Below, in pieces: positions 1 to 64,000 of a stretch of DNA of 64,000 nucleotides (within the stretch, counting starts at the first letter, position 1; each line of letters starts with the position of its first letter). Position numbers and translations under genes: made by a program. The notes under the pieces were generated by a model. That model searched no databases and had not been told where the DNA came from. It saw only the letters and a list, made by a program, of their open reading frames with translations. The DNA comes from Psychromonas sp. CNPT3. Its GTDB lineage: Bacteria > Pseudomonadota > Gammaproteobacteria > Enterobacterales > Psychromonadaceae. The DNA lies in contig NC_020802.1 in the NCBI RefSeq assembly GCF_000153405.2, forward strand, positions 1,445,883 through 1,509,882. The letters run 5' to 3'.

Positions 1-1975
1 AATCTTGCACGGTTTGATTAATATTAGACATATTACGACTTACTTCTTCATTTACTGAGCTTTGCTCTTCAGAAGCTGTCGCGATTTGTGTACTTAAATC
101 ATTAATTTCAACAATAAACGCGGTTAAATGATCGAGACTGACGGTGACTTTTTCGGTGTTTTTAGCGGTGCGTTGACAACTCTCTTTAGTGAGTTCCATC
201 GATGCAACAGCAACAGTGGCGTCAGATCGTAACGTTGTCAAAATCGCATTTATTTCAGCCGTACTAGTTTGCGTTCTGGCAGCAAGCGAGCGCACTTCAT
301 CTGCAACAACGGCAAAACCTCTGCCTTGCTCCCCGGCGCGGGCAGCTTCAATCGCAGCGTTTAGGGCAAGTAAATTAGTTTGATCCGCAATATCTCCGAT
401 GACGCTCAAGACTTTGATTATTTGTAACGTATTTTCATTCATCTTATTGATGTTATCAGATGCAGAGTCAACTTCATCAACGAGAGAAAAGACACTGTTT
501 GAAGCTTCTACAACAATTTCTTTTGCGAGTAAGGCTTCTTCGTTTGCTTTTTGTGTATTACTGGCCGTTTCATTGGCGCCTTGGGCAACCGTTTCTGATG
601 TTGCACTCATTTCCGTAATGGCACTGACCACTTGCTCTGTTTCGGTTGCATGCACTAATAATGCTTTATTATTTTGTTCCGATTGAATATTAAGTTGTTC
701 AATACTTTCGGTAATATTCTCAGAAGCTTGAGAAATATCTTGGATCATAGCTTGTAAGTAAATAATAAAGTTATTTACGGAAAGGCCAATATCTGCCAGC
801 TCATCATTCGAGGTAATTTCGATACGAGACGTTAAGTCGGCTTCGCCGGTAGAGAGGGTATCTATACGCGTTTTTAATGTAATAAGACCTTTGACAATGT
901 TACTGACGATAACAAAGGCAATACCAAAAAATACCAGCAGTAAAACGACCGAAATAATAATGGTACTTCGTACTTTATCGTTAAAAATATCTTTAGTCAC
1001 GCTAGTTAATTTTTCTTCTGCATCGAGGATCTCGCTCTCATCTGCTGTTGTGACAATGGTCCAACCCCAATCTGGGAATATTTTTCTTGCGTAGGCAATT
1101 TTATTCTCAGTTTGTTTTGTTTTAGGGTTTATTACTTTTATTTTTATGCTGTTTTCTTTATTGTTTTTTAGTGATTGTACTATTTTCTTAGCGTTTTTAC
1201 TGGCTTTACCAATAAAACTGGAAATAGGGTGGGCAAGAATATTACCCTTTTCATCTTGGATCCAAAAGTAGCCTTTTTTTCCATATCGAGCAGAGGTTAA
1301 GGACGCAAGGGCGATTTCACGTTTACTTTTTTGTAATGTGCGAATATATTCGCCAGTGGCAATGACCACATCTAAAGGTTTAAAGTAAAAAGAAACGGTG
1401 ACTTTATTTTCTGCTTTTTCGGTCATGGGGTTTAAATAGGCATATTGCGTGAAGGCGATATCATCTTTTTTAGCTGCTGCAACAAGGGCTTGTACAAAAT
1501 AACCCCCATCAGCATCTTTTTTATAATAATCACTTAACCCAACTAACATCGTATTACTACCATTAGCTCTACTCACATAAGAGCTTGCATCATAAGCCAA
1601 GAGGTAACGGCCATTATTCCAACGATACTGATTTAAAAAAGCAAAGATGATTGTTTCAGCCTCTTCTTTTGAGTCACTATTTTGATATATTTTTTCAATG
1701 GCGATCCTAAAGTCGAACATTTCATCTTTGAGGGAATTTTTAATCTGTTCTAATTGGGATTGTACATATAAAGCACTGACAGATCGCGTGACGGTATCAA
1801 CCTGATTTTGAAGGTTTTTATTTAACATCTTAGTGAATTCTACTTTGACATTTTCTTTTTCAGCCATTAATACTATTTTTTCTGTATTAATCAGGTAAGT
1901 GATCGAAAAAATACCGAGTAATAACAAGGGCAAACATAAGGTAAGAATAAGTTTTACTCTTATTGTTAATTTCAT
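1..1975 (-). CDS. Methyl-accepting chemotaxis protein, 3' end off the left edge
   Basis: The minus-strand reading frame opens at ATG 1975 and stays open to the window edge (658 codons), so the C-terminal end is missing. It reads as a transmembrane chemoreceptor: a first membrane helix near residues 7-29, a periplasmic Cache-type sensor domain containing [10 protein letters not shown] (about 235) and DWGWTIVT, a second helix around 338-362, a HAMP linker, then the cytoplasmic helical bundle. The signalling tip [19 protein letters not shown]-type hairpin is near 526-560, followed by [12 protein letters not shown], the contact zone for CheA and CheW. The ligand is unknown; Cache sensors of this class often bind small organic acids or amino acids. 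No chemotaxis operon genes are beside it, so it is a solitary receptor feeding a chemotaxis system encoded elsewhere. Confidence 0.95.
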
Positions 1976-3336
1976 AAATGTGATCCTTTAAATATTCCGA
2001 CGCGGTGGATCTGCGCGCAGTGTAAGTGATGTATTGGGTACATTGTGTAAATTTACGTTAATTGAACTCAAGTTTCAATCTTTTAATGATAATGTTGTTG
2101 TATTTGAGATGTTTGTGTAATGCATTGATTAATAGGTAAAATAATTTGATGTATGTTGCAACAAAGTTAAATTTCCCACCTTAAATACATGTTTTTTGTA
2201 AGGGAATTAAAGGTTAAACGTTACAGAGTCTCGATAGGTTTATGAGGTTACATATATACTCTCGTAGTTGAAATTTAGGCGTTCAACATTCAAATTCAGA
2301 TAATATAAATCATGAATTTAATTTTTATTTATACATGTAGCAGTTAGTGGGAAATTAATACCTTGGTTGATTATCAGATAGGCTAAAAAGGGGACTTAGG
2401 ATTATTTTTTGCTTGGATAAAAGGATGAATAGATATCTGGATCCTGAAATAATAGGATGTGGCGCTTAATTGAAGGTTTTTAGCTGAATAGTCAAATAAG
2501 TATAGACAGCTTGATCCATACTTAATGACGTTAAACCGCTAAATAAGGATCCATATTGATGCTGATAATCTTAAGCGCTCAATAAATCATTCGATAATGG
2601 CTCTATGACAGTTAAAAATGATAAGGGCTTAGTGGATAGCTAAGCAACTTCAATATTGTTGGCCAGTTATATTTTAGTTGCTTATGAGCCGCGAAAATAA
2701 TAAATCCAATTGAAGAAATTAAGAATATATTATTAAAAGTAAGTAAGAGAATTAATGATATGAACCCAAAAAGGTTTAAAGGTAATTTAGATTTAACGCT
2801 GAGTTTGCTGTGTAAAATCTACAGGTAACAACAGCCACACAAGGCTCAGATTTTACGTGACAGGATAAGTTACAAAGCGACAAGTTAGCAGTGTGAAATA
2901 TATGACTAATAACAGCGTAACAAGTTTAGATTTTACGTAGAGCGGGAAAGGCTAAATATAAGAAGGTTAATTAACAATCAGAAAATCTAATCTGAGTGGT
3001 TTTTAGCATATAGATGACTTGCCTTCCTTCTAATACATGACTGCGCATAATGCATATTATGTTAAATAGACTAAGTGTGGATTGTTATCTCATATCTACG
3101 TTTAGCGCTTTATGTCCTTATTTAACATATTTTCTATTTAACATAAAATGTATAATATACTATTAACCTTCATGCGTTTTTCACGCTTTAAATGCAATGA
3201 CTGATCCGTAATTTGTCTTTTAGTCATGCAATCTCAATGAGATAACTTGATACATATGCCAACCAATCATGTAACGATGCCGATTTAAAGCGATATCGTT
3301 ACACTGGATCTGTTATATCATCGTAATCGAGACGAT
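1976..3336. other. 1.36 kb without a recognisable gene
   Basis: No open frame of convincing length or composition was found on either strand. The stretch is strongly AT-rich and holds the divergent upstream side of the chemoreceptor and the downstream side of the tRNA-binding protein gene. The only structure noticed is a pair of imperfect direct repeats at 2810-2945. It may be the remains of a lost gene. Confidence 0.6.
2810..2945. repeat. Two imperfect direct repeats of about 55 bp
   Basis: Units at 2810-2863 and 2891-2945 share the order GTGTRAAATMTA, then AACAGC, then AGATTTTACGT. In the first unit GTAAAATCT (2812-2820) can pair with AGATTTTAC (2848-2856), giving a stem with a loop of about 27 nt; in the second unit the first arm has decayed. 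Function is unknown. Confidence 0.4.
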
Positions 3337-3687
3337 TTAACCCGCTCGGCTTCCATTTGCGACTTTTGTATCAGGGATAGCTAAGCATAGGCTTAAGTTA
3401 TCGGCGTAACCGATATCAAATAACATGCCTTGTGATAATTCCCCTGCCATTTTTCTATCGGGAAGATTAACAACAAATAATGCTTGTTTGCCTTCAATAT
3501 CATCAAGTCGTTCTTGTTTGATGCCCGAAAGTATTGAACGCGTATGATCGCCAAAATCGACCATTAACTTCATTAATTTATTTGATTTTTTAACCTCACT
3601 GATAGATATAATGGTACCTACACGAATATCTAGCTTTTCAAAATCTTCAAAACTAATCAATGCTTTAATTGGAGCTGGTTGCATCAT
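3337..3687 (-). CDS. tRNA-binding (EMAP-II/CsaA-like OB-fold) protein
   Basis: A 116-residue protein made almost entirely of one tRNA-binding OB-fold. It carries FEKLDIRVGTI at the start, then SNKLMKLMVDFG, SILSGIK, and VVNLPDRKMAGELSQGML, which match the pattern of CsaA, YgjH and the C-terminal domain of methionyl-tRNA synthetase. Free-standing members of this family bind tRNA or act as chaperone-like accessory proteins; the precise role here cannot be read from sequence. The double ATG at the start leaves the initiator uncertain by one codon. It lies just downstream of a small membrane-protein gene on the same strand (about 40 nt apart), so the two may be cotranscribed. Confidence 0.85.
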   Translation of the reverse strand: MMQPAPIKALISFEDFEKLDIRVGTIISISEVKKSNKLMKLMVDFGDHTRSILSGIKQERLDDIEGKQALFVVNLPDRKMAGELSQGMLFDIGYADNLSLCLAIPDTKVANGSRAG

Positions 3688-3727
3688 TATTCCTTATTGT
3701 TTTTGAGTAAATAGCTGACTTATGACT

Positions 3728-3973
3728 CTAATCCATTAATTTTAACGCGATATATGGCACTAAGTTAAAGAGAATGATCCCAAGTTTATAATGCGCCAAA
3801 AATTTAAAATAAAGCGTGGGAAGCTCCGATGCTTTTATATCAAGTAACTGAGTATGGGTATGCATCGCAAACGAGCGAAAAAGGTAAATAAACAACACAG
3901 ATAAAATTAAAAAACTAAGGTTTATGAGTGTGCACCAGCAGAAAAATGCTGTTATAAATTCTACATTTATCAT
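3728..3973 (-). CDS. Small membrane protein, DUF6868-like
   Basis: An 81-residue protein with one clear membrane helix near residues 14-34 and a second hydrophobic segment at the C-terminus (GIILFNLVPYIAL). Length and pattern recall the DUF6868 group of small inner-membrane proteins; this is recognition by eye, not a search. No function is known. It precedes the tRNA-binding protein gene on the same strand. Confidence 0.6.
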   Translation of the reverse strand: MINVEFITAFFCWCTLINLSFLILSVLFIYLFRSFAMHTHTQLLDIKASELPTLYFKFLAHYKLGIILFNLVPYIALKLMD

Positions 3974-4038
3974 GGTTAACTCTCCATAGAAGATTGAATC
4001 CGCAATATATGGGGGTAGTGTTATGCCCTACTGTTTAG

Positions 4039-4899
4039 TTATCTAGACGTTTTGTTGTTAACTAACGATTCAAAATATCGACGTAATTTATGAACACCCG
4101 ACTTTGGCGCGCTCATATCCATAACTAATACGTTTAAGAAAAACTCAATAGGCCCATATTTAGCCGTACTAAATATCAATTTACACAGCTTTAATAATGC
4201 AACACGGATGAAATCTGGGATATAGGTGATTTTAACGGGCATCGACAGTACATCAAACGCAAGCGTAGCAAGCTCTGTTTGGGTGAAAACGTCTGGGCCC
4301 CCTACTGAAATTTGTTTTTGATCCTCTGTGATTGCATCAATACAAACTTGCGCTAAATCATCTCCATGGATGGGGTTTGACTTATATTGTCCTTTGCCAA
4401 ATAAATAAATTCGGCCTTTTTTTGCCATATTATAAAATTCAGTCATATCAGAAAAGAACCCGGTTGGGCGCACTATGCAGTAGTCTAGACCTGAATTAAT
4501 TAACGTGTTAACAAACTTTTCTTTGGCTTGGCAAATTTGTAAATTTTGTAACGCATCACCATTAAACACCGAGACATATATAAACTTTTTAACCGCACAC
4601 CGTAGCGCTTCATTGAGGATGTTTAAGTTAGCTTGGTAATCAATATCCATATATGACAAGCCGTCTTGTTGCTTTGTGATCCCGAGCGTCGAGATAACAA
4701 TATCAATATTGTCGCAGCAGTTTATTAAAGATGAAGTATTGGTCACATCGGCTTCAATAATCTCGATGGATTGCTGTAAATGTTGCAATTTGGAGGGGGT
4801 TCTCGCTAATGCAACGCATTGAAGGTTTCTTTCTATCAGGTTTTTTACGATGAACTTACCCAAATAACCGGTAGAGCCTACGACTAAGACGCGCATCAT
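4039..4899 (-). CDS. NAD(P)-binding SDR-family (NmrA/atypical) oxidoreductase
   Basis: I place the start at ATG 4899, giving 286 residues, because AAGGA lies about 8 nt upstream and the Rossmann motif VVGSTGYLG (GxxGxxG) then sits at residues 6-14 as in the family; a longer frame to 4977 adds 26 residues with no family resemblance. Further marks are an acidic EADVTN segment, VISTLG, and the KFIYVSVFN stretch in place of a classical YxxxK centre, pointing to the atypical SDR/NAD(P)H-binding group that includes NmrA-like and NDUFA9-like proteins. Some members are regulators or assembly factors rather than enzymes. The substrate is unknown, and the neighbours give no pathway. Confidence 0.8.
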   Translation of the reverse strand: MMRVLVVGSTGYLGKFIVKNLIERNLQCVALARTPSKLQHLQQSIEIIEADVTNTSSLINCCDNIDIVISTLGITKQQDGLSYMDIDYQANLNILNEALRCAVKKFIYVSVFNGDALQNLQICQAKEKFVNTLINSGLDYCIVRPTGFFSDMTEFYNMAKKGRIYLFGKGQYKSNPIHGDDLAQVCIDAITEDQKQISVGGPDVFTQTELATLAFDVLSMPVKITYIPDFIRVALLKLCKLIFSTAKYGPIEFFLNVLVMDMSAPKSGVHKLRRYFESLVNNKTSR

Positions 4900-5023
4900 A
4901 ATATTATCCTTAAAGTTTTGAATTATCATTTTATACGATTTACAAAAACAAGATCCCTTATGTGTAGCATACATCAAAGGGATTGTGATAAATATTAACT
5001 TGTATATGTTAAGCGCCCTGCTT

Positions 5024-5175
5024 ATACCAAAGGAATTTTAAGTTATCATGTATTGCGCAGGAAAAATTAACACTAGCAATGCATGAGTTGTAGGAGAGTG
5101 TTGTTCTCACTTCAAAACTCACAACGCAGGGTGGGATAATTTCAACAAGCAAGACGGGTAACCTTTTTAGTTTAT
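5024..5175 (+). repeat. Dispersed miniature element, copy A
   Basis: Begins ATACCAAAGGAA, continues through CATGTATTGCGCAGG and CACTTCAAAACTCACAACGC, and runs to ACCTTTTTAGTT; the right inverted end has decayed (TTTATATTTTCC instead of TTCCTTTGGTAT). It shares most of its length with copies D-G. It lies between the SDR gene and the amidohydrolase gene and fills much of that 368-base gap. Confidence 0.85.
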
Positions 5176-5267
5176 ATTTTCCTTATTGATTTTCGCTATT
5201 AGTTACATTGAGCCACGACATAGCCTTAAAGAGTAAAGGTAGGCCGTAGCGCAAGGGTGCGAATCGA

Positions 5268-6680
5268 TTAGATCACTTTTTCACCATTTTCTATGACTGC
5301 TTGACGGACTTTTTTAGTAAACGCGATAGCTTCAGTAATGATCTCTTTTTCGTTCACCGTGAGCATCTTACGATCTTCCATTATCAATTTTCCAGCGATG
5401 ATAGAATGGCGTACATTTGCAGAGTTTGCGGAGTAAACTAAGACCGAATAAGGGTTGTACATTGGGATCATGTTTGGCGCTTTAGTATCAATGACGATCA
5501 CATCTGCTAGTTTTCCAACTTCAAGAGAGCCAATTTTATCTTCCATATGTAGTGCTCTGGCAGCGCCCATTGTTGCCATATCGATAACTTTAATCGGTGG
5601 CATTGCGCCTCTATCATGGTTAACCAATTTATGTACTTTGGCAACTTGATTAAATTCATCAATGGTACTTAATGTATTGCCAGACATAGGACCGTCGGTA
5701 CCTAAACCAATACGGACACCTTGATCGTACATCGCAAGCGCCGGCGACACACCTTTTGCAGATTTAATATTAGCACTCATATTATGTGCAACACCGGTAC
5801 CCGCTTTTTTGACGAGTTCGATATCAGATGCGCTAACATTGATCATATGCGCAGCCACCAAACGTTCGTCGAGTGAGCCAATACTATGCATGTATTCCAC
5901 CGGTGTTTTACCGTTGGCGCGTGCTGCTATTTTTTCATTTTCACGTTTTGATTCGGCGAGATGGATCAACACAGGCACATTGAGTTTTTTGGCTAACTTT
6001 GTTATCTGCTGTAAGACTTCCGTGCTGTTGGTATAAGGAGCATGTGGTGCAAATGCGGGAGTAATACGTGGATGGTTTTTATATTCTTCAATAAACTTAA
6101 GGGCGTATTGGATCCCCTCTTGGGCATTTTTTGCATCTGCAACAGGGAATTTGATCACGGTTTCGCCTAAAATAGCACGCATCCCTATTTTATCGACTGT
6201 TTTAGCGACTTCATCTTCAAAGTAGTACATGTCGCTATAAGTCGTGACACCACCTTTCACCATTTCAAGATTGCCTAAGTTAGCGCCAATGCGCACCATA
6301 TTACGGCTAACAAGTTTTTTCTCTAAGGGGAAAATATAGCGATGTAAACGATTTGGCACATCATCTGCTAAAGAGCGAAATACCGTCATGGAGACATGGG
6401 TATGTGTATTAATTAAACCTGGCATCACGATGTCACCCGCAACATTTAGTATTTTATCGGCTTTGTATTGCTTGCTAATACTTGCATCACCCACGGCGAT
6501 AATTTTATTATCTTTTATGACCACGGTGCCATGCTCATAAATCGTTTTATTATCATTCATGGTTAAGACGGTAGCATCGGTGATCATCAGATCAACGTTT
6601 TCAGTTGCATTAACGGACATTGCAAAGAGGATCGAAGTGGCAAGTAACGTTTTTTTTAAAAAGTGGCGCTTAGCAAACAT
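5268..6680 (-). CDS. Exported amidohydrolase, MTA/SAH-deaminase-like
   Basis: A 470-residue amidohydrolase-superfamily enzyme with a cleavable signal peptide (residues 1-25, ending near NATENVD), so it should act in the periplasm. Metal and catalytic residues are visible: H93 and H95 in NTHTH, H213 in APHAPY, H240 and E243 in LIHLAES, H278, and D329 in LGTDGP. The order and the HLAES motif match S-adenosylhomocysteine / 5'-methylthioadenosine deaminases and related chlorohydrolase/SsnA proteins. Those are normally cytoplasmic, so the signal peptide is unusual and the true substrate may be an extracellular purine or other aminated ring. It stands alone, with miniature elements on both sides. 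Confidence 0.85.
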   Translation of the reverse strand: MFAKRHFLKKTLLATSILFAMSVNATENVDLMITDATVLTMNDNKTIYEHGTVVIKDNKIIAVGDASISKQYKADKILNVAGDIVMPGLINTHTHVSMTVFRSLADDVPNRLHRYIFPLEKKLVSRNMVRIGANLGNLEMVKGGVTTYSDMYYFEDEVAKTVDKIGMRAILGETVIKFPVADAKNAQEGIQYALKFIEEYKNHPRITPAFAPHAPYTNSTEVLQQITKLAKKLNVPVLIHLAESKRENEKIAARANGKTPVEYMHSIGSLDERLVAAHMINVSASDIELVKKAGTGVAHNMSANIKSAKGVSPALAMYDQGVRIGLGTDGPMSGNTLSTIDEFNQVAKVHKLVNHDRGAMPPIKVIDMATMGAARALHMEDKIGSLEVGKLADVIVIDTKAPNMIPMYNPYSVLVYSANSANVRHSIIAGKLIMEDRKMLTVNEKEIITEAIAFTKKVRQAVIENGEKVI

Positions 6681-6697
6681 GTTTAAATCTCAATGTT

Positions 6698-6767
6698 ATA
6701 CCAGAGGAATTCATTAAGTGATCATTTTAACAAGTAAGACGGATCTCTTTTTTAGTTCCTTTGGTCT
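6698..6767 (+). repeat. Dispersed miniature element, copy B (internally deleted)
   Basis: Both inverted ends are kept (ATACCAGAGGAATT and TAGTTCCTTTGGTCT) but about 90 bp of the centre is gone, leaving the AACAAGTAAGACGG segment next to the left end. It lies just upstream of the amidohydrolase start. The rest of the 6681-7041 gap shows nothing else. Confidence 0.75.
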
Positions 6768-7041
6768 TAGGTGTACAAGATAGAAATACTCTGCAAAGGA
6801 AATACGACGCTGAGCAGAGTGTCATTAATGTCTTCGCCATTAATTGATGTTTACAGATAAAAATATATCGTTGTAAAAAAGTTATGGCGAGTAATCATTT
6901 ATAAACTAAGGGATCTCTGCGTTCATGTCTACGATGCACATGAATAATTATTAACTCTGTCTCATTAAAAAAACAGCGCTTATCTTAGGATCTAAATCTG
7001 CTTTATTTGTTCGCTTTTATTTGTATGCTATTGATACTATT

Positions 7042-7686
7042 TTAAAATCGTTCCAATAGAAGCCAGGGAGAAATGGGCCAATACATCAAATTACCAAGTG
7101 CAACAGTCCAGCTCGATTGTAGGCTAAAAGGCTTGTTTAAATGAGGGGGTTTAATCGAGCCTATCAGAATAGCATTGCGTAGGTCATCGCCAAAAATACG
7201 GTACTCCTGACCTTCTTTATCGATAAATACGGGATTAAGTACGGTTGAAAAATCAGGATGAGTGACTTCAATTCGCAGCATAGTCATGTGCGTATTTTTT
7301 GTTAGCAGAGCCAGTTTACTCTTCTCAAAATTCTTACGTAATATTTCGACATTAGAAGGCGCGATGAGTTGATAAACCGAGCTATCTGCGCTTTTAAGAT
7401 AGGTCCAGCCCTTGTTGATTTCGAACTCTTTATTTAGATGCGGATAAAACAGTAGATTCGTCGGTTTATTCCAAAAAACCAAGGTACAAATAAGGGTTAA
7501 AAATAGGTTGATTAGCATTTTTGGTAATGACGGGCAACGATGTATTTTTATAAAATATAAGATGAGGAATGGGATCGCCAAGAAACAGCTTGAAAAGCCA
7601 TTATTACAGGCACCACCTACAATAAAGATCATGCTGATGAGAACTAAAAGAATGTTATTAAGCGATTTGTAAAATCCGTTTATCAA
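7042..7686 (-). CDS. Hypothetical membrane protein
   Basis: A 214-residue protein not recognised. The first 75 residues contain about three hydrophobic helices (LLVLISMIFIVGG, FLAIPFLILYFI, MLINLFLTLICTLVFW), followed by a soluble middle of about 110 residues and a final hydrophobic stretch near the C-terminus (GNLMYWPISPWLLL). It stands alone between two gaps with no operon partner. Base composition matches its neighbours. Confidence 0.6.
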   Translation of the reverse strand: MINGFYKSLNNILLVLISMIFIVGGACNNGFSSCFLAIPFLILYFIKIHRCPSLPKMLINLFLTLICTLVFWNKPTNLLFYPHLNKEFEINKGWTYLKSADSSVYQLIAPSNVEILRKNFEKSKLALLTKNTHMTMLRIEVTHPDFSTVLNPVFIDKEGQEYRIFGDDLRNAILIGSIKPPHLNKPFSLQSSWTVALGNLMYWPISPWLLLERF

Positions 7687-7967
7687 AGTAGAAGCCCTAT
7701 GCGTATCAAAAAACTAAAATAACGCTGTTTTATAACAAATAAATGAGTTGCAACTCAGAGAGATGGAGCATACCTTCCGTGTTGATATAAAAGACCTTTT
7801 AAATCAACACCACGTAGAATAATAGTTATTTACGCAGAAGATAAGGCTTTATAGCATAATATGAGAAAGGACGTACGAGGCATTAACTTTTATTGTGGAG
7901 AATATGAAATGATTTATATATTAAAGATGCAATACCGAGGAGCGTCCTCAGCATTGCTTGGTCTTAA

Positions 7968-8222
7968 TTAACTATAAAAAGCTTCTACTTTGCCTTTTAC
8001 GGTTAACATAAGGGGATGACCACGACGATCCATCGCTTTGTGCGAAGGAACTCTTACCCAACCTTCACTGATACAATATTCTTCTACATCAAAACGTTCT
8101 TTGCCGTTAAGTAAAATACCAATATTGTGCTCAAAAATTTCTTCCACGTGGTGTGGACTGCGGGGATCACTTGAAAGGCGATCTGGTAAAGTGGGTAGTG
8201 ATGTAGTGTCGTTCATGTTCAA
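7968..8222 (-). CDS. DUF3297 family protein
   Basis: An 84-residue protein with the family pattern LPDRLSSDPRSPHH, then IGILLNGKERFDVEEYCISE, GWVRVP and DRRGHPLMLTVKGKVEAFY. It matches the DUF3297 family over its full length. Members are small, widely conserved proteobacterial proteins with no assigned role. Start ATG 8222 fits the family N-terminus. It is monocistronic here. Confidence 0.85.
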   Translation of the reverse strand: MNMNDTTSLPTLPDRLSSDPRSPHHVEEIFEHNIGILLNGKERFDVEEYCISEGWVRVPSHKAMDRRGHPLMLTVKGKVEAFYS

Positions 8223-8330
8223 AACCTGTAGTTAATAGATAGTGCGCTATTGTAGACAATATATGTCTCACGCTCAAGAGTTGTTATGTCAGAAAGTCTG
8301 CTTTCGTCCATAACAGGATTTACGTTTCAA

Positions 8331-8362
8331 CAAAAAACACCTATTTAAGTAAATAGGTGTTG
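8331..8362 (-). terminator. Rho-independent terminator
   Basis: Perfect stem ACACCTATTT / AAATAGGTGT with a 4-nt loop; read on the minus strand it is followed by a run of six T, so it should end the transcript of the 669-aa gene at 8413-10422. Confidence 0.85.
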
Positions 8363-8412
8363 ATGTCATCACAACGGATGCGCCACAATGTAGGAGCATC
8401 GCGTGATAATGT

Positions 8413-10422
8413 TTAAGATAAGCTAAATAAATCTTTCTCTTTATGTTTGCTATTTTTCAGTGCTTGGCCTGCTTTTCTGTTTGCAGCGACTGCATTTTTA
8501 TTCGCCGATACCGATTGTGCGTAAGAGGCTTTTGAGTGGTTTTCTGCATTTTGAGATGAGATAGCTTGTTGTCTTTGATACTCTTCTGTTTGTAATGCAG
8601 ATTGTCGCGTTTCTTCCGCTTTTTGTTTTAGATCTAATTCAGTTTCTAATTTAGAAATATTAGATTTAAAGTTTTTTAATGCATCATTGCCTAACTGCGT
8701 TGCAATAAGTTGCATAACATCTTGCTGAGAAGATACTTTATGCAAACAATCTAATTCATTCCAGATCAGGGTGATGAAGTTATCGAGTGTCTCTTTAATA
8801 TCAAACGCTAATAACGCTTTATGCGGTAAAATTTTATATATGAAGAAATTATTTGAATAAGTGCTGAAAGTACTCATAAAGGTTTGGTAGATAGCAACAT
8901 TAGTTATCTTCTCGTCTGAGATCATATCAACCATATCAGAGTTGAAACAGTCGGAGTCGAGATACTTATTTATGATATGTGTTCTATCGATAGCATCATA
9001 CTGAGCGTTAAAGAAAACATGTTTAACAATATAAATGTCATTATAACGTAATAACCAAGTGTAAATTTGCGCATCAGAGACTTTATTTTCTTGTATTAAG
9101 CCAAAGAGATGCTCCGCCACTACTGAGTTATAAATAAAGCCATTGTTAGTTAAATCAAAATAAGCTTCTATAAACTGCTCTATATTCTCCGGTGTTTGGT
9201 TCTCTTTTAAATAGGCGCCAAATAATTCCCCATAAAACGTAACTGGGATAATGCCATCTAATTTTCTTTTTTGTAAATCATAAAAAGAATCAGATATCGA
9301 CTTTAAGTTAATGAAATCATTATTTATCATAAAGTTTTGAAGGTTTATGGTTTTTATTTTGAAGTCTGTATTTTCACTATCAAAGTCAGGCTCTATCGCT
9401 GAAAATTCTTTTAATAAGTCCGCCTGACGCTCAATCGACAAAACAAAGGTTTGATAAGTTGTATCATGCTGCGTAACGACATCTGCTACATCGTTATCTA
9501 ATAACACACTCAATAACGGTCGAAATATATCAACGCTAAGTAAGGCAGATACCTTGTTGTTTTTATCAGAAATAAAGTTGTTTAGGGTTCGTAAATCATC
9601 CATCTTTAAGGGGGATGAGAGTAAATACGCTTCTAATTCTATGTTCGAGGGTAGCGCGTCTTTAAAGGGTGTTAACTCTGCAATGGCGAGCCTAAACTTG
9701 TCTGGCGTTGCAACAATGGCGTTGTTATCCATTGTGGTTGTAAAATCAAGCGCCATAAACGTATCAATATTTTTAAGCGCATTAAGTACTTTTGGTAAAT
9801 CTGCGACTAATTTATTTGCCAGTAACGCGTTCAGATCTTTTATTTGAGCGTTGATTAGCAAGGGAATGATAGTATTTAACAGTTTAATGGCGGGTGCATT
9901 TTGATAAAAGAAAAGAAAGGCATCTCTTCTTTTCACATCTTTATATTTTACGTCAAGAATTAAATCATCTGTCCGCATTAATTTTTTAAAGAGAATGACG
10001 TCGGTTGTAATAAAACAGCCAATAGAGATTGAAGACTTAACTTTTATTTGAGGTAATAGTGTAAAAATATCCGATAACTCTAAAAGAGCCAGGTTTTCAG
10101 TGATCTCTTCTATGTCTTTATCTAAATCTCCTGAGTATTTAAATTTATCAGAAGGTAGTACAGGTTGTTGCCAATTCATTGATTTGTATAGAAAATAAAA
10201 ACCATAATTCATGCTGACATATAAGAATATCGTTAAAATAGGCAAAGAGAGGATGAGTTGCTCTAGCATGGTCAAATCAAGGGGATCAAATAAAGTGATC
10301 AAAACGGCAAAAACAGGCGCCCAAAATTTAGGTGCGCCGATGCCTTTACTATTATTGACCAGTTTAACATCGTCTTTTTGCTTAAATTTATCAAACAGCG
10401 CTAAATATTCTTTTTTTTCCAC
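8413..10422 (-). CDS. Large hypothetical membrane-anchored protein
   Basis: A 669-residue protein that I do not recognise. Two hydrophobic helices lie near the N-terminus (about 33-48 and 52-75: PILTIFLYVSMNYGFYFLY). The central 500 residues are predicted-helical with regularly spaced Leu/Ile, rich in Asp and Asn, and without an enzyme motif, suggesting an alpha-solenoid-like body. The last 70 residues are charged and glutamine/alanine-rich (LDLKQKAEETRQSALQ onward), compatible with a coiled coil or unstructured tail. A terminator follows. It might be a scaffolding or surface protein, but there is no direct evidence. Confidence 0.6.
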   Translation of the reverse strand: MEKKEYLALFDKFKQKDDVKLVNNSKGIGAPKFWAPVFAVLITLFDPLDLTMLEQLILSLPILTIFLYVSMNYGFYFLYKSMNWQQPVLPSDKFKYSGDLDKDIEEITENLALLELSDIFTLLPQIKVKSSISIGCFITTDVILFKKLMRTDDLILDVKYKDVKRRDAFLFFYQNAPAIKLLNTIIPLLINAQIKDLNALLANKLVADLPKVLNALKNIDTFMALDFTTTMDNNAIVATPDKFRLAIAELTPFKDALPSNIELEAYLLSSPLKMDDLRTLNNFISDKNNKVSALLSVDIFRPLLSVLLDNDVADVVTQHDTTYQTFVLSIERQADLLKEFSAIEPDFDSENTDFKIKTINLQNFMINNDFINLKSISDSFYDLQKRKLDGIIPVTFYGELFGAYLKENQTPENIEQFIEAYFDLTNNGFIYNSVVAEHLFGLIQENKVSDAQIYTWLLRYNDIYIVKHVFFNAQYDAIDRTHIINKYLDSDCFNSDMVDMISDEKITNVAIYQTFMSTFSTYSNNFFIYKILPHKALLAFDIKETLDNFITLIWNELDCLHKVSSQQDVMQLIATQLGNDALKNFKSNISKLETELDLKQKAEETRQSALQTEEYQRQQAISSQNAENHSKASYAQSVSANKNAVAANRKAGQALKNSKHKEKDLFSLS

Positions 10423-10614
10423 TTTAAATTCCTTTTTTAGTTAATGACTTATCTCGAGTGCTAGCGTAAATCCCTTGCCATGGTACAGTGATTTATTCAC
10501 CTTGGTTAGCGCTGAGATCATTAATGTTATCAACCAATTAGATAACAAAACAAATCAACTAGCAAGAATAAATCAACTTAAACGTGCGATCTAAGCCCGC
10601 CAAATGTTAGACAA

Positions 10615-10667
10615 TAAAAAACCGCATGAAGATAACGACTAACGTCACCTTACTTAGCGGTTTTTTG
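10615..10667. terminator. Terminator-like hairpin downstream of trhO
   Basis: Inverted repeat AAAAAACCGC / GCGGTTTTTT with a loop of about 32 nt. On the minus strand it lies just after the trhO stop codon and ends in six T; it could also work on the other strand. Confidence 0.6.
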
Positions 10668-10692
10668 ACTGTGATGCGCCAAACTTAAACGA

Positions 10693-11673
10693 TCACTTCA
10701 CGTTTTGTTGTGCTTTCTTCTGCGCTTTTTCTGCGCGGCGCTCATTAATGACTTGTTTAACCGCCCCACCAATATGTGCTTCACCACGTTTCTCTGCTAA
10801 TCCCATTTGACGCTCGCGCTCAGCAAAACGATTACGTTGTATATCTGTAACTTGATCATGACAACGATGACAGCTAAGGCCTTTAACATAATGCGGGCTT
10901 TGCATTTCGTCTTGAGTTAAAGGGTAACGACAAGCATAACACTGCCCACATTGCCCTTGTTTTAAATCGTGATCCACCGAGACTCTAGCATCAAATACAA
11001 AGCATTCGCCTTCCCACATACTTTCTTCTTTTTTGACTTCTTCAAGATATTTAAGAATACCACCCTCTAAGTGATAAACTTCTGAAAACCCCTGCTCTTT
11101 TAAGTAAGCCGTTGATTTTTCACAGCGGATCCCACCAGTACAGTACATTGCGACTTTTTTGTGTTTGTTTTTATCTAAATTATTCTTAACATACTCAGGA
11201 AATTCACGGAAAGTGGTGGTATGTGGATTAACGGCATTTTGAAATGTACCAATTTCAATTTCGTAATCATTACGCGTATCAATCAAGGTCACGTCGGGAT
11301 CAGAAATAAGCGCATTCCAATCCTTGGGTTTAACATAAGTCCCCACCACTTGGTTAGGATCAATGCCTTCAACACCCAGTGTGACAATTTCTTTTTTGAG
11401 TTTTACTTTTGTACGTAGAAAAGGATTTTCATCATGGTAAGACTGCTTAAAAGAGATCTCTTCTAAATTTGGATATAGAGATAAGAAACTTAATACGGCG
11501 TCAATCCCCTTTTGAGGACCGGCAATCGTACCATTGATACCTTCGGCTGCGAGTAGCAAGGTACCGCGAACGTCTTGGCTTTGCATTTTCTGTAATAAAG
11601 GCGCACGTAACGCTTCAAACGTTTCTAAGCGGACGAACTTATATAATGCACAAACAGTGATTTTTACTGACAT
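10693..11673 (-). CDS. trhO: tRNA uridine-34 hydroxylase, rhodanese family
   Basis: 326 residues, full length for the TrhO/YceA family, which hydroxylates U34 of certain tRNAs on the way to 5-methoxyuridine or cmo5U in an oxygen-dependent pathway. The N-terminal acylphosphatase-like domain contains [16 protein letters not shown]; the central rhodanese domain has LIDTRNDYE and the active-site loop CTGGIRC with the reactive cysteine at 178; the C-terminal part has the metal-binding-looking cysteines [12 protein letters not shown] and SCHRCH. The tail after residue 285 is basic and lysine-rich. It is transcribed alone. Confidence 0.95.
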
Positions 11674-12097
11674 TTTCTATTCCTAGTGAGCGAACTAGAT
11701 CGTAAATCTAGTGCTGTAGATAAAGGCTGAATGCTAACAGAAATATAAGCTTGATGCAGATAAATTGATCTATATCAATTTACCCATGTAAAAACAAAGG
11801 GTTTAAGTTGCGTTGAATTTATACGCGATAGGTTTTGATTTTTTGAAGAAGAGAGCCATTAGGGAATATCTATTTGATGGGATAATGAAGAAATAAAGGC
11901 AGAAAATGCTGATGAGTTCAGAGCTCTGTCGCGTTTCTTTTTATCGCATTTTTATACGCGACGTGAATAGCTATGTTTTTGATTAGTGACTTGTTGTTAG
12001 TGTGGGCTGTTAATAACCAAGATAAAATAAGATGAGTCGTTTCTCTTTTTGACATAAAAAAGCCCCGATAATATCGAGGCGCGATAACGAAAGCTAT
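11674..12097. other. Intergenic region, no gene seen
   Basis: 424 AT-rich bases between trhO and the PEP-CTERM gene. It contains the upstream region of trhO and the terminator at 12055-12081; no convincing open frame or repeat was seen. Confidence 0.6.
12055..12081 (-). terminator. Rho-independent terminator of the PEP-CTERM gene
   Basis: On the minus strand GCCTCGAT-ATT-ATCGGGGC (one mismatch) is followed by TTTTTTAT, directly after the stop codon of the PEP-CTERM gene. Confidence 0.85.
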
Positions 12098-12694
12098 TTA
12101 AGTCGCTTTCTTTTTCATTGAAAAACCAATGCCGGCGAGTCCAAATGCAAGTAATAGTATCGCTGAAGGTTCAGGTACTTGTACCGTGCGTAAGTTATGT
12201 ACACCTATGTATTGGTCACTAAATTGAATATATTTTATTTCATTGGTGTCACTGCTAAAACCAAGATCGAATCCTGAATTATTAGACTTATTAGTACGGA
12301 AGGTCAACGTATTCGTTTCCAATAAATTAAAGTTTGAATCAAAAACACTCATTTTAGCATTGCCAAACCAACCATCTATATAGTTTACAAAGGCTAATAC
12401 TTCACTAACCGCGTTATCGAACTCTATCGTCATTGTTCCAAACGAAGTATTAAGACCAATCATATTCATGTTATTCCAGCGCCCATTACGTAAAAAACCA
12501 TAATTACCATCATAACCATAAACAGATGACGAATAAGTCGAACTATAAGTTATACCACTTTCATGGATGGACCCAGATTTAGCGCCCGAAGAAAGGAAGT
12601 CATGCGTCGTATAACCGGAAGAAATACTCGTTATTAAAGTAGCATTTGCAGAGAAAGCAAACAAACAGGCGAGTAAACAAACAAACTTTTTCAT
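12098..12694 (-). CDS. Secreted PEP-CTERM sorting-signal protein
   Basis: I choose ATG 12694 (198 residues), which has GAGGAAA about 8 nt upstream and begins directly with the signal peptide MKKFVCLLACLFAFSANA; a start at 12727 would only add 11 residues. The mature part is Ser/Asn/Gly-rich, as in exported extracellular proteins. It ends with VPEPSAILLLAFGLAGIGF and a KKK tail: the PEP-CTERM sorting signal, with VPEP, one membrane helix and a basic end. PEP-CTERM proteins are processed by the exosortase EpsH/XrtA and are usually tied to exopolysaccharide. No exosortase gene lies in this window. A terminator follows the gene. Confidence 0.9.
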   Translation of the reverse strand: MKKFVCLLACLFAFSANATLITSISSGYTTHDFLSSGAKSGSIHESGITYSSTYSSSVYGYDGNYGFLRNGRWNNMNMIGLNTSFGTMTIEFDNAVSEVLAFVNYIDGWFGNAKMSVFDSNFNLLETNTLTFRTNKSNNSGFDLGFSSDTNEIKYIQFSDQYIGVHNLRTVQVPEPSAILLLAFGLAGIGFSMKKKAT

Positions 12695-12939
12695 TATATT
12701 TTCCTCATTATAAATAGATTTAACCAAGTAAGAGCAAGAACTGAGCCAAGCTTTTAGTGCATTGAATTATCAGTCTTATTTTTATATTGAGATTTGTGAC
12801 AGGAAGAAAGTGTATAAAAAGTCGACATGTTTTTTGTGGGGTAGGAGCAAATATCCATCAGTGATAAGCAATATACTCATTGATGCACTAAACCCATAAA
12901 AAGAGAAAAGTACTTTTCAATCGGTAGAGTCAGATATTG

Positions 12940-13584
12940 TTAAGCCTTACATACAAGGATATCAATCACTTTGTCCACGATGTCGCCTGCATTGCTACGT
13001 CCTCTCTCTTTGTGCTGATACGTTTCGATAATGCTAAAACCGGATGAATGTAGTAACTTAATGGCTTTTAACGGATCATATAGTTCAAAACCATATTCAA
13101 CAAACGCAAGATCCTTCATAAATTTACAATTACCGAAGGCAATGCACAATAAGCCGGATGGTTTCAGTACTCTTCGAATCTCTGCAAGATGCTCACTAGG
13201 ATCGTCCCAAAAGTAAATAGTGTGAGCCGTAAATACTTTGTCGAATATGTGGCTTTCAAATGCTAACTGTTGAGAGTTGCCTTGTTGGAATTGAACGATC
13301 CCAATATTTATCAAGTGTTCATTGATACTCCGAGCCTCTACCACCATCTCTGCAGACCAATCGACACCCATATAGGTGATATCTTTGGCGACATTAATGA
13401 TATCAGCGACGAATGTGCCATTACCTGGGCCAATTTCTAACACCGAGTCAGATGCCTTTAGTTGCAAAAGTCCGATGCATTTTTTATTAAGTGAATAGTT
13501 GGATATATTCATCTTTTTTGCAACGTCCGTTGCTTCTGCCCCACTGGGGCAACGCAACTGCGATGCTATTTCTTGTGGTTGCAT
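12940..13584 (-). CDS. Class I SAM-dependent methyltransferase (array cassette)
   Basis: A 214-residue methyltransferase of the Methyltransf_11 type. Motif I is VLEIGPGNGTF (residues 48-58), followed by MGVDWSAEMV (motif II, acidic residue for the ribose), FDKVFTAHTIYFW and RRVLKPSGLL (post-motif III). The substrate cannot be told. The TAA stop lies inside GTTAAGC (12939-12945), which fits the GTTRRRY core of integron attC sites, making this the left-most recognisable cassette gene. Its first 14 bases are repeated twice more upstream by the tandem repeat at 13571-13945, which must have displaced its original promoter or leader. Confidence 0.85.
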   Translation of the reverse strand: MQPQEIASQLRCPSGAEATDVAKKMNISNYSLNKKCIGLLQLKASDSVLEIGPGNGTFVADIINVAKDITYMGVDWSAEMVVEARSINEHLINIGIVQFQQGNSQQLAFESHIFDKVFTAHTIYFWDDPSEHLAEIRRVLKPSGLLCIAFGNCKFMKDLAFVEYGFELYDPLKAIKLLHSSGFSIIETYQHKERGRSNAGDIVDKVIDILVCKA

Positions 13585-13945
13585 ATTTTCCCTTATCCCG
13601 ACTTATTCTTTAATTAAGTACGGGCTCATCATCATGTAAACTCACCCATGCAGCCTTGTCTGTGGTGTAAACTTGTATCTGTGGCGCTAACACCTTCTTG
13701 TGGTTGCATATTTTCCCTTATCCCGACTTATTCTTTAATTAAGTACGGGCTCATCATCATGTAAACTCACCCATGCAGCCTTGTCTGTGGTGTAAACTTG
13801 TATCTGTGGCGCTAACACCTTCTTGTGGTTGCATATTTTCCCTTATCCCGACTTATTCTTTAATTAAGTACGGGCTCATCATCATGTAAACTCACCCATG
13901 CTGCCTTGTCTGCGGTGTAAACTTGTATCTGTGGCGCTAACACCT
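13571..13945. repeat. 125-bp tandem repeat, three copies
   Basis: Three head-to-tail units start at 13571, 13696 and 13821 (TCTTGTGGTTGCATATTTTC). Each contains, on the minus strand, the end of the GFA gene with its stop codon, the 30-bp spacer and the first bases of the methyltransferase gene. Units 1 and 2 look identical; unit 3, which overlaps the intact GFA gene, differs at two positions (CTGCC for CAGCC, GCGGTG for GTGGTG) and then diverges after CTAACACCT. This is a recent duplication that separates two array genes. Confidence 0.95.
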
Positions 13946-14258
13946 CTGAATAATTATCAATCGCGCCAAGGGGAATAACAAAGTGATCAGGAAAGTGCTT
14001 TCCATTCATTAAATAGGTAGAAGAGCCACAAAGAGAACAAAATGTTTTACTGGAGAGTTCACTCGCCTCATATTTAGAGAGATATTCTTTACCTGACGTT
14101 ATTTCAAGTTGCTCCTGAGGGACAATAACCCATGAGCTATAATCCGATCCTTGTAATTTTCTACAATTTTGACAATGGCATTTAACAACCGTTTTAATCG
14201 GTAAAGTAAATTCCCACTTTACAGCCTTACAATGACAACTTCCTTTAACGGTACTCAT
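13860..14258 (-). CDS. GFA (Mss4-like) zinc-binding family protein
   Basis: 132 residues with the zinc-cysteine pattern of the GFA family (glutathione-dependent formaldehyde-activating enzyme-like): C8 and C10 in GSCHC, C27, C29 and C32 in KCHCQNC, and C74 and C77 in FCSLCGS. Most members are of unknown function and are not proven formaldehyde enzymes. The family is common as a mobile gene cassette. GAGTGA-type spacing upstream of ATG 14258 is ordinary. The last 28 codons are inside unit 3 of the 125-bp tandem repeat, and two extra copies of its tail lie downstream. Confidence 0.9.
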   Translation of the reverse strand: MSTVKGSCHCKAVKWEFTLPIKTVVKCHCQNCRKLQGSDYSSWVIVPQEQLEITSGKEYLSKYEASELSSKTFCSLCGSSTYLMNGKHFPDHFVIPLGAIDNYSEVLAPQIQVYTADKAAWVSLHDDEPVLN

Positions 14259-14330
14259 AGTTCACTCCTCAGGTTTTAAAATATGGCGATCATTAACGAG
14301 CACGTCGGTTTGGCAGTGTTATTAGGTGTG

Positions 14331-14804
14331 TTATATTTTTGATGGATGAACGACGTGAAATTGCTCTAAAACTAGCATCATATCTGCACATGCGTCAATA
14401 TTAAGCTCGGAACATTCGTTTACAAAGAAATCCCAGTGGGCTTTTCGCCACCATTTTAGTGTACGATCGCCCTCACCTTCTAGATAAGCAAATTCAGTGG
14501 ATACGTCAGAATATTTACATTCTTTCACCGAATCAATTTCAACAATACAAATCGGATGGCCATTCCAGTCAGTGACAACCATCAAGTGGCCAATTTTGGG
14601 CATTGGCTCATTCGCAGCGCCATACCCATATTTCAGGCTACACGTCGCTGTTTTTTGGCCTTTACGGATCAACTCTGCACATAAATTGGCATTGTACTCA
14701 TCAGCACAAAAGTAATCTGCGCTAAATGATTGATATCGTTGACGTTCAGATGCGCTTAATGATCCAAGGTATTGATTCAAATAGTTTTTGGCTTTTTCTT
14801 CCAT
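14331..14804 (-). CDS. ASCH domain protein (array cassette)
   Basis: 157 residues spanning one ASCH domain: KGQKTATCSL (substrate-pocket loop), then MVVTDWNGHPICIVEI and the C-terminal EGEGDRTLKWWRKAHWDFF motif. ASCH proteins resemble the PUA fold and are suggested to bind RNA or act as small amidohydrolases on modified nucleosides (YqfB is an N4-acetylcytidine amidohydrolase). The stop TAA lies within GTTATAT (14330-14336), an attC-type core. The site between this gene and GFA is short and degenerate. Confidence 0.85.
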   Translation of the reverse strand: MEEKAKNYLNQYLGSLSASERQRYQSFSADYFCADEYNANLCAELIRKGQKTATCSLKYGYGAANEPMPKIGHLMVVTDWNGHPICIVEIDSVKECKYSDVSTEFAYLEGEGDRTLKWWRKAHWDFFVNECSELNIDACADMMLVLEQFHVVHPSKI

Positions 14805-14829
14805 GATATTAATTTTACTCGTTATTAAA

Positions 14830-14909
14830 ATATAACCGCGATACGGCTACATGTGGATTAATATCACCTAACAATCACTGATGCGCGCTTCGTTAATGAC
14901 TTGTTCTAT
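14830..14909 (-). other. attC-like site, degenerate
   Basis: Lies between the ASCH gene and the 14906-15376 gene. It contains TATAACCGCG at one end, CCTAACAATCACTG and GCGCGCTTCGTTAATG in the middle, and GTTCTAT at the other end overlapping the next stop codon. Pairing is weak, so this is a low-confidence assignment based on position and core sequences. Confidence 0.4.
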
Positions 14910-15376
14910 TTACTAAGCTTAAAGCTATTTACATTAGACATTAATTGTTCTTTATTTAGCTCCCAGTCATCCTCGGTGCTTGTCGCGGTAGCTAAATAAA
15001 TATGATCACCTTTTTTGAATGCTTTCGCGTACCAATGAAGACTTAAACTTTGCATTTTCCCCCTATATTCAAATGTAAGAGAGTTACCCTGTTCGTTTAT
15101 ATAGAGAACGGTTAATCCCCTCAATTTAAATTGACCTTCGGATAAGTCTTTGTATTCTTGCATTGTTCCTGAATAAGCTTGAACTTGAACGTTTACATTT
15201 GCCGAAAAACCATTCTTTGCAGGAAGAAGCATCTGAATTGGCTGAATTATTCCTAAGGTAGGACTGCTATCTAGGCTAGCAATTGAAAAACCTGCTTTTG
15301 GAAATTCTAAGGTTTCGGCATGAGCAAACGAAACGAGAAGGCTTGCTGCAAACAATATTCCTTTATTAATACGCAT
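14906..15376 (-). CDS. Exported hypothetical protein, DcrB/PsbP-like fold possible
   Basis: Starting at ATG 15376 (156 residues) the protein begins with a good signal peptide, MRINKGILFAASLLVSFAHA; the longer frame from 15424 puts 16 polar residues before it and has no better ribosome site. The mature part of about 135 residues ends with HIYLATATSTEDDWELNKEQ and a short helix, reminiscent of the DcrB/PsbP/Mog1-type fold, but that is only an impression. It is probably periplasmic, of unknown function, in the cassette array. Confidence 0.6.
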   Translation of the reverse strand: MRINKGILFAASLLVSFAHAETLEFPKAGFSIASLDSSPTLGIIQPIQMLLPAKNGFSANVNVQVQAYSGTMQEYKDLSEGQFKLRGLTVLYINEQGNSLTFEYRGKMQSLSLHWYAKAFKKGDHIYLATATSTEDDWELNKEQLMSNVNSFKLSK

Positions 15377-15454
15377 AAACTCTAAATTCCTTGTAAATAT
15401 TACATTGTTAAGTTTCATTTTCATGCTCAGTTAGACTCCTCAGTTACCTCGAAA

Positions 15455-15526
15455 TATAACGCTTTAATAACTGGCGCGTAGCTTTGGGGCCCTTTCTTTT
15501 GCAAAAACAATGAGAAAGCGTTATGT
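15455..15526 (-). other. attC-like recombination site
   Basis: A 72-bp imperfect palindrome with perfect outer arms ATAACGCTTT / AAAGCGTTAT and cores TATAACG and GTTATGT, lying 7 nt from the stop of the 15533-15991 gene. The layout is that of an integron attC: inverted cores, an unpaired centre and position between two same-strand small genes. Confidence 0.75.
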
Positions 15527-15532
15527 GTCAGA

Positions 15533-15991
15533 TCATTCAACGACTTCATCTTTTATCGGGACAAATTTACTTAAAACGCTCTTTAACTCAGTTACTTTAA
15601 TTTCAGTGCTGATTGTCATCAATGCGTACATTATAGTGACAACGCCCTGTAGCACGGTGCCAACCATGTTTGAATTCATGAAACTATAAACGGTAAATAC
15701 CCCGAACATTAACGCTAAAAATGGAATAATATATTGCCCATAAGAAAAACTTAGTTTTTGACGACTTTGATCCCAAGATATTGATACTTTATTGGCAAAG
15801 CCTCCTAGCTTAACTTTAAACTTATCATTGCCATGTACGAATTCATATCCATTAGAACTTAGAGCCTTACCCAAATTTGATATATCCACTTTTAAATCCT
15901 TATTTACATTTTTTATGTGATCATTCTGCTTTGGATGAAAATCTTTTATGCCTTTATTTTTAATATGATCTTTTACATAAAAAATACTCAT
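15533..15991 (-). CDS. Hypothetical membrane protein (array cassette)
   Basis: 152 residues, not recognised. The first 80 are charged and soluble; two adjacent membrane helices follow (about 86-104 IIPFLALMFGVFTVYSFM and 108-128 MVGTVLQGVVTIMYALMTI), then a short basic/acidic tail. The topology suggests a cytosolic N-terminal domain tethered by a helical hairpin. AT-rich compared with conserved neighbours; it sits between two attC-like sites. Confidence 0.55.
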   Translation of the reverse strand: MSIFYVKDHIKNKGIKDFHPKQNDHIKNVNKDLKVDISNLGKALSSNGYEFVHGNDKFKVKLGGFANKVSISWDQSRQKLSFSYGQYIIPFLALMFGVFTVYSFMNSNMVGTVLQGVVTIMYALMTISTEIKVTELKSVLSKFVPIKDEVVE

Positions 15992-16074
15992 AACCAGAAA
16001 AAATTTATTGCGTCATTTATAGATGTATTTGAAAAGGTATATATGCAGCCCGCATAGCTAGATACGCAATAGCT

Positions 16075-16168
16075 AAAATAACAGCGCGGACTAAAATTTT
16101 CGATCATACGGTGCAGCGAAGCGGAATTGAGCAAGCTGTTGTAGTCCTGCTTTATGGTCTTGTTCACG
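16075..16168 (-). other. attC-like recombination site
   Basis: Arms GCGGACTA (16086-16093) and TAGTCCTGC (16142-16150) pair with one bulge; the outer cores are AATAACA on the left and TTGTTCACG on the right, the latter overlapping the GNAT stop codon. Length of about 94 bp and arrangement fit attC. Confidence 0.65.
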
Positions 16169-16631
16169 GCTGAAAAGTCATGATGATTTCATTGCCGTTG
16201 TCTACAACACGGTTGAAACCAAAACTTTCATAAGATTTAATTGCCACATAATTGCTAGAGTAAACAGTTAACTCCAACGTGTTTGCACTGCAATTGAGCA
16301 ATACTGATCCAGCTTTTGACAATAACCGTTGGCCCGTTGATTTGCCTCGAGCATTTGAGGTGACATACATTTGAACAATTTCTAATGAATTTTTTTTATC
16401 CCTTGGGATCAAACCGCATAAACCAATAAGATCTTGACCACTAAAAGCGCCAATCATTACGTAATTTTCGTTTTCGTCTTCAATCATGCGCTCAAAGAAC
16501 AATTTAGGTAGTTTAGATTGTGTTTCGTGATCAGAGCCAAATAACTCTGCATGCATTTTAAGACTTTCAAGCCGTAACTCTCGATATTTGAGGCTGTCCT
16601 GTCGTTTTAGAATTTTGCAATGCACTTCCAT
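16164..16631 (-). CDS. GNAT-family N-acetyltransferase (array cassette)
   Basis: 155 residues with a GNAT fold: IGLCGLIPRD (beta-4), EIVQMYVTSNARGKSTGQRLL (motif A, acetyl-CoA pyrophosphate loop R95-G100) and the C-terminal NYVAIKSYESFGFNRV (motif B). The acceptor substrate is unknown. GNATs are among the commonest integron-cassette products. The start ATG 16631 is followed directly by family sequence. On its 5' side lies TATAACGCCTTGTTAG, a compact pair of attC-like cores that joins it to the next, broken GNAT gene. Confidence 0.85.
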   Translation of the reverse strand: MEVHCKILKRQDSLKYRELRLESLKMHAELFGSDHETQSKLPKLFFERMIEDENENYVMIGAFSGQDLIGLCGLIPRDKKNSLEIVQMYVTSNARGKSTGQRLLSKAGSVLLNCSANTLELTVYSSNYVAIKSYESFGFNRVVDNGNEIIMTFQP

Positions 16632-16659
16632 ACTACCTCGTAGTGAGTATAACGCCTTG

Positions 16660-16984
16660 TTAGTTGTTTATTCTAGTAATCTTTCTCATATAACTAGTCG
16701 GGCTTTCAACTACCATAAAACCAAACTTTTCGTATAAGCCTTGTGCATCACTTGTTCGTAATAGCCAATTAACAGTTTTTAAATATTGCCCCCATAAGTA
16801 ATTAACCGAAACCTACTTGAACATTATTTATATAAACACCAAGTCATATAGAGTTATCAATAGATATTTGAACCGGTTCAAGTGTTCGTCCTTTTCCCCA
16901 ATAAGATCTATTTGAAATGTGATCGTAAATTTTACTCACATCCAACTTATCTTTATCTAATGAGATCACCGGTACACTACTCAA
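16660..16984 (-). pseudogene. Decayed second GNAT acetyltransferase
   Basis: Read on the minus strand, the left-over N-terminus VISLDKDKLDVSKIYDHISN and SYWGKGRT-LEPVQISIDNSI is interrupted by TGA exactly where the family has a Cys-type codon, then continues LGVYINNVQVGFG. The central part (about 50 residues, including the acetyl-CoA loop) is missing, and the C-terminal segment NWLLRTSDAQGLYEKFGF followed by MVVESPTSYMRK is in another frame up to TAA at 16660. So there is one nonsense change, one deletion and at least one frameshift. The protein would have been an ordinary GNAT. Confidence 0.8.
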
Positions 16985-17066
16985 TTTTAAAACTCCATTA
17001 ACTGCTATCGTTGCAATAAACGACTAAAAACGGTTGGCTATAATTTGTGATGAACTGAAATACTTT

Positions 17067-17750
17067 TTAATTTTTATCATACTCATTAAATTTATTAAAC
17101 TTGATAATTGCGGTTAGCTCTTTACCGTATAAATGGCCTTTTTCGGAATAACGATCTAGCTTTGTCACAAGTATAAAGGGATCATTCGTTATCACTTTGG
17201 TTTGTCGAAATTCAGCAAAGGCACTACTTCTGGCTAATGTACGATAATAATCATATACAGCTTCTTCAACCGTGCGGTATTTCTTCAGCCAAATGGTTTT
17301 ACCACTACGCTTTTGTAATGCCGCAATACGGGGTTCATTTTCATCAAAAGACCATACACCAAATATATTATTCGCTTCTCTAAAAAAACGAGAAGTAGCC
17401 CAAGAGCTTTCCATTGCAGCTTGTGCGATAGCAATGCTCCTGGGGTGTGGTTTTAGTGCCATGAGTAGATCACTATTTGTAGTCGCTTTATATTCAACTT
17501 TCAATTTTTCTATTTCATCATTGCTTTGCCCTGCATCTATTATTTCTTTAATTTCCACATATTGCTTCATCAAATTTGCATAGACATTATTAACGGCGGG
17601 AACGATTAACGATCTAAACCTTTCTTTTTTGTCTTGTACGGTCACGGGTGCCAATTCAGCTTCATTTTGAGTTATATAGAAAATGAGACTGGCTATACTC
17701 AACAGAAGAGCAATCACCATAGCTATTTTGGTTTGCTTAGCAAGTTGCAC
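17067..17750 (-). CDS. Bax-like glucosaminidase-domain protein
   Basis: 227 residues: a single N-terminal membrane helix (about 8-27) then a periplasmic domain of the Bax/FlgJ glucosaminidase type. The catalytic glutamate is likely E114 in IAQAAMESSWATSRFFREA, followed by NNIFGVWSF and the YDYYRTLARSSAFAEFR segment. Such enzymes cut the N-acetylglucosaminyl-beta-1,4 bond of peptidoglycan. It is shorter than E. coli Bax (about 270). Its stop codon is not inside an attC-type core, unlike most array genes. Directly upstream lies leader copy 1, which may supply its promoter. Confidence 0.85.
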   Translation of the reverse strand: MQLAKQTKIAMVIALLLSIASLIFYITQNEAELAPVTVQDKKERFRSLIVPAVNNVYANLMKQYVEIKEIIDAGQSNDEIEKLKVEYKATTNSDLLMALKPHPRSIAIAQAAMESSWATSRFFREANNIFGVWSFDENEPRIAALQKRSGKTIWLKKYRTVEEAVYDYYRTLARSSAFAEFRQTKVITNDPFILVTKLDRYSEKGHLYGKELTAIIKFNKFNEYDKN

Positions 17751-17802
17751 TGTTTATTCCTTTTTTATACGATAATGAATAATTAAGAATGTATTTAATG
17801 GA

Positions 17803-18090
17803 CGCTAATTACACATCTAACAATTACTTATAGTTTATTTAATAGCACAAAAACACACCAATAAACAGTGCGTTGTTATTATTCGCCTATGTGTGAGTGA
17901 TTATTTTTTGTGTTCGAAGTGAAATCTGTTGTTATAGCGGGATCTATAGAAGTACATATTTGATAAAAAGTATTGCTTGTTTACGGGGGGGCTTACACTT
18001 ATTCAAATGTAAAAGTAATGCATTTACTGCGTTAAAAAACCTAAAAAGTCACATTATAAGGCAAATGAAAATTAGACTGTGTATATAGGT
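17803..18090 (-). repeat. Leader repeat, copy 1 (partial)
   Basis: About 290 bp matching leader copies 2 and 3: ACACATCTAACAATTACTTATAG, CTGTTGTTATAG, AAGTACATA, TTACACTTATT and AAAGTCACATTATAAG occur in the same order. Read toward the Bax-like gene it holds a TATAAT hexamer and a GTTAGATGTG core. The LexA-like box of copy 2 is degenerate here (CTGTGTATATAGG at 18077). Homology ends at about 18094, so the Fur-box part is absent. Confidence 0.8.
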
Positions 18091-18174
18091 TAACTTCGGG
18101 GCGGGGGAAATGCAGAAACTACAGGAATTGAATACGGAAGTATCGCAACAGATACAGTAATAGTTAATATGAAT

Positions 18175-18208
18175 AATATACTTAGGCGTTTTCCTAAGCG
18201 TATTTTTG
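18175..18208 (+). terminator. Terminator-like hairpin
   Basis: ATACTTAGG-CGTTTT-CCTAAGCGTAT followed by TTTTTG on the plus strand. No plus-strand gene lies immediately upstream, so its role is unclear; it may be a remnant. The rest of 17751-18299 is leader copy 1 and short unassigned sequence. Confidence 0.5.
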
Positions 18209-18257
18209 TATAGAACGAATGACTATTCCATGAAAAGGATGCGCCCATTGAATGACT

Positions 18258-18305
18258 GGCTAACACCATATTCCGCGCCTTACCCGTTGCAATGCTTTGT
18301 TAGCT
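18258..18305 (-). other. attC-like site, short
   Basis: GGCTAACACC at one end and TTTGTTAGCT at the other; the stop codon of the 18300-19379 gene lies inside GTTAGCT. Only 48 bp, with weak internal pairing (CTAACA/TGTTAG), so it may be a truncated or minimal site. Confidence 0.5.
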
Positions 18306-19379
18306 TGCAACCTTGCGAAAGATCCATTCTAACGGCCCTGTTTCAAAAAACTTAAGCCACGTGACACTAAATATCACCCCAAAAACACAGAATATCAATG
18401 CGCTAAGCAGTGAAAAGTTTATTGTCTGGTTTTCTAACCGTCCGATAGAGTCAAGGAGACCCATACCAATAATGACGTGGGCAACATACAAGGTTAAAGA
18501 CACTTTCCCCGTTTGGCACAGCCATCTAATCATATTACTTTCCGAATATCTCTCTGAAAAGTAGAGGCAAGTAACCAGCGTCACAACGGCGGAGCTACCG
18601 GCAGAGATTATATATTGAGGTAACGGGGGGATGATGGATGTTGAAAATAAAAATGCCACTTCCTCTGGTGCCATTTCAAGCGCACTACCGTCACCGATAG
18701 CAGCTCTTATAAAATAAAAGCTACATTCGGTGATAATAAGGGTGATGAGTGACCCAATAAGCAGCCTTTTTCTCATAAATGCTTGCGATAAATCCAGCCT
18801 CCCTAGCCACATCCCAAATAATAAAAAGGTAGCCCAAGGAAACACTGGGTGAAAACCGTTAAATATTATATGCCTAACCATACCATCGAATGTCCAAAAA
18901 TTTTCATAGGTTAATGTCACCCAATTCCAGTTCTGTTCATAGTTGAAAAACAGCATCAAAACGGGAAATGAGATCATGATCAGTGCCGATATAAATAACA
19001 GTACTTTGTCGTTAACCGTAAAGGTTACGGCCGCTATTAAGAAATAAAACCCGTAAAAATGGAGGATGTCAGCCTCCCATATTGGCGTAAAAAGAAGACC
19101 TATCGAAATCAGTAACAATCCTCGTTTTAGCAACGATAAACGACTCTTTAGTATAAAAAATCGTTCACCAGACGCCCTTGCTTTATTGGTTATAAATGTG
19201 ACGCCAATACCTGCGAGAATGACGAATAATGCCGATGCTCGACCTTCAAAAAGCCCTGCGAAACTTAGCAATAGAGAATGACCCGTTTCAGGATCCATTG
19301 CGATTTTAAAGTTAACTATGATCATGGCGAATATTGCTAAAGCTCTGGCAAGATCAAACCCCGCTACTCTTTGGCTCAT
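18300..19379 (-). CDS. HGSNAT/DUF418-type membrane acyltransferase-like protein
   Basis: 359 residues with about ten membrane helices. It starts RVAGFDLARALAIFAMIIVNF, the signature of the heparan-alpha-glucosaminide N-acetyltransferase-like / DUF1624 group, and ends with a DUF418-like C-terminal part (VSLTLYVAHVIIGMGLLD, then a tail near FFETGPLEWIFRKV). Proteins of this YeiB-like group are thought to move acyl groups across the membrane onto sugars or other acceptors; the substrate is unknown. The stop lies in an attC-type core (GTTAGCT) and an attC-like site precedes it, so it appears to be a cassette of unusual length. Confidence 0.8.
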   Translation of the reverse strand: MSQRVAGFDLARALAIFAMIIVNFKIAMDPETGHSLLLSFAGLFEGRASALFVILAGIGVTFITNKARASGERFFILKSRLSLLKRGLLLISIGLLFTPIWEADILHFYGFYFLIAAVTFTVNDKVLLFISALIMISFPVLMLFFNYEQNWNWVTLTYENFWTFDGMVRHIIFNGFHPVFPWATFLLFGMWLGRLDLSQAFMRKRLLIGSLITLIITECSFYFIRAAIGDGSALEMAPEEVAFLFSTSIIPPLPQYIISAGSSAVVTLVTCLYFSERYSESNMIRWLCQTGKVSLTLYVAHVIIGMGLLDSIGRLENQTINFSLLSALIFCVFGVIFSVTWLKFFETGPLEWIFRKVAS

Positions 19380-19395
19380 CGAAACTCCATTAAAA

Positions 19396-19495
19396 GCTAA
19401 CGCCTCGTTAATCGAACTAAAATTATGGGTTGAAATATTGAGAAACGAAACATAATTAATAGTTTTAGTTTCGTTTAAACGCCTCGTGTATAAGC
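19396..19495 (-). other. attC-like recombination site
   Basis: About 100 bp: GCTAACGCCTCGTTAATCG at one end, then GAACTAAAATTATG pairing with CATAATTAATAGTTTTAGTT, and AAACGCCTCGTGTATAAG at the other end. The same outer pattern (TTTTAGTTTCGTTTAA then GCC and TGTAT) recurs at 22954-22988, showing the two sites are related. The expected gene to its right has been replaced by the gap and ggt. Confidence 0.65.
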
Positions 19496-20009
19496 AACGA
19501 GCAGAATGACAAATTTGTCTTATTCGCCATTGTTCTTATTGCTTGATCCTATCTTAACTACGTTTAGGTTTTCATTAGATAATGCAAAGGCTGACTATAA
19601 CTATATAACATAATGAAATTTTTATTATGTTTCAAATTAAAGGAAAGTAATGATTAAACATCAGGCTCATAACCAAATACTAAATACTAAGTGCGAAGCG
19701 CTCTAGCACTGATCTTATCTCATCGATTCTTGTAAATAGCCCTTTTTCCCCTTTGAAAACGGCATTAATGAAGAGAGCCCTTGTGTGAGTTTTGAAGTGA
19801 GAACAACTATCTCCTACCACTCATGCATTGCTAGTGTTAATTTTTCTTGCGCAATACATGAAAACTTAATTAATTCCTTTGGTATAAGAAACCTCTATAT
19901 GCACGATGTTTCATTATTTTGTTATAAGTAATAAAGTAATGTATTTTTACTTATACTCTTTTTTACTCTACTTTAATGTGTATGTTAAACACACAATAAA
20001 GGATTTTAA
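19496..20009. other. Gap between the array and ggt
   Basis: 514 bases without a gene. It holds half a miniature element (19783-19885) and the AT-rich upstream region of the plus-strand ggt gene. No remnant of a cassette gene was recognised. Confidence 0.6.
19783..19885 (-). repeat. Dispersed miniature element, copy C (half)
   Basis: Starts inside the element at GTGAGTTTTGAAGTGAGAAC and runs through GCTAGTGTTAATTTTTCTTGCGCAATACATG to the intact end TTAATTCCTTTGGTAT. The other half and end are missing. Confidence 0.8.
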
Positions 20010-21722
20010 ATGTTGAATAAAAAGATTTTTTTTAGTTTGATTCTCTGCCAAAGTCTTTTTGTGCAAAGTATATTTGCGCAAAACATATTGGAAGGAGATA
20101 GATCGATTCCAATTGAATCAGCTAATGGAATGGTCGTAACGAGTCATTTTTTAGCGTCACAAGAAGCCCTTAACGTTCTAAAAAAAGGAGGAAATGCGAT
20201 TGATGCTGCGGTAACGGCCGCGTTTGCTTTAGCTGTGACACAACCTCGATCTGGAAATATTGGTGGTGGCGGTTTTATGCTGATATCAAATGATAAAACC
20301 AATAAAGTGCTTGCGATTGATTATAGAGAAAAAGCCCCCGCTGCCGCTTATAAAGATATGTTTTTAGATAAGAATAAAAATGTCGATAAAAGTCTATCAA
20401 GATTTTCTCATCAATCTGCAGGTGTTCCAGGAACAGTCGCAGGACTAGCCTTAGCGTTAGAAAAGTTTGGAACAATCTCTTTGCAAGCTGCACTTGCCCC
20501 TGCCATTAAACTTGCCGAAAATGGTTTTGTCATTACGCCTAGATTCTTTAACGGTGTAAAATCAAAAGAGAAAAATTTAAAAAGATTTCCAGCAAGTGCA
20601 AAAATATTTTTTAAAAAGGATGGAAGCCCTTACAAAGTGGGTGAACTTTTTATTCAAAAAGATTTAGCCAATACACTTAAAAGAATTTCGAAGTATGGCG
20701 CTCGAGAATTTTATACAGGACAAACAGCTAAATATATCGTAGAAGATATGAAAGCGAATAATGGATTGATCACGATGGATGATTTGAAATCCTACAAAGC
20801 AAGTATTAGAGAGCCTGTTCATGGTACCTATAGATCTTATGATATTTATTCTATGTCTCCTCCGAGTTCAGGTGGCGCACATATAGTTCAAATATTAAAT
20901 ATTATGGAAAACTTTGATATTAAAGAGTCCGGACATAATAGCGCACAAACGATACATATTATGGCTGAATCGATGCGAAGAGCCTATGCAGATCGAGCAG
21001 AATATTTAGGTGATAGTGACTTTGTAAAAGTACCCCTTAAAGGTATTACTTCTAAAGCTTACGCGAAAGAATTATCCAAAAGCATAACGAATAAAGCGTC
21101 TGTATCAACAGAGATTAAAGCGGGAAATGCGCCCGGATATGAAAGCAATGAAACAACACATTTTTCAATTGCCGATAAATTTGGGAATGTAGTCTCTAAT
21201 ACTTATACCATTAACTTCTCTTACGGCTCGGGAATAATTGTAAACAAAGCCGGTTTTTTACTTAATAATGAAATGGATGACTTCTCGGCTAAACCAGGCG
21301 TTGAAAATGCTTATGGATTAATTGGAGGAGAAGCTAATAAAATAGAGCCTAATAAAAGAATGTTAAGCTCTATGTCCCCTACTATTGTTAAAAAGGATGG
21401 TAAAAACTTTTTAGTCACCGGAAGCCCGGGTGGTTCAAGAATTATTACTACCACTCTACAAGTTATTTCAAATGTAATTGATCATAATTTAAACATTCAA
21501 GCGGCTGTAAACGCACCAAGAATGCATCACCAATGGTTTCCAGATGAAATAAGAATAGAAGAAGGTTTCTCAAAAGATACTATTAAGCTACTAGAAGATA
21601 AAGGCCATAAAGTTGTTCAAAAACAAGCGATGGGAGCAATTCAAAGTATCATGATAAAAGATGGGAAATTCTATGGAGCGGCGGACCCTCGACGTTCTAC
21701 CTCCAGTGCTTTAGGATATTAA
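20010..21722 (+). CDS. ggt: Gamma-glutamyltransferase
   Basis: 570 residues, full length. A signal peptide (1-23, ending SIFAQ) sends it to the periplasm, where the enzyme hydrolyses glutathione and gamma-glutamyl amides or transfers the gamma-glutamyl group. The N-terminal nucleophile hydrolase features are clear: GGNAIDAAVTAAFALAVTQP, SGNIGGGGFM, the self-cleavage site before T382 in NETTHFSIAD, the PSSGG and the GSPGGSRI loops. The small subunit would start at T382. It is the only plus-strand gene in the cassette region, has its own upstream region with AAAGGA before ATG and its own terminator, and its codon use is even more A-rich than its neighbours. It therefore looks like a separate insertion. 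Confidence 0.95.
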   Translation: MLNKKIFFSLILCQSLFVQSIFAQNILEGDRSIPIESANGMVVTSHFLASQEALNVLKKGGNAIDAAVTAAFALAVTQPRSGNIGGGGFMLISNDKTNKVLAIDYREKAPAAAYKDMFLDKNKNVDKSLSRFSHQSAGVPGTVAGLALALEKFGTISLQAALAPAIKLAENGFVITPRFFNGVKSKEKNLKRFPASAKIFFKKDGSPYKVGELFIQKDLANTLKRISKYGAREFYTGQTAKYIVEDMKANNGLITMDDLKSYKASIREPVHGTYRSYDIYSMSPPSSGGAHIVQILNIMENFDIKESGHNSAQTIHIMAESMRRAYADRAEYLGDSDFVKVPLKGITSKAYAKELSKSITNKASVSTEIKAGNAPGYESNETTHFSIADKFGNVVSNTYTINFSYGSGIIVNKAGFLLNNEMDDFSAKPGVENAYGLIGGEANKIEPNKRMLSSMSPTIVKKDGKNFLVTGSPGGSRIITTTLQVISNVIDHNLNIQAAVNAPRMHHQWFPDEIRIEEGFSKDTIKLLEDKGHKVVQKQAMGAIQSIMIKDGKFYGAADPRRSTSSALGY

Positions 21723-21762
21723 AACGAATAGTTTTAGCGTTTTAACTTCTGTCTTTAAAAGT

Positions 21763-21792
21763 AAAAAACCACGCTCTTAGAGCGTGGTTTTA
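21763..21792. terminator. Bidirectional terminator after ggt
   Basis: Perfect stem AAAACCACGCTCT / AGAGCGTGGTTTT with a two-base loop (TA). It ends ggt on the plus strand and could also end the minus-strand antitoxin gene transcript. Confidence 0.9.
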
Positions 21793-21838
21793 TAACCTTA
21801 TTAAGTGAATCTCGTTTAATCAACTTATAGTTTTTTGT

Positions 21839-22123
21839 TTACGCTAAAGCCTGAATTACAGCACTTGGGTTTTTAGATAAAACAGTGAGTAGAACAAGTG
21901 CAGGACCTCTAGGCGTTCTGTCTCCTCGTTCCCAATGTCTCAGAGTGCCTAAACTAATTCCAAAATTTGATGCGAACTCTGTTTGTGTCATATGTACATT
22001 TGATCGTATTGCTTTTACGTCAACGGGATCAAATTTATGAACAGTTGCATTCTTAATATTACCTTCGCTGAAGTCTACTGCTTCACTCAACCCCTGCTTA
22101 ATACTTTCAAACATGCTACTCAT
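21839..22123 (-). CDS. HTH antitoxin, NadS/HigA2-like
   Basis: Start ATG 22123 is preceded by GGAGG at a normal distance and gives 94 residues beginning MSSMFESIKQGLSEA, as in NadS-type antitoxins; a frame from 22135 adds four residues. The C-terminal half is a Xre-type helix-turn-helix (RSNVHMTQTEFASNFG, SLGTLRHWERGDRTPRG) for DNA binding and autoregulation. The partner toxin gene just upstream is truncated. Such HigBA pairs are classic stabilisers of superintegron arrays. The stop lies in GTTTACG, a near-core sequence. Confidence 0.9.
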   Translation of the reverse strand: MSSMFESIKQGLSEAVDFSEGNIKNATVHKFDPVDVKAIRSNVHMTQTEFASNFGISLGTLRHWERGDRTPRGPALVLLTVLSKNPSAVIQALA

Positions 22124-22124
22124 T

Positions 22125-22361
22125 TTAGCCTCCATAATTCTTAACTAATGTTGAAGTGAATTTAGCTAGCAAATTACGTTCAGAATGAGATAAGTTAGCT
22201 TTTTCATTTTTTCCAAAAAGGGAAATAAGAAACAAAGGCATCGTTTCGTTATGAAAATAATATATCACTCTCACTCCACCGCTTTTTCCACTACCACTTT
22301 TAGCCCACCTTAGCTTTCTAATTCCTCCAGTGCAAAAAATGCGACAGTAAAATCCATCCAA
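22125..22361 (-). pseudogene. Truncated RelE/HigB2-like toxin
   Basis: The frame keeps the C-terminal two thirds of a RelE/HigB2 toxin: CTGGIRKLRWAKSGSGKSGG, VRVIYYF, LISLFGKNEKANLS. The first 35-40 residues of the family, including the N-terminal helices, are missing. The remaining frame has no ATG in place, only TTG 22361, and directly upstream lies AGCCTAACAAAAACC, an attC-type core. A deletion that fused the core to the middle of the toxin gene is the simplest reading. The product is probably inactive, although several C-terminal catalytic positions remain. Confidence 0.75.
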
Positions 22362-22390
22362 TTGAGGTTTTTGTTAGGCTACGCCGCCCA

Positions 22391-22873
22391 CTAATTTTGA
22401 AGTAACTTTTTCTTTTCTTTTTGAAATTCAGCATCCGATAGCAAATTTCTTTTTCTTAGATCATCCAGTTTTAATAATTTACTATGTAGATCCGATTCAT
22501 AGTTACTTTTATTTAGACTTTCAGAAATTTCAACTTTTTTTGTAATGTTCACATTTCGATTATGATCATAAATCATTGGTCTTTCTATATCTGGATCGCC
22601 AGGTTTTAAAGCCCTGAAAGTCAAAGCTGCACTAGGAGGATGACGACCGAGCGCCCCCTCTCTTGCTTTAAAAGTAATAGGAACCATCACCAGACTTTTT
22701 GACGTACAAAAAGCATTTGCCTTTTCATAAACAGCCTCCCGAACACCGGCTGAGGCAAAACCGGCACCACTAGCTGAAACCATATAAGTATCAGGTCCAG
22801 TAGCTATAACACTGGATGTGCTACAGCCACTCAATACTAACAACGATACTAAAATTGTAATTATTAATTTCAC
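22391..22873 (-). CDS. Lipoprotein with C-terminal SHOCT-like motif
   Basis: 160 residues. A lipoprotein signal peptide ends in LVLSGC (lipidated Cys at 17). The middle, ASGAGFASAGVREAVYEKANAF, is typical of small outer-membrane lipoproteins with a conserved Cys nearby. The C-terminus LLKLDDLRKRNLLSDAEFQKEK is a SHOCT-type short helix pair, often an oligomerisation module. Function unknown. GTTAGGC (22374-22380) lies 10 nt downstream of its stop codon and an attC-like site lies upstream, so it is a cassette. Confidence 0.8.
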   Translation of the reverse strand: MKLIITILVSLLVLSGCSTSSVIATGPDTYMVSASGAGFASAGVREAVYEKANAFCTSKSLVMVPITFKAREGALGRHPPSAALTFRALKPGDPDIERPMIYDHNRNVNITKKVEISESLNKSNYESDLHSKLLKLDDLRKRNLLSDAEFQKEKKKLLQN

Positions 22874-22890
22874 AAAACTCTCCGTAGTAG

Positions 22891-22989
22891 TCTAACTCCA
22901 CAATAATCGGACTAAAATAGCGGGTTAAAATGTAGATCGAAGCGAAACCTAACCCACTGTTTTAGTTTCGTTTAATTGCCTTGTATGGA
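22891..22989 (-). other. attC-like recombination site beside an IS110 element
   Basis: Starts GTCTAACTCC; the long arms GGACTAAAATAGCGGGTTA and TAACCCACTGTTTTAGT pair over about 16 positions with few mismatches; the far end TTTAATTGCCTTGTATGG resembles that at 19478-19494. This is one of the best-paired sites. The IS110-type element begins directly after it. Confidence 0.8.
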
Positions 22990-24178
22990 TAGTAACCCCA
23001 TCAAATGATTACCATTTAATCCTTTTAGGGTAATGTGAGACCCAAGCTTTGGCTGCAACCAAAGCTTTCTTATACAACAGTTCGATGAATGCCAGACTCC
23101 TCATTTGAGAGACCGCTAACAAGTATGAACGTTGCATAGGACTCCAAGCATTAAACTCGGATAGTCAACTGGGCCTCGAGCCCGAATAGTAAGGCGGAGT
23201 CAGCTTATTATGAATTGCACAAACAATCAAAAAGAAATCACCATCGGTGTCGACACAGGCAAGTTTCAACTCGATATTTGTATCAGACCACTCGATATTT
23301 ACTTCACCGTCATTAATGATGATAAAGGCATTAAAGAAGCCATGAAAAAATAAAACCACATAAACCGACGCGTATTGTTATTGAAGCTACGGGTCGACTT
23401 GAACATGCGTTTATCATGGCATGCTCACAAGCAGAATTACCGTTTACAGTGGCAAATCCAGCCCATGTTAAAAAGTTTGCAGGCGCGATTGGTCGCAAGG
23501 CTAAAACAGACAAGCTTGATGCACAATTAATAGCCCATTACGGTGAAGCGATTAAACCACCGTTATCGACATTAAAGCCAGAAAACAAGCAGTTAATGAG
23601 CGATTTGTTATCTCGAAGAAGGCACTCCTGACCATGCAAACCATGGAGAAAAATCGCCTTCAGAGATATCGAATATGATCAAACCCATATTGACTGCTAT
23701 TAAAAATCAGATAGAAAAAGTCGACGGTAAACTCAGTAAGCTGATTGAAAAGTGCGATGAATACAAAGCCAAAAATACCATCATTCAAAGTATGCCAGGC
23801 ATCGGCCCTGTGGTTGCTTTTAACCTATTGAGTGACATGCCAGAGCTCGGTTATTTAACCAACAAAGAAGCCGCTTCGCTAATTGGAGTAGCGCCATTTA
23901 ATAAAGAGAGTGGTAGTTATGAAGGTCAACGAAATATCCGTGGTGGTCGCCATAAAATAAGAACGGTGATGTACATGGCAATGATGTCAGCTATGCAATG
24001 TAATCCTGTTTTCAAAGCAACATATCAACGATTAGTTGCAGCTGGAAAACCAAAGAAAACAGCGATAATCGCCTGCGTTCGAAAGATGATTATTATACTA
24101 AATTCAATGGTAAGAGATGGTGCCATGTGGGATCCTGAAATGAATCCGAATTAAGAATTGACACCATAGTCTCTTCTT
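22990..24178 (+). mobile_element. Decayed IS110-family element next to an attC
   Basis: About 1.2 kb between an attC-like site and the end of the 24183 gene, filled by one IS110-type transposase pseudogene plus a 220-bp untranslated left part with hairpins (such as AAGCTTTGGCTGCAACCAAAGCTTT at 23053-23077). IS110 elements lack normal long inverted repeats, so the ends are approximate. The IS1111-attC subgroup of this family is known to insert into integron attC sites, which fits the position. Confidence 0.7.
23210..24154 (+). pseudogene. IS110-family transposase, three frameshifts
   Basis: Piece 1 (23210-23353) has the N-terminal DEDD motif ITIGVDTGKFQLDI and stops in a run of six A; one lost A explains it, since MKKIKPHKPTRIVIEATG is restored by a seventh. 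Piece 2 (to 23631) has IVIEATGRLEHAF and KTDKLDAQLIAHY. A second shift gives LLTMQTMEKNRLQ, and a third leads to piece 3 (from about 23670 to 24154) with NMIKPILTAIKNQIEK, MPGIGPVVAF and the C-terminal SGSYEGQRNIRGGRHKIR of Tnp_20, holding the catalytic serine. The reading frames run 2, 1, 3, 2. No intact transposase can be made. Confidence 0.9.
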
Positions 24179-24182
24179 ATAA

Positions 24183-24785
24183 CTATTTAGGCGCACTTTT
24201 TAATGAGTTAATTAGGTAGGTATAGCTTAGCGACTTTGTTTTAGCTAGCACTAATGGATTAACATTAAAGCTTCCTTCATATCTAAGTCCTGTCACTTGA
24301 TCATTATGGTTGACAATATTTGTATATTTGTTATTTAGCCTTATTCTATGTTCCTTAAGGTTGAATCCGTCAGCATCAACAAACTGTATTTTAATCCTAT
24401 CATATTTATTCTTTTCTAACGCCGGCTTAAACCATTGAAAGTCGGACACCTCTGTAATTAGTTTCCCATTGCTGTCTTTCTTCTTAGATTCATAACCTTC
24501 AATATTTAAAATATAATAAACACGATCTTCTATTTGTTTTGTCGACACATCAAATTGAATTTTTTCTAGAAAATTTCCATCTATTTCAAGTAACTTGGTT
24601 TTTGGAAGTTCGTAATTGGCTAATTGTAATACTTTACCTTTTAATACTAATGAGAGCTCTCCTGTTTCATGGTTAATTAGGTAAGTCTTGTTCGAAACTT
24701 CTTTTATATCATAAACTTTATTACTTTCAGCTTGTTGACAACCTGATAGTCCGATAATTGCTACTAATAATATAAATTTTTTCAT
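24183..24785 (-). CDS. Hypothetical lipoprotein (array cassette)
   Basis: Start ATG 24785 with GGAG about 9 nt upstream gives 200 residues, MKKFILLVAIIGLSGC, an ideal lipoprotein signal (lipid Cys at 16); the open frame extends 18 codons further but without a signal at its front. The mature protein (about 185 residues) is rich in Lys, Asn and beta-prone segments and not recognised. The IS110 remnant has removed or displaced whatever lay at its 3' end. Confidence 0.65.
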   Translation of the reverse strand: MKKFILLVAIIGLSGCQQAESNKVYDIKEVSNKTYLINHETGELSLVLKGKVLQLANYELPKTKLLEIDGNFLEKIQFDVSTKQIEDRVYYILNIEGYESKKKDSNGKLITEVSDFQWFKPALEKNKYDRIKIQFVDADGFNLKEHRIRLNNKYTNIVNHNDQVTGLRYEGSFNVNPLVLAKTKSLSYTYLINSLKSAPK

Positions 24786-24827
24786 ATAATTTAACTCCAT
24801 ATTAAATTTTACAAATATCATAATGAC

Positions 24828-24930
24828 GTCTAATGCCAATCTAACCTGCAGCGTGCGGGCTCAGTTTTTTGCGTTACGTTACTAAAAAATGTGACGGCTT
24901 TAGCCGTCTGGTTTAGGTTCTTGTTAGATT
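24828..24930 (-). other. attC-like recombination site
   Basis: About 100 bp with ATCTAAC (24839-24845) and GTTAGAT (24923-24929) as perfect inverted cores and internal pairing of CAGTTTTTTGCG with ACTAAAAAATG plus a GACGGCTTTAGCCGTC stem. The 24932 gene stops 2 nt from the core. Confidence 0.75.
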
Positions 24931-24931
24931 T

Positions 24932-25444
24932 CTAGAGTTGTGACGATTCCGATTCTTGTTTTTCTCTAGTTTCCGCTCTACTTTTACGGTTAAATGCTTG
25001 TGTGAAGTTATCACTGATGTAATTCATCGACATATTAAAATTCATATGTGGTGCCTCAAGCGTTATTTCAATTGAACCATCTCTATATGTCACTTTCTTA
25101 TTGCCTACAAAAGGAATTCGTTGACTAATTAGTTTATATTTTTTTCCGATAGAGCTATTAAGATAATTAAACTTATTTTTAGGAAAGGTGGTTAGAACCG
25201 CCTCCAACTTGCCATTAGCACTAAAAATAACAATTACCTCTTTCAGATCTGAAAATTTTATACTTGAAACAGGAATAGAATACATATTTCCATTCGTGTA
25301 TTTATTAGTACCAGTATGTCTTACATTGTATTTTGATTTTAAGTTTTTTTCGGACATTACTCCTAATTCCATTCCAAAAATAGTAGTATTGGCAAAAACT
25401 GAAGAACTTAAAAGGAGAAGTGTTAAAGCGATGATTTTATTCAT
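24932..25444 (-). CDS. Exported hypothetical protein (array cassette)
   Basis: 170 residues with a signal peptide (MNKIIALTLLLLSSSVFA, cleavage after residue 18). The mature part contains GMELGVMSEKNLKSKY, which recalls small periplasmic proteins with a repeated helix-strand unit, and ends in a Glu/Arg/Ser-rich tail. Not recognised. It lies between an attC-like site and the attC split by IS3. Confidence 0.6.
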   Translation of the reverse strand: MNKIIALTLLLLSSSVFANTTIFGMELGVMSEKNLKSKYNVRHTGTNKYTNGNMYSIPVSSIKFSDLKEVIVIFSANGKLEAVLTTFPKNKFNYLNSSIGKKYKLISQRIPFVGNKKVTYRDGSIEITLEAPHMNFNMSMNYISDNFTQAFNRKSRAETREKQESESSQL

Positions 25445-25705
25445 ATGATATACCCTCGTTTTATTGGACCTATTACACAGCTATGCTGATATGGCTATTG
25501 CTCTGAATTAGAAATTTAGCTTTTATGTTCGCTTATGCTAAATAAGCAACTATCGAAAACTATAGTACAAATACAAAACTCCATTGGAGAAAATCTAACG
25601 CCCACAACAACGGCGCGGGCATGAAGCAGTTTTTGTTTTTTTTTTGCAAAAACTAAGCAAAGCTCAAACACGTGATCTCCTCCGATAAAACGGATACATT
25701 TTTTA

Positions 25706-26593
25706 TCACGCAGCTAGCGCTTCATATTCTATTAGAGAACAATAGTTAATACCAGAATGCATCCTTCTCGCATTGTAGTATTTGTTAATGCAGCTCCCAA
25801 GTACTCCTCGTAATTCCATATTACTTTTAAATGTATTACCGCGAATAACTTCTGCTTTCATAGAATGAAAAAAAGATTCCATATGAGCATTATCGGTACA
25901 TTTTCCCGCTCGACTTAAGCTATGGATTATTCCATTTCGCTTTAATGCTCTTTGATATACTTGACCTCGATATTCAACACCTCGATCTGTATGTATCATT
26001 AAACCTTTTGCGGGCTTTCGTTTTTTAATTGCATTTTGTAGCGTACGTTTAGTTACTTCCATTGTTCTATTTTTATCTAAACTCCAACTAATAATACGCC
26101 TTGAATATAAGTCCATAATTACTGATAAGTAACGCCACACACCTCTTACTTTTAAATAGGTCACATCAGCAACCCACACTTTATTAACGACCGTAGGTAC
26201 ATTACCGTCAGGTCGCAAGTTCTCACCAGTAGCAAGAAAACGTTTTAAACCCGCTGAGCGATGCGTCACTCGAATCACTCTAGCAACGAGATTAAGCCTA
26301 TGATACAGCCGTTCTACGCGATTTTTACTGATCTTATAACCTAGCTTTTGTAATGTTTTAAAAATCCTAGGGCTTCCATAACGTCCCTTATGTTCATTGT
26401 ATATGGCTTGGATTTTAACTGTTAATTCACGATCTTTAATTTCACGAGCACTGGGCTGACGCTTTCTCCAATCATAATAACCACTTTTAGAAACGCCAAG
26501 TAAGCGTAATAAAACGAGCACATTAACTTCTGCTCGGAGTTTTTCGATGAATCTATAACGCCCTGATGTTCCTCCGCAAGAAACCGTTGCCAC
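25706..26593 (-). CDS. IS3-family transposase OrfB
   Basis: 295 residues with the retroviral-integrase-like core: first Asp in WVADVTYLKV, second in IHTDRGVEYRG, Glu in CTDNAHMESFFHSMKAE. The upstream HTH_21 region is SKSGYYDWRKRQPS. It has no good independent start (GTG 26593 lies inside the slippery site), so it is expected to be made as an OrfAB fusion by -1 frameshifting on A AAA AAG at 26593-26599. Confidence 0.92.
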   Translation of the reverse strand: MATVSCGGTSGRYRFIEKLRAEVNVLVLLRLLGVSKSGYYDWRKRQPSAREIKDRELTVKIQAIYNEHKGRYGSPRIFKTLQKLGYKISKNRVERLYHRLNLVARVIRVTHRSAGLKRFLATGENLRPDGNVPTVVNKVWVADVTYLKVRGVWRYLSVIMDLYSRRIISWSLDKNRTMEVTKRTLQNAIKKRKPAKGLMIHTDRGVEYRGQVYQRALKRNGIIHSLSRAGKCTDNAHMESFFHSMKAEVIRGNTFKSNMELRGVLGSCINKYYNARRMHSGINYCSLIEYEALAA

Positions 26594-26886
26594 TTTTTTA
26601 GGACGTACAACTCCTCCTTAAGTTGCTTATTTTCTCGCTCAAGATTTTTCTCTTTTGTCAGTGCTTTTTTAGTCAATGATTGACCCATTATCTTTTTACG
26701 TTTGTCTGCCACAATAATCCCTTCACGATATTCTTTTCGCCATCGAGACAGCATAAAGGGGTGAATGTCGAATTTTTCTGCGACAGCTTTTATAGTTATA
26801 TCTGCAGTAAAACTTAATTGGACGACATTTACTTTGAAATCATTTGTATACTTCCAAGTTCTTCTTGGATTGTTGTACTTTGGCAT
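26422..26886 (-). CDS. IS3-family transposase OrfA
   Basis: Start ATG 26886, with GAGG about 7 nt upstream, begins MPKYNNPRRTWKYTND. It is a helix-turn-helix (DITIKAVAEKFDIHPFMLSRWRKE) followed by a leucine-zipper-like coil (LTKEKNLERENKQLKEELYVLKK), which binds the element ends. The zero frame runs past the slippery A6G to 26422, longer than usual for OrfA; beyond about residue 105 the sequence is out of the family frame. Confidence 0.88.
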   Translation of the reverse strand: MPKYNNPRRTWKYTNDFKVNVVQLSFTADITIKAVAEKFDIHPFMLSRWRKEYREGIIVADKRKKIMGQSLTKKALTKEKNLERENKQLKEELYVLKKWQRFLAEEHQGVIDSSKNSEQKLMCSFYYAYLAFLKVVIMIGESVSPVLVKLKIVN

Positions 26887-27010
26887 AAGACACCTCATCT
26901 TTAATTAGATTTTGGTGTCCGTTAAAGCGGAGGAAGATCAGAGTCCGACTTTATTAGTTTGTTATACGGCATTGTAATCTACCAACTGTTGTCTGCTTGA
27001 GAAGCGGACA

Positions 27011-29032
27011 TTAGTTCTTTGGTGGAACAGGATCAATCAGCCCTCGCTTACGCCAACGATTACCGTTAACCAAATCTTCAAATTGAACACCGTTCGATAG
27101 AGTTAGGTCATCTGCATGGTCAGTGACAATTATTTGCGGTGAAAAGCCATTAGAATTTTCAACTGTGTCGCAATAGATAGATAGCTGACTGAATAAGTTT
27201 TCAACAGCTATAATGTCTTCGTCAATCGCACGTTCATTCTCTGTTCGGAGGTCTTTATCTGCAATTTTTTGTTCCGTGAATGTTTCTGAATTATCTCGCT
27301 TAAAGTTCGGGAAATAGACTTGTGTAGGTTGATCCAAAAATAAAACAGACGGTATTGAACACTTATCACCAAGTTCGGCAAAGTATCGGTGAATAGCAAG
27401 GAACAAGGTGACATGGCAATATAGCCAGTTCGCACCACTACCCATTGATCTTAGATAAATTTTTTCACCGCTTATAGTTTTATGATAAAGATCGAACGTT
27501 TCGAAAGAGAAATGCAGGTTGATTGGTTGGTAGCTTTCTTCAAACTCGAAATGCATACCAATTTCTGCCATATACTTATTAACTTTTTCAGATGCGTCGG
27601 CCAGTCCTTTCTGAATATTATATTTTTTCAGTTTTTTATCGATATCTACCAGGTCTTGCTTGATAGTGCTAAAGCGATTTTCTAGCTCTGCATCATCTGC
27701 TAAGTTAAGTGTTTCTAACAACATAAATAAGCGCGCTTTAGTCATCAAAACGGCTTCGTAGAGGCTTTTTTGTTCAGCAAGCTGTTTTTCTGATTTTTCA
27801 ATTTCCATAATTTGATTGTTCAGCATATTTACTTCTTTACTAAACAGCTCTATATCTCGTTTCACAGCAACTAATGTTGATTCAAACTTTGCCTTCATTG
27901 GCTTGGTATGTGCCAAACTACTAGATATTTTTGCAATAGCCCGTTGCAATTGTTCAGCACTATGCTTAAGGTGTTCCTGTTCTGTTTGGCAAAATGGACA
28001 AACCGACGTGGCAATCTGCACTTTCTCTGGCGACTTAAATTTCAGGCTGTTTTCAACGAAACGAACTTCTTCATCTATATGCTTATTTATCGATGTCGCT
28101 TGCCTTTGAAACTTTCTCAATTTCGCTGTTTTCGTAGCGAGTTCTCTTTTTAATTGGTTGTAACTTTGGGAAAGGGCATTTGAGTTATGTACTATATTTT
28201 CAGATACAATGAGCTTATCCAATCTATCCTTAGCGTCTTGAGGGTTACGAAGTACCTGTGGCGCAGAAACTGGCTCATCTTCGAACCCCATCATGGCATA
28301 CAATTGAGTGAGCACAGGAGCAACACGTTGTTTCTGCTTTTCTGCAACCCGCTTATTGGCATCTTGTTCGCGCTTTAAGCTATTCAGTTCTGCGCGTAAT
28401 CGTTCGCGCTCTTGTGATAGAATGAAAAAATCTTGATTTACCAAGCCAAGGAAGATCTTAGTGTGCTCTATTGCCTGATCCCGTTTGATCTTTTCGTCAA
28501 AGCGGTAAAATAATGCATGTTTATTCGCCACTAAATTCTGATGTTGAAGAATAAATGACATAAAACTTCTGATCGAAGGGGTAGCTAACTTTGCTTTGTT
28601 TCTTCTTTTTTCTCTCGCTGATAATGATTCATCAACATCATCAATGTCCAAAAAAAAGCTCCTCAGGTACTTTTTATACTTTCCCATCTCAATAAAATAA
28701 CAGCTATCAAAGTAATTTTCTTGAATTTTACTGGGGAAATAGCCCTCTTCGCTATGAAAAAATGCTTTATTCTTAACATTAGGTCGCCTAGCAATAACCA
28801 TATTTTGTTCATTTACTTGGAGGCACACATAGTAAATGGCTGCGCTGTCTGTGATAACCCCCTTAGGTACAGTGTCTTCACTGCTACCGAAACAGTAGTC
28901 GAAAATTTCTATTAGGGCGCTTTTCCCAGTCGAGGATTTACCAGTTACGACATTAAGTCCTTTATTGAAGCATACAGGATGCTTATTGCCGACTTTGTCG
29001 ATGACTCCTATTTCATGAATTAATGTTTTCAT
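27011..29032 (-). CDS. DUF3732-type ABC/Rad50-like ATPase of an ABC-three-component system
   Basis: 673 residues built like Rad50/SMC. Walker A is TGKSSTGKSAL (30-40). Two long coiled-coil arms surround CPFC (C345, C348), a zinc-hook-like CxxC. The ABC signature-like RSMGSGANWLYCHV is at 528-541 and Walker B SVLFLDQPTQVYF at 562-574, with Gln where most ATPases have the catalytic Glu. This pattern is the DUF3732 family, the ATPase of ABC-three-component (ABC-3C) conflict systems. Its start overlaps the stop of the middle-component gene (ATGA), so translation is coupled. It likely senses foreign DNA or nucleoprotein and controls the nuclease partner. Confidence 0.85.
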   Translation of the reverse strand: MKTLIHEIGVIDKVGNKHPVCFNKGLNVVTGKSSTGKSALIEIFDYCFGSSEDTVPKGVITDSAAIYYVCLQVNEQNMVIARRPNVKNKAFFHSEEGYFPSKIQENYFDSCYFIEMGKYKKYLRSFFLDIDDVDESLSAREKRRNKAKLATPSIRSFMSFILQHQNLVANKHALFYRFDEKIKRDQAIEHTKIFLGLVNQDFFILSQERERLRAELNSLKREQDANKRVAEKQKQRVAPVLTQLYAMMGFEDEPVSAPQVLRNPQDAKDRLDKLIVSENIVHNSNALSQSYNQLKRELATKTAKLRKFQRQATSINKHIDEEVRFVENSLKFKSPEKVQIATSVCPFCQTEQEHLKHSAEQLQRAIAKISSSLAHTKPMKAKFESTLVAVKRDIELFSKEVNMLNNQIMEIEKSEKQLAEQKSLYEAVLMTKARLFMLLETLNLADDAELENRFSTIKQDLVDIDKKLKKYNIQKGLADASEKVNKYMAEIGMHFEFEESYQPINLHFSFETFDLYHKTISGEKIYLRSMGSGANWLYCHVTLFLAIHRYFAELGDKCSIPSVLFLDQPTQVYFPNFKRDNSETFTEQKIADKDLRTENERAIDEDIIAVENLFSQLSIYCDTVENSNGFSPQIIVTDHADDLTLSNGVQFEDLVNGNRWRKRGLIDPVPPKN

Positions 29033-29481
29033 CGCGGTTTGACTCCTAAAAACGCATATGTCTCAACCACAGAATGGCTGCTTATTAATTTACCTAGATT
29101 TACAGCATTTTTTTGTATAGCTGGAATGGTAACTGCATCAGATGAGTATCTTAGTGTTAGGTTTTCGTGATCAATCACTAACCAATCATTGATCAAACAA
29201 TAACGGATACTTTGTTCGGTAAGACCTTTAAATTCATCCATTCGCTCTTGCAGATCATAAAGACTTGTTCTGTCATCGAAAATAGACCAAAGAGAACTTC
29301 TATTATTCGCATGTCTTAATTTATTGGCGAAAAAGGGATGACTACAAAGTGGAATGACGAGCTGTGCGAGCAAAAAATTATTTTCTAAATTTTCCAACGA
29401 GGAATAGAATGACGTTAGGTATTCACCGTATTTAAAGGGATTGTATTTCAGTTGATACAATGCATCTATAACACTACTCAT
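29029..29481 (-). CDS. ABC-three-component middle component
   Basis: 150 residues from ATG 29481, which overlaps the nuclease stop codon as ATGA and has GGAAG upstream; a start at 29496 would add five residues. It is a mostly helical protein: NPFKYGEYLTSFYSSLENLEN, LVIPLCSHPFF, then a small winged-helix-like end (YCLINDWLVIDHENLTLRYS). Position between a DUF3732 ATPase and a nuclease, and the size, identify it as the middle component (MC) of ABC-3C systems. Proposed role: bridge between ATPase and effector. No catalytic residues seen. Confidence 0.75.
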   Translation of the reverse strand: MSSVIDALYQLKYNPFKYGEYLTSFYSSLENLENNFLLAQLVIPLCSHPFFANKLRHANNRSSLWSIFDDRTSLYDLQERMDEFKGLTEQSIRYCLINDWLVIDHENLTLRYSSDAVTIPAIQKNAVNLGKLISSHSVVETYAFLGVKPR

Positions 29482-30611
29482 TTCACAATCTTCCATTTCA
29501 AATTATTATTATTGTCATCCATTGCTTCATGAATAAGGCCATTTCTAAATACAAAATCAGGATTTTCGTATCCTTCTACGCCAAAAGGTTCTGCACTTAT
29601 GAATTCATCATATAAATCTTTGGAGTTATTGAGTGAACACCCTGACTTGCGACATGCTGTGCTGTATTTTCGATTAAACGTTTTGATCAATTGTTCTCGA
29701 TAACGAGTTGCTGTATTTCGGAATTGAGGAAAACCATTGAGTTCTTCATCTAACGAATTTATTAATTCAAGCCAGTTACCGATGGCTTCAGACAAGACAT
29801 CTGGATACTCTATTTCATTTATTTTTTGAACAAAATGTGCATCTAAATGTTGCTCTAGTTCTTCGTCTGTAGCATCTCGTAAAATAAAAGTAGGAACTGT
29901 AAAAATACTTGGTCCAAATCTAGCAGTTAAGAATTCTCGTTTCTGATCAAAAGAACCTTTATCGATTACCCAACTTCTTTTATCTGCTTGCTCATATACA
30001 AAGCCAATCATTCCTTCGGCGAAAGCCTGTTGGTTAGCTTTCGGAATAAATCCATCTAAAGAACGGCAAAAGCCCTTTCTCAACTCTTCAGTATTATCAG
30101 CCTCAACATGAAGAACAACTTTAGTAAGCAACTCTTGTAATTGATCATCGCTTTTACTCATTACCATTTTTTGCAATTTAACAATGTTTTTTGGATTTTC
30201 AGTCTCTAGCTCTTCAGTCTTACGCTCACTATATATATCTTTAAGTGTTTTTAAACGTTGTACTGGTTCTTGGATATTCCAGTCCTTTAATCGGGTTGTT
30301 GAGCCGAAGGGTTGGGTAGTGTGTAGAACCAATGTACCATATTTTTTATGTTCAAATTTTGGATCAAACCAGTTTTTTAGTGTATTCCACAGGTTCTCAT
30401 GGTGGTCGGTAAGGGGTTTAGAGTAGTCCTTAACTTCGATTTGAGTTGCTTTTTCAATATCATTACCAACCAAGCTAACATCACCATCTGTTTCAAACCA
30501 AACTGACTGTCCCTCTTGTAATGAGAAACATTTTTCTAGCCCAATTAGCATTTGATAGTGGAATGCTAAAGCAGTAGTTAGTGCAACATTTTTAGTTTGA
30601 CCAGCGCTCAT
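29478..30611 (-). CDS. ABC-3C effector protein with N-terminal Cap4/DUF4297-like nuclease domain
   Basis: 377 residues. The N-terminus resembles DUF4297/Cap4 nucleases: FHYQMLIGLEKCF, then the PD-(D/E)xK-type residues D44 (DGDVSLV) and E59-V-K61 (QIEVKDYSK), followed by LTDHHENLWNTLKNW. The region from about 130 to 377 is helical and should be the ABC-3C C-terminal module that docks on the ATPase and middle component. It is the first gene of a three-gene operon with ATGA overlaps. The predicted job is cutting DNA when the ATPase module is triggered. The nuclease call rests on motif reading and should be tested structurally. Confidence 0.7.
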   Translation of the reverse strand: MSAGQTKNVALTTALAFHYQMLIGLEKCFSLQEGQSVWFETDGDVSLVGNDIEKATQIEVKDYSKPLTDHHENLWNTLKNWFDPKFEHKKYGTLVLHTTQPFGSTTRLKDWNIQEPVQRLKTLKDIYSERKTEELETENPKNIVKLQKMVMSKSDDQLQELLTKVVLHVEADNTEELRKGFCRSLDGFIPKANQQAFAEGMIGFVYEQADKRSWVIDKGSFDQKREFLTARFGPSIFTVPTFILRDATDEELEQHLDAHFVQKINEIEYPDVLSEAIGNWLELINSLDEELNGFPQFRNTATRYREQLIKTFNRKYSTACRKSGCSLNNSKDLYDEFISAEPFGVEGYENPDFVFRNGLIHEAMDDNNNNLKWKIVK

Positions 30612-30664
30612 TATCGTTCCTTTGAGTCGAAAGCATACATTGGCAACATGCCATTTCTAGAGCC

Positions 30665-30764
30665 GTATAACGGCCTGTTAACAGGCAAAAAATAGTTGGT
30701 TAAAATCAGCAGCGAAGGAGCAAAAACCAACTGTTTTTTGTCCTTGTTTAACAGCTTGTTAGGC
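30665..30764 (-). other. attC-like recombination site
   Basis: A 100-bp site with GTATAACGG and GTTAGGC ends. The arms GCAAAAAATAGTTGGTT and AACCAACTGTTTTTTG pair almost completely, and CCTGTTAACAGG and GTTTAACAG lie outside them. On the minus strand it starts GCCTAACAAGCTGTTAAAC, very like published Vibrio and Shewanella attC ends. The stop codon of the 30759 gene is inside GTTAGGC. Confidence 0.88.
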
Positions 30765-31385
30765 ATTTTTTGCCAATTCGAATGCTTCTAGTAAAGGCAA
30801 GAGCTTGTCGTCTATTTTCTTTTCTCGATTACTAGTTCTAACACCATCTATAACATCGGTTGAATACCCTTTGATATATGTAGGCGGTAGATGTGCAGCT
30901 GCTCTCTCAAAATTGAAAACACATACTCCCTGAAACGTAGATTTATCATCATCTTTGTCACATGTATAGGTGTAGGTTAAAACACCATCAGTTTCATTAA
31001 TAAAGGTAGCCTTAGAAATCCACTGGGCGTAAGACTCACCGTTTTCTTTAAAAGATTCACCACGAATAACAAGGTGATTTAAGGTTTGGTCGAAAGCTTC
31101 AACCGTTATAATCTTTTCATTGTTAGAACCTTTAAACTCACCAACCCAAGTTCCGTTAAGGAAAGTTGCACCTAACAAGTATTTTTTAAGCCACAACCAA
31201 TTTCGAGCAAGACTCGATAATGTTTTGACAAATAAATTGTAAATACCAACAGTTGAAAGTAACGTTACAATTGGTTTAGCTACACCAAATTCATTGAGAA
31301 AAGGAGCAACATTCTCAATCATAAAATACATAACCATTACAGTAGCAACGGTCACATATAAATGGAATTTATGCTCAGAAGTCAT
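30759..31385 (-). CDS. 2TM plus beta-barrel protein, Cap15/S-2TMbeta-like (orphan effector)
   Basis: 208 residues: two membrane helices (about 9-30 VTVATVMVMYFMIEN and 35-57 VAKPIVTLLSTVGIYNLF), then a beta-rich domain from about 75 beginning LNGTWVGEFKGSNNEK, followed by alternating strands (VLTYTYTCDKDDD, FQGVCVFNFE) and PTYIKGYSTD. This layout matches the SMODS-associated 2TM-beta effector (Cap15) that disrupts membranes in CBASS and related cyclic-nucleotide systems. No cyclic-nucleotide synthase gene (CD-NTase or mCpol) lies in the window. It sits upstream of the ABC-3C operon across an attC. Family call is by architecture only. Confidence 0.65.
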   Translation of the reverse strand: MTSEHKFHLYVTVATVMVMYFMIENVAPFLNEFGVAKPIVTLLSTVGIYNLFVKTLSSLARNWLWLKKYLLGATFLNGTWVGEFKGSNNEKIITVEAFDQTLNHLVIRGESFKENGESYAQWISKATFINETDGVLTYTYTCDKDDDKSTFQGVCVFNFERAAAHLPPTYIKGYSTDVIDGVRTSNREKKIDDKLLPLLEAFELAKNA

Positions 31386-31409
31386 GAGTGATCCTTAAAT
31401 GCCTAAAGT

Positions 31410-31898
31410 GTATTAGACTGCATTCTTACTAATACACATCTAACAATTACTTATAGTTCATTTAATAACACAAAAACATATTAACAAACAGTGTGTTGGC
31501 TCTATTTGTTGATGTGTACGTGATATTTTTTTATGTTTAAAGTGAGTTCTGTTGTTATAGGGATCTCTATAAGTACATACTTGATAAAAATTATGATTTA
31601 TTTACAGGGGGTTACACTTATTTTCATGTGGAAGTCATGCATCTATTGCACTAAAAAACCGAAAAAGTCACATTATAAGCCAAATGTAAATTAACCTGTA
31701 TATACATACAGGTTAATTTTAGATCGTCAGAAATCATCACTTTTATACGCTATTCAATGATTTTGGGGATAGTTATCAGGCGAAAGTCGTTAGAAAGTAT
31801 CTTTTATATTCATTTAGAGGGTGAAAATTGAATTTATTGACCCTCCCTGCCTGTTGTGATGAGGCTCTCGTAAACATAAGATTATGATAATGGTTGTC
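31410..31898 (-). repeat. Leader repeat, copy 2 (longest, with LexA-like and Fur-like boxes)
   Basis: About 490 bp matching copy 3 along nearly all its length: TATTAGACTG, ACTAATACACAT, GTTACA, GTCACATTA, AGATCG-CAGAAATCATCA, GAATTTATTGACCC, CTGCCTGTTGTGATGAGG and a Fur-like box (GATTATGATAATGGTTGTC at 31880-31898, 15 of 19 consensus positions). Read toward the 30759 gene it has TATAAT and a TTGTTAGATGTG core. No gene was recognised in 31386-32065; a weak open frame there mostly translates this repeat. Confidence 0.85.
31696..31711. promoter_or_regulatory. LexA (SOS) box-like site in leader copy 2
   Basis: CTGTATATACATACAG matches the LexA core CTGTATATATATACAG at 15 of 16 positions and is flanked by AAC and GTT to complete a palindrome. 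LexA boxes overlap integrase promoters in many integrons. It could instead be a simple hairpin; the following run of T is short. Confidence 0.6.
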
Positions 31899-32065
31899 GC
31901 AACAGATTCTCAAAACTTTTATCGAGTCATCACACAAAAATGCACGCTGCTTGTAGAGCACTGACTTAAGCCAGTTAAAATAAGACTCTGACACAGATAA
32001 GCCACTCGCATTGTATCGGACTTTATTGCCGACCAAGCTCAAACATGTCCAATGGTTTGTTCTAG

Positions 32066-32359
32066 TTATATGAAATTTTTGAATGCCTCGCACTCTTTTG
32101 AAACCATAGTCGGTATAAATTCTGTTACTTCATAACTAGCTACATTAGCAATGTTAAATGGATCTTCTTTTATAATTGCATCCACTTCTGCTTTATTCGA
32201 AGCATTGACTAAAATTATTCCACCTATTCGGGGAACCTTTCTGCCCGAAGTAATGAATTTACCCAAGGTATAATATTTTCTAAGGTAGATGATATGATCT
32301 TCAATGTGCTTATCGACTTCCGATAATTCAGTTTTGTATGTTAATGAGACTATAAACAT
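32066..32359 (-). CDS. YciI-family protein (array cassette)
   Basis: 97 residues, a ferredoxin-like YciI protein: MFIVSLTYKTELSEVDKHIEDH, then KFITSGRKVPRIGGIILVNAS, and NIANVASYEVTEFIPTM. The usual His (in the helix-1 HIEDH stretch) and a basic centre are present. YciI domains act as small dimeric enzymes or are of unknown function. Stop TAA is inside GTTATAT (32065-32071) and an attC lies on its 5' side, so it is a typical cassette. Confidence 0.85.
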   Translation of the reverse strand: MFIVSLTYKTELSEVDKHIEDHIIYLRKYYTLGKFITSGRKVPRIGGIILVNASNKAEVDAIIKEDPFNIANVASYEVTEFIPTMVSKECEAFKNFI

Positions 32360-32373
32360 TTAATGTTCCATTT

Positions 32374-32447
32374 CCTATAACGGTAAGATCAGCGGATAAA
32401 ATTGCGCCACTGCGCAATTTTTGTCCGCTGTATATTTCTTGTTATGC
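32374..32447 (-). other. attC recombination site
   Basis: CCTATAACGG at one end and CTTGTTATGC at the other. The arms CAGCGGA-AAATTGCGC and GCGCAATTTTTGTCCGCTG pair over about 17 bases. On the minus strand it reads GCATAACAAG, GCGGAC, GTCCGC-type arm, CGTTATAGG, the classic attC plan. The bor stop codon touches the core. This is the clearest site in the window. Confidence 0.92.
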
Positions 32448-32746
32448 TATTTACAGTAAACCTTTGCATCTCTTGGCGTATAAATTCCGAATGTAACAAA
32501 ACCTAAAAGGCCATTAATCAAAGTGTGCTGTGCTTCAACTTTGATTACATTTTCAGCTCCACCACAAACAGCAGCTGCATCAATGACTTTTTCTTGACCT
32601 AGGCCGCTAATAAAGAAATTTTGTGACTGTTGTGTGGTTGGGGTTTCACCATTCTCACCATTCTCTCCATTAATAGTAAATGTCTGAGCGGCACAACCAC
32701 CTAACAATCCAATACATAATGCAAGACTTAATAGTTTAAATTTCAT
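32447..32746 (-). CDS. bor: Bor/Iss-family outer-membrane lipoprotein
   Basis: 99 residues with lipoprotein signal LGGCAAQ (lipid Cys at 18), then the Bor pattern QNFFISGLGQEKVIDAAAVC, GGAENVIKVEAQHTLINGLL, GFVTFGIYTPRDAKVYC. This matches lambda Bor and plasmid Iss, surface lipoproteins linked to complement and serum survival in E. coli; in a marine bacterium the benefit is unknown. A short acidic Gly/Glu/Asn insert (INGENGENGETPTT) is unusual. It is the cassette nearest to leader copy 3, i.e. first in the array, and has an excellent attC at its 3' end. Confidence 0.9.
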   Translation of the reverse strand: MKFKLLSLALCIGLLGGCAAQTFTINGENGENGETPTTQQSQNFFISGLGQEKVIDAAAVCGGAENVIKVEAQHTLINGLLGFVTFGIYTPRDAKVYCK

Positions 32747-32818
32747 AATTTATCCTTAGATCTTAAAATAATAAATTCACCCTAGACTATCCGTGTGAAT
32801 GCTTAAAAGCATAACAGT

Positions 32819-33262
32819 TTATTAGACTGTATCCTTACTAATACACATTATAGTTCACTTGGCAAAATAAAAAACATACTAATAAACAGCACCTTAGTGT
32901 TTGTTGTTGATGTGTTGTTGGTGTGTTGTAGATGTTTTTATGTTTAAGGTGAGCTCTGTGCTTATAGAAATCGCTATAAGCACAGGTTTTATAAAAGTAT
33001 TCTTTATTTATAGTGTGTTACATGTATTGCTCTCAAAAATCGAAAAAGGCACATTAGATTTCAGATCGCCAGAAATCATCATTTTGATGCGCTATTAAAT
33101 TATTTTTGGGAGAGTTATTGGGAAAGTTATAAGGTGAAAGTCAGTACAACGGACCTTTTATATTCATAAAGAGTGACGGTGAGATTGAATTTATTGACCC
33201 CCCTGCCTGTTGTGATGAGGTTCTCGTAAAAGTAAAATAACGATCATGATAATGATTATCGT
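32819..33262 (-). repeat. Leader repeat, copy 3, between bor and sitA
   Basis: About 440 bp matching copy 2, and partly copy 1. It lacks the LexA-like box (CACATTAGATTTCAGATCG in its place) and the 12-bp CTAACAATTACT core segment, so it is a decayed version at the integron end but keeps the best Fur box at its sitA end. It fills most of the 577-base gap between bor and sitA. Confidence 0.85.
33242..33260 (+). promoter_or_regulatory. Fur box upstream of sitA
   Basis: GATCATGATAATGATTATC matches the 19-bp Fur consensus GATAATGATAATCATTATC at 17 positions. It lies about 65 bp upstream of the sitA start, the right place for iron-dependent repression of the sit operon; MntR may also act there. 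Confidence 0.85.
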
Positions 33263-33323
33263 TTGCATTTGATTTGTTTGCTTGTTAGTATTTTATTCTC
33301 TTTTACTTCCATAGGATCATTTC

Positions 33324-34220
33324 ATGTTTAAATCGCTTTTTTTTAGCATGTCGCTTTGCGCTGTTATATTTACTAGCCCCCTACAAGCTAAAACAGATAG
33401 TCACAAGTTTAAAGTGATCACCACGTTCACTATTATTGCAGACATCGCCCAAAATGTGGCTGGAGATGCTGCGATTGTTGAGTCTATTACTAAAGCGAAT
33501 GCTGAAATACACAACTATCAAGCGACACCGGGTGATTTGCGCCGAGCGCAGCACGCCGATTTAATTCTTTATAATGGACTCAATTTAGAGCGTTGGTTTG
33601 ATAAGTTTTTTGTACATCTTAAAAGTGTGCCACGTGTTGTTGTGACTAAGGGCATAGAAGTCATGGGCATACATCAAGGCCCTTACGCCGGAAAACCGAA
33701 TCCTCATGCATGGATGTCTGCACCTAACGCCCTTATTTATGTTGAAAATATCCGTAACGCGTTAGTTAAATACGATCCTAAAAACGCCTCTACTTATAAC
33801 AAAAACGCACAAAAATATTCAGCGGAGATACTACGCGCTGTCGAGCCTTTTAAAGCTCAAATAGATAACTTACCGGCAAGTAAACGCTGGCTTGTTACCA
33901 GTGAAGGTGCATTTAGTTACCTTGCCCGTGATTATAATTTAAAAGAGTTATTTTTATGGCCGATTAATGCCGACTCTCAAGGTACACCACAACAAGTAAG
34001 GCATGTTATCGATATTATGCGCAAGGAGCATATTAACGCCATCTTTAGTGAAAGCACCGTTTCTGCAAAACCGGCCCAACAAGTTGCACGCGAAACAGGC
34101 TCTCATTATGCGGGCGTATTATATGTCGATTCTTTAAGTAATAAAGACGGCCCCGTTCCGACTTACATTGATTTACTCACCACGACGCTTAGCCAAATTG
34201 TAAAAGGGATCAAAAAATAA
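33324..34220 (+). CDS. sitA: Mn/Fe ABC transporter substrate-binding protein
   Basis: 298 residues with a signal peptide (1-22, cut after QA), a periplasmic cluster A-I metal-binding protein. Expected metal ligands are H63 ([10 protein letters not shown]), H128 (KPNPHAWMS), E194 ([11 protein letters not shown]) and D269 (LYVDSL); His-His-Glu-Asp is the Mn/Fe type rather than the zinc type with three His. It begins a four-gene operon sitABCD and its last base is shared with the sitB start (TAATG). The upstream Fur box predicts iron repression. Confidence 0.93.
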
Positions 34221-35080
34221 TGCAGGGATTAACCGTAAATAATATAAGCGTAACCTACCGTAATGGTTTTAATGCATTAGAGAACGCAAGCTTTAGCCTG
34301 CCTAAAGGCTCGATCACTGCATTAGTGGGTATTAATGGCAGTGGGAAATCAACATTATTCAAATCTATTATGGGTTTTGTCTCCTTGAGTCAGGGTGAAG
34401 TGCTCATTCTTGATCTCCCTGTTAAAAAAGCATTAAAGCAAAACTTGGTGGCTTATGTGCCACAAAGTGAAGAGATTGACTGGAACTTTCCTATTTTAGT
34501 TGAAGATGTTGTCATGATGGGACGTTATGGTTTTATGGGGTTCTTGCGCCGTAGCTCGAAGAAAGATCATGAAATGGTAGAAGAAGCTTTGCAACGCGTG
34601 AATATGCAAGATTATCGTAAAAGGCAGATAGGTGAACTCTCTGGTGGGCAGAAAAAACGTATCTTTTTAGCACGCGCATTGGCGCAAGAGGGACAAGTCA
34701 TTTTACTTGATGAACCTTTTACCGGCGTTGACGTAAAAACTGAAGATCAAATAATGGCACTGCTTCGCGAGTTACGCGATGAAGGCAAGGTTATTTTAGT
34801 CTCTACCCATAATTTGGGTAATGTGCCTGATTTTTGTGATCGCACTATTTTGATAAACCGTACGATTTTAGCCGCGGGTGAAACTAAAAAAGTCTTTACC
34901 CAAGAGAATTTACAAAAAGCGTTTGGCGGGACGTTACGCCACTTTGTTTTATCGGGTAGCGACCTGCATAACGATGATGATGCGCGCAAAGTGACCGTTT
35001 TATCCGATCATGAGCGCCCTGTTGTCCTTTATGGTGAAGATCAAGCCGGCCCCGCTTTAACGGAGAGACATAAATGCTAG
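34220..35080 (+). CDS. sitB: Mn/Fe ABC transporter ATPase
   Basis: 286 residues; Walker [11 protein letters not shown]-loop [13 protein letters not shown], signature [10 protein letters not shown], Walker [13 protein letters not shown] and switch His in LVSTHNLG. The cytoplasmic ATPase that drives SitC and SitD. The last 30 residues are an extension typical of this family. It overlaps sitC by 7 nt, showing tight coupling. Confidence 0.95.
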
Positions 35081-35952
35081 ATTATTTATTAGAGCCCTTT
35101 CAATACCATTATATGATCAATGCCATTTTTGTAAGTGCACTCGTGGGCGCCGTTTGTGCCTTTTTATCGGTGTATTTAATGCTTAAAGGTTGGTCTTTAA
35201 TTGGTGATGCACTTTCTCACTCTATCGTACCCGGCGTGGCTGGGGCATATATGTTAGGTTTGCCCTTTTCTTTAGGCGCTTTCTTTTCAGGTGGGCTGGC
35301 TGCTACCACCATGTTATTTTTACAACGCCACTCAAAACTTAAAGAGGATGCCATTATAGGGCTGATTTTTACCTCTTTTTTTGGGTTAGGTTTGTTTATG
35401 GTTTCTTTGTCCCCTACTTCCGTCAACATTCAAACTATCGTCTTGGGTAATATCCTTGCGATCACGCCAGATGACACCATACAATTGATGATCATAGGCT
35501 TTGTTACTTTGCTGATTTTAACCTGCAAGTGGAAAGACTTTATGGTGTTGTTTTTTGATGAAAACCACGCAGTAAGCATTGGCCTTAACCCTACTTATTT
35601 AAAGATCCTCTTTTTCACCTTACTCAGCGCCTCAACCGTGGCAGCGTTACAAACCGTGGGTGCTTTTTTAGTGATTGCCATGGTGGTAACACCCGGTGCC
35701 AGCGCCTATTTACTGAGTGATAAATTTAGCCACGTTATTATCATCAGCGTTCTCATTGGTACGTTTAGCTCTTTATTTGGTGCTTATCTCAGTTATTTTG
35801 TCGATGGGGCGACCGGTGGCGTCATTATATTACTGCAAACACTCGTCTTTTTACTGTGTTTTGTTTTTGCGCCCAAACATGGGTTACTCGCAAGCAAAAG
35901 AAAATGTAAACAACATCATGTAAAAGAGGCACCCCATGCAGACACTCTTTGA
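35074..35952 (+). CDS. sitC: Mn/Fe ABC transporter permease
   Basis: 292 residues with about eight membrane helices of the ABC-3 family. The [19 protein letters not shown] loop and [18 protein letters not shown] are the family marks; the cytoplasmic coupling helix region is near [11 protein letters not shown]. Paired with SitD as the metal channel. It overlaps sitD by 17 nt. Confidence 0.93.
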
Positions 35953-36787
35953 TTTACTGATTGAACCTTTTAGTTATAGCTTTATGCAACAAGGTTTTCT
36001 CATTGTTATTTTACTGGCCATTCCCAGCGCTTTATTGTCTTGTTTTTTAGTGCTCAAAGGATGGTCGTTAATGGGAGATGCTATTTCTCATTCTGTTTTG
36101 CCGGGGATCGTGATTGCTTACATGTTAGCTATTCCCTACGCCATTGGCGCCTTTATTGCGGGCATTACCTGCGCAATATCGACAGGGTATATTTGTGATA
36201 ATAGCCGACTTAAAGAAGACACCGTGATGGGAATTGTCTTTTCTAGCATGTTTGCTTTAGGGCTTGTGATCATGACAAAAATCGAGTCTGACGTGCATCT
36301 TGATCGGATATTATTTGGCGACTTATTAGGGACAACTTGGCAAGATATTGGCGAAGTGGCTTGTATCAGCTTTATTGTTTCAGGTTTTATGATCATGAAA
36401 GGTAAAGACTTGCTGCTGTTTGTTTTTGACAAACAACACGCACAAGCGATTGGTTTACCCGTAAGGTTTTTACATTATGCGCTACTGACTGTTTTATCCT
36501 TAACGATCGTCTTCTCTTTAAAAGCGGTCGGCATGATTTTAGTTATCGCCTTATTAATTGCCCCAGGTAGTATCGCTTTTTTATTATCTAACAATTTTAT
36601 GAGTATGTTAAAGCTCTCAATACTGATCTCATGTAGTTGCTCTTTTTTAGGTGTGTATATTAGTTTCTATCTTGATAGCGCCCCTGCTCCGACAATTATT
36701 ATGATCATGAGTTTGCTGTTTATTATTGTTTTTATTATTACCAGTCAAACACAAAAACGCAGAGTCGCGGGTAATAGCAGAGGTTAA
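35936..36787 (+). CDS. sitD: Mn/Fe ABC transporter permease
   Basis: 283 residues, eight or so membrane helices, the second ABC-3 permease, with GDAISHSVLPGIVIAYMLA and RLKEDTVMGIVFSSMFALG parallel to SitC. It ends with a short basic tail (QTQKRRVAGNSRG). Last gene of the operon; a hairpin (36906-36938) follows after about 120 bases. Confidence 0.93.
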   Translation: MQTLFDLLIEPFSYSFMQQGFLIVILLAIPSALLSCFLVLKGWSLMGDAISHSVLPGIVIAYMLAIPYAIGAFIAGITCAISTGYICDNSRLKEDTVMGIVFSSMFALGLVIMTKIESDVHLDRILFGDLLGTTWQDIGEVACISFIVSGFMIMKGKDLLLFVFDKQHAQAIGLPVRFLHYALLTVLSLTIVFSLKAVGMILVIALLIAPGSIAFLLSNNFMSMLKLSILISCSCSFLGVYISFYLDSAPAPTIIMIMSLLFIIVFIITSQTQKRRVAGNSRG

Positions 36788-37904
36788 TACCATGAGGCGC
36801 GTATTTTAACGAAATTGTCAGCAGATCCTTCGATCCCATGCAATGGTCGTTATTTGTCTTTTTATAAGCTCGGCAATAACAACCTAAGCGATGTTTTAGC
36901 ATTAAACAGAGAAAGGTCTTAATAATGTCTTTCTCTGTGCGTGATGAGGTTTACAGGAGGAGTGTGATTGATATTTTTAAAACAAAGAAATGCTGTTGTT
37001 ATTTTGAGCGTCACACTTCTCTTTTGATATTAGTTTAGTGAAATCGTTAATAAAATAAAAAGCACCGCGATAAATCGCACGACTCTGCTGATTTATCCGC
37101 GTTCTGGGCGAGTTAACTCACGCTCATCACAACAAACCTGTGGCTTACACCATCAACCCCACATAAAAAACGCGGGTTTTTTACCTGTTTTTATTGATAT
37201 TTATCAAATATTTATTGAAATAATCGCTAAAATCGTACGCGTTTGTTTTTCTGAAATCTTGCTATGAGGCAGAGCAGTAAAGGCTTTTGCTCTTGTTTGT
37301 TGGTTTTTTGCCCGCTCTGTGTTGAAATCTGCTCCCTTATATCGCCTATCCCCAGAGTATTTGTCCTGTTTTTAATGCTTAATCGCTGAAAAACATAACA
37401 TTTATAAGTATCTATTAGTTAATATTTATACCTATACCTTTATTTACACTTGTATTTTTAGCTTCTATTTTCGCAAGTTGCAAAGAAATCACCTTGAAAT
37501 AACAGAGAGATAGATCCAAATATGTATAAAAATAGGGAATATTAAGCCTCTATTTGTGATCGCTCTCACTGACATTTATTTGTTTTTTATCTTCATTTTC
37601 ACAAAATATGTTTGACTTAAAATAGCTAACATGGTTTTATCTTATAAGAAGGTAAATGTTTTGCCTTCAGCATCAATAGATAACGCTTACAATAATAAAT
37701 AATGTATTATGATTTTATTCAAAGTGAGCGCAGAGAAAGCAGTAAAAAAATAATACTTTTTACGCCTTTCTTATATAAGCTTATCTTTTGATCACGATAA
37801 TATGTTCCTATAGGCTGTTACTCTATTTATTTTAGATAATGTGACGAGTTATTAAGGGAAAAATAACTAACTGACACATAAACAACAAAAAGGAATAGGA
37901 TAAT
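36788..37904. other. 1.1 kb intergenic region between sitD and brnQ
   Basis: No gene was seen on either strand. A strong hairpin ACAGAGAAAG / CTTTCTCTGT (36906-36938) lies near the sit end without a T-run, and AAAAAACGCGGGTTTTTT is at about 37167. The last 500 bases are very AT-rich and presumably hold the brnQ promoter. It may contain a small RNA, but no direct evidence was found. Confidence 0.55.
36906..36938 (+). terminator. Hairpin downstream of sitD
   Basis: A 10-bp perfect stem with a 13-nt loop about 120 bases past sitD. It lacks a clear T-run, so it may stabilise or attenuate rather than terminate. Confidence 0.45.
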
Positions 37905-39218
37905 ATGAATCAAAAATTATCGACATTCGATATCATCGGATTAGGTTTTATGAGTTTTGCCTTCTTTTTAGGCGCAGGAAATATCATTTTTCCACCACTT
38001 GCGGGCTCTCTAGCAGGTGAAAATATCGTACTTGCTACACTCGGATTTTTAGTTACCGCAGTAGGTCTACCCCTCATTACATTAATAGCCGTGGCGAAAG
38101 CCGGTGGTGGTTTAACGACGATGGCAAAATATTTGCCTGCAAAAATTGCGACCTTACTTGCTTTAGTTATCTTTATTATTATCGGTCCAAGCTTTGCAAC
38201 ACCAAGAACCGCTTTAGTCGCGTTTGAAGTGGGTATTCGTCCTTTGATAAGCGATGCAAATGCAACGCATCTTGCTATCTTTTCAGTCTTATTCTTTATT
38301 GTTGTTGCTGGACTTTCTATTTCAACAGGCAAATTATTAGATATGGTTGGTAAAGTGATCACACCTTTACTTATCGTGTTATTAATTATTTTAGCCACGA
38401 CTGTATTTATGAATCCTCTTGCTGATATTGGTCAAGCTTCTGCAGATTATGCTGCGACTCCTTTTGTTAAAGGCGTTCTTGAAGGCTATAACACAATGGA
38501 TACGCTGGGCGCGCTTGTGTTTGGTATGTTGATTATTAATGTTATCAAATCAAAAGGTATCACTTCACGTACCGTGCAATATAAATACCTTGTCATTTCA
38601 GGTTTAATTGCTGCACTGGGCTTAACGTTTGTTTATGTTTCTCTTTTCTATCTTGGTGCTACAAGCCAAGGTGTTGCGATGAATGTTAGCAATGGTGGCG
38701 AGATTATTTCCCTTTATGTACAAGCTCTTTTTGGTGCACCGGGACAATACTTATTATCACTTGTTGTAGGTTTAGCTTGTTTAACTACCGCGGTTGGCCT
38801 AGTAAGTGCAATGTCTGACTTCTTAGTTGAGTTAAAGCCAAACTGGAACAGAAAAATGTTAGTTGTTGCCAATTGTATCTTATGTGCATTTGTTACCAAC
38901 GTCGGCCTAAGTCAATTAATCACTCTTTCAATTCCGGTCTTATTTACCATTTATCCGGTTGCGATTGCATTAGTTGCGCTAACTTATGCGAAAGAGAAAC
39001 TTGATAATAAACCTTTATCTTATGCTTTTGTTCTTAGTGTCTCTCTTGCTTTTGGCTTGTTAGATGGTATGAAAGTAACGGGCGTAAATGTAGATATGTT
39101 CTCATTCCTACCGATGTTTGATCAAGGTATGGCATGGTTATTACCAACTATCGTTGCACTCCTTATTGCAATGTTTGTTTTAAAAGCTAAAAAAGAGAAA
39201 ACCTTAGTTTCTGCTTAA
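37905..39218 (+). CDS. brnQ: Branched-chain amino acid carrier (LIVCS family)
   Basis: 437 residues with about 12 membrane helices, an inner-membrane sodium- or proton-coupled Leu/Ile/Val importer. The N-terminus FFLGAGNIIFPPLAGSLAGE and VTAVGLPLITLIAVAKAGGG is the BrnQ family signature; GPSFATPRTALVAFEVGI follows, and LTTAVGLVSAMSDFLVEL lies in the second half. AAAAAGGAATAGG precedes the ATG. It is monocistronic with its own terminator. Confidence 0.95.
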   Translation: MNQKLSTFDIIGLGFMSFAFFLGAGNIIFPPLAGSLAGENIVLATLGFLVTAVGLPLITLIAVAKAGGGLTTMAKYLPAKIATLLALVIFIIIGPSFATPRTALVAFEVGIRPLISDANATHLAIFSVLFFIVVAGLSISTGKLLDMVGKVITPLLIVLLIILATTVFMNPLADIGQASADYAATPFVKGVLEGYNTMDTLGALVFGMLIINVIKSKGITSRTVQYKYLVISGLIAALGLTFVYVSLFYLGATSQGVAMNVSNGGEIISLYVQALFGAPGQYLLSLVVGLACLTTAVGLVSAMSDFLVELKPNWNRKMLVVANCILCAFVTNVGLSQLITLSIPVLFTIYPVAIALVALTYAKEKLDNKPLSYAFVLSVSLAFGLLDGMKVTGVNVDMFSFLPMFDQGMAWLLPTIVALLIAMFVLKAKKEKTLVSA

Positions 39219-39240
39219 TGCATTCAGGTTTATCTTCTTT

Positions 39241-39270
39241 ATAAAAAATCCGCTCCGGCGGATTTTTTTT
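39241..39270 (+). terminator. Rho-independent terminator of brnQ
   Basis: AAAATCCGC-TCCG-GCGGATTTT with an eight-T tail, 22 bases after the stop codon. Confidence 0.95.
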
Positions 39271-39283
39271 GTCTGCAATGATA

Positions 39284-39457
39284 ATACCAAAGGAACTAAA
39301 AAGGTTACCCGTCTTGCTTGTTGAAATTATCCCACCCTGCGTTGTGAGTTTTGAAGTGAGAACAACACTCTCCTACAACACTCTCCTACAACTCTCGCCT
39401 TGCTAGTGTTAATTTTTCCTGCGCAATACATGAAAACTTAATTAATTCCTTTGGTAT
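39284..39457 (-). repeat. Dispersed miniature element, copy D
   Basis: Complete in the opposite orientation: ATACCAAAGGAACTA at the left end, TTAATTCCTTTGGTAT at the right. It has a small internal duplication (ACACTCTCCTACA twice), making it 174 bp. It lies between the brnQ terminator and purC, so it may affect purC leader RNA. Confidence 0.95.
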
Positions 39458-39528
39458 AAGCCTCTTATTATCTGTTATTATTCAAACGCAATTTGTACTA
39501 TTTTGAAAATAACCTATAGGATGTTTTT

Positions 39529-40641
39529 ATGAGTTTTGCCGACCAAGTTTTAGCCGTTAATAATGATCTGCCTATTCGCACCGACCAACCCGTCCATAAT
39601 GGAAAAGTTCGCTCTGTATATTGGTTAACCGCAGCCGACAGCGCCCGCCTTATCAAAGAAAAAAATTATGATGTCGCAAGTGATGCTCCGTTAGCTATTA
39701 TGGTGATCAGCGATCGCATTTCTGCTTTTGATTGTATCTGGCATGCTGAAAATAATCTGCAAGGTGTTCCTGGTAAAGGTGCCGCCTTAAATGCTATTTC
39801 GAGCCATTGGTTTAAATTATTCAAACAGCAAGGTTTAGCTGACAGTCATATCTTAGATATTCCTCATCCTTTAGTTTGGATAGTACAAAAAGCTAAACCG
39901 ATCATGATCGAAGCTATCGCAAGACAATATATTACGGGGTCAATGTGGCGTGCATATAGCCAAGGCGAGCGTGAATTTTGTGGGATAAAGATCAACGATG
40001 GGTTGAAAAAAGATCAGAAGCTTGCAGAGTTATTGGTAACGCCTTCGACCAAAGGTATTTTAAAAGATATTCCCGGCGTCCCTGCCGTTGACGATGTGAA
40101 TATCACGCGCAAAAATATCGAAGATAACTTTTTATCTTTTAACTTTACGCACGTAGAGCATATTGCGCAATATGAAAAATTATTACGTGAAGGCTTTAAT
40201 GTTATCAGTGAGGCACTCGCTGATGTTAAACAAATATTTGTCGATACTAAATTTGAATTCGGTTATGTGACTGATAAAGCCGGCAATGAAAAAATTATTT
40301 ATATGGATGAAGTTGGTACGCCAGACTCTTCGCGAATTTGGGATGAAGAGCAATACACACAAGGAAATATTGTTGAGAACTCTAAAGAAGATTTCAGACA
40401 GTTTTTGTTAAAACATTTCCCCGATGCCGATGTATTATTAAATAAAGATCGTATGCTTGAGCGCGCAGAGCTTGCTAAAAATAATGCGTTACCCGTTGAT
40501 GCACTTATGAAAATTTCAGAAACATATTGTCAGATTGCAGAAAAAATTATTGGTGAAAAAATAGTAATCTCGAAAGATCCAAAAGCTGAAATAATTTTAA
40601 TTTTAAAAGAACAATACCAATTGATTGATAGTATTAATTAA
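39529..40641 (+). CDS. purC: Phosphoribosylaminoimidazole-succinocarboxamide synthase, long form
   Basis: 370 residues, the long SAICAR synthase seen in Vibrio and relatives (E. coli has 237). It joins CAIR to aspartate with ATP in purine synthesis. [49 protein letters not shown] and [13 protein letters not shown] are the family motifs. AGGA before the ATG is acceptable. Monocistronic. Confidence 0.95.
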
Positions 40642-40722
40642 TTGATCGTGAACGACTCTCTTTAATAAAAAAGATTTTGTTTTCGTAACAAGATCTTTTT
40701 ACTTTTAAAAAGTAAAAAGCAA

Positions 40723-40756
40723 AAAAAACCAACGAAGAAATTCGTTGGTTTTTTTA
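40723..40756. terminator. Bidirectional terminator between purC and bamC
   Basis: Perfect stem AACCAACGAA / TTCGTTGGTT flanked by runs of A and T, so it can end both convergent genes. Confidence 0.93.
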
Positions 40757-40777
40757 TTTAAGACGTCATATTTTTAT

Positions 40778-41902
40778 TTATAATTTTTTACTTTGAACTT
40801 CATTTAATAATAATACTTGTCGTACTTTGTCTGTAATACTCAAATATATTTCAGTCACTAATGCATCTTTTAATGGTTTTTTATTTTCATCTAACCAAAT
40901 GAGAGCACTACTGTCCGCGGTCGCTTCTCCGAGCTGAATATTATACTGAGCATTTTTTAATTCAAACGGATGTAAATTATTTTCTGCCCAATAATCATCA
41001 CTCGGCGCACTGTATTTTAATAACATCGAGCCTAAGTTTTTATCACTCTTAATAATTTCAAAATTAAGTAAGGTCAATAATGATGGAAGCTCTTGCCACG
41101 TTTTTTCAAAACTTTCACTCACTAGCCAAGCCATTTGATGATTTTCATCAAAGCCAAGTTTAATCGGTAAAGGTTGCGAGCCTATATTTTGTAATGCGTG
41201 TTTTTCTTTTTGCTGATATGAAAAAAGTAACAAATCATTAATGAGTCGCGTTTCTATATTTTGTTTGTTTTTTTCGGTGAGTTTAAATTCTAAAAGCTCA
41301 CTGTCATTTTTTTCTGAGTAACTCAGTAACCTAACCGTTAGGTTTACACGGTGTGATTGTTGCTCTGCACTGACTTTAATAGAAAAAGAAGAGGCTTTAT
41401 TAATTGTATTTTTATTTAAAAAATTACCAAAACTTATTTCTTCTTTAATCTCGACGGGTTCAATCGTGTCACCGTTATTTTTGGCAAGTGTATAGGTTGC
41501 ATTTTTAGAGATTAAAAAATCATTCAGCAGCGTCGAAACTTTTGACGTTAACTCTTGTTGTGATTGAAAATCATTAAACCAAATACGCGTACCTTGCGAA
41601 TGATCTTTATCTTCGATGATCCCATCCATAATTTTAATTAATTGTGTGGGTGGGCGAATATCAACCGCGTCAGCGCGTAAACCATTATCTTTTTGATATT
41701 GGCTTAACTTAGGGATCACAAACAGATCGCGACTCTCATCTTGAGTATATCCTGTCGTAATATATTTAGTGTTGAGCGTAGATTCTTGATAATTAAAAGG
41801 ACCATTCGCTTGCATACGTGTATCAAAACGCGCACAGCCAGTCATTGAAATCATGACCGCTATACTGAGTGTGATATGACTTTTTTTAAATTGTTTTATC
41901 AT
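40778..41902 (-). CDS. bamC: Outer-membrane assembly lipoprotein BamC
   Basis: 374 residues, lipoprotein signal ending MISMTGC (lipid Cys at 23). The N-terminal unstructured part (NYQESTLNTKYITTGYTQDE, DLFVIPKLSQYQKDNGLRAD) is the segment that binds BamD; two helix-grip domains follow. It serves the BAM complex that folds beta-barrels. The start codon overlaps the dapA stop codon (ATGA), the conserved dapA-bamC (nlpB) arrangement. Confidence 0.92.
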   Translation of the reverse strand: MIKQFKKSHITLSIAVMISMTGCARFDTRMQANGPFNYQESTLNTKYITTGYTQDESRDLFVIPKLSQYQKDNGLRADAVDIRPPTQLIKIMDGIIEDKDHSQGTRIWFNDFQSQQELTSKVSTLLNDFLISKNATYTLAKNNGDTIEPVEIKEEISFGNFLNKNTINKASSFSIKVSAEQQSHRVNLTVRLLSYSEKNDSELLEFKLTEKNKQNIETRLINDLLLFSYQQKEKHALQNIGSQPLPIKLGFDENHQMAWLVSESFEKTWQELPSLLTLLNFEIIKSDKNLGSMLLKYSAPSDDYWAENNLHPFELKNAQYNIQLGEATADSSALIWLDENKKPLKDALVTEIYLSITDKVRQVLLLNEVQSKKL

Positions 41903-42780
41903 GAAATTAATTTAACTTCTGTTAAGGCATTTTCTAACGTCTGTTGATATTTTACATCGAGTATTGTCAAAGGTAATCTGCAATCTGCTGATGATATCAG
42001 GCCTAATTTTGCACAGGCCCATTTTACAGGGATAGGATTTGCTTCTATAAAAAGTGTGTCATACAAAGGTATTAATTGCGCATTAATCTTTAATGCTGCC
42101 TTAGTATCACCAGATATTGCAAGCTGACTCATTGTATTCATGAGTTGCGGTGCAATATTACAGCTCACTGAAATAACACCATCTCCGCCTTGTAACATAA
42201 AGTCACAGCACGTAGCATCATCACCGCTGTAGAGTAAAAAGTTTTCAGGTACTAATTTTTTAATGCTTAAAAGACGAGATAAATCACCGGTTGCTTCTTT
42301 AATACCAATAATATTATCTATTTTAGCCAAGCGGCCGATTGTTTCAGGCAATAAATCAACCGCTGTTCTTGCCGGCACATTGTAAAGTATTTGCGGTAAT
42401 TTTGAGGACTGTGCAATGTGTTTAAAGTGCTGATAAAGCCCTTCTTGCGTCGGTTTATTATAATAAGGGGTCACGTTTAATCCGGCAACAATGCCGCTAT
42501 TTTCTAAGCGCTGGCTCATTTCAATGGCAACCGCTGTTGAGTTAGCACCATTTCCGGCAATAACATCAATACGTCCCGCAGCATATTCAAGGGTTTTTAA
42601 TACGACCTTAATATGTTCATCACAACTGAGCGTTGCAGATTCTCCCGTTGTTCCCATAGAAACGATGGCAGCAGTACCTGCTTTAATATGAAATTCGACA
42701 AGTTTTCTTAATGCAATAAAATCGATTTCACCACTTTCTTGCATAGGCGTCACAAGTGCGACGATACAGCCTGTTAGCAT
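41899..42780 (-). CDS. dapA: 4-hydroxy-tetrahydrodipicolinate synthase
   Basis: 293 residues, full length. It condenses pyruvate and aspartate-semialdehyde for lysine and diaminopimelate. Schiff-base lysine K161 in IGIKEATGD; Y133 in LYNVPART; T44/T45 in GTTGESATL and Y107 in TPYYNKP of the catalytic triad; R138. First gene of the dapA-bamC pair. Confidence 0.97.
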   Translation of the reverse strand: MLTGCIVALVTPMQESGEIDFIALRKLVEFHIKAGTAAIVSMGTTGESATLSCDEHIKVVLKTLEYAAGRIDVIAGNGANSTAVAIEMSQRLENSGIVAGLNVTPYYNKPTQEGLYQHFKHIAQSSKLPQILYNVPARTAVDLLPETIGRLAKIDNIIGIKEATGDLSRLLSIKKLVPENFLLYSGDDATCCDFMLQGGDGVISVSCNIAPQLMNTMSQLAISGDTKAALKINAQLIPLYDTLFIEANPIPVKWACAKLGLISSADCRLPLTILDVKYQQTLENALTEVKLIS

Positions 42781-42885
42781 CTTAAGCTCCTCTTTAATAT
42801 CTCCTTAATATTACTTTTGCAACGCATTAAAAACAAGGATTAAAATGAATAGATTTAACTTCTTTTTAATAAAAACAGCGGTTTA

Positions 42886-43359
42886 TTAAAAAGCATAGCC
42901 ATGTGCACCTAACATTGCCCCGCCAATAGCGATTAAGCTGATACTCAGTAAAATAATATGCATGATATGTAACTGATTAAATGTTTTTTGACTATCAATT
43001 AAGGCTTGTTTTTTAAACCAAGCATGTAAAAACAAGGGTTCAAATACAAACAGCACTAAACTGAACACCAACCAAACAAAAACCATTAAATGCATCCACC
43101 AAAAACGCAGTTCTAAAAAGCGATCCCAAATCTGCATAAACTCAATTAAATAAATGCCGGAGAAAAAAGTTAATAACGTGGTTATTTTGGCTTGTTTAGC
43201 AAACTTGCCTTCTAGTTTCTCAAATAAAAACATACGATCATCCACATCAGGCAATAACTTTAATGAGGGAATTAAAATCAATGTGACAAAGGATACCCCG
43301 CCAATCCATAACACTACCGCTAAAACATGTAATGCTCGTGCACCAAAATAAAGATCCAT
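42886..43359 (-). CDS. CopD-like inner-membrane protein
   Basis: 157 residues with four membrane helices, beginning RALHVLAVVLWIGGVSFVTLILIP as in CopD-like and related heme or copper-associated membrane families; His residues (H11, H90, H111 and H131 region) lie in or near helices and could bind a metal or heme. The function is not clear. It is separated from dapA by about 100 bases on the same strand. Confidence 0.65.
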   Translation of the reverse strand: MDLYFGARALHVLAVVLWIGGVSFVTLILIPSLKLLPDVDDRMFLFEKLEGKFAKQAKITTLLTFFSGIYLIEFMQIWDRFLELRFWWMHLMVFVWLVFSLVLFVFEPLFLHAWFKKQALIDSQKTFNQLHIMHIILLSISLIAIGGAMLGAHGYAF

Positions 43360-43442
43360 ATGCTTAACTCATATCAAAAATATTATCCTAGCATTATACT
43401 CAAGTATTATCTTTGATCTTGCGACGCCTTTTATTTTGACTT

Positions 43443-43603
43443 ATAGCAAAGGAATTAATGAAGTTTTCATGTATTGCGCAGAGAAAATTAACACTAGCAA
43501 GGCGAGAGTTGTAGGAGATAGTTGTTCTCACTTCAAAACTCACAACGCAGGTAGGGATAATTTCAACAAGCAAGATGGGTAACCTTTTTAATTCCTTTGG
43601 TAT
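43443..43603 (+). repeat. Dispersed miniature element, copy E
   Basis: Complete, 161 bp: ATAGCAAAGGAATTAATGAAG to TAATTCCTTTGGTAT. It is directly followed, after TA, by copy F in the same direction. Confidence 0.93.
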
Positions 43604-43605
43604 TA

Positions 43606-43766
43606 ATACCAAAGGAATTAATGAAGTTTTCATGTATTGCGCAGGAAAAATTAACACTAGCAAGGCGAGAGTTGTAGGAGAGTGTTGTTATCACTTCAAA
43701 ACTCACAACGCAGGGTGGGATAATTTCAACAAGCAAGACGGGTAACCTTTTTAGTTCCTTTGGTAT
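43606..43766 (+). repeat. Dispersed miniature element, copy F
   Basis: Complete, 161 bp, ATACCAAAGGAATTAATG to TAGTTCCTTTGGTAT. It differs from copy E at about a dozen positions (for example GCAGGAAAAATT against GCAGAGAAAATT), so it is not a fresh duplication. E and F are separated only by TA, which fits a TA target. Confidence 0.95.
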
Positions 43767-43915
43767 TAACGAGCGTTTAGTGCGACGTCTAATACAAAAT
43801 AAGCAAGGCAAGTGGGCTATCTGTTAGCTCATTTCTTATATTTAAGCGCTTCTTCTTGTTAGATCCAGAGGGGCCTGTATAATTTGGTTTTATTTATTAT
43901 TATTATTAGGCAAAC

Positions 43916-44560
43916 ATGGCTCTTTTTTCTGAAGAAATGTACAAATTATTGGACCTCGCATTATCCGAACTTAACGCGTCTCATGAAAGCGGTCGCACCC
44001 CACAGAATGATCTCAATGAAGCTCATTACTTGGGCGCGTGGGTAACCACTGCAATGAAGAAAAAGCGTTTTGATTCTATTGTTTTAAGCTCGCTTAAAAA
44101 TTGGCAAAGTAAAGCGCGTAGTTTAGGACGCAATGCAGGCCTTAAAGATCAATTTATTTACTTAGAGCGTTGTTATAGCCAGATCTTAGACTCAGATAAA
44201 AAGATACAAGCAGTGACGCGTGACCAGTTTGAAGCTTTTTATAAGACATTAAGTGCTGCACAATGGATGGTGACAACCGATACGGTTGTTGTCGATAAAA
44301 TGAAATGTCATAGTTCAGGTGATTCATCACTTGTTGCTTGTAAAGCACAAATGGATACGCATTTTAATGAAAAAGGTGACTTAATTAAGCCGATCTCTTT
44401 TTATATTCGAGGCGATGTTCAAGAGGCAGTTAAACTGGCCTTTGCTGCAAATGTATTATTACATAAGAAAACGGATCATAAATCTAGAGTAAAATACCAT
44501 GGTGAATACGTGGTTTACGTGCACAATGATGGTGAGTTTTTACCTGAATTCCCTTTATAA
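43916..44560 (+). CDS. Hypothetical soluble protein
   Basis: 214 residues without a signal or membrane helix; not recognised with certainty. The N-terminal half is helical (MYKLLDLALSELNASH, YLGAWVTTAMKKKRFDS, LSSLKNWQSKARSLGRNAGLK), the second half alternates strands and helices and ends YHGEYVVYVHNDGEFLPEFPL. The start has ATTAGGCAAAC upstream. Flanked by miniature elements on both sides. Confidence 0.65.
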   Translation: MALFSEEMYKLLDLALSELNASHESGRTPQNDLNEAHYLGAWVTTAMKKKRFDSIVLSSLKNWQSKARSLGRNAGLKDQFIYLERCYSQILDSDKKIQAVTRDQFEAFYKTLSAAQWMVTTDTVVVDKMKCHSSGDSSLVACKAQMDTHFNEKGDLIKPISFYIRGDVQEAVKLAFAANVLLHKKTDHKSRVKYHGEYVVYVHNDGEFLPEFPL

Positions 44561-44568
44561 ATACAATT

Positions 44569-44617
44569 AAGTGCGATTTAAAACGGATTGTTTTTAATCC
44601 TTTTTATCACACTTTTT
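44569..44617 (+). terminator. Possible terminator after the 43916-44560 gene
   Basis: Imperfect stem AAGTGCGATT / ATCACACTT with an inner GGATT/AATCC stem and a TTTTTA tail, directly downstream of the stop codon. Confidence 0.5.
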
Positions 44618-44636
44618 ATTAAGCACTTTTAACTTA

Positions 44637-44797
44637 ATACCAAAGGAATTAATTAAGTTTTCATGTATTGCGCAGGAAAAATTAACGCTAGCAAGGCGTG
44701 AGTTGTAGGAGATAGTTGTTCTCACTTCAAAACTCACAACGCAGGTAGGGATAATTTCAACAAGCAAGACGGGTAACCTTTTTAGTTCCTTTGGTAT
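44637..44797 (+). repeat. Dispersed miniature element, copy G
   Basis: Complete, 161 bp, ATACCAAAGGAATTAATTAAG to TAGTTCCTTTGGTAT. Its final T is the first base (on the plus strand) of the trmK stop codon, so the element has inserted precisely at the end of that gene, probably creating or keeping TAA. Confidence 0.95.
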
Positions 44798-45462
44798 TAG
44801 AGTGCTTGATAAGCCTTAATTATCTTTTCGACCTCTGCTCCCTTATTTTTTAACATGCGTTGATAATGTGCAATAGTTTGTTGCAAATAAAGCTGATGCA
44901 TGGGTAAGTCCCCCTCCCACATCATTGATCCCACATTCACAATCGGCAGCTCTGCGCGTGATGACACGTGTAAGATCTCGTAATAACGTCCCTGCTCAAA
45001 AATTAATAATTCGTTAATTAATTTTAATTTATGTTTGATCAACGTCTCTCTGACTAAAAAATTATGATGCACAGGACAAATTAAAAATTCAATATTAAAC
45101 TGTGCATTTAAGGGTAATAATGCCTCTAAAAAGGTACTTAATAACTGCCCTCCAACCCCCGCTATAATAATTAAATGCGTCTCTTTTAGGCTGGACTGTT
45201 GGTGATTTTTTAAGGGTAATTGACTCACATCGAGGCAATGCACTTGCCAGTCACTTACGCTACCCTGATAATAACGTTGCAGTTTTTTTTCTAATTTTTG
45301 CATTAAATTTTGGTTAATATCAACAAAGTGAACATGTTGGGCTTTATCTTTGCCGAGTAGCTTAAACCCCAGTTGTCCATGATCGCAGCAACAATCCCAA
45401 ATATGCGTATAAGGCTGCTTTACTTGCTCAAAAATGCTTTGTAATCTTTTACTCAATTTCAT
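44797..45462 (-). CDS. trmK: tRNA (adenine-22-N1)-methyltransferase family protein
   Basis: 221 residues, a Rossmann methyltransferase: WDCCCDHGQLGFKLL (motif I), VHFVDIN, IIIAGVGGQLLSTFLE and LICPVHHNFLVRETL, matching TrmK/YqfN. In Bacillus it methylates N1 of A22 in tRNA. Here it follows tex with an ATGA overlap. A miniature element abuts its stop codon. Confidence 0.9.
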   Translation of the reverse strand: MKLSKRLQSIFEQVKQPYTHIWDCCCDHGQLGFKLLGKDKAQHVHFVDINQNLMQKLEKKLQRYYQGSVSDWQVHCLDVSQLPLKNHQQSSLKETHLIIIAGVGGQLLSTFLEALLPLNAQFNIEFLICPVHHNFLVRETLIKHKLKLINELLIFEQGRYYEILHVSSRAELPIVNVGSMMWEGDLPMHQLYLQQTIAHYQRMLKNKGAEVEKIIKAYQAL

Positions 45463-47630
45463 GCATTATGATCCTGCAAACGTAAACTTAATGAAATACG
45501 CTTACGCTCACTGTCCACACTGAGTACTCTTACTTGCACAATTTGTCCGGTTTTTACCACTTCAAAGGGATCTTTTACAAATTTATTGGCAAGTTGGGAT
45601 AAGTGAATAAGGCCATCTTGATGAACGCCAATATCGACAAACGCCCCGAAGCTGGTCACATTTGTGATCACGCCTTGAATTTCCATGTCCGTATAAAGAT
45701 CGCTGATTTTATTGATCTCATCACTGTAACTTACCGTACAAAAATCAGGACGAGGATCACGCCGTGGCGCTGCTAATTCAGAGATAATTTGTTCAATAGA
45801 TAAGCGCCCAAACTGCTCACTAATAAAGGTATCTATGTCTAACATTTTTAAGGCTTGGCTATTTTTTAGTAATGCTTTTACCGTGCAGTTTTGGTCGATG
45901 GCGATACGACTGACTAAGGCATAAGCCTCAGGATGAACCGCTGAATTATCTAAGGGATCAATGCCCTCAATAATGCGTAAAAAACCAGCAGCCTGCTGGT
46001 AGGCTTTAGCCCCTAAACGGGGAACTTTCATTAAACTACTGCGCGACGTAAACGGCCCATTCGTATCTCGATATTGCACAATGTTTTCAGCAATGCTTTT
46101 ATTTAATCCAGCTATAAAGGTTAATAATTGCACCGACGCACGGTTAACATCAACGCCGATAGCATTAACACAATCTTCGACGACAACTTGTAGATTTTTT
46201 CCCAATTGAACCTGATTTAAATCATGCTGATATAAACCAACGCCGATAGCTTTTGCATCTATCTTCACTAATTCGGCTAACGGATCTTGTAACCTTCGAG
46301 CAATGGAAACCGCGCCTCGAATAGAGACATCTAATTGTGGAAATTCAATACACGCCAGTTCCGAGGCAGAATACACGGAGGCGCCCGCTTCACTGACCAT
46401 CACACAAGGTAAATTTAGCGAGGCATCTTCTAAAACACTTTTTATAAAATCATCACTTTCGCGAGAAGCCGTGCCATTACCAATTGCAATTAATTGCACA
46501 TGATACTTTTTAATAAATTCATCTACTTTTTTCTTTGCAGACTCGCTTTGGCGCTGCGGGGCATGAGGATAAATCGTCGCAAAATCGAGGAGTTTTCCGG
46601 TGCCACTGATCACCACAATTTTACAGCCACTTTTAAAGCCCGGATCTAACCCCAATATAATTTTTTCACCCGCGGGCGCTGCCATTAAAAGGTCTTTTAA
46701 ATTGGTTGCAAAAAGTTGGCTGGCACGGCTATGCGCTTGCTCTTTTAAAAGAGAAAAAATCTGACGCTCGGTTTGTTTATTTAATTTTGTTTGCCACGCT
46801 TCTGAAATAATGCTTTTTCGCCAACTATTTTTACTTAAGCGCGCGAACGAAAAGCCTAAATGATCTGCGATCAGGTTTTCATAAACACTTTTTTTATCTG
46901 TGCTGTGCATATCAAAGTCTACTTTTAGGCGTAAAAACCCCTCGCTTTTAGCACGTAACAACGCAAGGTACCTATGTGCTGGCAGTGTTTTTAAACGTTC
47001 ACTATAGTCAAAATAATCTTTAAATTTTTGTGCTTCTTGTTGTTTAGCTTTTATGACTGAGCTACTTAAAAGTCCCTTTCTGTGTAAGGTCTCTACAAGC
47101 TTATGACTTAGGCTGATATCTAAACTCAGTCTCTCTATTAATATGTCCGAGGCACCTTGTAAAACACTTTTCTCATCATTAAAACCCTGTTTTTTATTAA
47201 TGTAGCGTTTTAATAAAGCATCGGCTTGCATGTCATCTTGGAACCATAATTTGTCTGCGAGTTCCATTAACCCTGCGTCCATCGCAATTTTTGCTTTACT
47301 GACACGTTTGCTTTTAAAGGGTTGATACAAGGTTTCTAGATCGCGTTTATTATCGATGTTAATAATTTGCGTTTTTAAGGCTGCACTCAATTTGTTTTGG
47401 GAGAGTAAACTTTTATAAATAGCCTCTTTACGCTCTGCTAAATCTCTTTGATAAAGTAAACTACTCTCAAGCTGGCGTAGCTGCGTATCGTCAAGACCAT
47501 AGGTTGCCTCTTTACGATACCTCGCAATAAAAGGCACGGTATTACCGGCATCATAAAGTTGGATAAACGCATTGATTTGAGGAACACTAAGTTGCAATTG
47601 TCGATGTAGCGTTTGAGTAATAGCAGGCAT
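45459..47630 (-). CDS. tex: Tex-family RNA-binding transcription accessory protein
   Basis: 723 residues, a little shorter than E. coli YhgF (773). Domains in order: helical N-terminus with YDAGNTVPFIARYRKEATYG, the YqgF/RNase H-like domain starting IILGLDPGFKSGCKIVV, helix-hairpin-helix region (NRASVQLLTFIAGL, FTSRSSLMKVPRLGAKAYQQ), and C-terminal S1 RNA-binding domain (GVITNVTSFGAFVDIGVHQD). Nucleic-acid binding with a role in transcription and stress. First gene of tex-trmK. Confidence 0.95.
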   Translation of the reverse strand: MPAITQTLHRQLQLSVPQINAFIQLYDAGNTVPFIARYRKEATYGLDDTQLRQLESSLLYQRDLAERKEAIYKSLLSQNKLSAALKTQIINIDNKRDLETLYQPFKSKRVSKAKIAMDAGLMELADKLWFQDDMQADALLKRYINKKQGFNDEKSVLQGASDILIERLSLDISLSHKLVETLHRKGLLSSSVIKAKQQEAQKFKDYFDYSERLKTLPAHRYLALLRAKSEGFLRLKVDFDMHSTDKKSVYENLIADHLGFSFARLSKNSWRKSIISEAWQTKLNKQTERQIFSLLKEQAHSRASQLFATNLKDLLMAAPAGEKIILGLDPGFKSGCKIVVISGTGKLLDFATIYPHAPQRQSESAKKKVDEFIKKYHVQLIAIGNGTASRESDDFIKSVLEDASLNLPCVMVSEAGASVYSASELACIEFPQLDVSIRGAVSIARRLQDPLAELVKIDAKAIGVGLYQHDLNQVQLGKNLQVVVEDCVNAIGVDVNRASVQLLTFIAGLNKSIAENIVQYRDTNGPFTSRSSLMKVPRLGAKAYQQAAGFLRIIEGIDPLDNSAVHPEAYALVSRIAIDQNCTVKALLKNSQALKMLDIDTFISEQFGRLSIEQIISELAAPRRDPRPDFCTVSYSDEINKISDLYTDMEIQGVITNVTSFGAFVDIGVHQDGLIHLSQLANKFVKDPFEVVKTGQIVQVRVLSVDSERKRISLSLRLQDHNA

Positions 47631-47883
47631 AATAAAAAATTCTTTTATAAAAATAAATATATAGACCCATGATACTTCAAGCTACAAAATCAGCAACCCT
47701 ACTTAGGCTTATATTCGAAGCATAAAGGTAAAAACAATTATTCTACATTGATGTTTTATAACCCTATTTTATAAGGAAATCGCCCTTAACAAGCGCTACG
47801 CCTTGAATTGCTATCTTCTGCAGTGCCACATGACGCATATTGAGGTAACATGGGTATGATCCCGCGTTATTAAGGAGTTATAA

Positions 47884-48846
47884 ATGATCAATTTTGCTGT
47901 GATAGGAACTAATTGGATCACCGAGCGATTTATTAAGGCCACAAGCTGTGGTACAGATTTAATGTTAAACGCCGTATACTCAAGAGATCTTGCGCGCGCC
48001 CAAACCTTTGCCAAAAAATATCAACTGCAAAATAGTTTCGATGATTTACAAACGCTCGCTGAGCATAAAGACATTGAGGCTGTTTATATTGCGAGCCCCA
48101 ATGCGCTACATTTTCCGCAAGCACTGCAAATGCTAAAGGCGGGTAAACATGTTATTTGTGAAAAGCCTCTGGCAACAACTCCCGAGCAAGTTGCGTGCTT
48201 ATTTGCAACGGCCAAAGAAAATAATGTCATTATTTTTGAAGCCTATATGAGTGCTTATCTTCCCAATTTTTCACAAGTGCAAAAAAACTTAGAAAAAATA
48301 GCCCCCTTACGCAAAGCAAATTTACAATATTGCCAATACTCTTCCCGTTATCAACAATACCTTGACGGTAAAAATCCAAATACCTTTAATCCTGCTTATT
48401 CGAATGGATCTATCATGGATATTGGTTTTTATTGTGTTGCGTTTAGCGTTGCATTATTTGGTTTTCCGCAAAGCATTCAAGCAAATGCATTCTTATTAGA
48501 TTCCGGTGTTGATGGCTGTGGCTCTGCATTATTACAATATAAAGATTTTTCAGTCACCATTGATCATTCTAAAATTAGTGACTCTGCGCTCGCAAGTGAA
48601 ATTCAAGGCGAAAAGGGTAGCGTTGTTATTGAGCACATTGCTTTGTGCAACAAAGTTACATTACATCAAAATACAGCCGTTGATATTAGTGTTGAGCAAA
48701 GTGATCAGCACATGCTTTATGAAATCGACGTTTTTTGTCAACAAATACAAGCGGGCGTAATGGATGAGAAAATCAACCAACGTACGCTGGATTGTATTCG
48801 TGTGATCGCTGAAATTCGTCGCCAAACTAAGGTTAAGTTAAGTTGA
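47884..48846 (+). CDS. Gfo/Idh/MocA-family NAD(P)-dependent oxidoreductase
   Basis: 320 residues. An N-terminal Rossmann domain starts MINFAVIGTNWITERFI (a modified GxGxxG), with AVYIASPNALHFPQALQML and the catalytic-site motif ICEKPLATTP (E93, K94, P95). The C-terminal alpha/beta domain has NGSIMDIGFYCVAFSVALFG. Substrate unknown, probably a sugar or cyclitol. Divergent from tex, with a possible terminator at 48890-48927. Confidence 0.88.
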   Translation: MINFAVIGTNWITERFIKATSCGTDLMLNAVYSRDLARAQTFAKKYQLQNSFDDLQTLAEHKDIEAVYIASPNALHFPQALQMLKAGKHVICEKPLATTPEQVACLFATAKENNVIIFEAYMSAYLPNFSQVQKNLEKIAPLRKANLQYCQYSSRYQQYLDGKNPNTFNPAYSNGSIMDIGFYCVAFSVALFGFPQSIQANAFLLDSGVDGCGSALLQYKDFSVTIDHSKISDSALASEIQGEKGSVVIEHIALCNKVTLHQNTAVDISVEQSDQHMLYEIDVFCQQIQAGVMDEKINQRTLDCIRVIAEIRRQTKVKLS

Positions 48847-48889
48847 TCTCTTTGTGCATCGATGCAAGAGTCTATTCATAATAACAACC

Positions 48890-48927
48890 AAAAAAGCGTT
48901 TAAATAAAATAATAGAATGCTTTTTTT
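48890..48927 (+). terminator. Possible terminator after the oxidoreductase gene
   Basis: AAAAAAGCgTT and GAATGCTTTTTTT form a short A/T-rich stem with a long loop and a seven-T tail, about 45 bases after the stop codon. Confidence 0.5.
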
Positions 48928-49048
48928 ACATTATTTAAACATTCTAGTTATAAAAATAACGTTAAAGTAAGCGGGCTTTTTTGATCTAGACTCCTTTATA
49001 CTGTACATTGCTGTGCAATTTAGAAATGTAACCCTTGGTAATGTGATC

Positions 49049-50446
49049 ATGACATCAAAAACAAATAAAAAAATAACATTGTGCTGCGCCCTCGCCCTTG
49101 CCAGTAGCTCTTTTAATGCTTATGCCTCCGAAAACGAAAACGAAGTATCACAAATTGAAGTCCCTATTTATCAATCTAAGATAACCAATTCGAGTTGGGA
49201 TGATAAAGATATTGATGCTAGTTTCTATGACAATCCTTTTCAAGTGTCACTTTTCAATGCTAAAAATGGTGAAGATAACGAACGTCTCATGGATCATACT
49301 TATACGGTGTTTGGTTTAGGCGTTGGCGTGATTGCAGCCTTAACGGTGATGCCCGAATCTATCACCAACTGGGATAAAACAGATGCCGATATTTTTAAAA
49401 AATGGTATGACCATGTCTCTGAAGGGCCAGTTTGGGATCGCGATCAAGCTTGGTTAAATTATGTTGCTCACCCTTACTTTGGCGGTGTTTTTTATCAATC
49501 GGCTCGTAAATCAGGATATAGACAATGGGATTCATTTCTTTATTCAGCCATGATGTCTACTTTTTATTGGGAATATGGGATTGAATCTTTTGCAGAAATT
49601 CCCTCTATTCAAGATCTTGTTGTAACACCTGTTATCGGTTGGGTCTATGGTGAATGGGCTTATCAAACAGAGCGCGATATTTGGCTCAATGGGGGTACTT
49701 TATTTGGGTCTGAAATATTAGGAAATACGTCATTGTTCTTATTAGATCCCGTTGACTCTATCGGACGTAATATAAATGCATTATTTGGGCGTGATCTGAT
49801 TAAAGCGGGCACCGGCTATTTTACCTTTAACCAAGTTAAATTACCGTACGGTGGTGCGACTGAAAACCAAGTTGGCCTTAAATTAAGCTATAAATTTGGC
49901 GATGATAGTAGTAAAGCCTTACCAGAGATAAGTGCCAAAAAAGATGCGCGTGCAAAATCAACAATGAGTACGCAAAAAGATCCGATAGATACTGGAGTCG
50001 TGGGTATTTCAGCGGGCGCAACATGGGTAAACTTAAATGAAAAATGGGGATTACAAGATACCTTAGGCTCACAAATTTCCGTAGGCTTATATTTTAATCG
50101 CAGTTTTTCAAGTCGTTTAACCTATACCCGTGCAGATATGAAAAAGATTGCAACAAACAAAAGCGTGATTTATGAAAATTACGCCATTGATAGCCAATAT
50201 TATTTTAATGCGCAGGAAAATTTCCGTCCGTTTGTGAGCGTGGGTTTTGGTGAAATGATGAGTGATGAAGAGCGAGATAATAAACGCTTTGCTATGAGTG
50301 CGGGGTTGGGCTTACACTATAAAATCACTAATAAATGGGCATTGCAAACAGATTGGCATCGTTATTACAGTACACGTACCAGCAGTTCAGAAGATCAATT
50401 TAGCACGCTGATACTGTATCGTTTTAGCAATGGCGAGCGAGGTTAA
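49049..50446 (+). CDS. DUF3943 outer-membrane protein
   Basis: 465 residues from ATG 49049, where the signal peptide TLCCALALASSSFNAYASE starts 8 residues in; the frame opens earlier at GTG 49013 but that adds polar residues. The DUF3943 domain is recognised by YVAHPYFGGVFYQSARKSGY, STFYWEYGIESFAEIPSIQD and the VVTPVIGWVYGEW segment. The C-terminal third (about 310-465) alternates like beta-barrel strands (GVVGISAGATWVNL, SVGLYFNRSF, FRPFVSVGFGEMM, LYRFSNGERG). Function unknown. Confidence 0.85.
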   Translation: MTSKTNKKITLCCALALASSSFNAYASENENEVSQIEVPIYQSKITNSSWDDKDIDASFYDNPFQVSLFNAKNGEDNERLMDHTYTVFGLGVGVIAALTVMPESITNWDKTDADIFKKWYDHVSEGPVWDRDQAWLNYVAHPYFGGVFYQSARKSGYRQWDSFLYSAMMSTFYWEYGIESFAEIPSIQDLVVTPVIGWVYGEWAYQTERDIWLNGGTLFGSEILGNTSLFLLDPVDSIGRNINALFGRDLIKAGTGYFTFNQVKLPYGGATENQVGLKLSYKFGDDSSKALPEISAKKDARAKSTMSTQKDPIDTGVVGISAGATWVNLNEKWGLQDTLGSQISVGLYFNRSFSSRLTYTRADMKKIATNKSVIYENYAIDSQYYFNAQENFRPFVSVGFGEMMSDEERDNKRFAMSAGLGLHYKITNKWALQTDWHRYYSTRTSSSEDQFSTLILYRFSNGERG

Positions 50447-50460
50447 TATAAAAACACGCT

Positions 50461-50495
50461 ATTTTGGTAGATAAGTTTATTTTATCTACCAAAAT
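50461..50495. terminator. Perfect hairpin shared by two convergent genes
   Basis: ATTTTGGTAGATAA and TTATCTACCAAAAT form a 14-bp stem with a 7-nt loop. Its right arm overlaps the stop codon and last codons of the minus-strand gene. Confidence 0.75.
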
Positions 50496-50817
50496 ATTGA
50501 TTAATGATCTCTTCTAAATTATCTTCAAGTGTTTCTTCAAAATGTGCAAGATCCTCTCCAAAAATAGCAAAGTATTGCTCTGCTCGCTGCTGCGTCAATT
50601 TTTTAGACGCCACTTGGAACTCCATCTCAGCCAAGCTTTTATCGGTACGAGGGATAATGAGCCATTGTATATAGGGGCTTGCACACGCTTGTAACTGTAT
50701 TTGTGCAAAGTCACAAAATTCACTGATATATTGACTGCCATCTGGCCCTAATGAGCCTGGCTCCATGCGAAAAATAACACACATTTTTTTGTCGTCTGCA
50801 ATGCTATTTAGCACCAT
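50482..50817 (-). CDS. Hypothetical small soluble protein
   Basis: 111 residues from ATG 50817, which has AAGGA about 5 nt upstream; the frame extends 12 codons further. No signal or membrane helix. MCVIFRMEPGSLGPDGSQYI, FAQIQLQACASPYIQWLIIP and the acidic C-terminal FGEDLAHFEETLEDNLEEI are the main features. Not recognised. Its terminal codons are inside a perfect hairpin. Confidence 0.6.
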   Translation of the reverse strand: MVLNSIADDKKMCVIFRMEPGSLGPDGSQYISEFCDFAQIQLQACASPYIQWLIIPRTDKSLAEMEFQVASKKLTQQRAEQYFAIFGEDLAHFEETLEDNLEEIINQYFGR

Positions 50818-51033
50818 GTTTATCCTTATTACGAGTAAATTACAATCAAGCATAGAGCACTAAGTTTCAGCTAACAAAAAATATATCTCTATTTTATGTC
50901 CTACGTCTTATAATGATGTGCATTTTTAGGTTGAATAGAATATCAAATAAATTGAATCTTAACCTATAAAGAATCAAATGTAATTAACTGTTATTACACT
51001 TGTTTTTCTTTTATTGTATGGCAATGTGATTAT

Positions 51034-51053
51034 TGTGTGAAGTAAGTCACATA
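51034..51053 (+). promoter_or_regulatory. CRP-type site upstream of the FocA-CBS gene
   Basis: TGTGA-AGTAAG-TCACA (51036-51051) matches the CRP consensus TGTGA-N6-TCACA exactly, centred about 72 bases before the start codon. It suggests activation when carbon is poor; FNR-type sites (TTGAT-N4-ATCAA) were not seen. Confidence 0.8.
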
Positions 51054-51115
51054 CAATAATATATGCACCATTTACTTTTAATTCGCTAGAGGCGTGATTA
51101 TTCACGATACATACT

Positions 51116-52594
51116 ATGCCAAATAATTTCCATTCCCCTATTATGAGCTTAATAAAGGCGACCGCACCCGAGCAATCTCAGGCCAAAACAATGGTTCAAG
51201 AAGTTGAAGATTATGGTCTGAGTAAAGTTAAAAAAAGCACCGCTAAATCTTTTTCATTGGCTGTGTTTGCTGGCGCTTTTATCGCAATTGCTTTTGTCTT
51301 TTATATTACGGTTACCACAGGTGCTCAATCTGCGCCTTGGGGACTTGTTCGCGTTGCAGGTGGTATTGCATTTAGCTTAGGCCTTATTCTTGTTGTATTG
51401 TGTGGTGGAGAGCTATTTACGAGCACAGTATTAAGCACCGTTGCTTGGGCCGAAGGTCTGGTGAGCACTAAAAAATTATTAGGATGCTGGGCGCGCGTTT
51501 ATTTTGGTAATATGCTCGGCGCTGCCATCATGCTTCTTTTAGTTTTTAGTGCCAAAATGTATTTTCTTGATGGCGGGCAATGGGGCTTAAATGCGCTGTT
51601 AATTGCTCAACATAAATTACAGCACACATGGATCCAAGCATTTTCACTGGGTATCTTGTGTAATATTTTAGTGTGTTTAGGTATTTGGATGACCTTTAGT
51701 ACGAAAGATATACTGGCCAAATCCATGCTTCTTATTTTGCCTGTTGCTATGTTTGTCGGCAGTGGTTTTGAGCATAGTATCGCTAACATGTTTATGGTGC
51801 CTTTAGGTATTATGATCCAAAACTTCAGTGAGCCTGCGTTCTTTATCAGTAATAATATTAGTAGTACACAATTTGCAGATCTCAATTGGTCTAACTTTTT
51901 ATTGCATAACTTAATTCCGGTCACACTGGGTAATATCGTGGGTGGTGGCGTTCTGATTGGTCTGGCTTATTGGGTGATTGATAAATCGAGTGAGCCTAAA
52001 AAAAGTGAGCTAGTACGTGAAAATACACATGAAAATCGGCACGTTGAGATGCACGCAGAGCAAAAAAACACGCAAAAAACGCTTAATGATTTTTTAGTTA
52101 AAGATCTGATGCAAAGCAACCCATTAACGTTAACGGAACAACAGACGATATACCAAGCACTTAGCTTTATTGTTGATAATAAAATCAGCAGTGCACCCGT
52201 TCTCGATGAAAATAAACAGTTAGTTGGCTTTATTAGTGAGCAAGATATCTTAAGAGTATTATGGTCAAAACAATACTCAAACACCCTCAATGATAGGGTG
52301 ACTGATGTCATGCAGACTGAGATGTTGACGGTCGATGCAATGCAACCTGTCAGTAGCTTACTTGAGTTTATGGTCGTTGATAAAGAAAAGTTATTTGCAC
52401 TAAACGAGCCTAAAGCGCTCGGTGACACGCATTATCAAAACTATGAACAACGCTTAAAATCAGCAACCGTGCAGCGCCCCAGTTCTTATGCAGTGCTCCA
52501 TGAAGGTCTGTTTTGTGGCGTTATCACGCGTCAAGATGTAGCCAAACAGCTTTGCCTACAATATAAAAATAATGCAACGAATAACGTTGTTTAA
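51116..52594 (+). CDS. FocA/NirC-type formate-nitrite channel fused to a CBS pair
   Basis: 492 residues. The first about 290 form a six-helix FNT channel: CGGELFTSTVLSTVAWAEG (the slit loop), YFGNMLGAAIMLLLV and GFEHSIANMFMVPLG with H220 in place of the FocA pore His209. A linker of about 35 charged residues follows and then a CBS pair (325-480): LVKDLMQSNPLTLTE, SSAPVLDENKQLVGFISEQD, DVMQTEMLTVDAMQP and GVITRQDVAK. CBS pairs bind adenine nucleotides, so the channel may be gated by energy state. FocA and NirC of E. coli lack this domain. The gene has a CRP site in front and a terminator inside the converging LysR gene. Confidence 0.88.
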   Translation: MPNNFHSPIMSLIKATAPEQSQAKTMVQEVEDYGLSKVKKSTAKSFSLAVFAGAFIAIAFVFYITVTTGAQSAPWGLVRVAGGIAFSLGLILVVLCGGELFTSTVLSTVAWAEGLVSTKKLLGCWARVYFGNMLGAAIMLLLVFSAKMYFLDGGQWGLNALLIAQHKLQHTWIQAFSLGILCNILVCLGIWMTFSTKDILAKSMLLILPVAMFVGSGFEHSIANMFMVPLGIMIQNFSEPAFFISNNISSTQFADLNWSNFLLHNLIPVTLGNIVGGGVLIGLAYWVIDKSSEPKKSELVRENTHENRHVEMHAEQKNTQKTLNDFLVKDLMQSNPLTLTEQQTIYQALSFIVDNKISSAPVLDENKQLVGFISEQDILRVLWSKQYSNTLNDRVTDVMQTEMLTVDAMQPVSSLLEFMVVDKEKLFALNEPKALGDTHYQNYEQRLKSATVQRPSSYAVLHEGLFCGVITRQDVAKQLCLQYKNNATNNVV

Positions 52595-52599
52595 GTAAA

Positions 52600-53556
52600 C
52601 TAACTTAACGCTTTAAACCCAGCAGGATAAGGTAAATTTAAGTAGGCCTTATCCTGTTTTTTTTCATGACGAGAAACCAAACGTTTGGCTTCTAATAAAA
52701 TGCAATCACGTAACGGATTATCTCCTGCATCTTTATGCCAAACAAACGACAGACGATGACGTAAATTCAAATCGGGTGTGTTAAGCGCAACTAACTGCCC
52801 TTTTTCTAAGGCATCCACAATATCAAGATGCGGTAAACATCCCAAATATAAGCCATTGGCAACCAAGGCTTTTAATACTGATACATTTTCATAAGATTTC
52901 CAGACATCAATATGATCAATTAAACCATGCATTGCCCCTTCAAAAGTACAACGCGTTCCCGCACCGACTTCACGTAACACCCACTTTGCATGCTCTAGTT
53001 GTGATAAATTGACGCTTTCATTGTTTGCATAAGGATGAAAGGGACTACAAAAAATGATCAAATGATCATCCATTAATTTTTCTTGTAGTAGACGGCTATC
53101 GTCTAAGCGCCCTTCAATGATCCCCAATTCGCATTGGTGATTGAGCAAGGTTTGTATCACGTGATCTGTATTTTTTACTTTTAATTCAATACATAAGTTA
53201 GGGAAGTTTTCATCAATTTTACTGATAAGCTCCGGTAAAATATACTCAGCTGGCGTCTGACTCGCACAAATAGATAAATGCCCACTGATGATATGCTGAT
53301 CGTGTAAACCAAATTCAATTTGCTGTGCATCTTGTAATAATTTTTTGGCTTTAGGTCGTAACCAACGTCCCCAATAACTTAATGTTAAGCGATTTCCTTG
53401 ACGAATAAATAACTGTCTATCGAGTATATTTTCAAATTGAGAAAGAGACATACTCACCGCAGATTGTGTCATCGATAATTTTTTCGCTGCTGCGCTTACA
53501 CTTTCTTGACTCGCCACCGCATCAAAAACGCTCAATTGTCTTAATGAATATTTCAT
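52600..53556 (-). CDS. LysR-family transcriptional regulator
   Basis: 318 residues; N-terminal winged HTH (VSAAAKKLSMTQSAVSMSLS, residues 20-39) and a C-terminal periplasmic-binding-like effector domain starting near GHLSICASQTPAEYILP. The last 15 codons lie over a terminator hairpin used by the converging FocA-CBS gene; only 5 bases separate the stop codons. Target unknown; the pairing suggests a link to formate, nitrite or anaerobic metabolism but this is inference. Confidence 0.9.
   Translation of the reverse strand: MKYSLRQLSVFDAVASQESVSAAAKKLSMTQSAVSMSLSQFENILDRQLFIRQGNRLTLSYWGRWLRPKAKKLLQDAQQIEFGLHDQHIISGHLSICASQTPAEYILPELISKIDENFPNLCIELKVKNTDHVIQTLLNHQCELGIIEGRLDDSRLLQEKLMDDHLIIFCSPFHPYANNESVNLSQLEHAKWVLREVGAGTRCTFEGAMHGLIDHIDVWKSYENVSVLKALVANGLYLGCLPHLDIVDALEKGQLVALNTPDLNLRHRLSFVWHKDAGDNPLRDCILLEAKRLVSRHEKKQDKAYLNLPYPAGFKALS
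52623..52664 (+). terminator. Terminator of the FocA-CBS gene inside the LysR coding region
   Basis: Stem CAGGATAAGG / CCTTATCCTG with a 14-nt loop and eight T, on the plus strand. It overlaps residues near the C-terminus of the LysR protein (KAYLNLPYPAG). Confidence 0.9.
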
Positions 53557-53891
53557 TTTTCTCTCTCCAAAGGCTAAATATGCTCCTATTAAGTATCAAT
53601 TATATTGAAACTTAATATTAATTGTATTTTAGGGTGATATAAAAGAAAAAGTTTGATTGATATCAAAAAATGAGAACTCAATGTTGTTTACTTTTTCTGT
53701 ATGTTTTAATGGCTAGCGGTTATCGATGTGACATTATTCTTTGCCCAAAGAGAGGCTTTAGGGAGGTGGGACTGTAAGCGCAGAGGATATAAAAAAGGCA
53801 TGCAATAAAACAAGTAAAGCTTATGTTTGTCGCATACCTTTTGTTGACTTATTCAAAGGCTCCAAATCAAATCAACGCTTCAAATCTTAGA
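53557..53891. other. Gap between lysR and cstA
   Basis: 335 bases with no gene. It holds the upstream region of the LysR gene and a terminator at 53791-53842. Confidence 0.6.
53791..53842 (-). terminator. Terminator downstream of cstA
   Basis: On the minus strand AAAAGGTATGC ... GCATGCCTTTTTT: the arms pair with one mismatch, the loop is about 30 nt with its own short stem, and six T follow. Confidence 0.65.
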
Positions 53892-55352
53892 TTAGATTAG
53901 CGCTTCATCGCTATCAATCATCGGCTGCGCTTTCGACTTAGTAATAACGTATGCAGTGATCAATAGCATAGAAGCAATACCTATAATCGTTGCGATATCA
54001 ATCGTTAAACCAAAGCCAAGGCTATCATTATTTAAAATGAAGGTGATAACCACTGTGGTCATAAACATCGCAGGAAGCGTCGCTATCCAATGTAATTTTT
54101 GATGACGAATAAGATAAGCGGACGCAGTCCAAAGCATCATCACTGCCGTTGTTTGATTGGCAAATCCAAAGTAGCGCCAAATAATACCAAAATCAACTTG
54201 CGTGAGGATCGCGCCAATCACAAACAAAGGTAAGGCCATGATAAGACGGTTGCGAATTAAGGTTTGATCGCTGTGAAAGAATTCCGCCATGATCAAACGG
54301 CTTGCTCTAAACGCAGTATCACCCGATGTGATAGGTAATATCACCACGCCTAAGAATGCAATAATACCGCCAACGCCACCTAATAGGCCAATTGAAGTAT
54401 CATAAACAATGGCGCCAGGACCACCTGAATGTACGGCTGCAGATAAAGCGTCAACATTATCATAGAAAGACAAAGCAAGTGCACACCAAATAAGCGCTAT
54501 CACCCCTTCACCTATCATGGCGCCATAAAATACAAAACGTCCATTTTCTTCATTTTCTAAACAACGCGCCATTAAAGGGGACTGCGTTGCATGGAATCCT
54601 GAGATTGCGCCACAGGCAATCGTAATGAACAAGGCAGGCCATAACGGTAAGTCATTAGGATTCATATTGGTAAACATCATGCTCATTTCATAATTACCCA
54701 GCAAAGAATGCTCAGTTGAAAAGGTTAATGCTACGATAAGGCCAACAGACATAAAGACTAATAAGGCGCCGAAAAACGGATAAAAACGACCAATTATTTT
54801 ATCAATTGGCACAATAGTGGCAATTAAATAATAACTAAAGATAATAGCAACCATAACCAGCATCGGCATTGCTAAATCAGTTTGTTGATTGACTAAATTG
54901 GTGATCATACCTGCGGGAGCTGAGACAAAAACAACGCCGACTAATAGCAGTAACAACAAAGCAAAAACATTCATAAAATGTTTTGCATTGTTACCTAAAT
55001 ATTTACCCGTCATGTTTGGTACAGAAGCTCCACCATTACGAATAGAAAGCATACCCGCGAAATAATCGTGTACCCCTCCGGCAAAAATACAACCTAAAAC
55101 GATCCAAAGCATGGCAGCCGGTCCGTAGAGCGCTCCCATAATAGGTCCAAAAATGGGGCCCACACCTGCGATGTTTAAGAGTTGAACCAAATATACCTTT
55201 TTCTTTGGCATTGGCACGTAATCAACCCCATCTTGTTTGCTATATGCGGGAGTTTGTCTGTCTTTTTTAATACCAAAGACTTTTTCAACAAACGCACCGT
55301 AAATAAAATAGCCACCTAATAACAGCATGATACAAAATAAAAACCACAACAT
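53892..55352 (-). CDS. cstA: CstA-family carbon-starvation carrier (BtsT/CstA-like)
   Basis: 486 residues with about 12 membrane helices, the short form of the family (E. coli CstA and BtsT have about 700). Family marks are GVGPIFGPIMGALYGPAAML, AGGVHDYFAGMLSIRNGGAS and the FHATQSPLMARCLENE segment. Members take up pyruvate or peptides with protons. It is directly followed (upstream) by btsR-btsS on the same strand, which matches the BtsSR-controlled carrier system, although 190 bases separate them. Confidence 0.9.
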   Translation of the reverse strand: MLWFLFCIMLLLGGYFIYGAFVEKVFGIKKDRQTPAYSKQDGVDYVPMPKKKVYLVQLLNIAGVGPIFGPIMGALYGPAAMLWIVLGCIFAGGVHDYFAGMLSIRNGGASVPNMTGKYLGNNAKHFMNVFALLLLLLVGVVFVSAPAGMITNLVNQQTDLAMPMLVMVAIIFSYYLIATIVPIDKIIGRFYPFFGALLVFMSVGLIVALTFSTEHSLLGNYEMSMMFTNMNPNDLPLWPALFITIACGAISGFHATQSPLMARCLENEENGRFVFYGAMIGEGVIALIWCALALSFYDNVDALSAAVHSGGPGAIVYDTSIGLLGGVGGIIAFLGVVILPITSGDTAFRASRLIMAEFFHSDQTLIRNRLIMALPLFVIGAILTQVDFGIIWRYFGFANQTTAVMMLWTASAYLIRHQKLHWIATLPAMFMTTVVITFILNNDSLGFGLTIDIATIIGIASMLLITAYVITKSKAQPMIDSDEALI

Positions 55353-55546
55353 ATGAACTTCCTTTTTTATTAATGAAAGGCAGCTACTTGCAATTTATAC
55401 TTATCATTTTATTAAAAAATATATAAGTAAATGCTCAGTGCTACATTCTCCTAACAAATAGGATACGCTTTGTTAACGATTAATCATGTGTTCTATATTG
55501 CAGTGGTCATATAGTCTTTTAAGTGGTTTATCAGAGAGATAAACGG

Positions 55547-56275
55547 TTAGCTTAAATGAAATAAGGCTTTGATCTCTTTTAAATAACGACGGCTGACCGG
55601 CACGACTCTTGCGCTATAAGTGAGGATCTCAGCTAACGCATTATCTAATATTTTTATTTCCCTAATGGCATCGGGATTCACTAAATATTGTCGATGACAA
55701 CGGATCAATGTCGTTTTATCTTCTAATACTTTTAAACTTAGGACGCAGTTTAAGCTTTCATTTTGATGACTTTCAGGCGTACATAATAGATGAACGCCGC
55801 TATGGTCACTATGTGCCACTTCGATTTCAGCTATTTTTAATAATAAATAACGTTGATATCCTGCACACGGGATCTGGGTTAATAAAGCATGCTCAGGAAG
55901 ACTCAGTGTTGTTGTGTTTTTCTTTTTAACTAAACGCTCGATAGTCTTTTGTAAACGATCTTGAGAAATTGGCTTTAATATATAATCAAAAGCATTACCT
56001 TCAAAAGCTTTAAGGGCATATTCATCATAAGCACTCACAAAAACGACCTCAGGCATCGTATCAGGGCTTAACATACTGAGCATTTCCATCCCGCTTATTT
56101 GGGGCATGGAGATATCAAGAAAAATGACATCGGGTTGTAACTGATTTACTTTTTGTAAACCTTCAATCGCATTCGCGCAGCACGCTTGCACCTCGACGGC
56201 ATTACTTAATGTTAATAAGCTTGCCAATTCTTCACGCGCATAGCGCTCGTCATCAATAACAATGGCTTTAAGCAT
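55547..56275 (-). CDS. btsR: LytTR-type response regulator, BtsR-like
   Basis: 242 residues from ATG 56275, where the frame starts MLKAIVIDDERYAREELASL; GGAGG is 5 nt upstream inside the last codons of btsS. The receiver domain has phosphoacceptor D54 (DVIFLDISMPQ) and the lysine in DYILKPIS. The LytTR DNA-binding domain covers about 130-240 (HDSGVHLLC-type start, LIRCHRQYLVNPDAI, VPVSRRYLKEIKALF). It works with the adjacent kinase; the likely target is cstA. Confidence 0.92.
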   Translation of the reverse strand: MLKAIVIDDERYAREELASLLTLSNAVEVQACCANAIEGLQKVNQLQPDVIFLDISMPQISGMEMLSMLSPDTMPEVVFVSAYDEYALKAFEGNAFDYILKPISQDRLQKTIERLVKKKNTTTLSLPEHALLTQIPCAGYQRYLLLKIAEIEVAHSDHSGVHLLCTPESHQNESLNCVLSLKVLEDKTTLIRCHRQYLVNPDAIREIKILDNALAEILTYSARVVPVSRRYLKEIKALFHLS

Positions 56276-57968
56276 GTTTACCTCCATGTAATGGGAAAGT
56301 GATATTGGCCTTTGTCGTAATATTATCAATACAGCTCATATCAAGGCCATATTCATCACCAAAATGATATTTAAGACGTTTATCCACAATCTGCAAACCT
56401 AATCCAGTACTGTCACTGTCTTGGCGTTTATAATAATTGCCTGCGTTATCGATCACTTGTAACTCAACAATAGCGCCGTTTGGCGTCGCTTTTATACGCC
56501 CAATGACGCTGACTTTTCCTTGTTGCAGTAATGTTGACGTTCCATGTTTAATAGCATTTTCGACTAAGGGCTGCAATGTAAAAATAGGGATCATAATATC
56601 AAAAAGTGACCTATCTACGTCAATATGGATGCTTAATCGATCAGAAAAACGTGCCAGCTCAATACGTAAATAGGCATTCACATGCTCCAACTCTTCTTCT
56701 ATGCGCACCCACTCCACTTTTTGTTTTAAATTACGTCGGAAAAATTGCGCCAAATGTTGAATAAGTTCTCGCGCCCCTTCCGGATCGCGCCTAATAACGG
56801 CATTAATAGTATTGAGCGCATTAAATAAGAAGTGTGGATCCACCTGTGCGCGCAGCAAACGCACTTCGGCTTGTGTTAATAAGGTTTGTTGCTCAATATA
56901 ACGGCCGGTGAGTATTTGGTTTGATAGCAGTTTTGCTAAGCCTTCACCCAAGGAGCGATTCACCGATGAAAATATCTTTTTCTTTGCTTCATATAATTTT
57001 ATCGTGCCCAATACTTTTTGCTCAGCGCCCATTAAAGGGATCACTAAAGAGGAGCCGAGTCGACAATTTTTATCTAACGAACATTGATAAGGCAACTGAT
57101 AACCATCGGCATATATGATTTCGCCTTTTTTGATCGCCTGTTTAGTATAGTCTGAGGAGATAAGCGTACCAGGTAAATGATGATCGGCTGCGATACCAAT
57201 AAAAGCTAATATCTTTTCACGATCGGTGATCGAAACAGCCCCCACCCCCGTTTCTTCATAAATTATCTGCGCAATTTTTTGACTACTTTGTGCATTAAAA
57301 CCTTGGCTTAACACCCCTACCGAACGCTCTGCAATGGTTAATGCTTTACTTGAAAAAGCAGCTGAATATTTTTCATAAATTGTTTTTCTGTCAGCAATAA
57401 TACTCATAAACAAAGCAGCCCCGGCAGCATTCGCGATGATCATGGGTAATGCAATACTGCGAACAAGATCTAAAGCATGGCTAAAAGGTTTCGCGATGAG
57501 CAAAATAATCGACATTTGCATGATTTCTGCCACGACTAACAAACACAAGGCGACATAAGGATTAAAAATATTATCAATTTGGCCTCTGCGCATATAATAA
57601 CGGTGCATCAACCCGCCTAACAATCCCTCTGCCGTTGTCGAAATAGCGCATGATAAATCGGTAAAGCCTCCCATACTATAACGGTGGATCCCACCGGTTA
57701 AGCCTACCGCAAACCCAACTAATGGCCCGCCTAATAACCCCCCTATTACAGCCCCTATTGCGCGGGTATTGGCAATCGCGCTATCAATAGCAAGTCCAAA
57801 ATAAGTCCCTAATATACAAAATAAACTAAAAACGAAATAACAGGCTAGACGTTGATAAGAATGTGCAGAAAGCGTTGTTAAGGGCATAAAGATAGGGGTT
57901 TTACTCAGTAAATAAGCAATGACTAAATACACACTGAGTTGCTGTAACAATAAAAAAATTAACGCCAT
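56268..57968 (-). CDS. btsS: LytS-type sensor histidine kinase, BtsS-like
   Basis: 566 residues: 5TMR-LYT membrane domain (1-190, with GGLLGGPLVGFAVGLTGGIHR), a GAF domain (about 215-345), then the LytS kinase: QVDPHFLFNALNTINA with phosphoacceptor H379, and the ATP-binding N box LVENAIKHGTS, GLGLQIVDKRL. BtsS in E. coli senses pyruvate. Its stop overlaps the btsR start by 8 nt. No pyruvate site can be confirmed by eye. Confidence 0.92.
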   Translation of the reverse strand: MALIFLLLQQLSVYLVIAYLLSKTPIFMPLTTLSAHSYQRLACYFVFSLFCILGTYFGLAIDSAIANTRAIGAVIGGLLGGPLVGFAVGLTGGIHRYSMGGFTDLSCAISTTAEGLLGGLMHRYYMRRGQIDNIFNPYVALCLLVVAEIMQMSIILLIAKPFSHALDLVRSIALPMIIANAAGAALFMSIIADRKTIYEKYSAAFSSKALTIAERSVGVLSQGFNAQSSQKIAQIIYEETGVGAVSITDREKILAFIGIAADHHLPGTLISSDYTKQAIKKGEIIYADGYQLPYQCSLDKNCRLGSSLVIPLMGAEQKVLGTIKLYEAKKKIFSSVNRSLGEGLAKLLSNQILTGRYIEQQTLLTQAEVRLLRAQVDPHFLFNALNTINAVIRRDPEGARELIQHLAQFFRRNLKQKVEWVRIEEELEHVNAYLRIELARFSDRLSIHIDVDRSLFDIMIPIFTLQPLVENAIKHGTSTLLQQGKVSVIGRIKATPNGAIVELQVIDNAGNYYKRQDSDSTGLGLQIVDKRLKYHFGDEYGLDMSCIDNITTKANITFPLHGGKHA

Positions 57969-58225
57969 AATATCCTAAAAATATAAAACACATAAATAAG
58001 AGCTTATATTACGCTTCCCAACATTAAGCGCAACAAAGCACCTCTTAGCTTGCGCTTTGATCGCGATAAATAGGCTTATTAACGCGCATTTAACATAAGA
58101 TTTTCAATGCAAGTTTAAAGCCGCGAAGCAAAGTGACTGAGAAAGATAAATCCCAAAATAAGAGATGCACAAATAGACCTGCAATCGAGGCGCATTCCCT
58201 ATATACTCACGCTCCTAATTAGATT

Positions 58226-59548
58226 ATGAATAAAAGTGGTGATGGTATGAGTGTTGATGCAATAGGTTTATCTACAGAGTTGTTAAAAGCGGTTAAAGCA
58301 TGTGGTTATAAAAATTTAACCCCTATCCAGCAACAAGCCATTCCACTCATTCGCTCAGGTTGTGATGTGCTGGCCAGCGCGCAAACGGGCACCGGAAAAA
58401 CGGCTGCTTTTAGTTTGCCTATATTAGATTTATTGGCTAAATCAGCATCACAAAAAAAATCTAATAATCGCAGTGTTCGTGCATTGATTTTAAGCCCGAC
58501 GCGTGAGCTTGCGATGCAAATAACGAAGAACATTCAAGAATATGCTCAGTTTATGGATATCACTTGTGGGCTTGTCTGCGGTGGTAAAAATATGGATACA
58601 CAAGTTAAACTCCTTAAAGGTGGCGTCGATATTCTCGTTGCAACACCGGGGCGTTTAATTGAGCATATTAATGCGCGCAGTGTTGATTTATCACATGTAA
58701 AACATGTTGTATTAGATGAAGCCGATCGCATGTTGGATATGGGGTTCTTAACCGCTATTCAATCTCTGATAGAAACCATTAAACAAAAACATCAAACCTT
58801 AATGTTTTCAGCGACCTTTTCAAATAAAGTAAAAACACTGGCAAAACAGTTATTGCATACGCCGAAAACAATTGAAGTTTCGATGCAAAATTCTACGGCG
58901 GGTAAAATTAAGCAACAAGTTTACTGGGTTTCAGAAACACGTAAACGCGAATTATTATCTGAGCTTATCGGCGTTAAAAACTGGCGCCAAGTACTGGTCT
59001 TTGCCGGTACGAAAGCAAGTGCGGACTTGCTTGCTAAAGAGTTAAAGTTAGACGGCATTAAATGTGCGGTTTGCCATGGTGATAAAAACCAAGGTGCGCG
59101 TAATAAAGCCATTGAGAAATTTACAGAAGGCAGTGTACGCGTGCTTGTTGCGACAGATGTTGCTGCCCGTGGTCTTGATATTCCTAACTTACCTTATGTG
59201 GTGAACTTTCATCTGCCTTTCTTAGCGGAAGATTATATACATCGTATTGGGCGCACCGGCAGAGCAGGTAAAAAAGGGAATGCTATTTCTTTAGTCAGCC
59301 CTAAAGATGAACAATTTTTAGATAATATTGAAGAGCTCATTGGTCGTAAATTTGAACGTATCGTTTATCCTGGTTATGAAATGGATTTATCTTTACCAGA
59401 ATCTTATGCCGATAGTGATACGAAAAAACTTAAGAAAAGCCGCTATAAAGCAATGCAAGAGCACAATCAGATGCTCGAGCGTAAGCAAGAAAAGAATAAG
59501 CCTGCTAATATTCGCCGCGAAAAAGCAAAGAGCAGAAAAAAACGTTAG
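58226..59548 (+). CDS. rhlE: DEAD-box RNA helicase, RhlE-like
   Basis: 440 residues with all helicase motifs: Q motif near LTPIQQQAIP (31-40), Walker A SAQTGTGKTA (51-60), PTRELA (91), VATPGRL, DEAD at 164-167, SAT at 195-197, ATDVAARGLDIP and HRIGRTGRAGKKG. The short, basic C-terminal tail (NKPANIRREKAKSRKKR) fits the RhlE group. RNA remodelling, likely ribosome assembly or cold growth. The start may be ATG 58247 (MSVDAIGLS) instead of 58226. Single gene. Confidence 0.92.
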   Translation: MNKSGDGMSVDAIGLSTELLKAVKACGYKNLTPIQQQAIPLIRSGCDVLASAQTGTGKTAAFSLPILDLLAKSASQKKSNNRSVRALILSPTRELAMQITKNIQEYAQFMDITCGLVCGGKNMDTQVKLLKGGVDILVATPGRLIEHINARSVDLSHVKHVVLDEADRMLDMGFLTAIQSLIETIKQKHQTLMFSATFSNKVKTLAKQLLHTPKTIEVSMQNSTAGKIKQQVYWVSETRKRELLSELIGVKNWRQVLVFAGTKASADLLAKELKLDGIKCAVCHGDKNQGARNKAIEKFTEGSVRVLVATDVAARGLDIPNLPYVVNFHLPFLAEDYIHRIGRTGRAGKKGNAISLVSPKDEQFLDNIEELIGRKFERIVYPGYEMDLSLPESYADSDTKKLKKSRYKAMQEHNQMLERKQEKNKPANIRREKAKSRKKR

Positions 59549-59572
59549 AATGTTAAAATAGCATCACACAAT

Positions 59573-59610
59573 GAGTACTCAGACTAAGCGTAGCTGAGTG
59601 CTCCATTTTT
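59573..59610. terminator. Terminator between the helicase gene and tamB
   Basis: GAGTACTCAG / CTGAGTGCTC stem (one mismatch), with CATTTTTAT downstream on the plus strand, about 25 bases after the helicase stop codon. Confidence 0.7.
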
Positions 59611-59799
59611 ATACCCACGTTACTTAAAAATACGTTATCCCGCATCAAACACTTTCCAAGACAATACGTAACATCCGACAAAGACGACGCCCTTAGCGCG
59701 TGTAATCCCCCTTTTAACCCAGCTGTTTTTCACCTTCACGCTAGCATTTTACTACACCAGGACGTACTGATTTTTCCTTTTTAAATAGCCTCACGGCGT

Positions 59800-62700
59800 T
59801 TAAGGATCCCAATCAAATTCATAGTAAGCATCGATAGCTTGATATAATCCACTAGACGCTTCAATATAAAAACGATTAAACAGCTCATAACGTAAAGCTA
59901 ATATTGAAAAGCTTTCAAAAACGCCAATCCCATAACTTATTTCAACACCCGGCGCAATTTCAGCGCTAATACCGACAGATTGTTGATCACCACTGCCCTG
60001 CGTAGACAACGACAGATCTTTTAATCCTAACGTATCGCCGATATCACTCATGACAGAGTCTGATTGTGAGGCGCCAAATGCAATTAACCAGGCTGCTAAT
60101 TGATTATTTGAGCCTTTATCACTACCTGCATTTATAGATTTACCGCGGGTTAAATACGATAATGCTTCTTGTTGCGCCATTTCTGGTTTTGAAAAAATGG
60201 TTAACGTTAATGCATCGGGAGAGCCATTTAAACGTATTCCTGAAATGACATTATCTTGCGTTTTTTGAGGATCACGAATAGCCTCTATATCAATATATGG
60301 GGACTCGGGCGGCCCTTGAAATAATATGCTACTGTCTTGCAACTCGAGTTGTTGACCAAATGAGCGATAGCTACCACGCTCAAATTTTAATTTTCCATGC
60401 ACTAACAGATCACTCGTTATCTCTTTTTTAACTAATAACTCGCCTTTAATAAAACTATCTAACCCCATTGCGATGAGGTGAAAATCATTACCTAGATCCA
60501 CTTCTAAATTTAATGCTAATGGTAAAGTATCCGTTTCCTTAATGTCTATTTCATCGACAAACACCACATCTTTAGATGCAGAAACGGCACCCTTAGGTAA
60601 TTCTTTAACGCGGATCTTTGCTCTATTGAGTAAAACATTTCCTTTAACATTTAATGTTTTATCAAACGTTAAATAAATATCAGGACTGAGTAACATGTTT
60701 ATTTTTTTATGATCATAAAAAAATAATTTATGCGCATAAAAATGTAAGGCGCCTTGAAAACGATGTTGCCAATTTAAATCCCCCTTAAAATAGGCTTGTC
60801 CCGAAGGTAACTCTCGGATAGCTAGTTGCGACTTCTCTTTATTTATTTTGTCACCCAAGCGTTTAAAAGGAGCATCAATCACGCTAAATGTCTTTTTAAG
60901 CACTTTAAAAGGTAAACTTAACAAGCCTTTTTTTGCTACTTTTTCACTGCTTTTAAAGCTCCCTTGTATTTCTGCTTTTTTATTATCTAAACGAATAATG
61001 GTATTAAGTGCATTAAGCTTGATAGGTAGTAAAGACGATGTGATATCGGTATCTTGCAATACGATAAGGCCCTGTACATTCGGGAAATCAAGTGCACCTT
61101 GAATATTTACATCTGCTTTAATGGCGCCATTTAATTGCTCGAGATCAGGAATAAACGTTTTAAAGACAGATAAATTAGGCATTGAAAGCGCAATCGTCGC
61201 ATTTATTTTAGGTTTGTCTTGGGAGTGCGCTAGGCTACCTTTCAACATTAAGTTAACTAGATGAGGTGAGTCTATTTGTAATAAAAAAGGACTTTTTTTG
61301 TTTTTTGAGTTTAATTGCAATCGAAAAGTATCAATCGCGTAAAGCCCTTTATTATAGACACCAGGCTTTGCTTCTACTTTTATCGAAGCGTTCTCTAAAT
61401 GCATGTCGACATCAATTTTGGGGGGGCCGTTTTTATACCATAGGATCTTTGATTGTGCAAAAAGAGCCCCAAAGAAGCGCGCTTTAGGTTCTAAATAGGG
61501 ATCCAATGCTTGTAACTTGATATTATCTAACGAAAGTTGAACCTCTCCACTTTCACCTGCATCTATTTTTTGAAAGCATAAACGGCCCATCTTGTTATTT
61601 TTAGCATCGGTACTTTGCCAACAATGCTCACTGAGTTGTATATTTTTGTTTTTAAGCTGCACATGGATAGGCGTTACTAAATTTATTTTTTGTTGTGCCT
61701 GCACTATCTTTATCGTCATTTTTTGTAAATTAGCAGACCAATTTTTTGCACTTTGAATGATATTTAACTGCGCCTGAGAGCTAAATTTTGGCGCCTTTAT
61801 TTTTATCTTAATATCATGCTTCGCGATTTTTGTGTTTTTAATGTGTAAACGCACCGATCTGATTTTTTGATCTTCAAAAACAAAGCCTATCGCCTTTAAA
61901 TCTAAATTTAATCCCATCGTGTCCGCTACAGTGACCTCACCATCAAGCCTTAGACTTTGTAATTTTGATTGTTGGTAGGCCAATTTACGCGCGTTAAGGT
62001 GCGCTTTAATTTTAATGTCGCTAGGCGAGCCAGTTACCTTAAACTTAGCGTTTATTTTGCCTTTTGCGTCTGCCAACAAGTTTTTCATGTCTTGTATGTC
62101 GACTTTAATGCTTAAATTGTTTTTTTCGCCGAGTCGGCCTTTTATCGAGATTTTATTTTTTTCATTAATAATATTAAAGGTTTCAATATTAGCGCCAGTG
62201 TCCTTATTCGCCGATAATTTTGCGTCTACTGAAAAATCACGTTGTAGATATTTACCTTCAAGCTGTAGTTTAGGAATAGAAACAGACCAGTTCGGTGCGC
62301 GATCATAATAAAACTGCGTTTGCATTGTTTGTTTTATCGAGCCAGAAACAATACTCTCGTCGCCTTTAATAAAGGCTTTTAATGCTAAGTTATCTAAGTT
62401 TAAATCACCTTGCCAATACAATTTATCCGACCAAGATAAATCACCCGAAAAGCGTGCAATGCCTTGGAGCGTCTTAAGCGTTAAACTTTCCAAGTTTAAT
62501 TTTTTGAGATCACCTTGCACTTTTAATTGCACTTTACCGGGCGCAATATCCTGCCCTTGATAATCCGCATTAAACAATAACGTATAATCATTCAGGGCGC
62601 CCTGCGACTCTAGCTTTCCAAATTTAGATTGAAATTTAGGTGTGTCTGTTAATGGCCAATACAAATGTGTCCATTTTAGTTGCAGAGAATAAGGCATATT

Positions 62701-63753
62701 TTCAGTTAACAAATCAACTTCAGAAGATAACTCTAAGCGCATCTTTTTAGTTAAGAGCAATTTGCTTTTTAGCGCACTAAGATCGCCACTCACGTTGAGT
62801 TGATACTTTTGCCCTTTCAATAGCGCATGCGTATTTTGCATCTCTATTGTTTTTACCTTGCCCTTTATTTCTAACGCTAAAGGATAGTTATTATTAAAAT
62901 CAATTTTACCTTGTAAGTCAAAGCTTGTCTCGGGCGTCTCAAAGGCTAAAGCCTTCACCTCTAAATGCGTATCAATAAAACTTAACTGCGTCTCAAAACG
63001 CTGCAAATTGAATATGTTTTTATCTTCTTGGACCACCTTAAGATCAAAAATAGCAATGGGATCAAGATATAAGTTAAAAGGTAAACGAATGGGGGTTAAT
63101 TGGTTTTTGGCAATCAGCGGGGCGACCTCAGTAAAGACCAATTTCTTTTTGCCTGCTTTGAGCAATATAGGTGCAATGATCGTTGGCTTTGGTAGTTGCA
63201 CAAATACCTTACGTAATGTGCTACTGATATAAACATTACTTTTTTGAGCGCGTACATCTAAAGCGAGATCGTCAAATGAAAAAGCAAAGTCGCCTTGGGT
63301 TACATTAATATCTTTTAAGTGGATATTAGATAAATGTATTTTAATCGGAAGAGACAACAAGGCCATGGGTTCATGCGTTTCTTCCTGCGCGACGGGGACA
63401 CTATCATTGACCGGTAAATGTAAGTTAACCCCAATAATATTAACTTGCTGCATACAAATTTCTTGTACCAAGCAAGAATAACCAAAGACATAATTGAGTT
63501 TTTCAATATTTAGAGTGGTCGAATCATCTTGCCAAGAAATATTTTCAAAGGTAGGAGAAAAGAACACGCTACCTTGTGTTAATGGCAGTGAGAGCCTCGG
63601 CTCTATCGACTCGATAACACTGATGATAACTTTATTACCGGGATGCGTTAATAATAACAGAGCCAATATAACGCTCAGCCCCGCTAGTAATATCAATAAG
63701 CATTTTGTTATTTTTTTACACATTTTAAGGTTACATCGCATAATAGATATCAT
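59800..63753 (-). CDS. tamB: Translocation and assembly module subunit TamB
   Basis: 1317 residues, near the length of E. coli TamB (1259). One N-terminal membrane helix (about 16-38, KITKCLLILLAGLSVILALL) anchors it in the inner membrane; the long periplasmic body is a beta-taco of repeated strands, as in AsmA-like lipid-transfer proteins, and it ends with the conserved DUF490 domain (KLKFERGSYRSFGQQLELQD, ILFQGPPESPYIDIEA, ISYGIGVFESFSILALRYEL). With TamA it aids outer-membrane protein or phospholipid transport. The start overlaps the tamA stop codon; ATG 63741 or 63723 are alternatives. Confidence 0.95.
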   Translation of the reverse strand: MISIMRCNLKMCKKITKCLLILLAGLSVILALLLLTHPGNKVIISVIESIEPRLSLPLTQGSVFFSPTFENISWQDDSTTLNIEKLNYVFGYSCLVQEICMQQVNIIGVNLHLPVNDSVPVAQEETHEPMALLSLPIKIHLSNIHLKDINVTQGDFAFSFDDLALDVRAQKSNVYISSTLRKVFVQLPKPTIIAPILLKAGKKKLVFTEVAPLIAKNQLTPIRLPFNLYLDPIAIFDLKVVQEDKNIFNLQRFETQLSFIDTHLEVKALAFETPETSFDLQGKIDFNNNYPLALEIKGKVKTIEMQNTHALLKGQKYQLNVSGDLSALKSKLLLTKKMRLELSSEVDLLTENMPYSLQLKWTHLYWPLTDTPKFQSKFGKLESQGALNDYTLLFNADYQGQDIAPGKVQLKVQGDLKKLNLESLTLKTLQGIARFSGDLSWSDKLYWQGDLNLDNLALKAFIKGDESIVSGSIKQTMQTQFYYDRAPNWSVSIPKLQLEGKYLQRDFSVDAKLSANKDTGANIETFNIINEKNKISIKGRLGEKNNLSIKVDIQDMKNLLADAKGKINAKFKVTGSPSDIKIKAHLNARKLAYQQSKLQSLRLDGEVTVADTMGLNLDLKAIGFVFEDQKIRSVRLHIKNTKIAKHDIKIKIKAPKFSSQAQLNIIQSAKNWSANLQKMTIKIVQAQQKINLVTPIHVQLKNKNIQLSEHCWQSTDAKNNKMGRLCFQKIDAGESGEVQLSLDNIKLQALDPYLEPKARFFGALFAQSKILWYKNGPPKIDVDMHLENASIKVEAKPGVYNKGLYAIDTFRLQLNSKNKKSPFLLQIDSPHLVNLMLKGSLAHSQDKPKINATIALSMPNLSVFKTFIPDLEQLNGAIKADVNIQGALDFPNVQGLIVLQDTDITSSLLPIKLNALNTIIRLDNKKAEIQGSFKSSEKVAKKGLLSLPFKVLKKTFSVIDAPFKRLGDKINKEKSQLAIRELPSGQAYFKGDLNWQHRFQGALHFYAHKLFFYDHKKINMLLSPDIYLTFDKTLNVKGNVLLNRAKIRVKELPKGAVSASKDVVFVDEIDIKETDTLPLALNLEVDLGNDFHLIAMGLDSFIKGELLVKKEITSDLLVHGKLKFERGSYRSFGQQLELQDSSILFQGPPESPYIDIEAIRDPQKTQDNVISGIRLNGSPDALTLTIFSKPEMAQQEALSYLTRGKSINAGSDKGSNNQLAAWLIAFGASQSDSVMSDIGDTLGLKDLSLSTQGSGDQQSVGISAEIAPGVEISYGIGVFESFSILALRYELFNRFYIEASSGLYQAIDAYYEFDWDP

Positions 63754-64000
63754 AATTCAGGCCCTATCATAAAATGTATTTTCCATGCGTTGTTACTCTG
63801 CGTTAAAGGCGCCGCCCAATAAAGGCGAATAGGCCCCACTAATGAGAGCCAAATAATACCCACACCCACACTCTGCGATATCGGTTCGGAGAAATCATTC
63901 GTTGCGGTGCCTGTATCGCTAAAAAAGGCGATTTTCCAGTTTTCAGCTATTGGCAATCTATATTCTAAACTTAACGTTGCTAAATATTTTGCGCCCATAT
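63750..64000 (-). CDS. tamA: TamA, C-terminal part only, cut by the right edge
   Basis: The last 83 residues of an Omp85-family barrel: LATLSLEYRLPIAENWKIAF, FSDTGTATNDF, SVGVGIIWLSLVGPIRLYWA and the terminal FMIGPEL, which is the barrel-closing C-terminus of TamA. The open frame continues off the window. Overlaps the tamB start as ATGA; the tamA-tamB operon is conserved in gammaproteobacteria. Confidence 0.92.
   Translation of the reverse strand, partial: MGAKYLATLSLEYRLPIAENWKIAFFSDTGTATNDFSEPISQSVGVGIIWLSLVGPIRLYWAAPLTQSNNAWKIHFMIGPEL

Follow-up and report, generated by a model that had tools for sequence, protein, structure and literature searches.

A Psychromonas MITE family with IS630-type ends that probably carries a selected hairpin as cargo

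Described MITEs of the IS630 group are short, contain no gene, have inverted ends that match those of an IS630 element, lie in many copies in intergenic DNA and are flanked by a target duplication. For IS630 elements this duplication is usually quoted as the dinucleotide TA. We analysed a family of short repeats in a window of 64,000 nucleotides from the genome of the marine bacterium Psychromonas sp. CNPT3 (NC_020802.1, positions 1,445,883 to 1,509,882). The family resembles IS630 MITEs in all of these general features, but it differs in two respects: (i) the duplication is not the TA dinucleotide, because both the MITE and the matching IS are flanked by a 3-bp TNA; and (ii) the MITE contains a structured core that is absent from the IS.

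Three further kinds of system invite comparison. REPINs are inverted pairs of REP hairpins moved by RAYT transposases, in a system characterized by the REP tetranucleotide, a RAYT gene and no target duplication. Our family recalls them in some other genera (loci L374, L378, L383, L390, and L395), where two cores lie inverted about 20-30 nt apart as a double hairpin. However, its units are 84 nt, its inverted ends are long, and it has target duplications, which speak against a REPIN. The structured RNA families of Rfam 15 have covarying hairpins with fixed internal loops, as does our core, but no family reached its gathering score in the window, and a search of 11 further loci at permissive settings returned nothing credible.

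Finally, ERIC, Correia/NEMIS, and YPAL are, like our MITE, imperfect palindromes of similar size that lie in intergenic DNA and can fold as RNA in mRNAs, and ERIC in Yersinia influences transcript levels (PMC10969869, PMC2267715). Prokaryotic MITEs were reviewed in 2024 (PMC10969869), and stem-loop repeats have been surveyed (PMC2267715); both papers treat ERIC, Correia, YPAL, and others, and their accessible portions contain no family with the ends described here. The repeats are likewise absent from the accessible portion of the P. ingrahamii genome paper (PMC2405808). In the openly licensed literature, searched also by the letters of ends and core, we found no account of them, and the letter matches were unrelated primers or similar. 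ERIC and our MITE have only the letters AAGGC ... AACGCAG around the ERIC centre in common; in E. coli ERIC loci (L349-L351), AAGGC and AACGCAG stand on either side of the central hairpin, as they do in the core. We rejected homology with ERIC because our two covariance models (R1 and R2, described below) scored no higher than 7.7 and 7.5 bits, without a credible match to the ERIC core, when run unfiltered on three E. coli ERIC loci (two of which represent one site). The shared letters, which thus have no covariance-model support, may serve as a lead only.

Copies of the repeat and their target duplication

The MITE unit is 159 bp, TACCAAAGGAA...TTCCTTTGGTA, read from TACC to GGTA. It is well below 500 bp and has no transposase gene inside. 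A preliminary description of the window had reported at least seven copies of a 161-bp unit, in both orientations, complete, half, or internally deleted, and all intergenic. Apart from the unit length, this description held: all seven copies are present between 5025 and 44796, and all lie between ORFs (Table 1, with coordinates taken as TACC...GGTA). It had also placed only TA between copies E and F, where we find TTAA, that is, the duplicated TTA of E plus one A.

Table 1. Copies of the MITE and their hairpin cores, in coordinates of the window
Feature	Position	Strand	Description
Copy A	5025..5172	+	Left end and core intact, right terminal ~10 bp gone; TTA at left flank
Core of copy A	5062..5145	+	Covariance match, 61.1 bits
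Copy B	6699..6766	+	68-bp derivative with internal deletion; TTA on both sides
Copy D	19784..19884	-	Half element, consensus positions 1-101; TAA at intact end
Copy C	39285..39456	-	172 bp, 13-bp internal duplication near apical loop; TAA on both sides
Core of copy C	39321..39417	-	Covariance match, 60.9 bits
Copy E	43444..43602	+	Complete, 159 bp; TTA on both sides
Core of copy E	43483..43566	+	Covariance match, 78.9 bits
Copy F	43607..43765	+	Complete, 159 bp; TTAA on both sides (TTA plus extra A at left)
Core of copy F	43646..43729	+	Covariance match, 67.4 bits
Copy G	44638..44796	+	Complete, 159 bp; TTA plus A at left; TTA at right, flush with the copy, is the stop codon (TAA) of methyltransferase gene 44797-45462 on the minus strand
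Core of copy G	44677..44760	+	Covariance match, 81.6 bits

The family extends far beyond the window. The own genome of the window is a single contig of 3.05 Mb, and the end pattern TACCAAAGGAAYTA, allowing at most one mismatch, has 181 matches in it versus 4 for the reversed control pattern, which corresponds to approximately 90 MITE copies genome-wide. We examined 78 distinct BLAST places, of which 67 are full-length copies; median identity to the consensus is 95.6%. In BLAST against one full copy, E-values were at most 4e-64 for full copies and copy A, 5e-37 for half copy D, and 2e-10 for deleted copy B. Length variants are shorter (68, 86, and 146 bp) or longer (172 bp). There are three separate 86-bp copies, each flanked by its own TTA duplication, so short derivatives have moved too. 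In a relative, genome G006, we observed element versions of 221-304 bp (L093, L094, L095, and L098), in which the apical hairpin region contains an additional repeated block.

The target duplication of the MITE is a 3-bp TNA, mostly TTA or TAA, just outside TACC...GGTA. The first 30 full copies are flanked by TAA/TAA in 13 cases and by TTA/TTA in 12 (25 of 30 exact); of the remaining five, three agree with TTA if one added A is allowed, and two are misfits. Over all 67 full-length copies, read in element orientation, 54 have an exact 3-bp duplication (34 TTA, 19 TAA, and 1 TGA). Of the other 13, three have TTA with an added A, one has TTT with an added T, and nine are misfits, so that 10 of the 67 have no fitting duplication and count against the rule. 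Similar figures come from Vibrionaceae and Psychromonas, where, among the 80 loci of a pattern scan, 64 of the 70 copies with both ends paired have an exact duplication (39 TTA, 21 TAA, 3 TCA, and 1 TAG; 6 misfits), a count that leans towards duplications because the end-picking script gave a bonus to ends that have one. The left and right flanking bases vary together, as a duplication would and a fixed terminal base would not. The target is therefore not the TA of the preliminary description.

Empty sites agree with this unit. A copy in Vibrio pelagius has the occupied flanks CTTA|element|TTAAGC, and its natural empty site, CTCTTAA with a single TTA, is present in three of three related plasmids (from V. 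fortis, Vibrio sp. THAF190c, and V. pelagius WXL662). A second Vibrio site had no informative relative for the comparison. For the window copies, the nearest orthologue of a neighbouring gene is only 63% identical; the empty sites come from the Vibrio MITE and from plasmid copies of the IS (see below). Empty sites with a single TA had been expected; they do exist, for the IS and for a Vibrio family member, but with one TNA and not TA.

For nine of the 67 full-length copies, the insertion point coincides exactly with the TAA that ends a neighbouring open frame of 80 codons or more, for example at 44797-44799 in the window. The 3-bp duplication restores the stop, so insertion at a TAA stop codon is harmless. 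The genes around 30 copies are in tandem (15), convergent (8), or divergent (7) orientation; this absence of bias gives no sign of a fixed cis role.

We also looked for carriers of the family. A search of plasmids and phages did not find the element in the form present in the window. Its Vibrio form is present on four replicons from Vibrio/Photobacterium, 16 kb to 1.7 Mb in size, and was not found in phages, and the core pattern was not found in viral contigs. We rejected the idea of a gene that travels with the core, as none of the clusters formed by 1,013 ORFs from the loci of the pattern scan and of the R1 search (see below) was represented at more than 10 loci.

An IS630-group element with matching ends

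In genome G006, a pattern scan revealed two TACCAAAAGAATTT ends that face each other 1,106 bp apart. The element that they delimit encloses an HTH ORF and a DDE_3 ORF, which are the two halves of an IS630-family transposase. Its ends are identical across 25 bases, TACCAAAAGAATTTAATTTGTGATC, and the MITE ends in the same genome are TACCAAAAGAATTAATGAAGTGATCA. IS and MITE ends have up to 21 of 26 bases in common, and none of 5,000 random 26-mers from the window reaches 17. IS630-family elements of approximately 1.1 kb with the ends TACCAA...GTGATC, as in the MITE, occur in related Psychromonas genomes and on plasmids. The proposal of an IS630-type MITE in the preliminary description is thus upheld by the matching ends, the HTH and DDE_3 element, and the common TNA target. 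The full-length IS that it anticipated does exist in related genomes and plasmids, but it is absent from the own genome: with the DDE half as query, relatives turned up in 21 of 24 Psychromonas genomes and none in the own genome, where a DDE_3 family search was also empty. Hence there is no IS630 transposase in that genome today.

The target of the IS can be read from its copies. Among 30 IS630 loci of Psychromonas, seven (L409, L411, L412, L414, L423, L430, and L432) possess a pair of TACCAA-type ends that agree in 18 or more of 26 bases. Only two of these have an exact duplication (TCA and TAA); four others have T-N-A on both sides with one base different, and one lies at a contig end. The plasmid copies are clearer. 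We collected seven, from Enterobacter, Citrobacter, Aeromonas, Vibrio, and Photobacterium hosts; six have TACCAATC...TGATCTAATT ends, that is, ends of the TACCAATC...GTGATCTAATT type, and these six are flanked by the exact duplications TAA, TGA, TCA, TCA, TAA, and TGA, which indicates that they have transposed. The ends of the seventh were not found. The empty site reconstructed for one of these six, with a single TGA, matches 128 plasmid records; 119 of these reach at least 99% identity, and the eight records among the matches listed are 100% identical over all 300 nt in one piece. Together, the exact TNA on the plasmid copies and the empty site indicate that this branch of IS630 duplicates TNA, like the MITE.

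We note two further features of these elements. The transposases at L439-L445 appear in two frames and are probably made by programmed frameshifting, given that the length of the annotated CDS, 1,027 nt, is not divisible by three. On plasmid pN260-3, one IS630 copy lies between resistance genes.

Searches for a driver in distant genomes were less productive. End pairs there proved to be MITEs and chance sites only, and we rejected them as a lead. In one genome (G162, L354:1452-1938), an ORF that we recognized by eye as RAYT-like adjoins one end of a distant family.

A conserved and covarying hairpin core

The core forms a hairpin of 84 nt, in which the internal loop CAAGGC / AACGCAG is nearly invariant. 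On either strand, single MITE copies have a better fold than shuffled sequence (z of -4.3 and -4.6). The preliminary description had suggested folding the repeat as RNA and overlooked the conserved core, which covaries strongly. A consensus fold of 31 full elements has changes on both sides in 16 of 32 pairs, and the covariance model built from it (R1) found relatives in 19 of 274 gammaproteobacterial genomes. A model of the core (R2), applied phylum-wide, has matches at E <= 0.001 in 88 of 398 genomes and 43 of 212 genera, in a sample in which one family of small genomes is over-represented. Thus, the core is common to Vibrionaceae, other Gammaproteobacteria, and further Pseudomonadota, often with different ends. 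The window also has a weak core match at 41512-41610 on the minus strand (17.2 bits, E 0.29), which is probably due to chance.

An exact scan for the core pattern across approximately 85,000 genomes returned at least 120 stretches; the 80 matches listed are from Psychromonas, Vibrio, Aliivibrio, Photobacterium, Endozoicomonas, and one Peptococcaceae MAG. The last, from goat caecum, has the core in a contig binned as Firmicutes (L214:5940-6115), which could reflect horizontal spread or a binning error. In distant copies, the middle of the element is preserved but the ends are in many cases different, e.g., GGAACCTCTGATTAATTCTGG or GGGCACCTCTATTAATT; about half of those whose flanks we read by eye show 4-bp duplications such as TTAA or TTTA. 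Ends and duplication therefore differ between lineages while the core stays. At L388 and L392, in two different genomes, the sequence directly next to a distant family member is identical; some insertions may thus be old and have been retained at their site.

We measured covariation in two sets of cores. In the training set of 38 cores, drawn from the groups above, 24 of 29 hairpin pairs have changes on both sides and 87.3% of cells are paired; the covariation score is 0.553, compared with 0.069-0.130 when the pairing is slid, and none of 500 shuffles reaches 0.553. The second set comprises 38 further cores from 29 loci that are absent from the R2 model, although four of the loci come from two genomes that contributed to it. 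Here, 28 of 29 pairs have changes on both sides (one pair is invariant), 92.4% of cells are paired, and the score is 0.765 versus at most 0.160 when slid; these values lean towards the proposed structure, since the set was aligned by the first set's model. The loop letters CAAGGC and AACGCAG are nearly fixed. By covariation, as is asked of a functional RNA, the hairpin thus exceeds both the slid and the shuffled background.

The pairs that are not Watson-Crick are informative about strand. G-U cells outnumber A-C cells by 83 to 21 in the training set and by 72 to 17 in the second set. The G-U share of the two is 0.80 and 0.81, respectively, versus shuffled expectations of 0.64 and 0.59, and lies above all 500 shuffles in both sets. 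Because G-U exceeds A-C, the fold of the strand reading CAAGGC...AACGCAG is the one that matters. This preference points to RNA or to one DNA strand and is not proof of RNA.

The core is not part of the IS. A search with R2 over 14 IS630 loci, representing 13 distinct places, found no core inside an element; the sole match, in L412, belongs to a MITE that lies outside the IS, at a distance of about 230 bp. Transposition by this IS group thus does not need the core, which makes the core a cargo of the MITE.

Readings of the element and their consequences

We consider it likely, on the whole, that the repeats are a MITE family moved by IS630 and carrying a selected hairpin as cargo. We have little doubt about two parts of this reading, namely that the repeats are a MITE of the IS630 group and that the core fold is under selection. 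We infer that the core works as a single-stranded nucleic acid, most likely RNA; on sequence comparison, we lean towards RNA rather than single-stranded DNA as its working form. The transposase of the IS described above appears to have moved the MITEs, and movement appears to have stopped in the own genome; since that genome has no candidate transposase, the link between IS630 and the MITE rests on ends and target.

The hairpin could instead be kept as folded single-stranded DNA, for example on the lagging strand, in transposition or repair linked to replication. Elements of other groups do move as folded single strands, and such a role would suit a fold that spans the whole element and favours one strand. 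We find this rather unlikely, given that IS630 elements lack the core at all 14 loci although plasmid copies have transposed, and that a duplicated target and inverted ends fit double-strand DDE transposition. It is distinctly improbable that the core is unselected and that the covariation reflects upkeep of an inverted repeat by gene conversion or hairpin repair. The homogeneity of copies within one genome (median 95.6% to the consensus) would fit such concerted change, but CAAGGC and AACGCAG stay the same from genus to genus, in contrast to the stems, where all pair types occur, and repair would maintain neither specific mismatched loops nor the excess of G-U over A-C.

We give still less credence to movement by an IS5-like or other transposase, with a coincidental likeness of the ends to IS630. 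Some IS5-family subgroups duplicate a 3-bp TNA, and distant families with the same core have GGAAGC/GGAACC ends and, read by eye, often 4-bp duplications. However, both the ends and the TNA duplication are found on IS630 copies, and we rejected IS4/IS5-type drivers (DDE_Tnp_1 and DDE_Tnp_1_2) after a survey in and near the genus (PF01609, present in 13 genomes, 30 loci examined; PF13586, present in 24 genomes, 28 loci examined; and 20 further regions), in which none of the transposase loci examined had paired TACCAA-type ends at 15 or more of 20 matching bases. The idea of conserved RNA genes multiplied by ordinary duplication accounts for the covarying structure, but as a complete explanation it is refuted by exact 3-bp duplications, empty sites, both orientations, different flanks, and inverted ends shared with an IS. 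The preliminary description had set conserved RNA genes against a mobile element; the core is indeed conserved and covarying, but this does not exclude a MITE, and there is evidence for both.

In the mechanism that we propose for the IS630 MITE with its hairpin cargo, an IS630-group transposase, now lost from the own genome, would have recognized the TACCAA ends and, acting in trans, would have excised the MITE and pasted it into TNA sites. The core would then remain in intergenic DNA, partly transcribed together with neighbouring genes, and selection would keep it as a hairpin. The core RNA may act in cis on mRNAs or as a small RNA and, like the RNA of other hairpin MITEs, it may be a binding partner or cleavage substrate of a host RNA protein; such an action of RNA and protein could make insertions tolerable or useful. 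We also put forward, tentatively, the broader possibility that an undescribed structured RNA with the CAAGGC/AACGCAG loop has spread through Pseudomonadota as MITE cargo, with the RNA outlasting the ends and successive transposases acting as its vehicles.

Bacterial MITEs are mostly viewed as empty shells of IS elements, whereas here the inside of the shell is what is best conserved between bacteria, and its covariation is of a kind rarely present without function. The core persists, while its presumed mover is gone from the genome and the ends vary by lineage. The TNA duplication also revises the rule on targets in one branch of IS630; a copy from this branch lies beside resistance genes on a plasmid. 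If the core works as RNA, a good fraction of the sampled Pseudomonadota would contain a structured, multi-copy RNA for which we found no counterpart in the reference library, and its many copies would amount to a natural experiment on effects on neighbouring genes.
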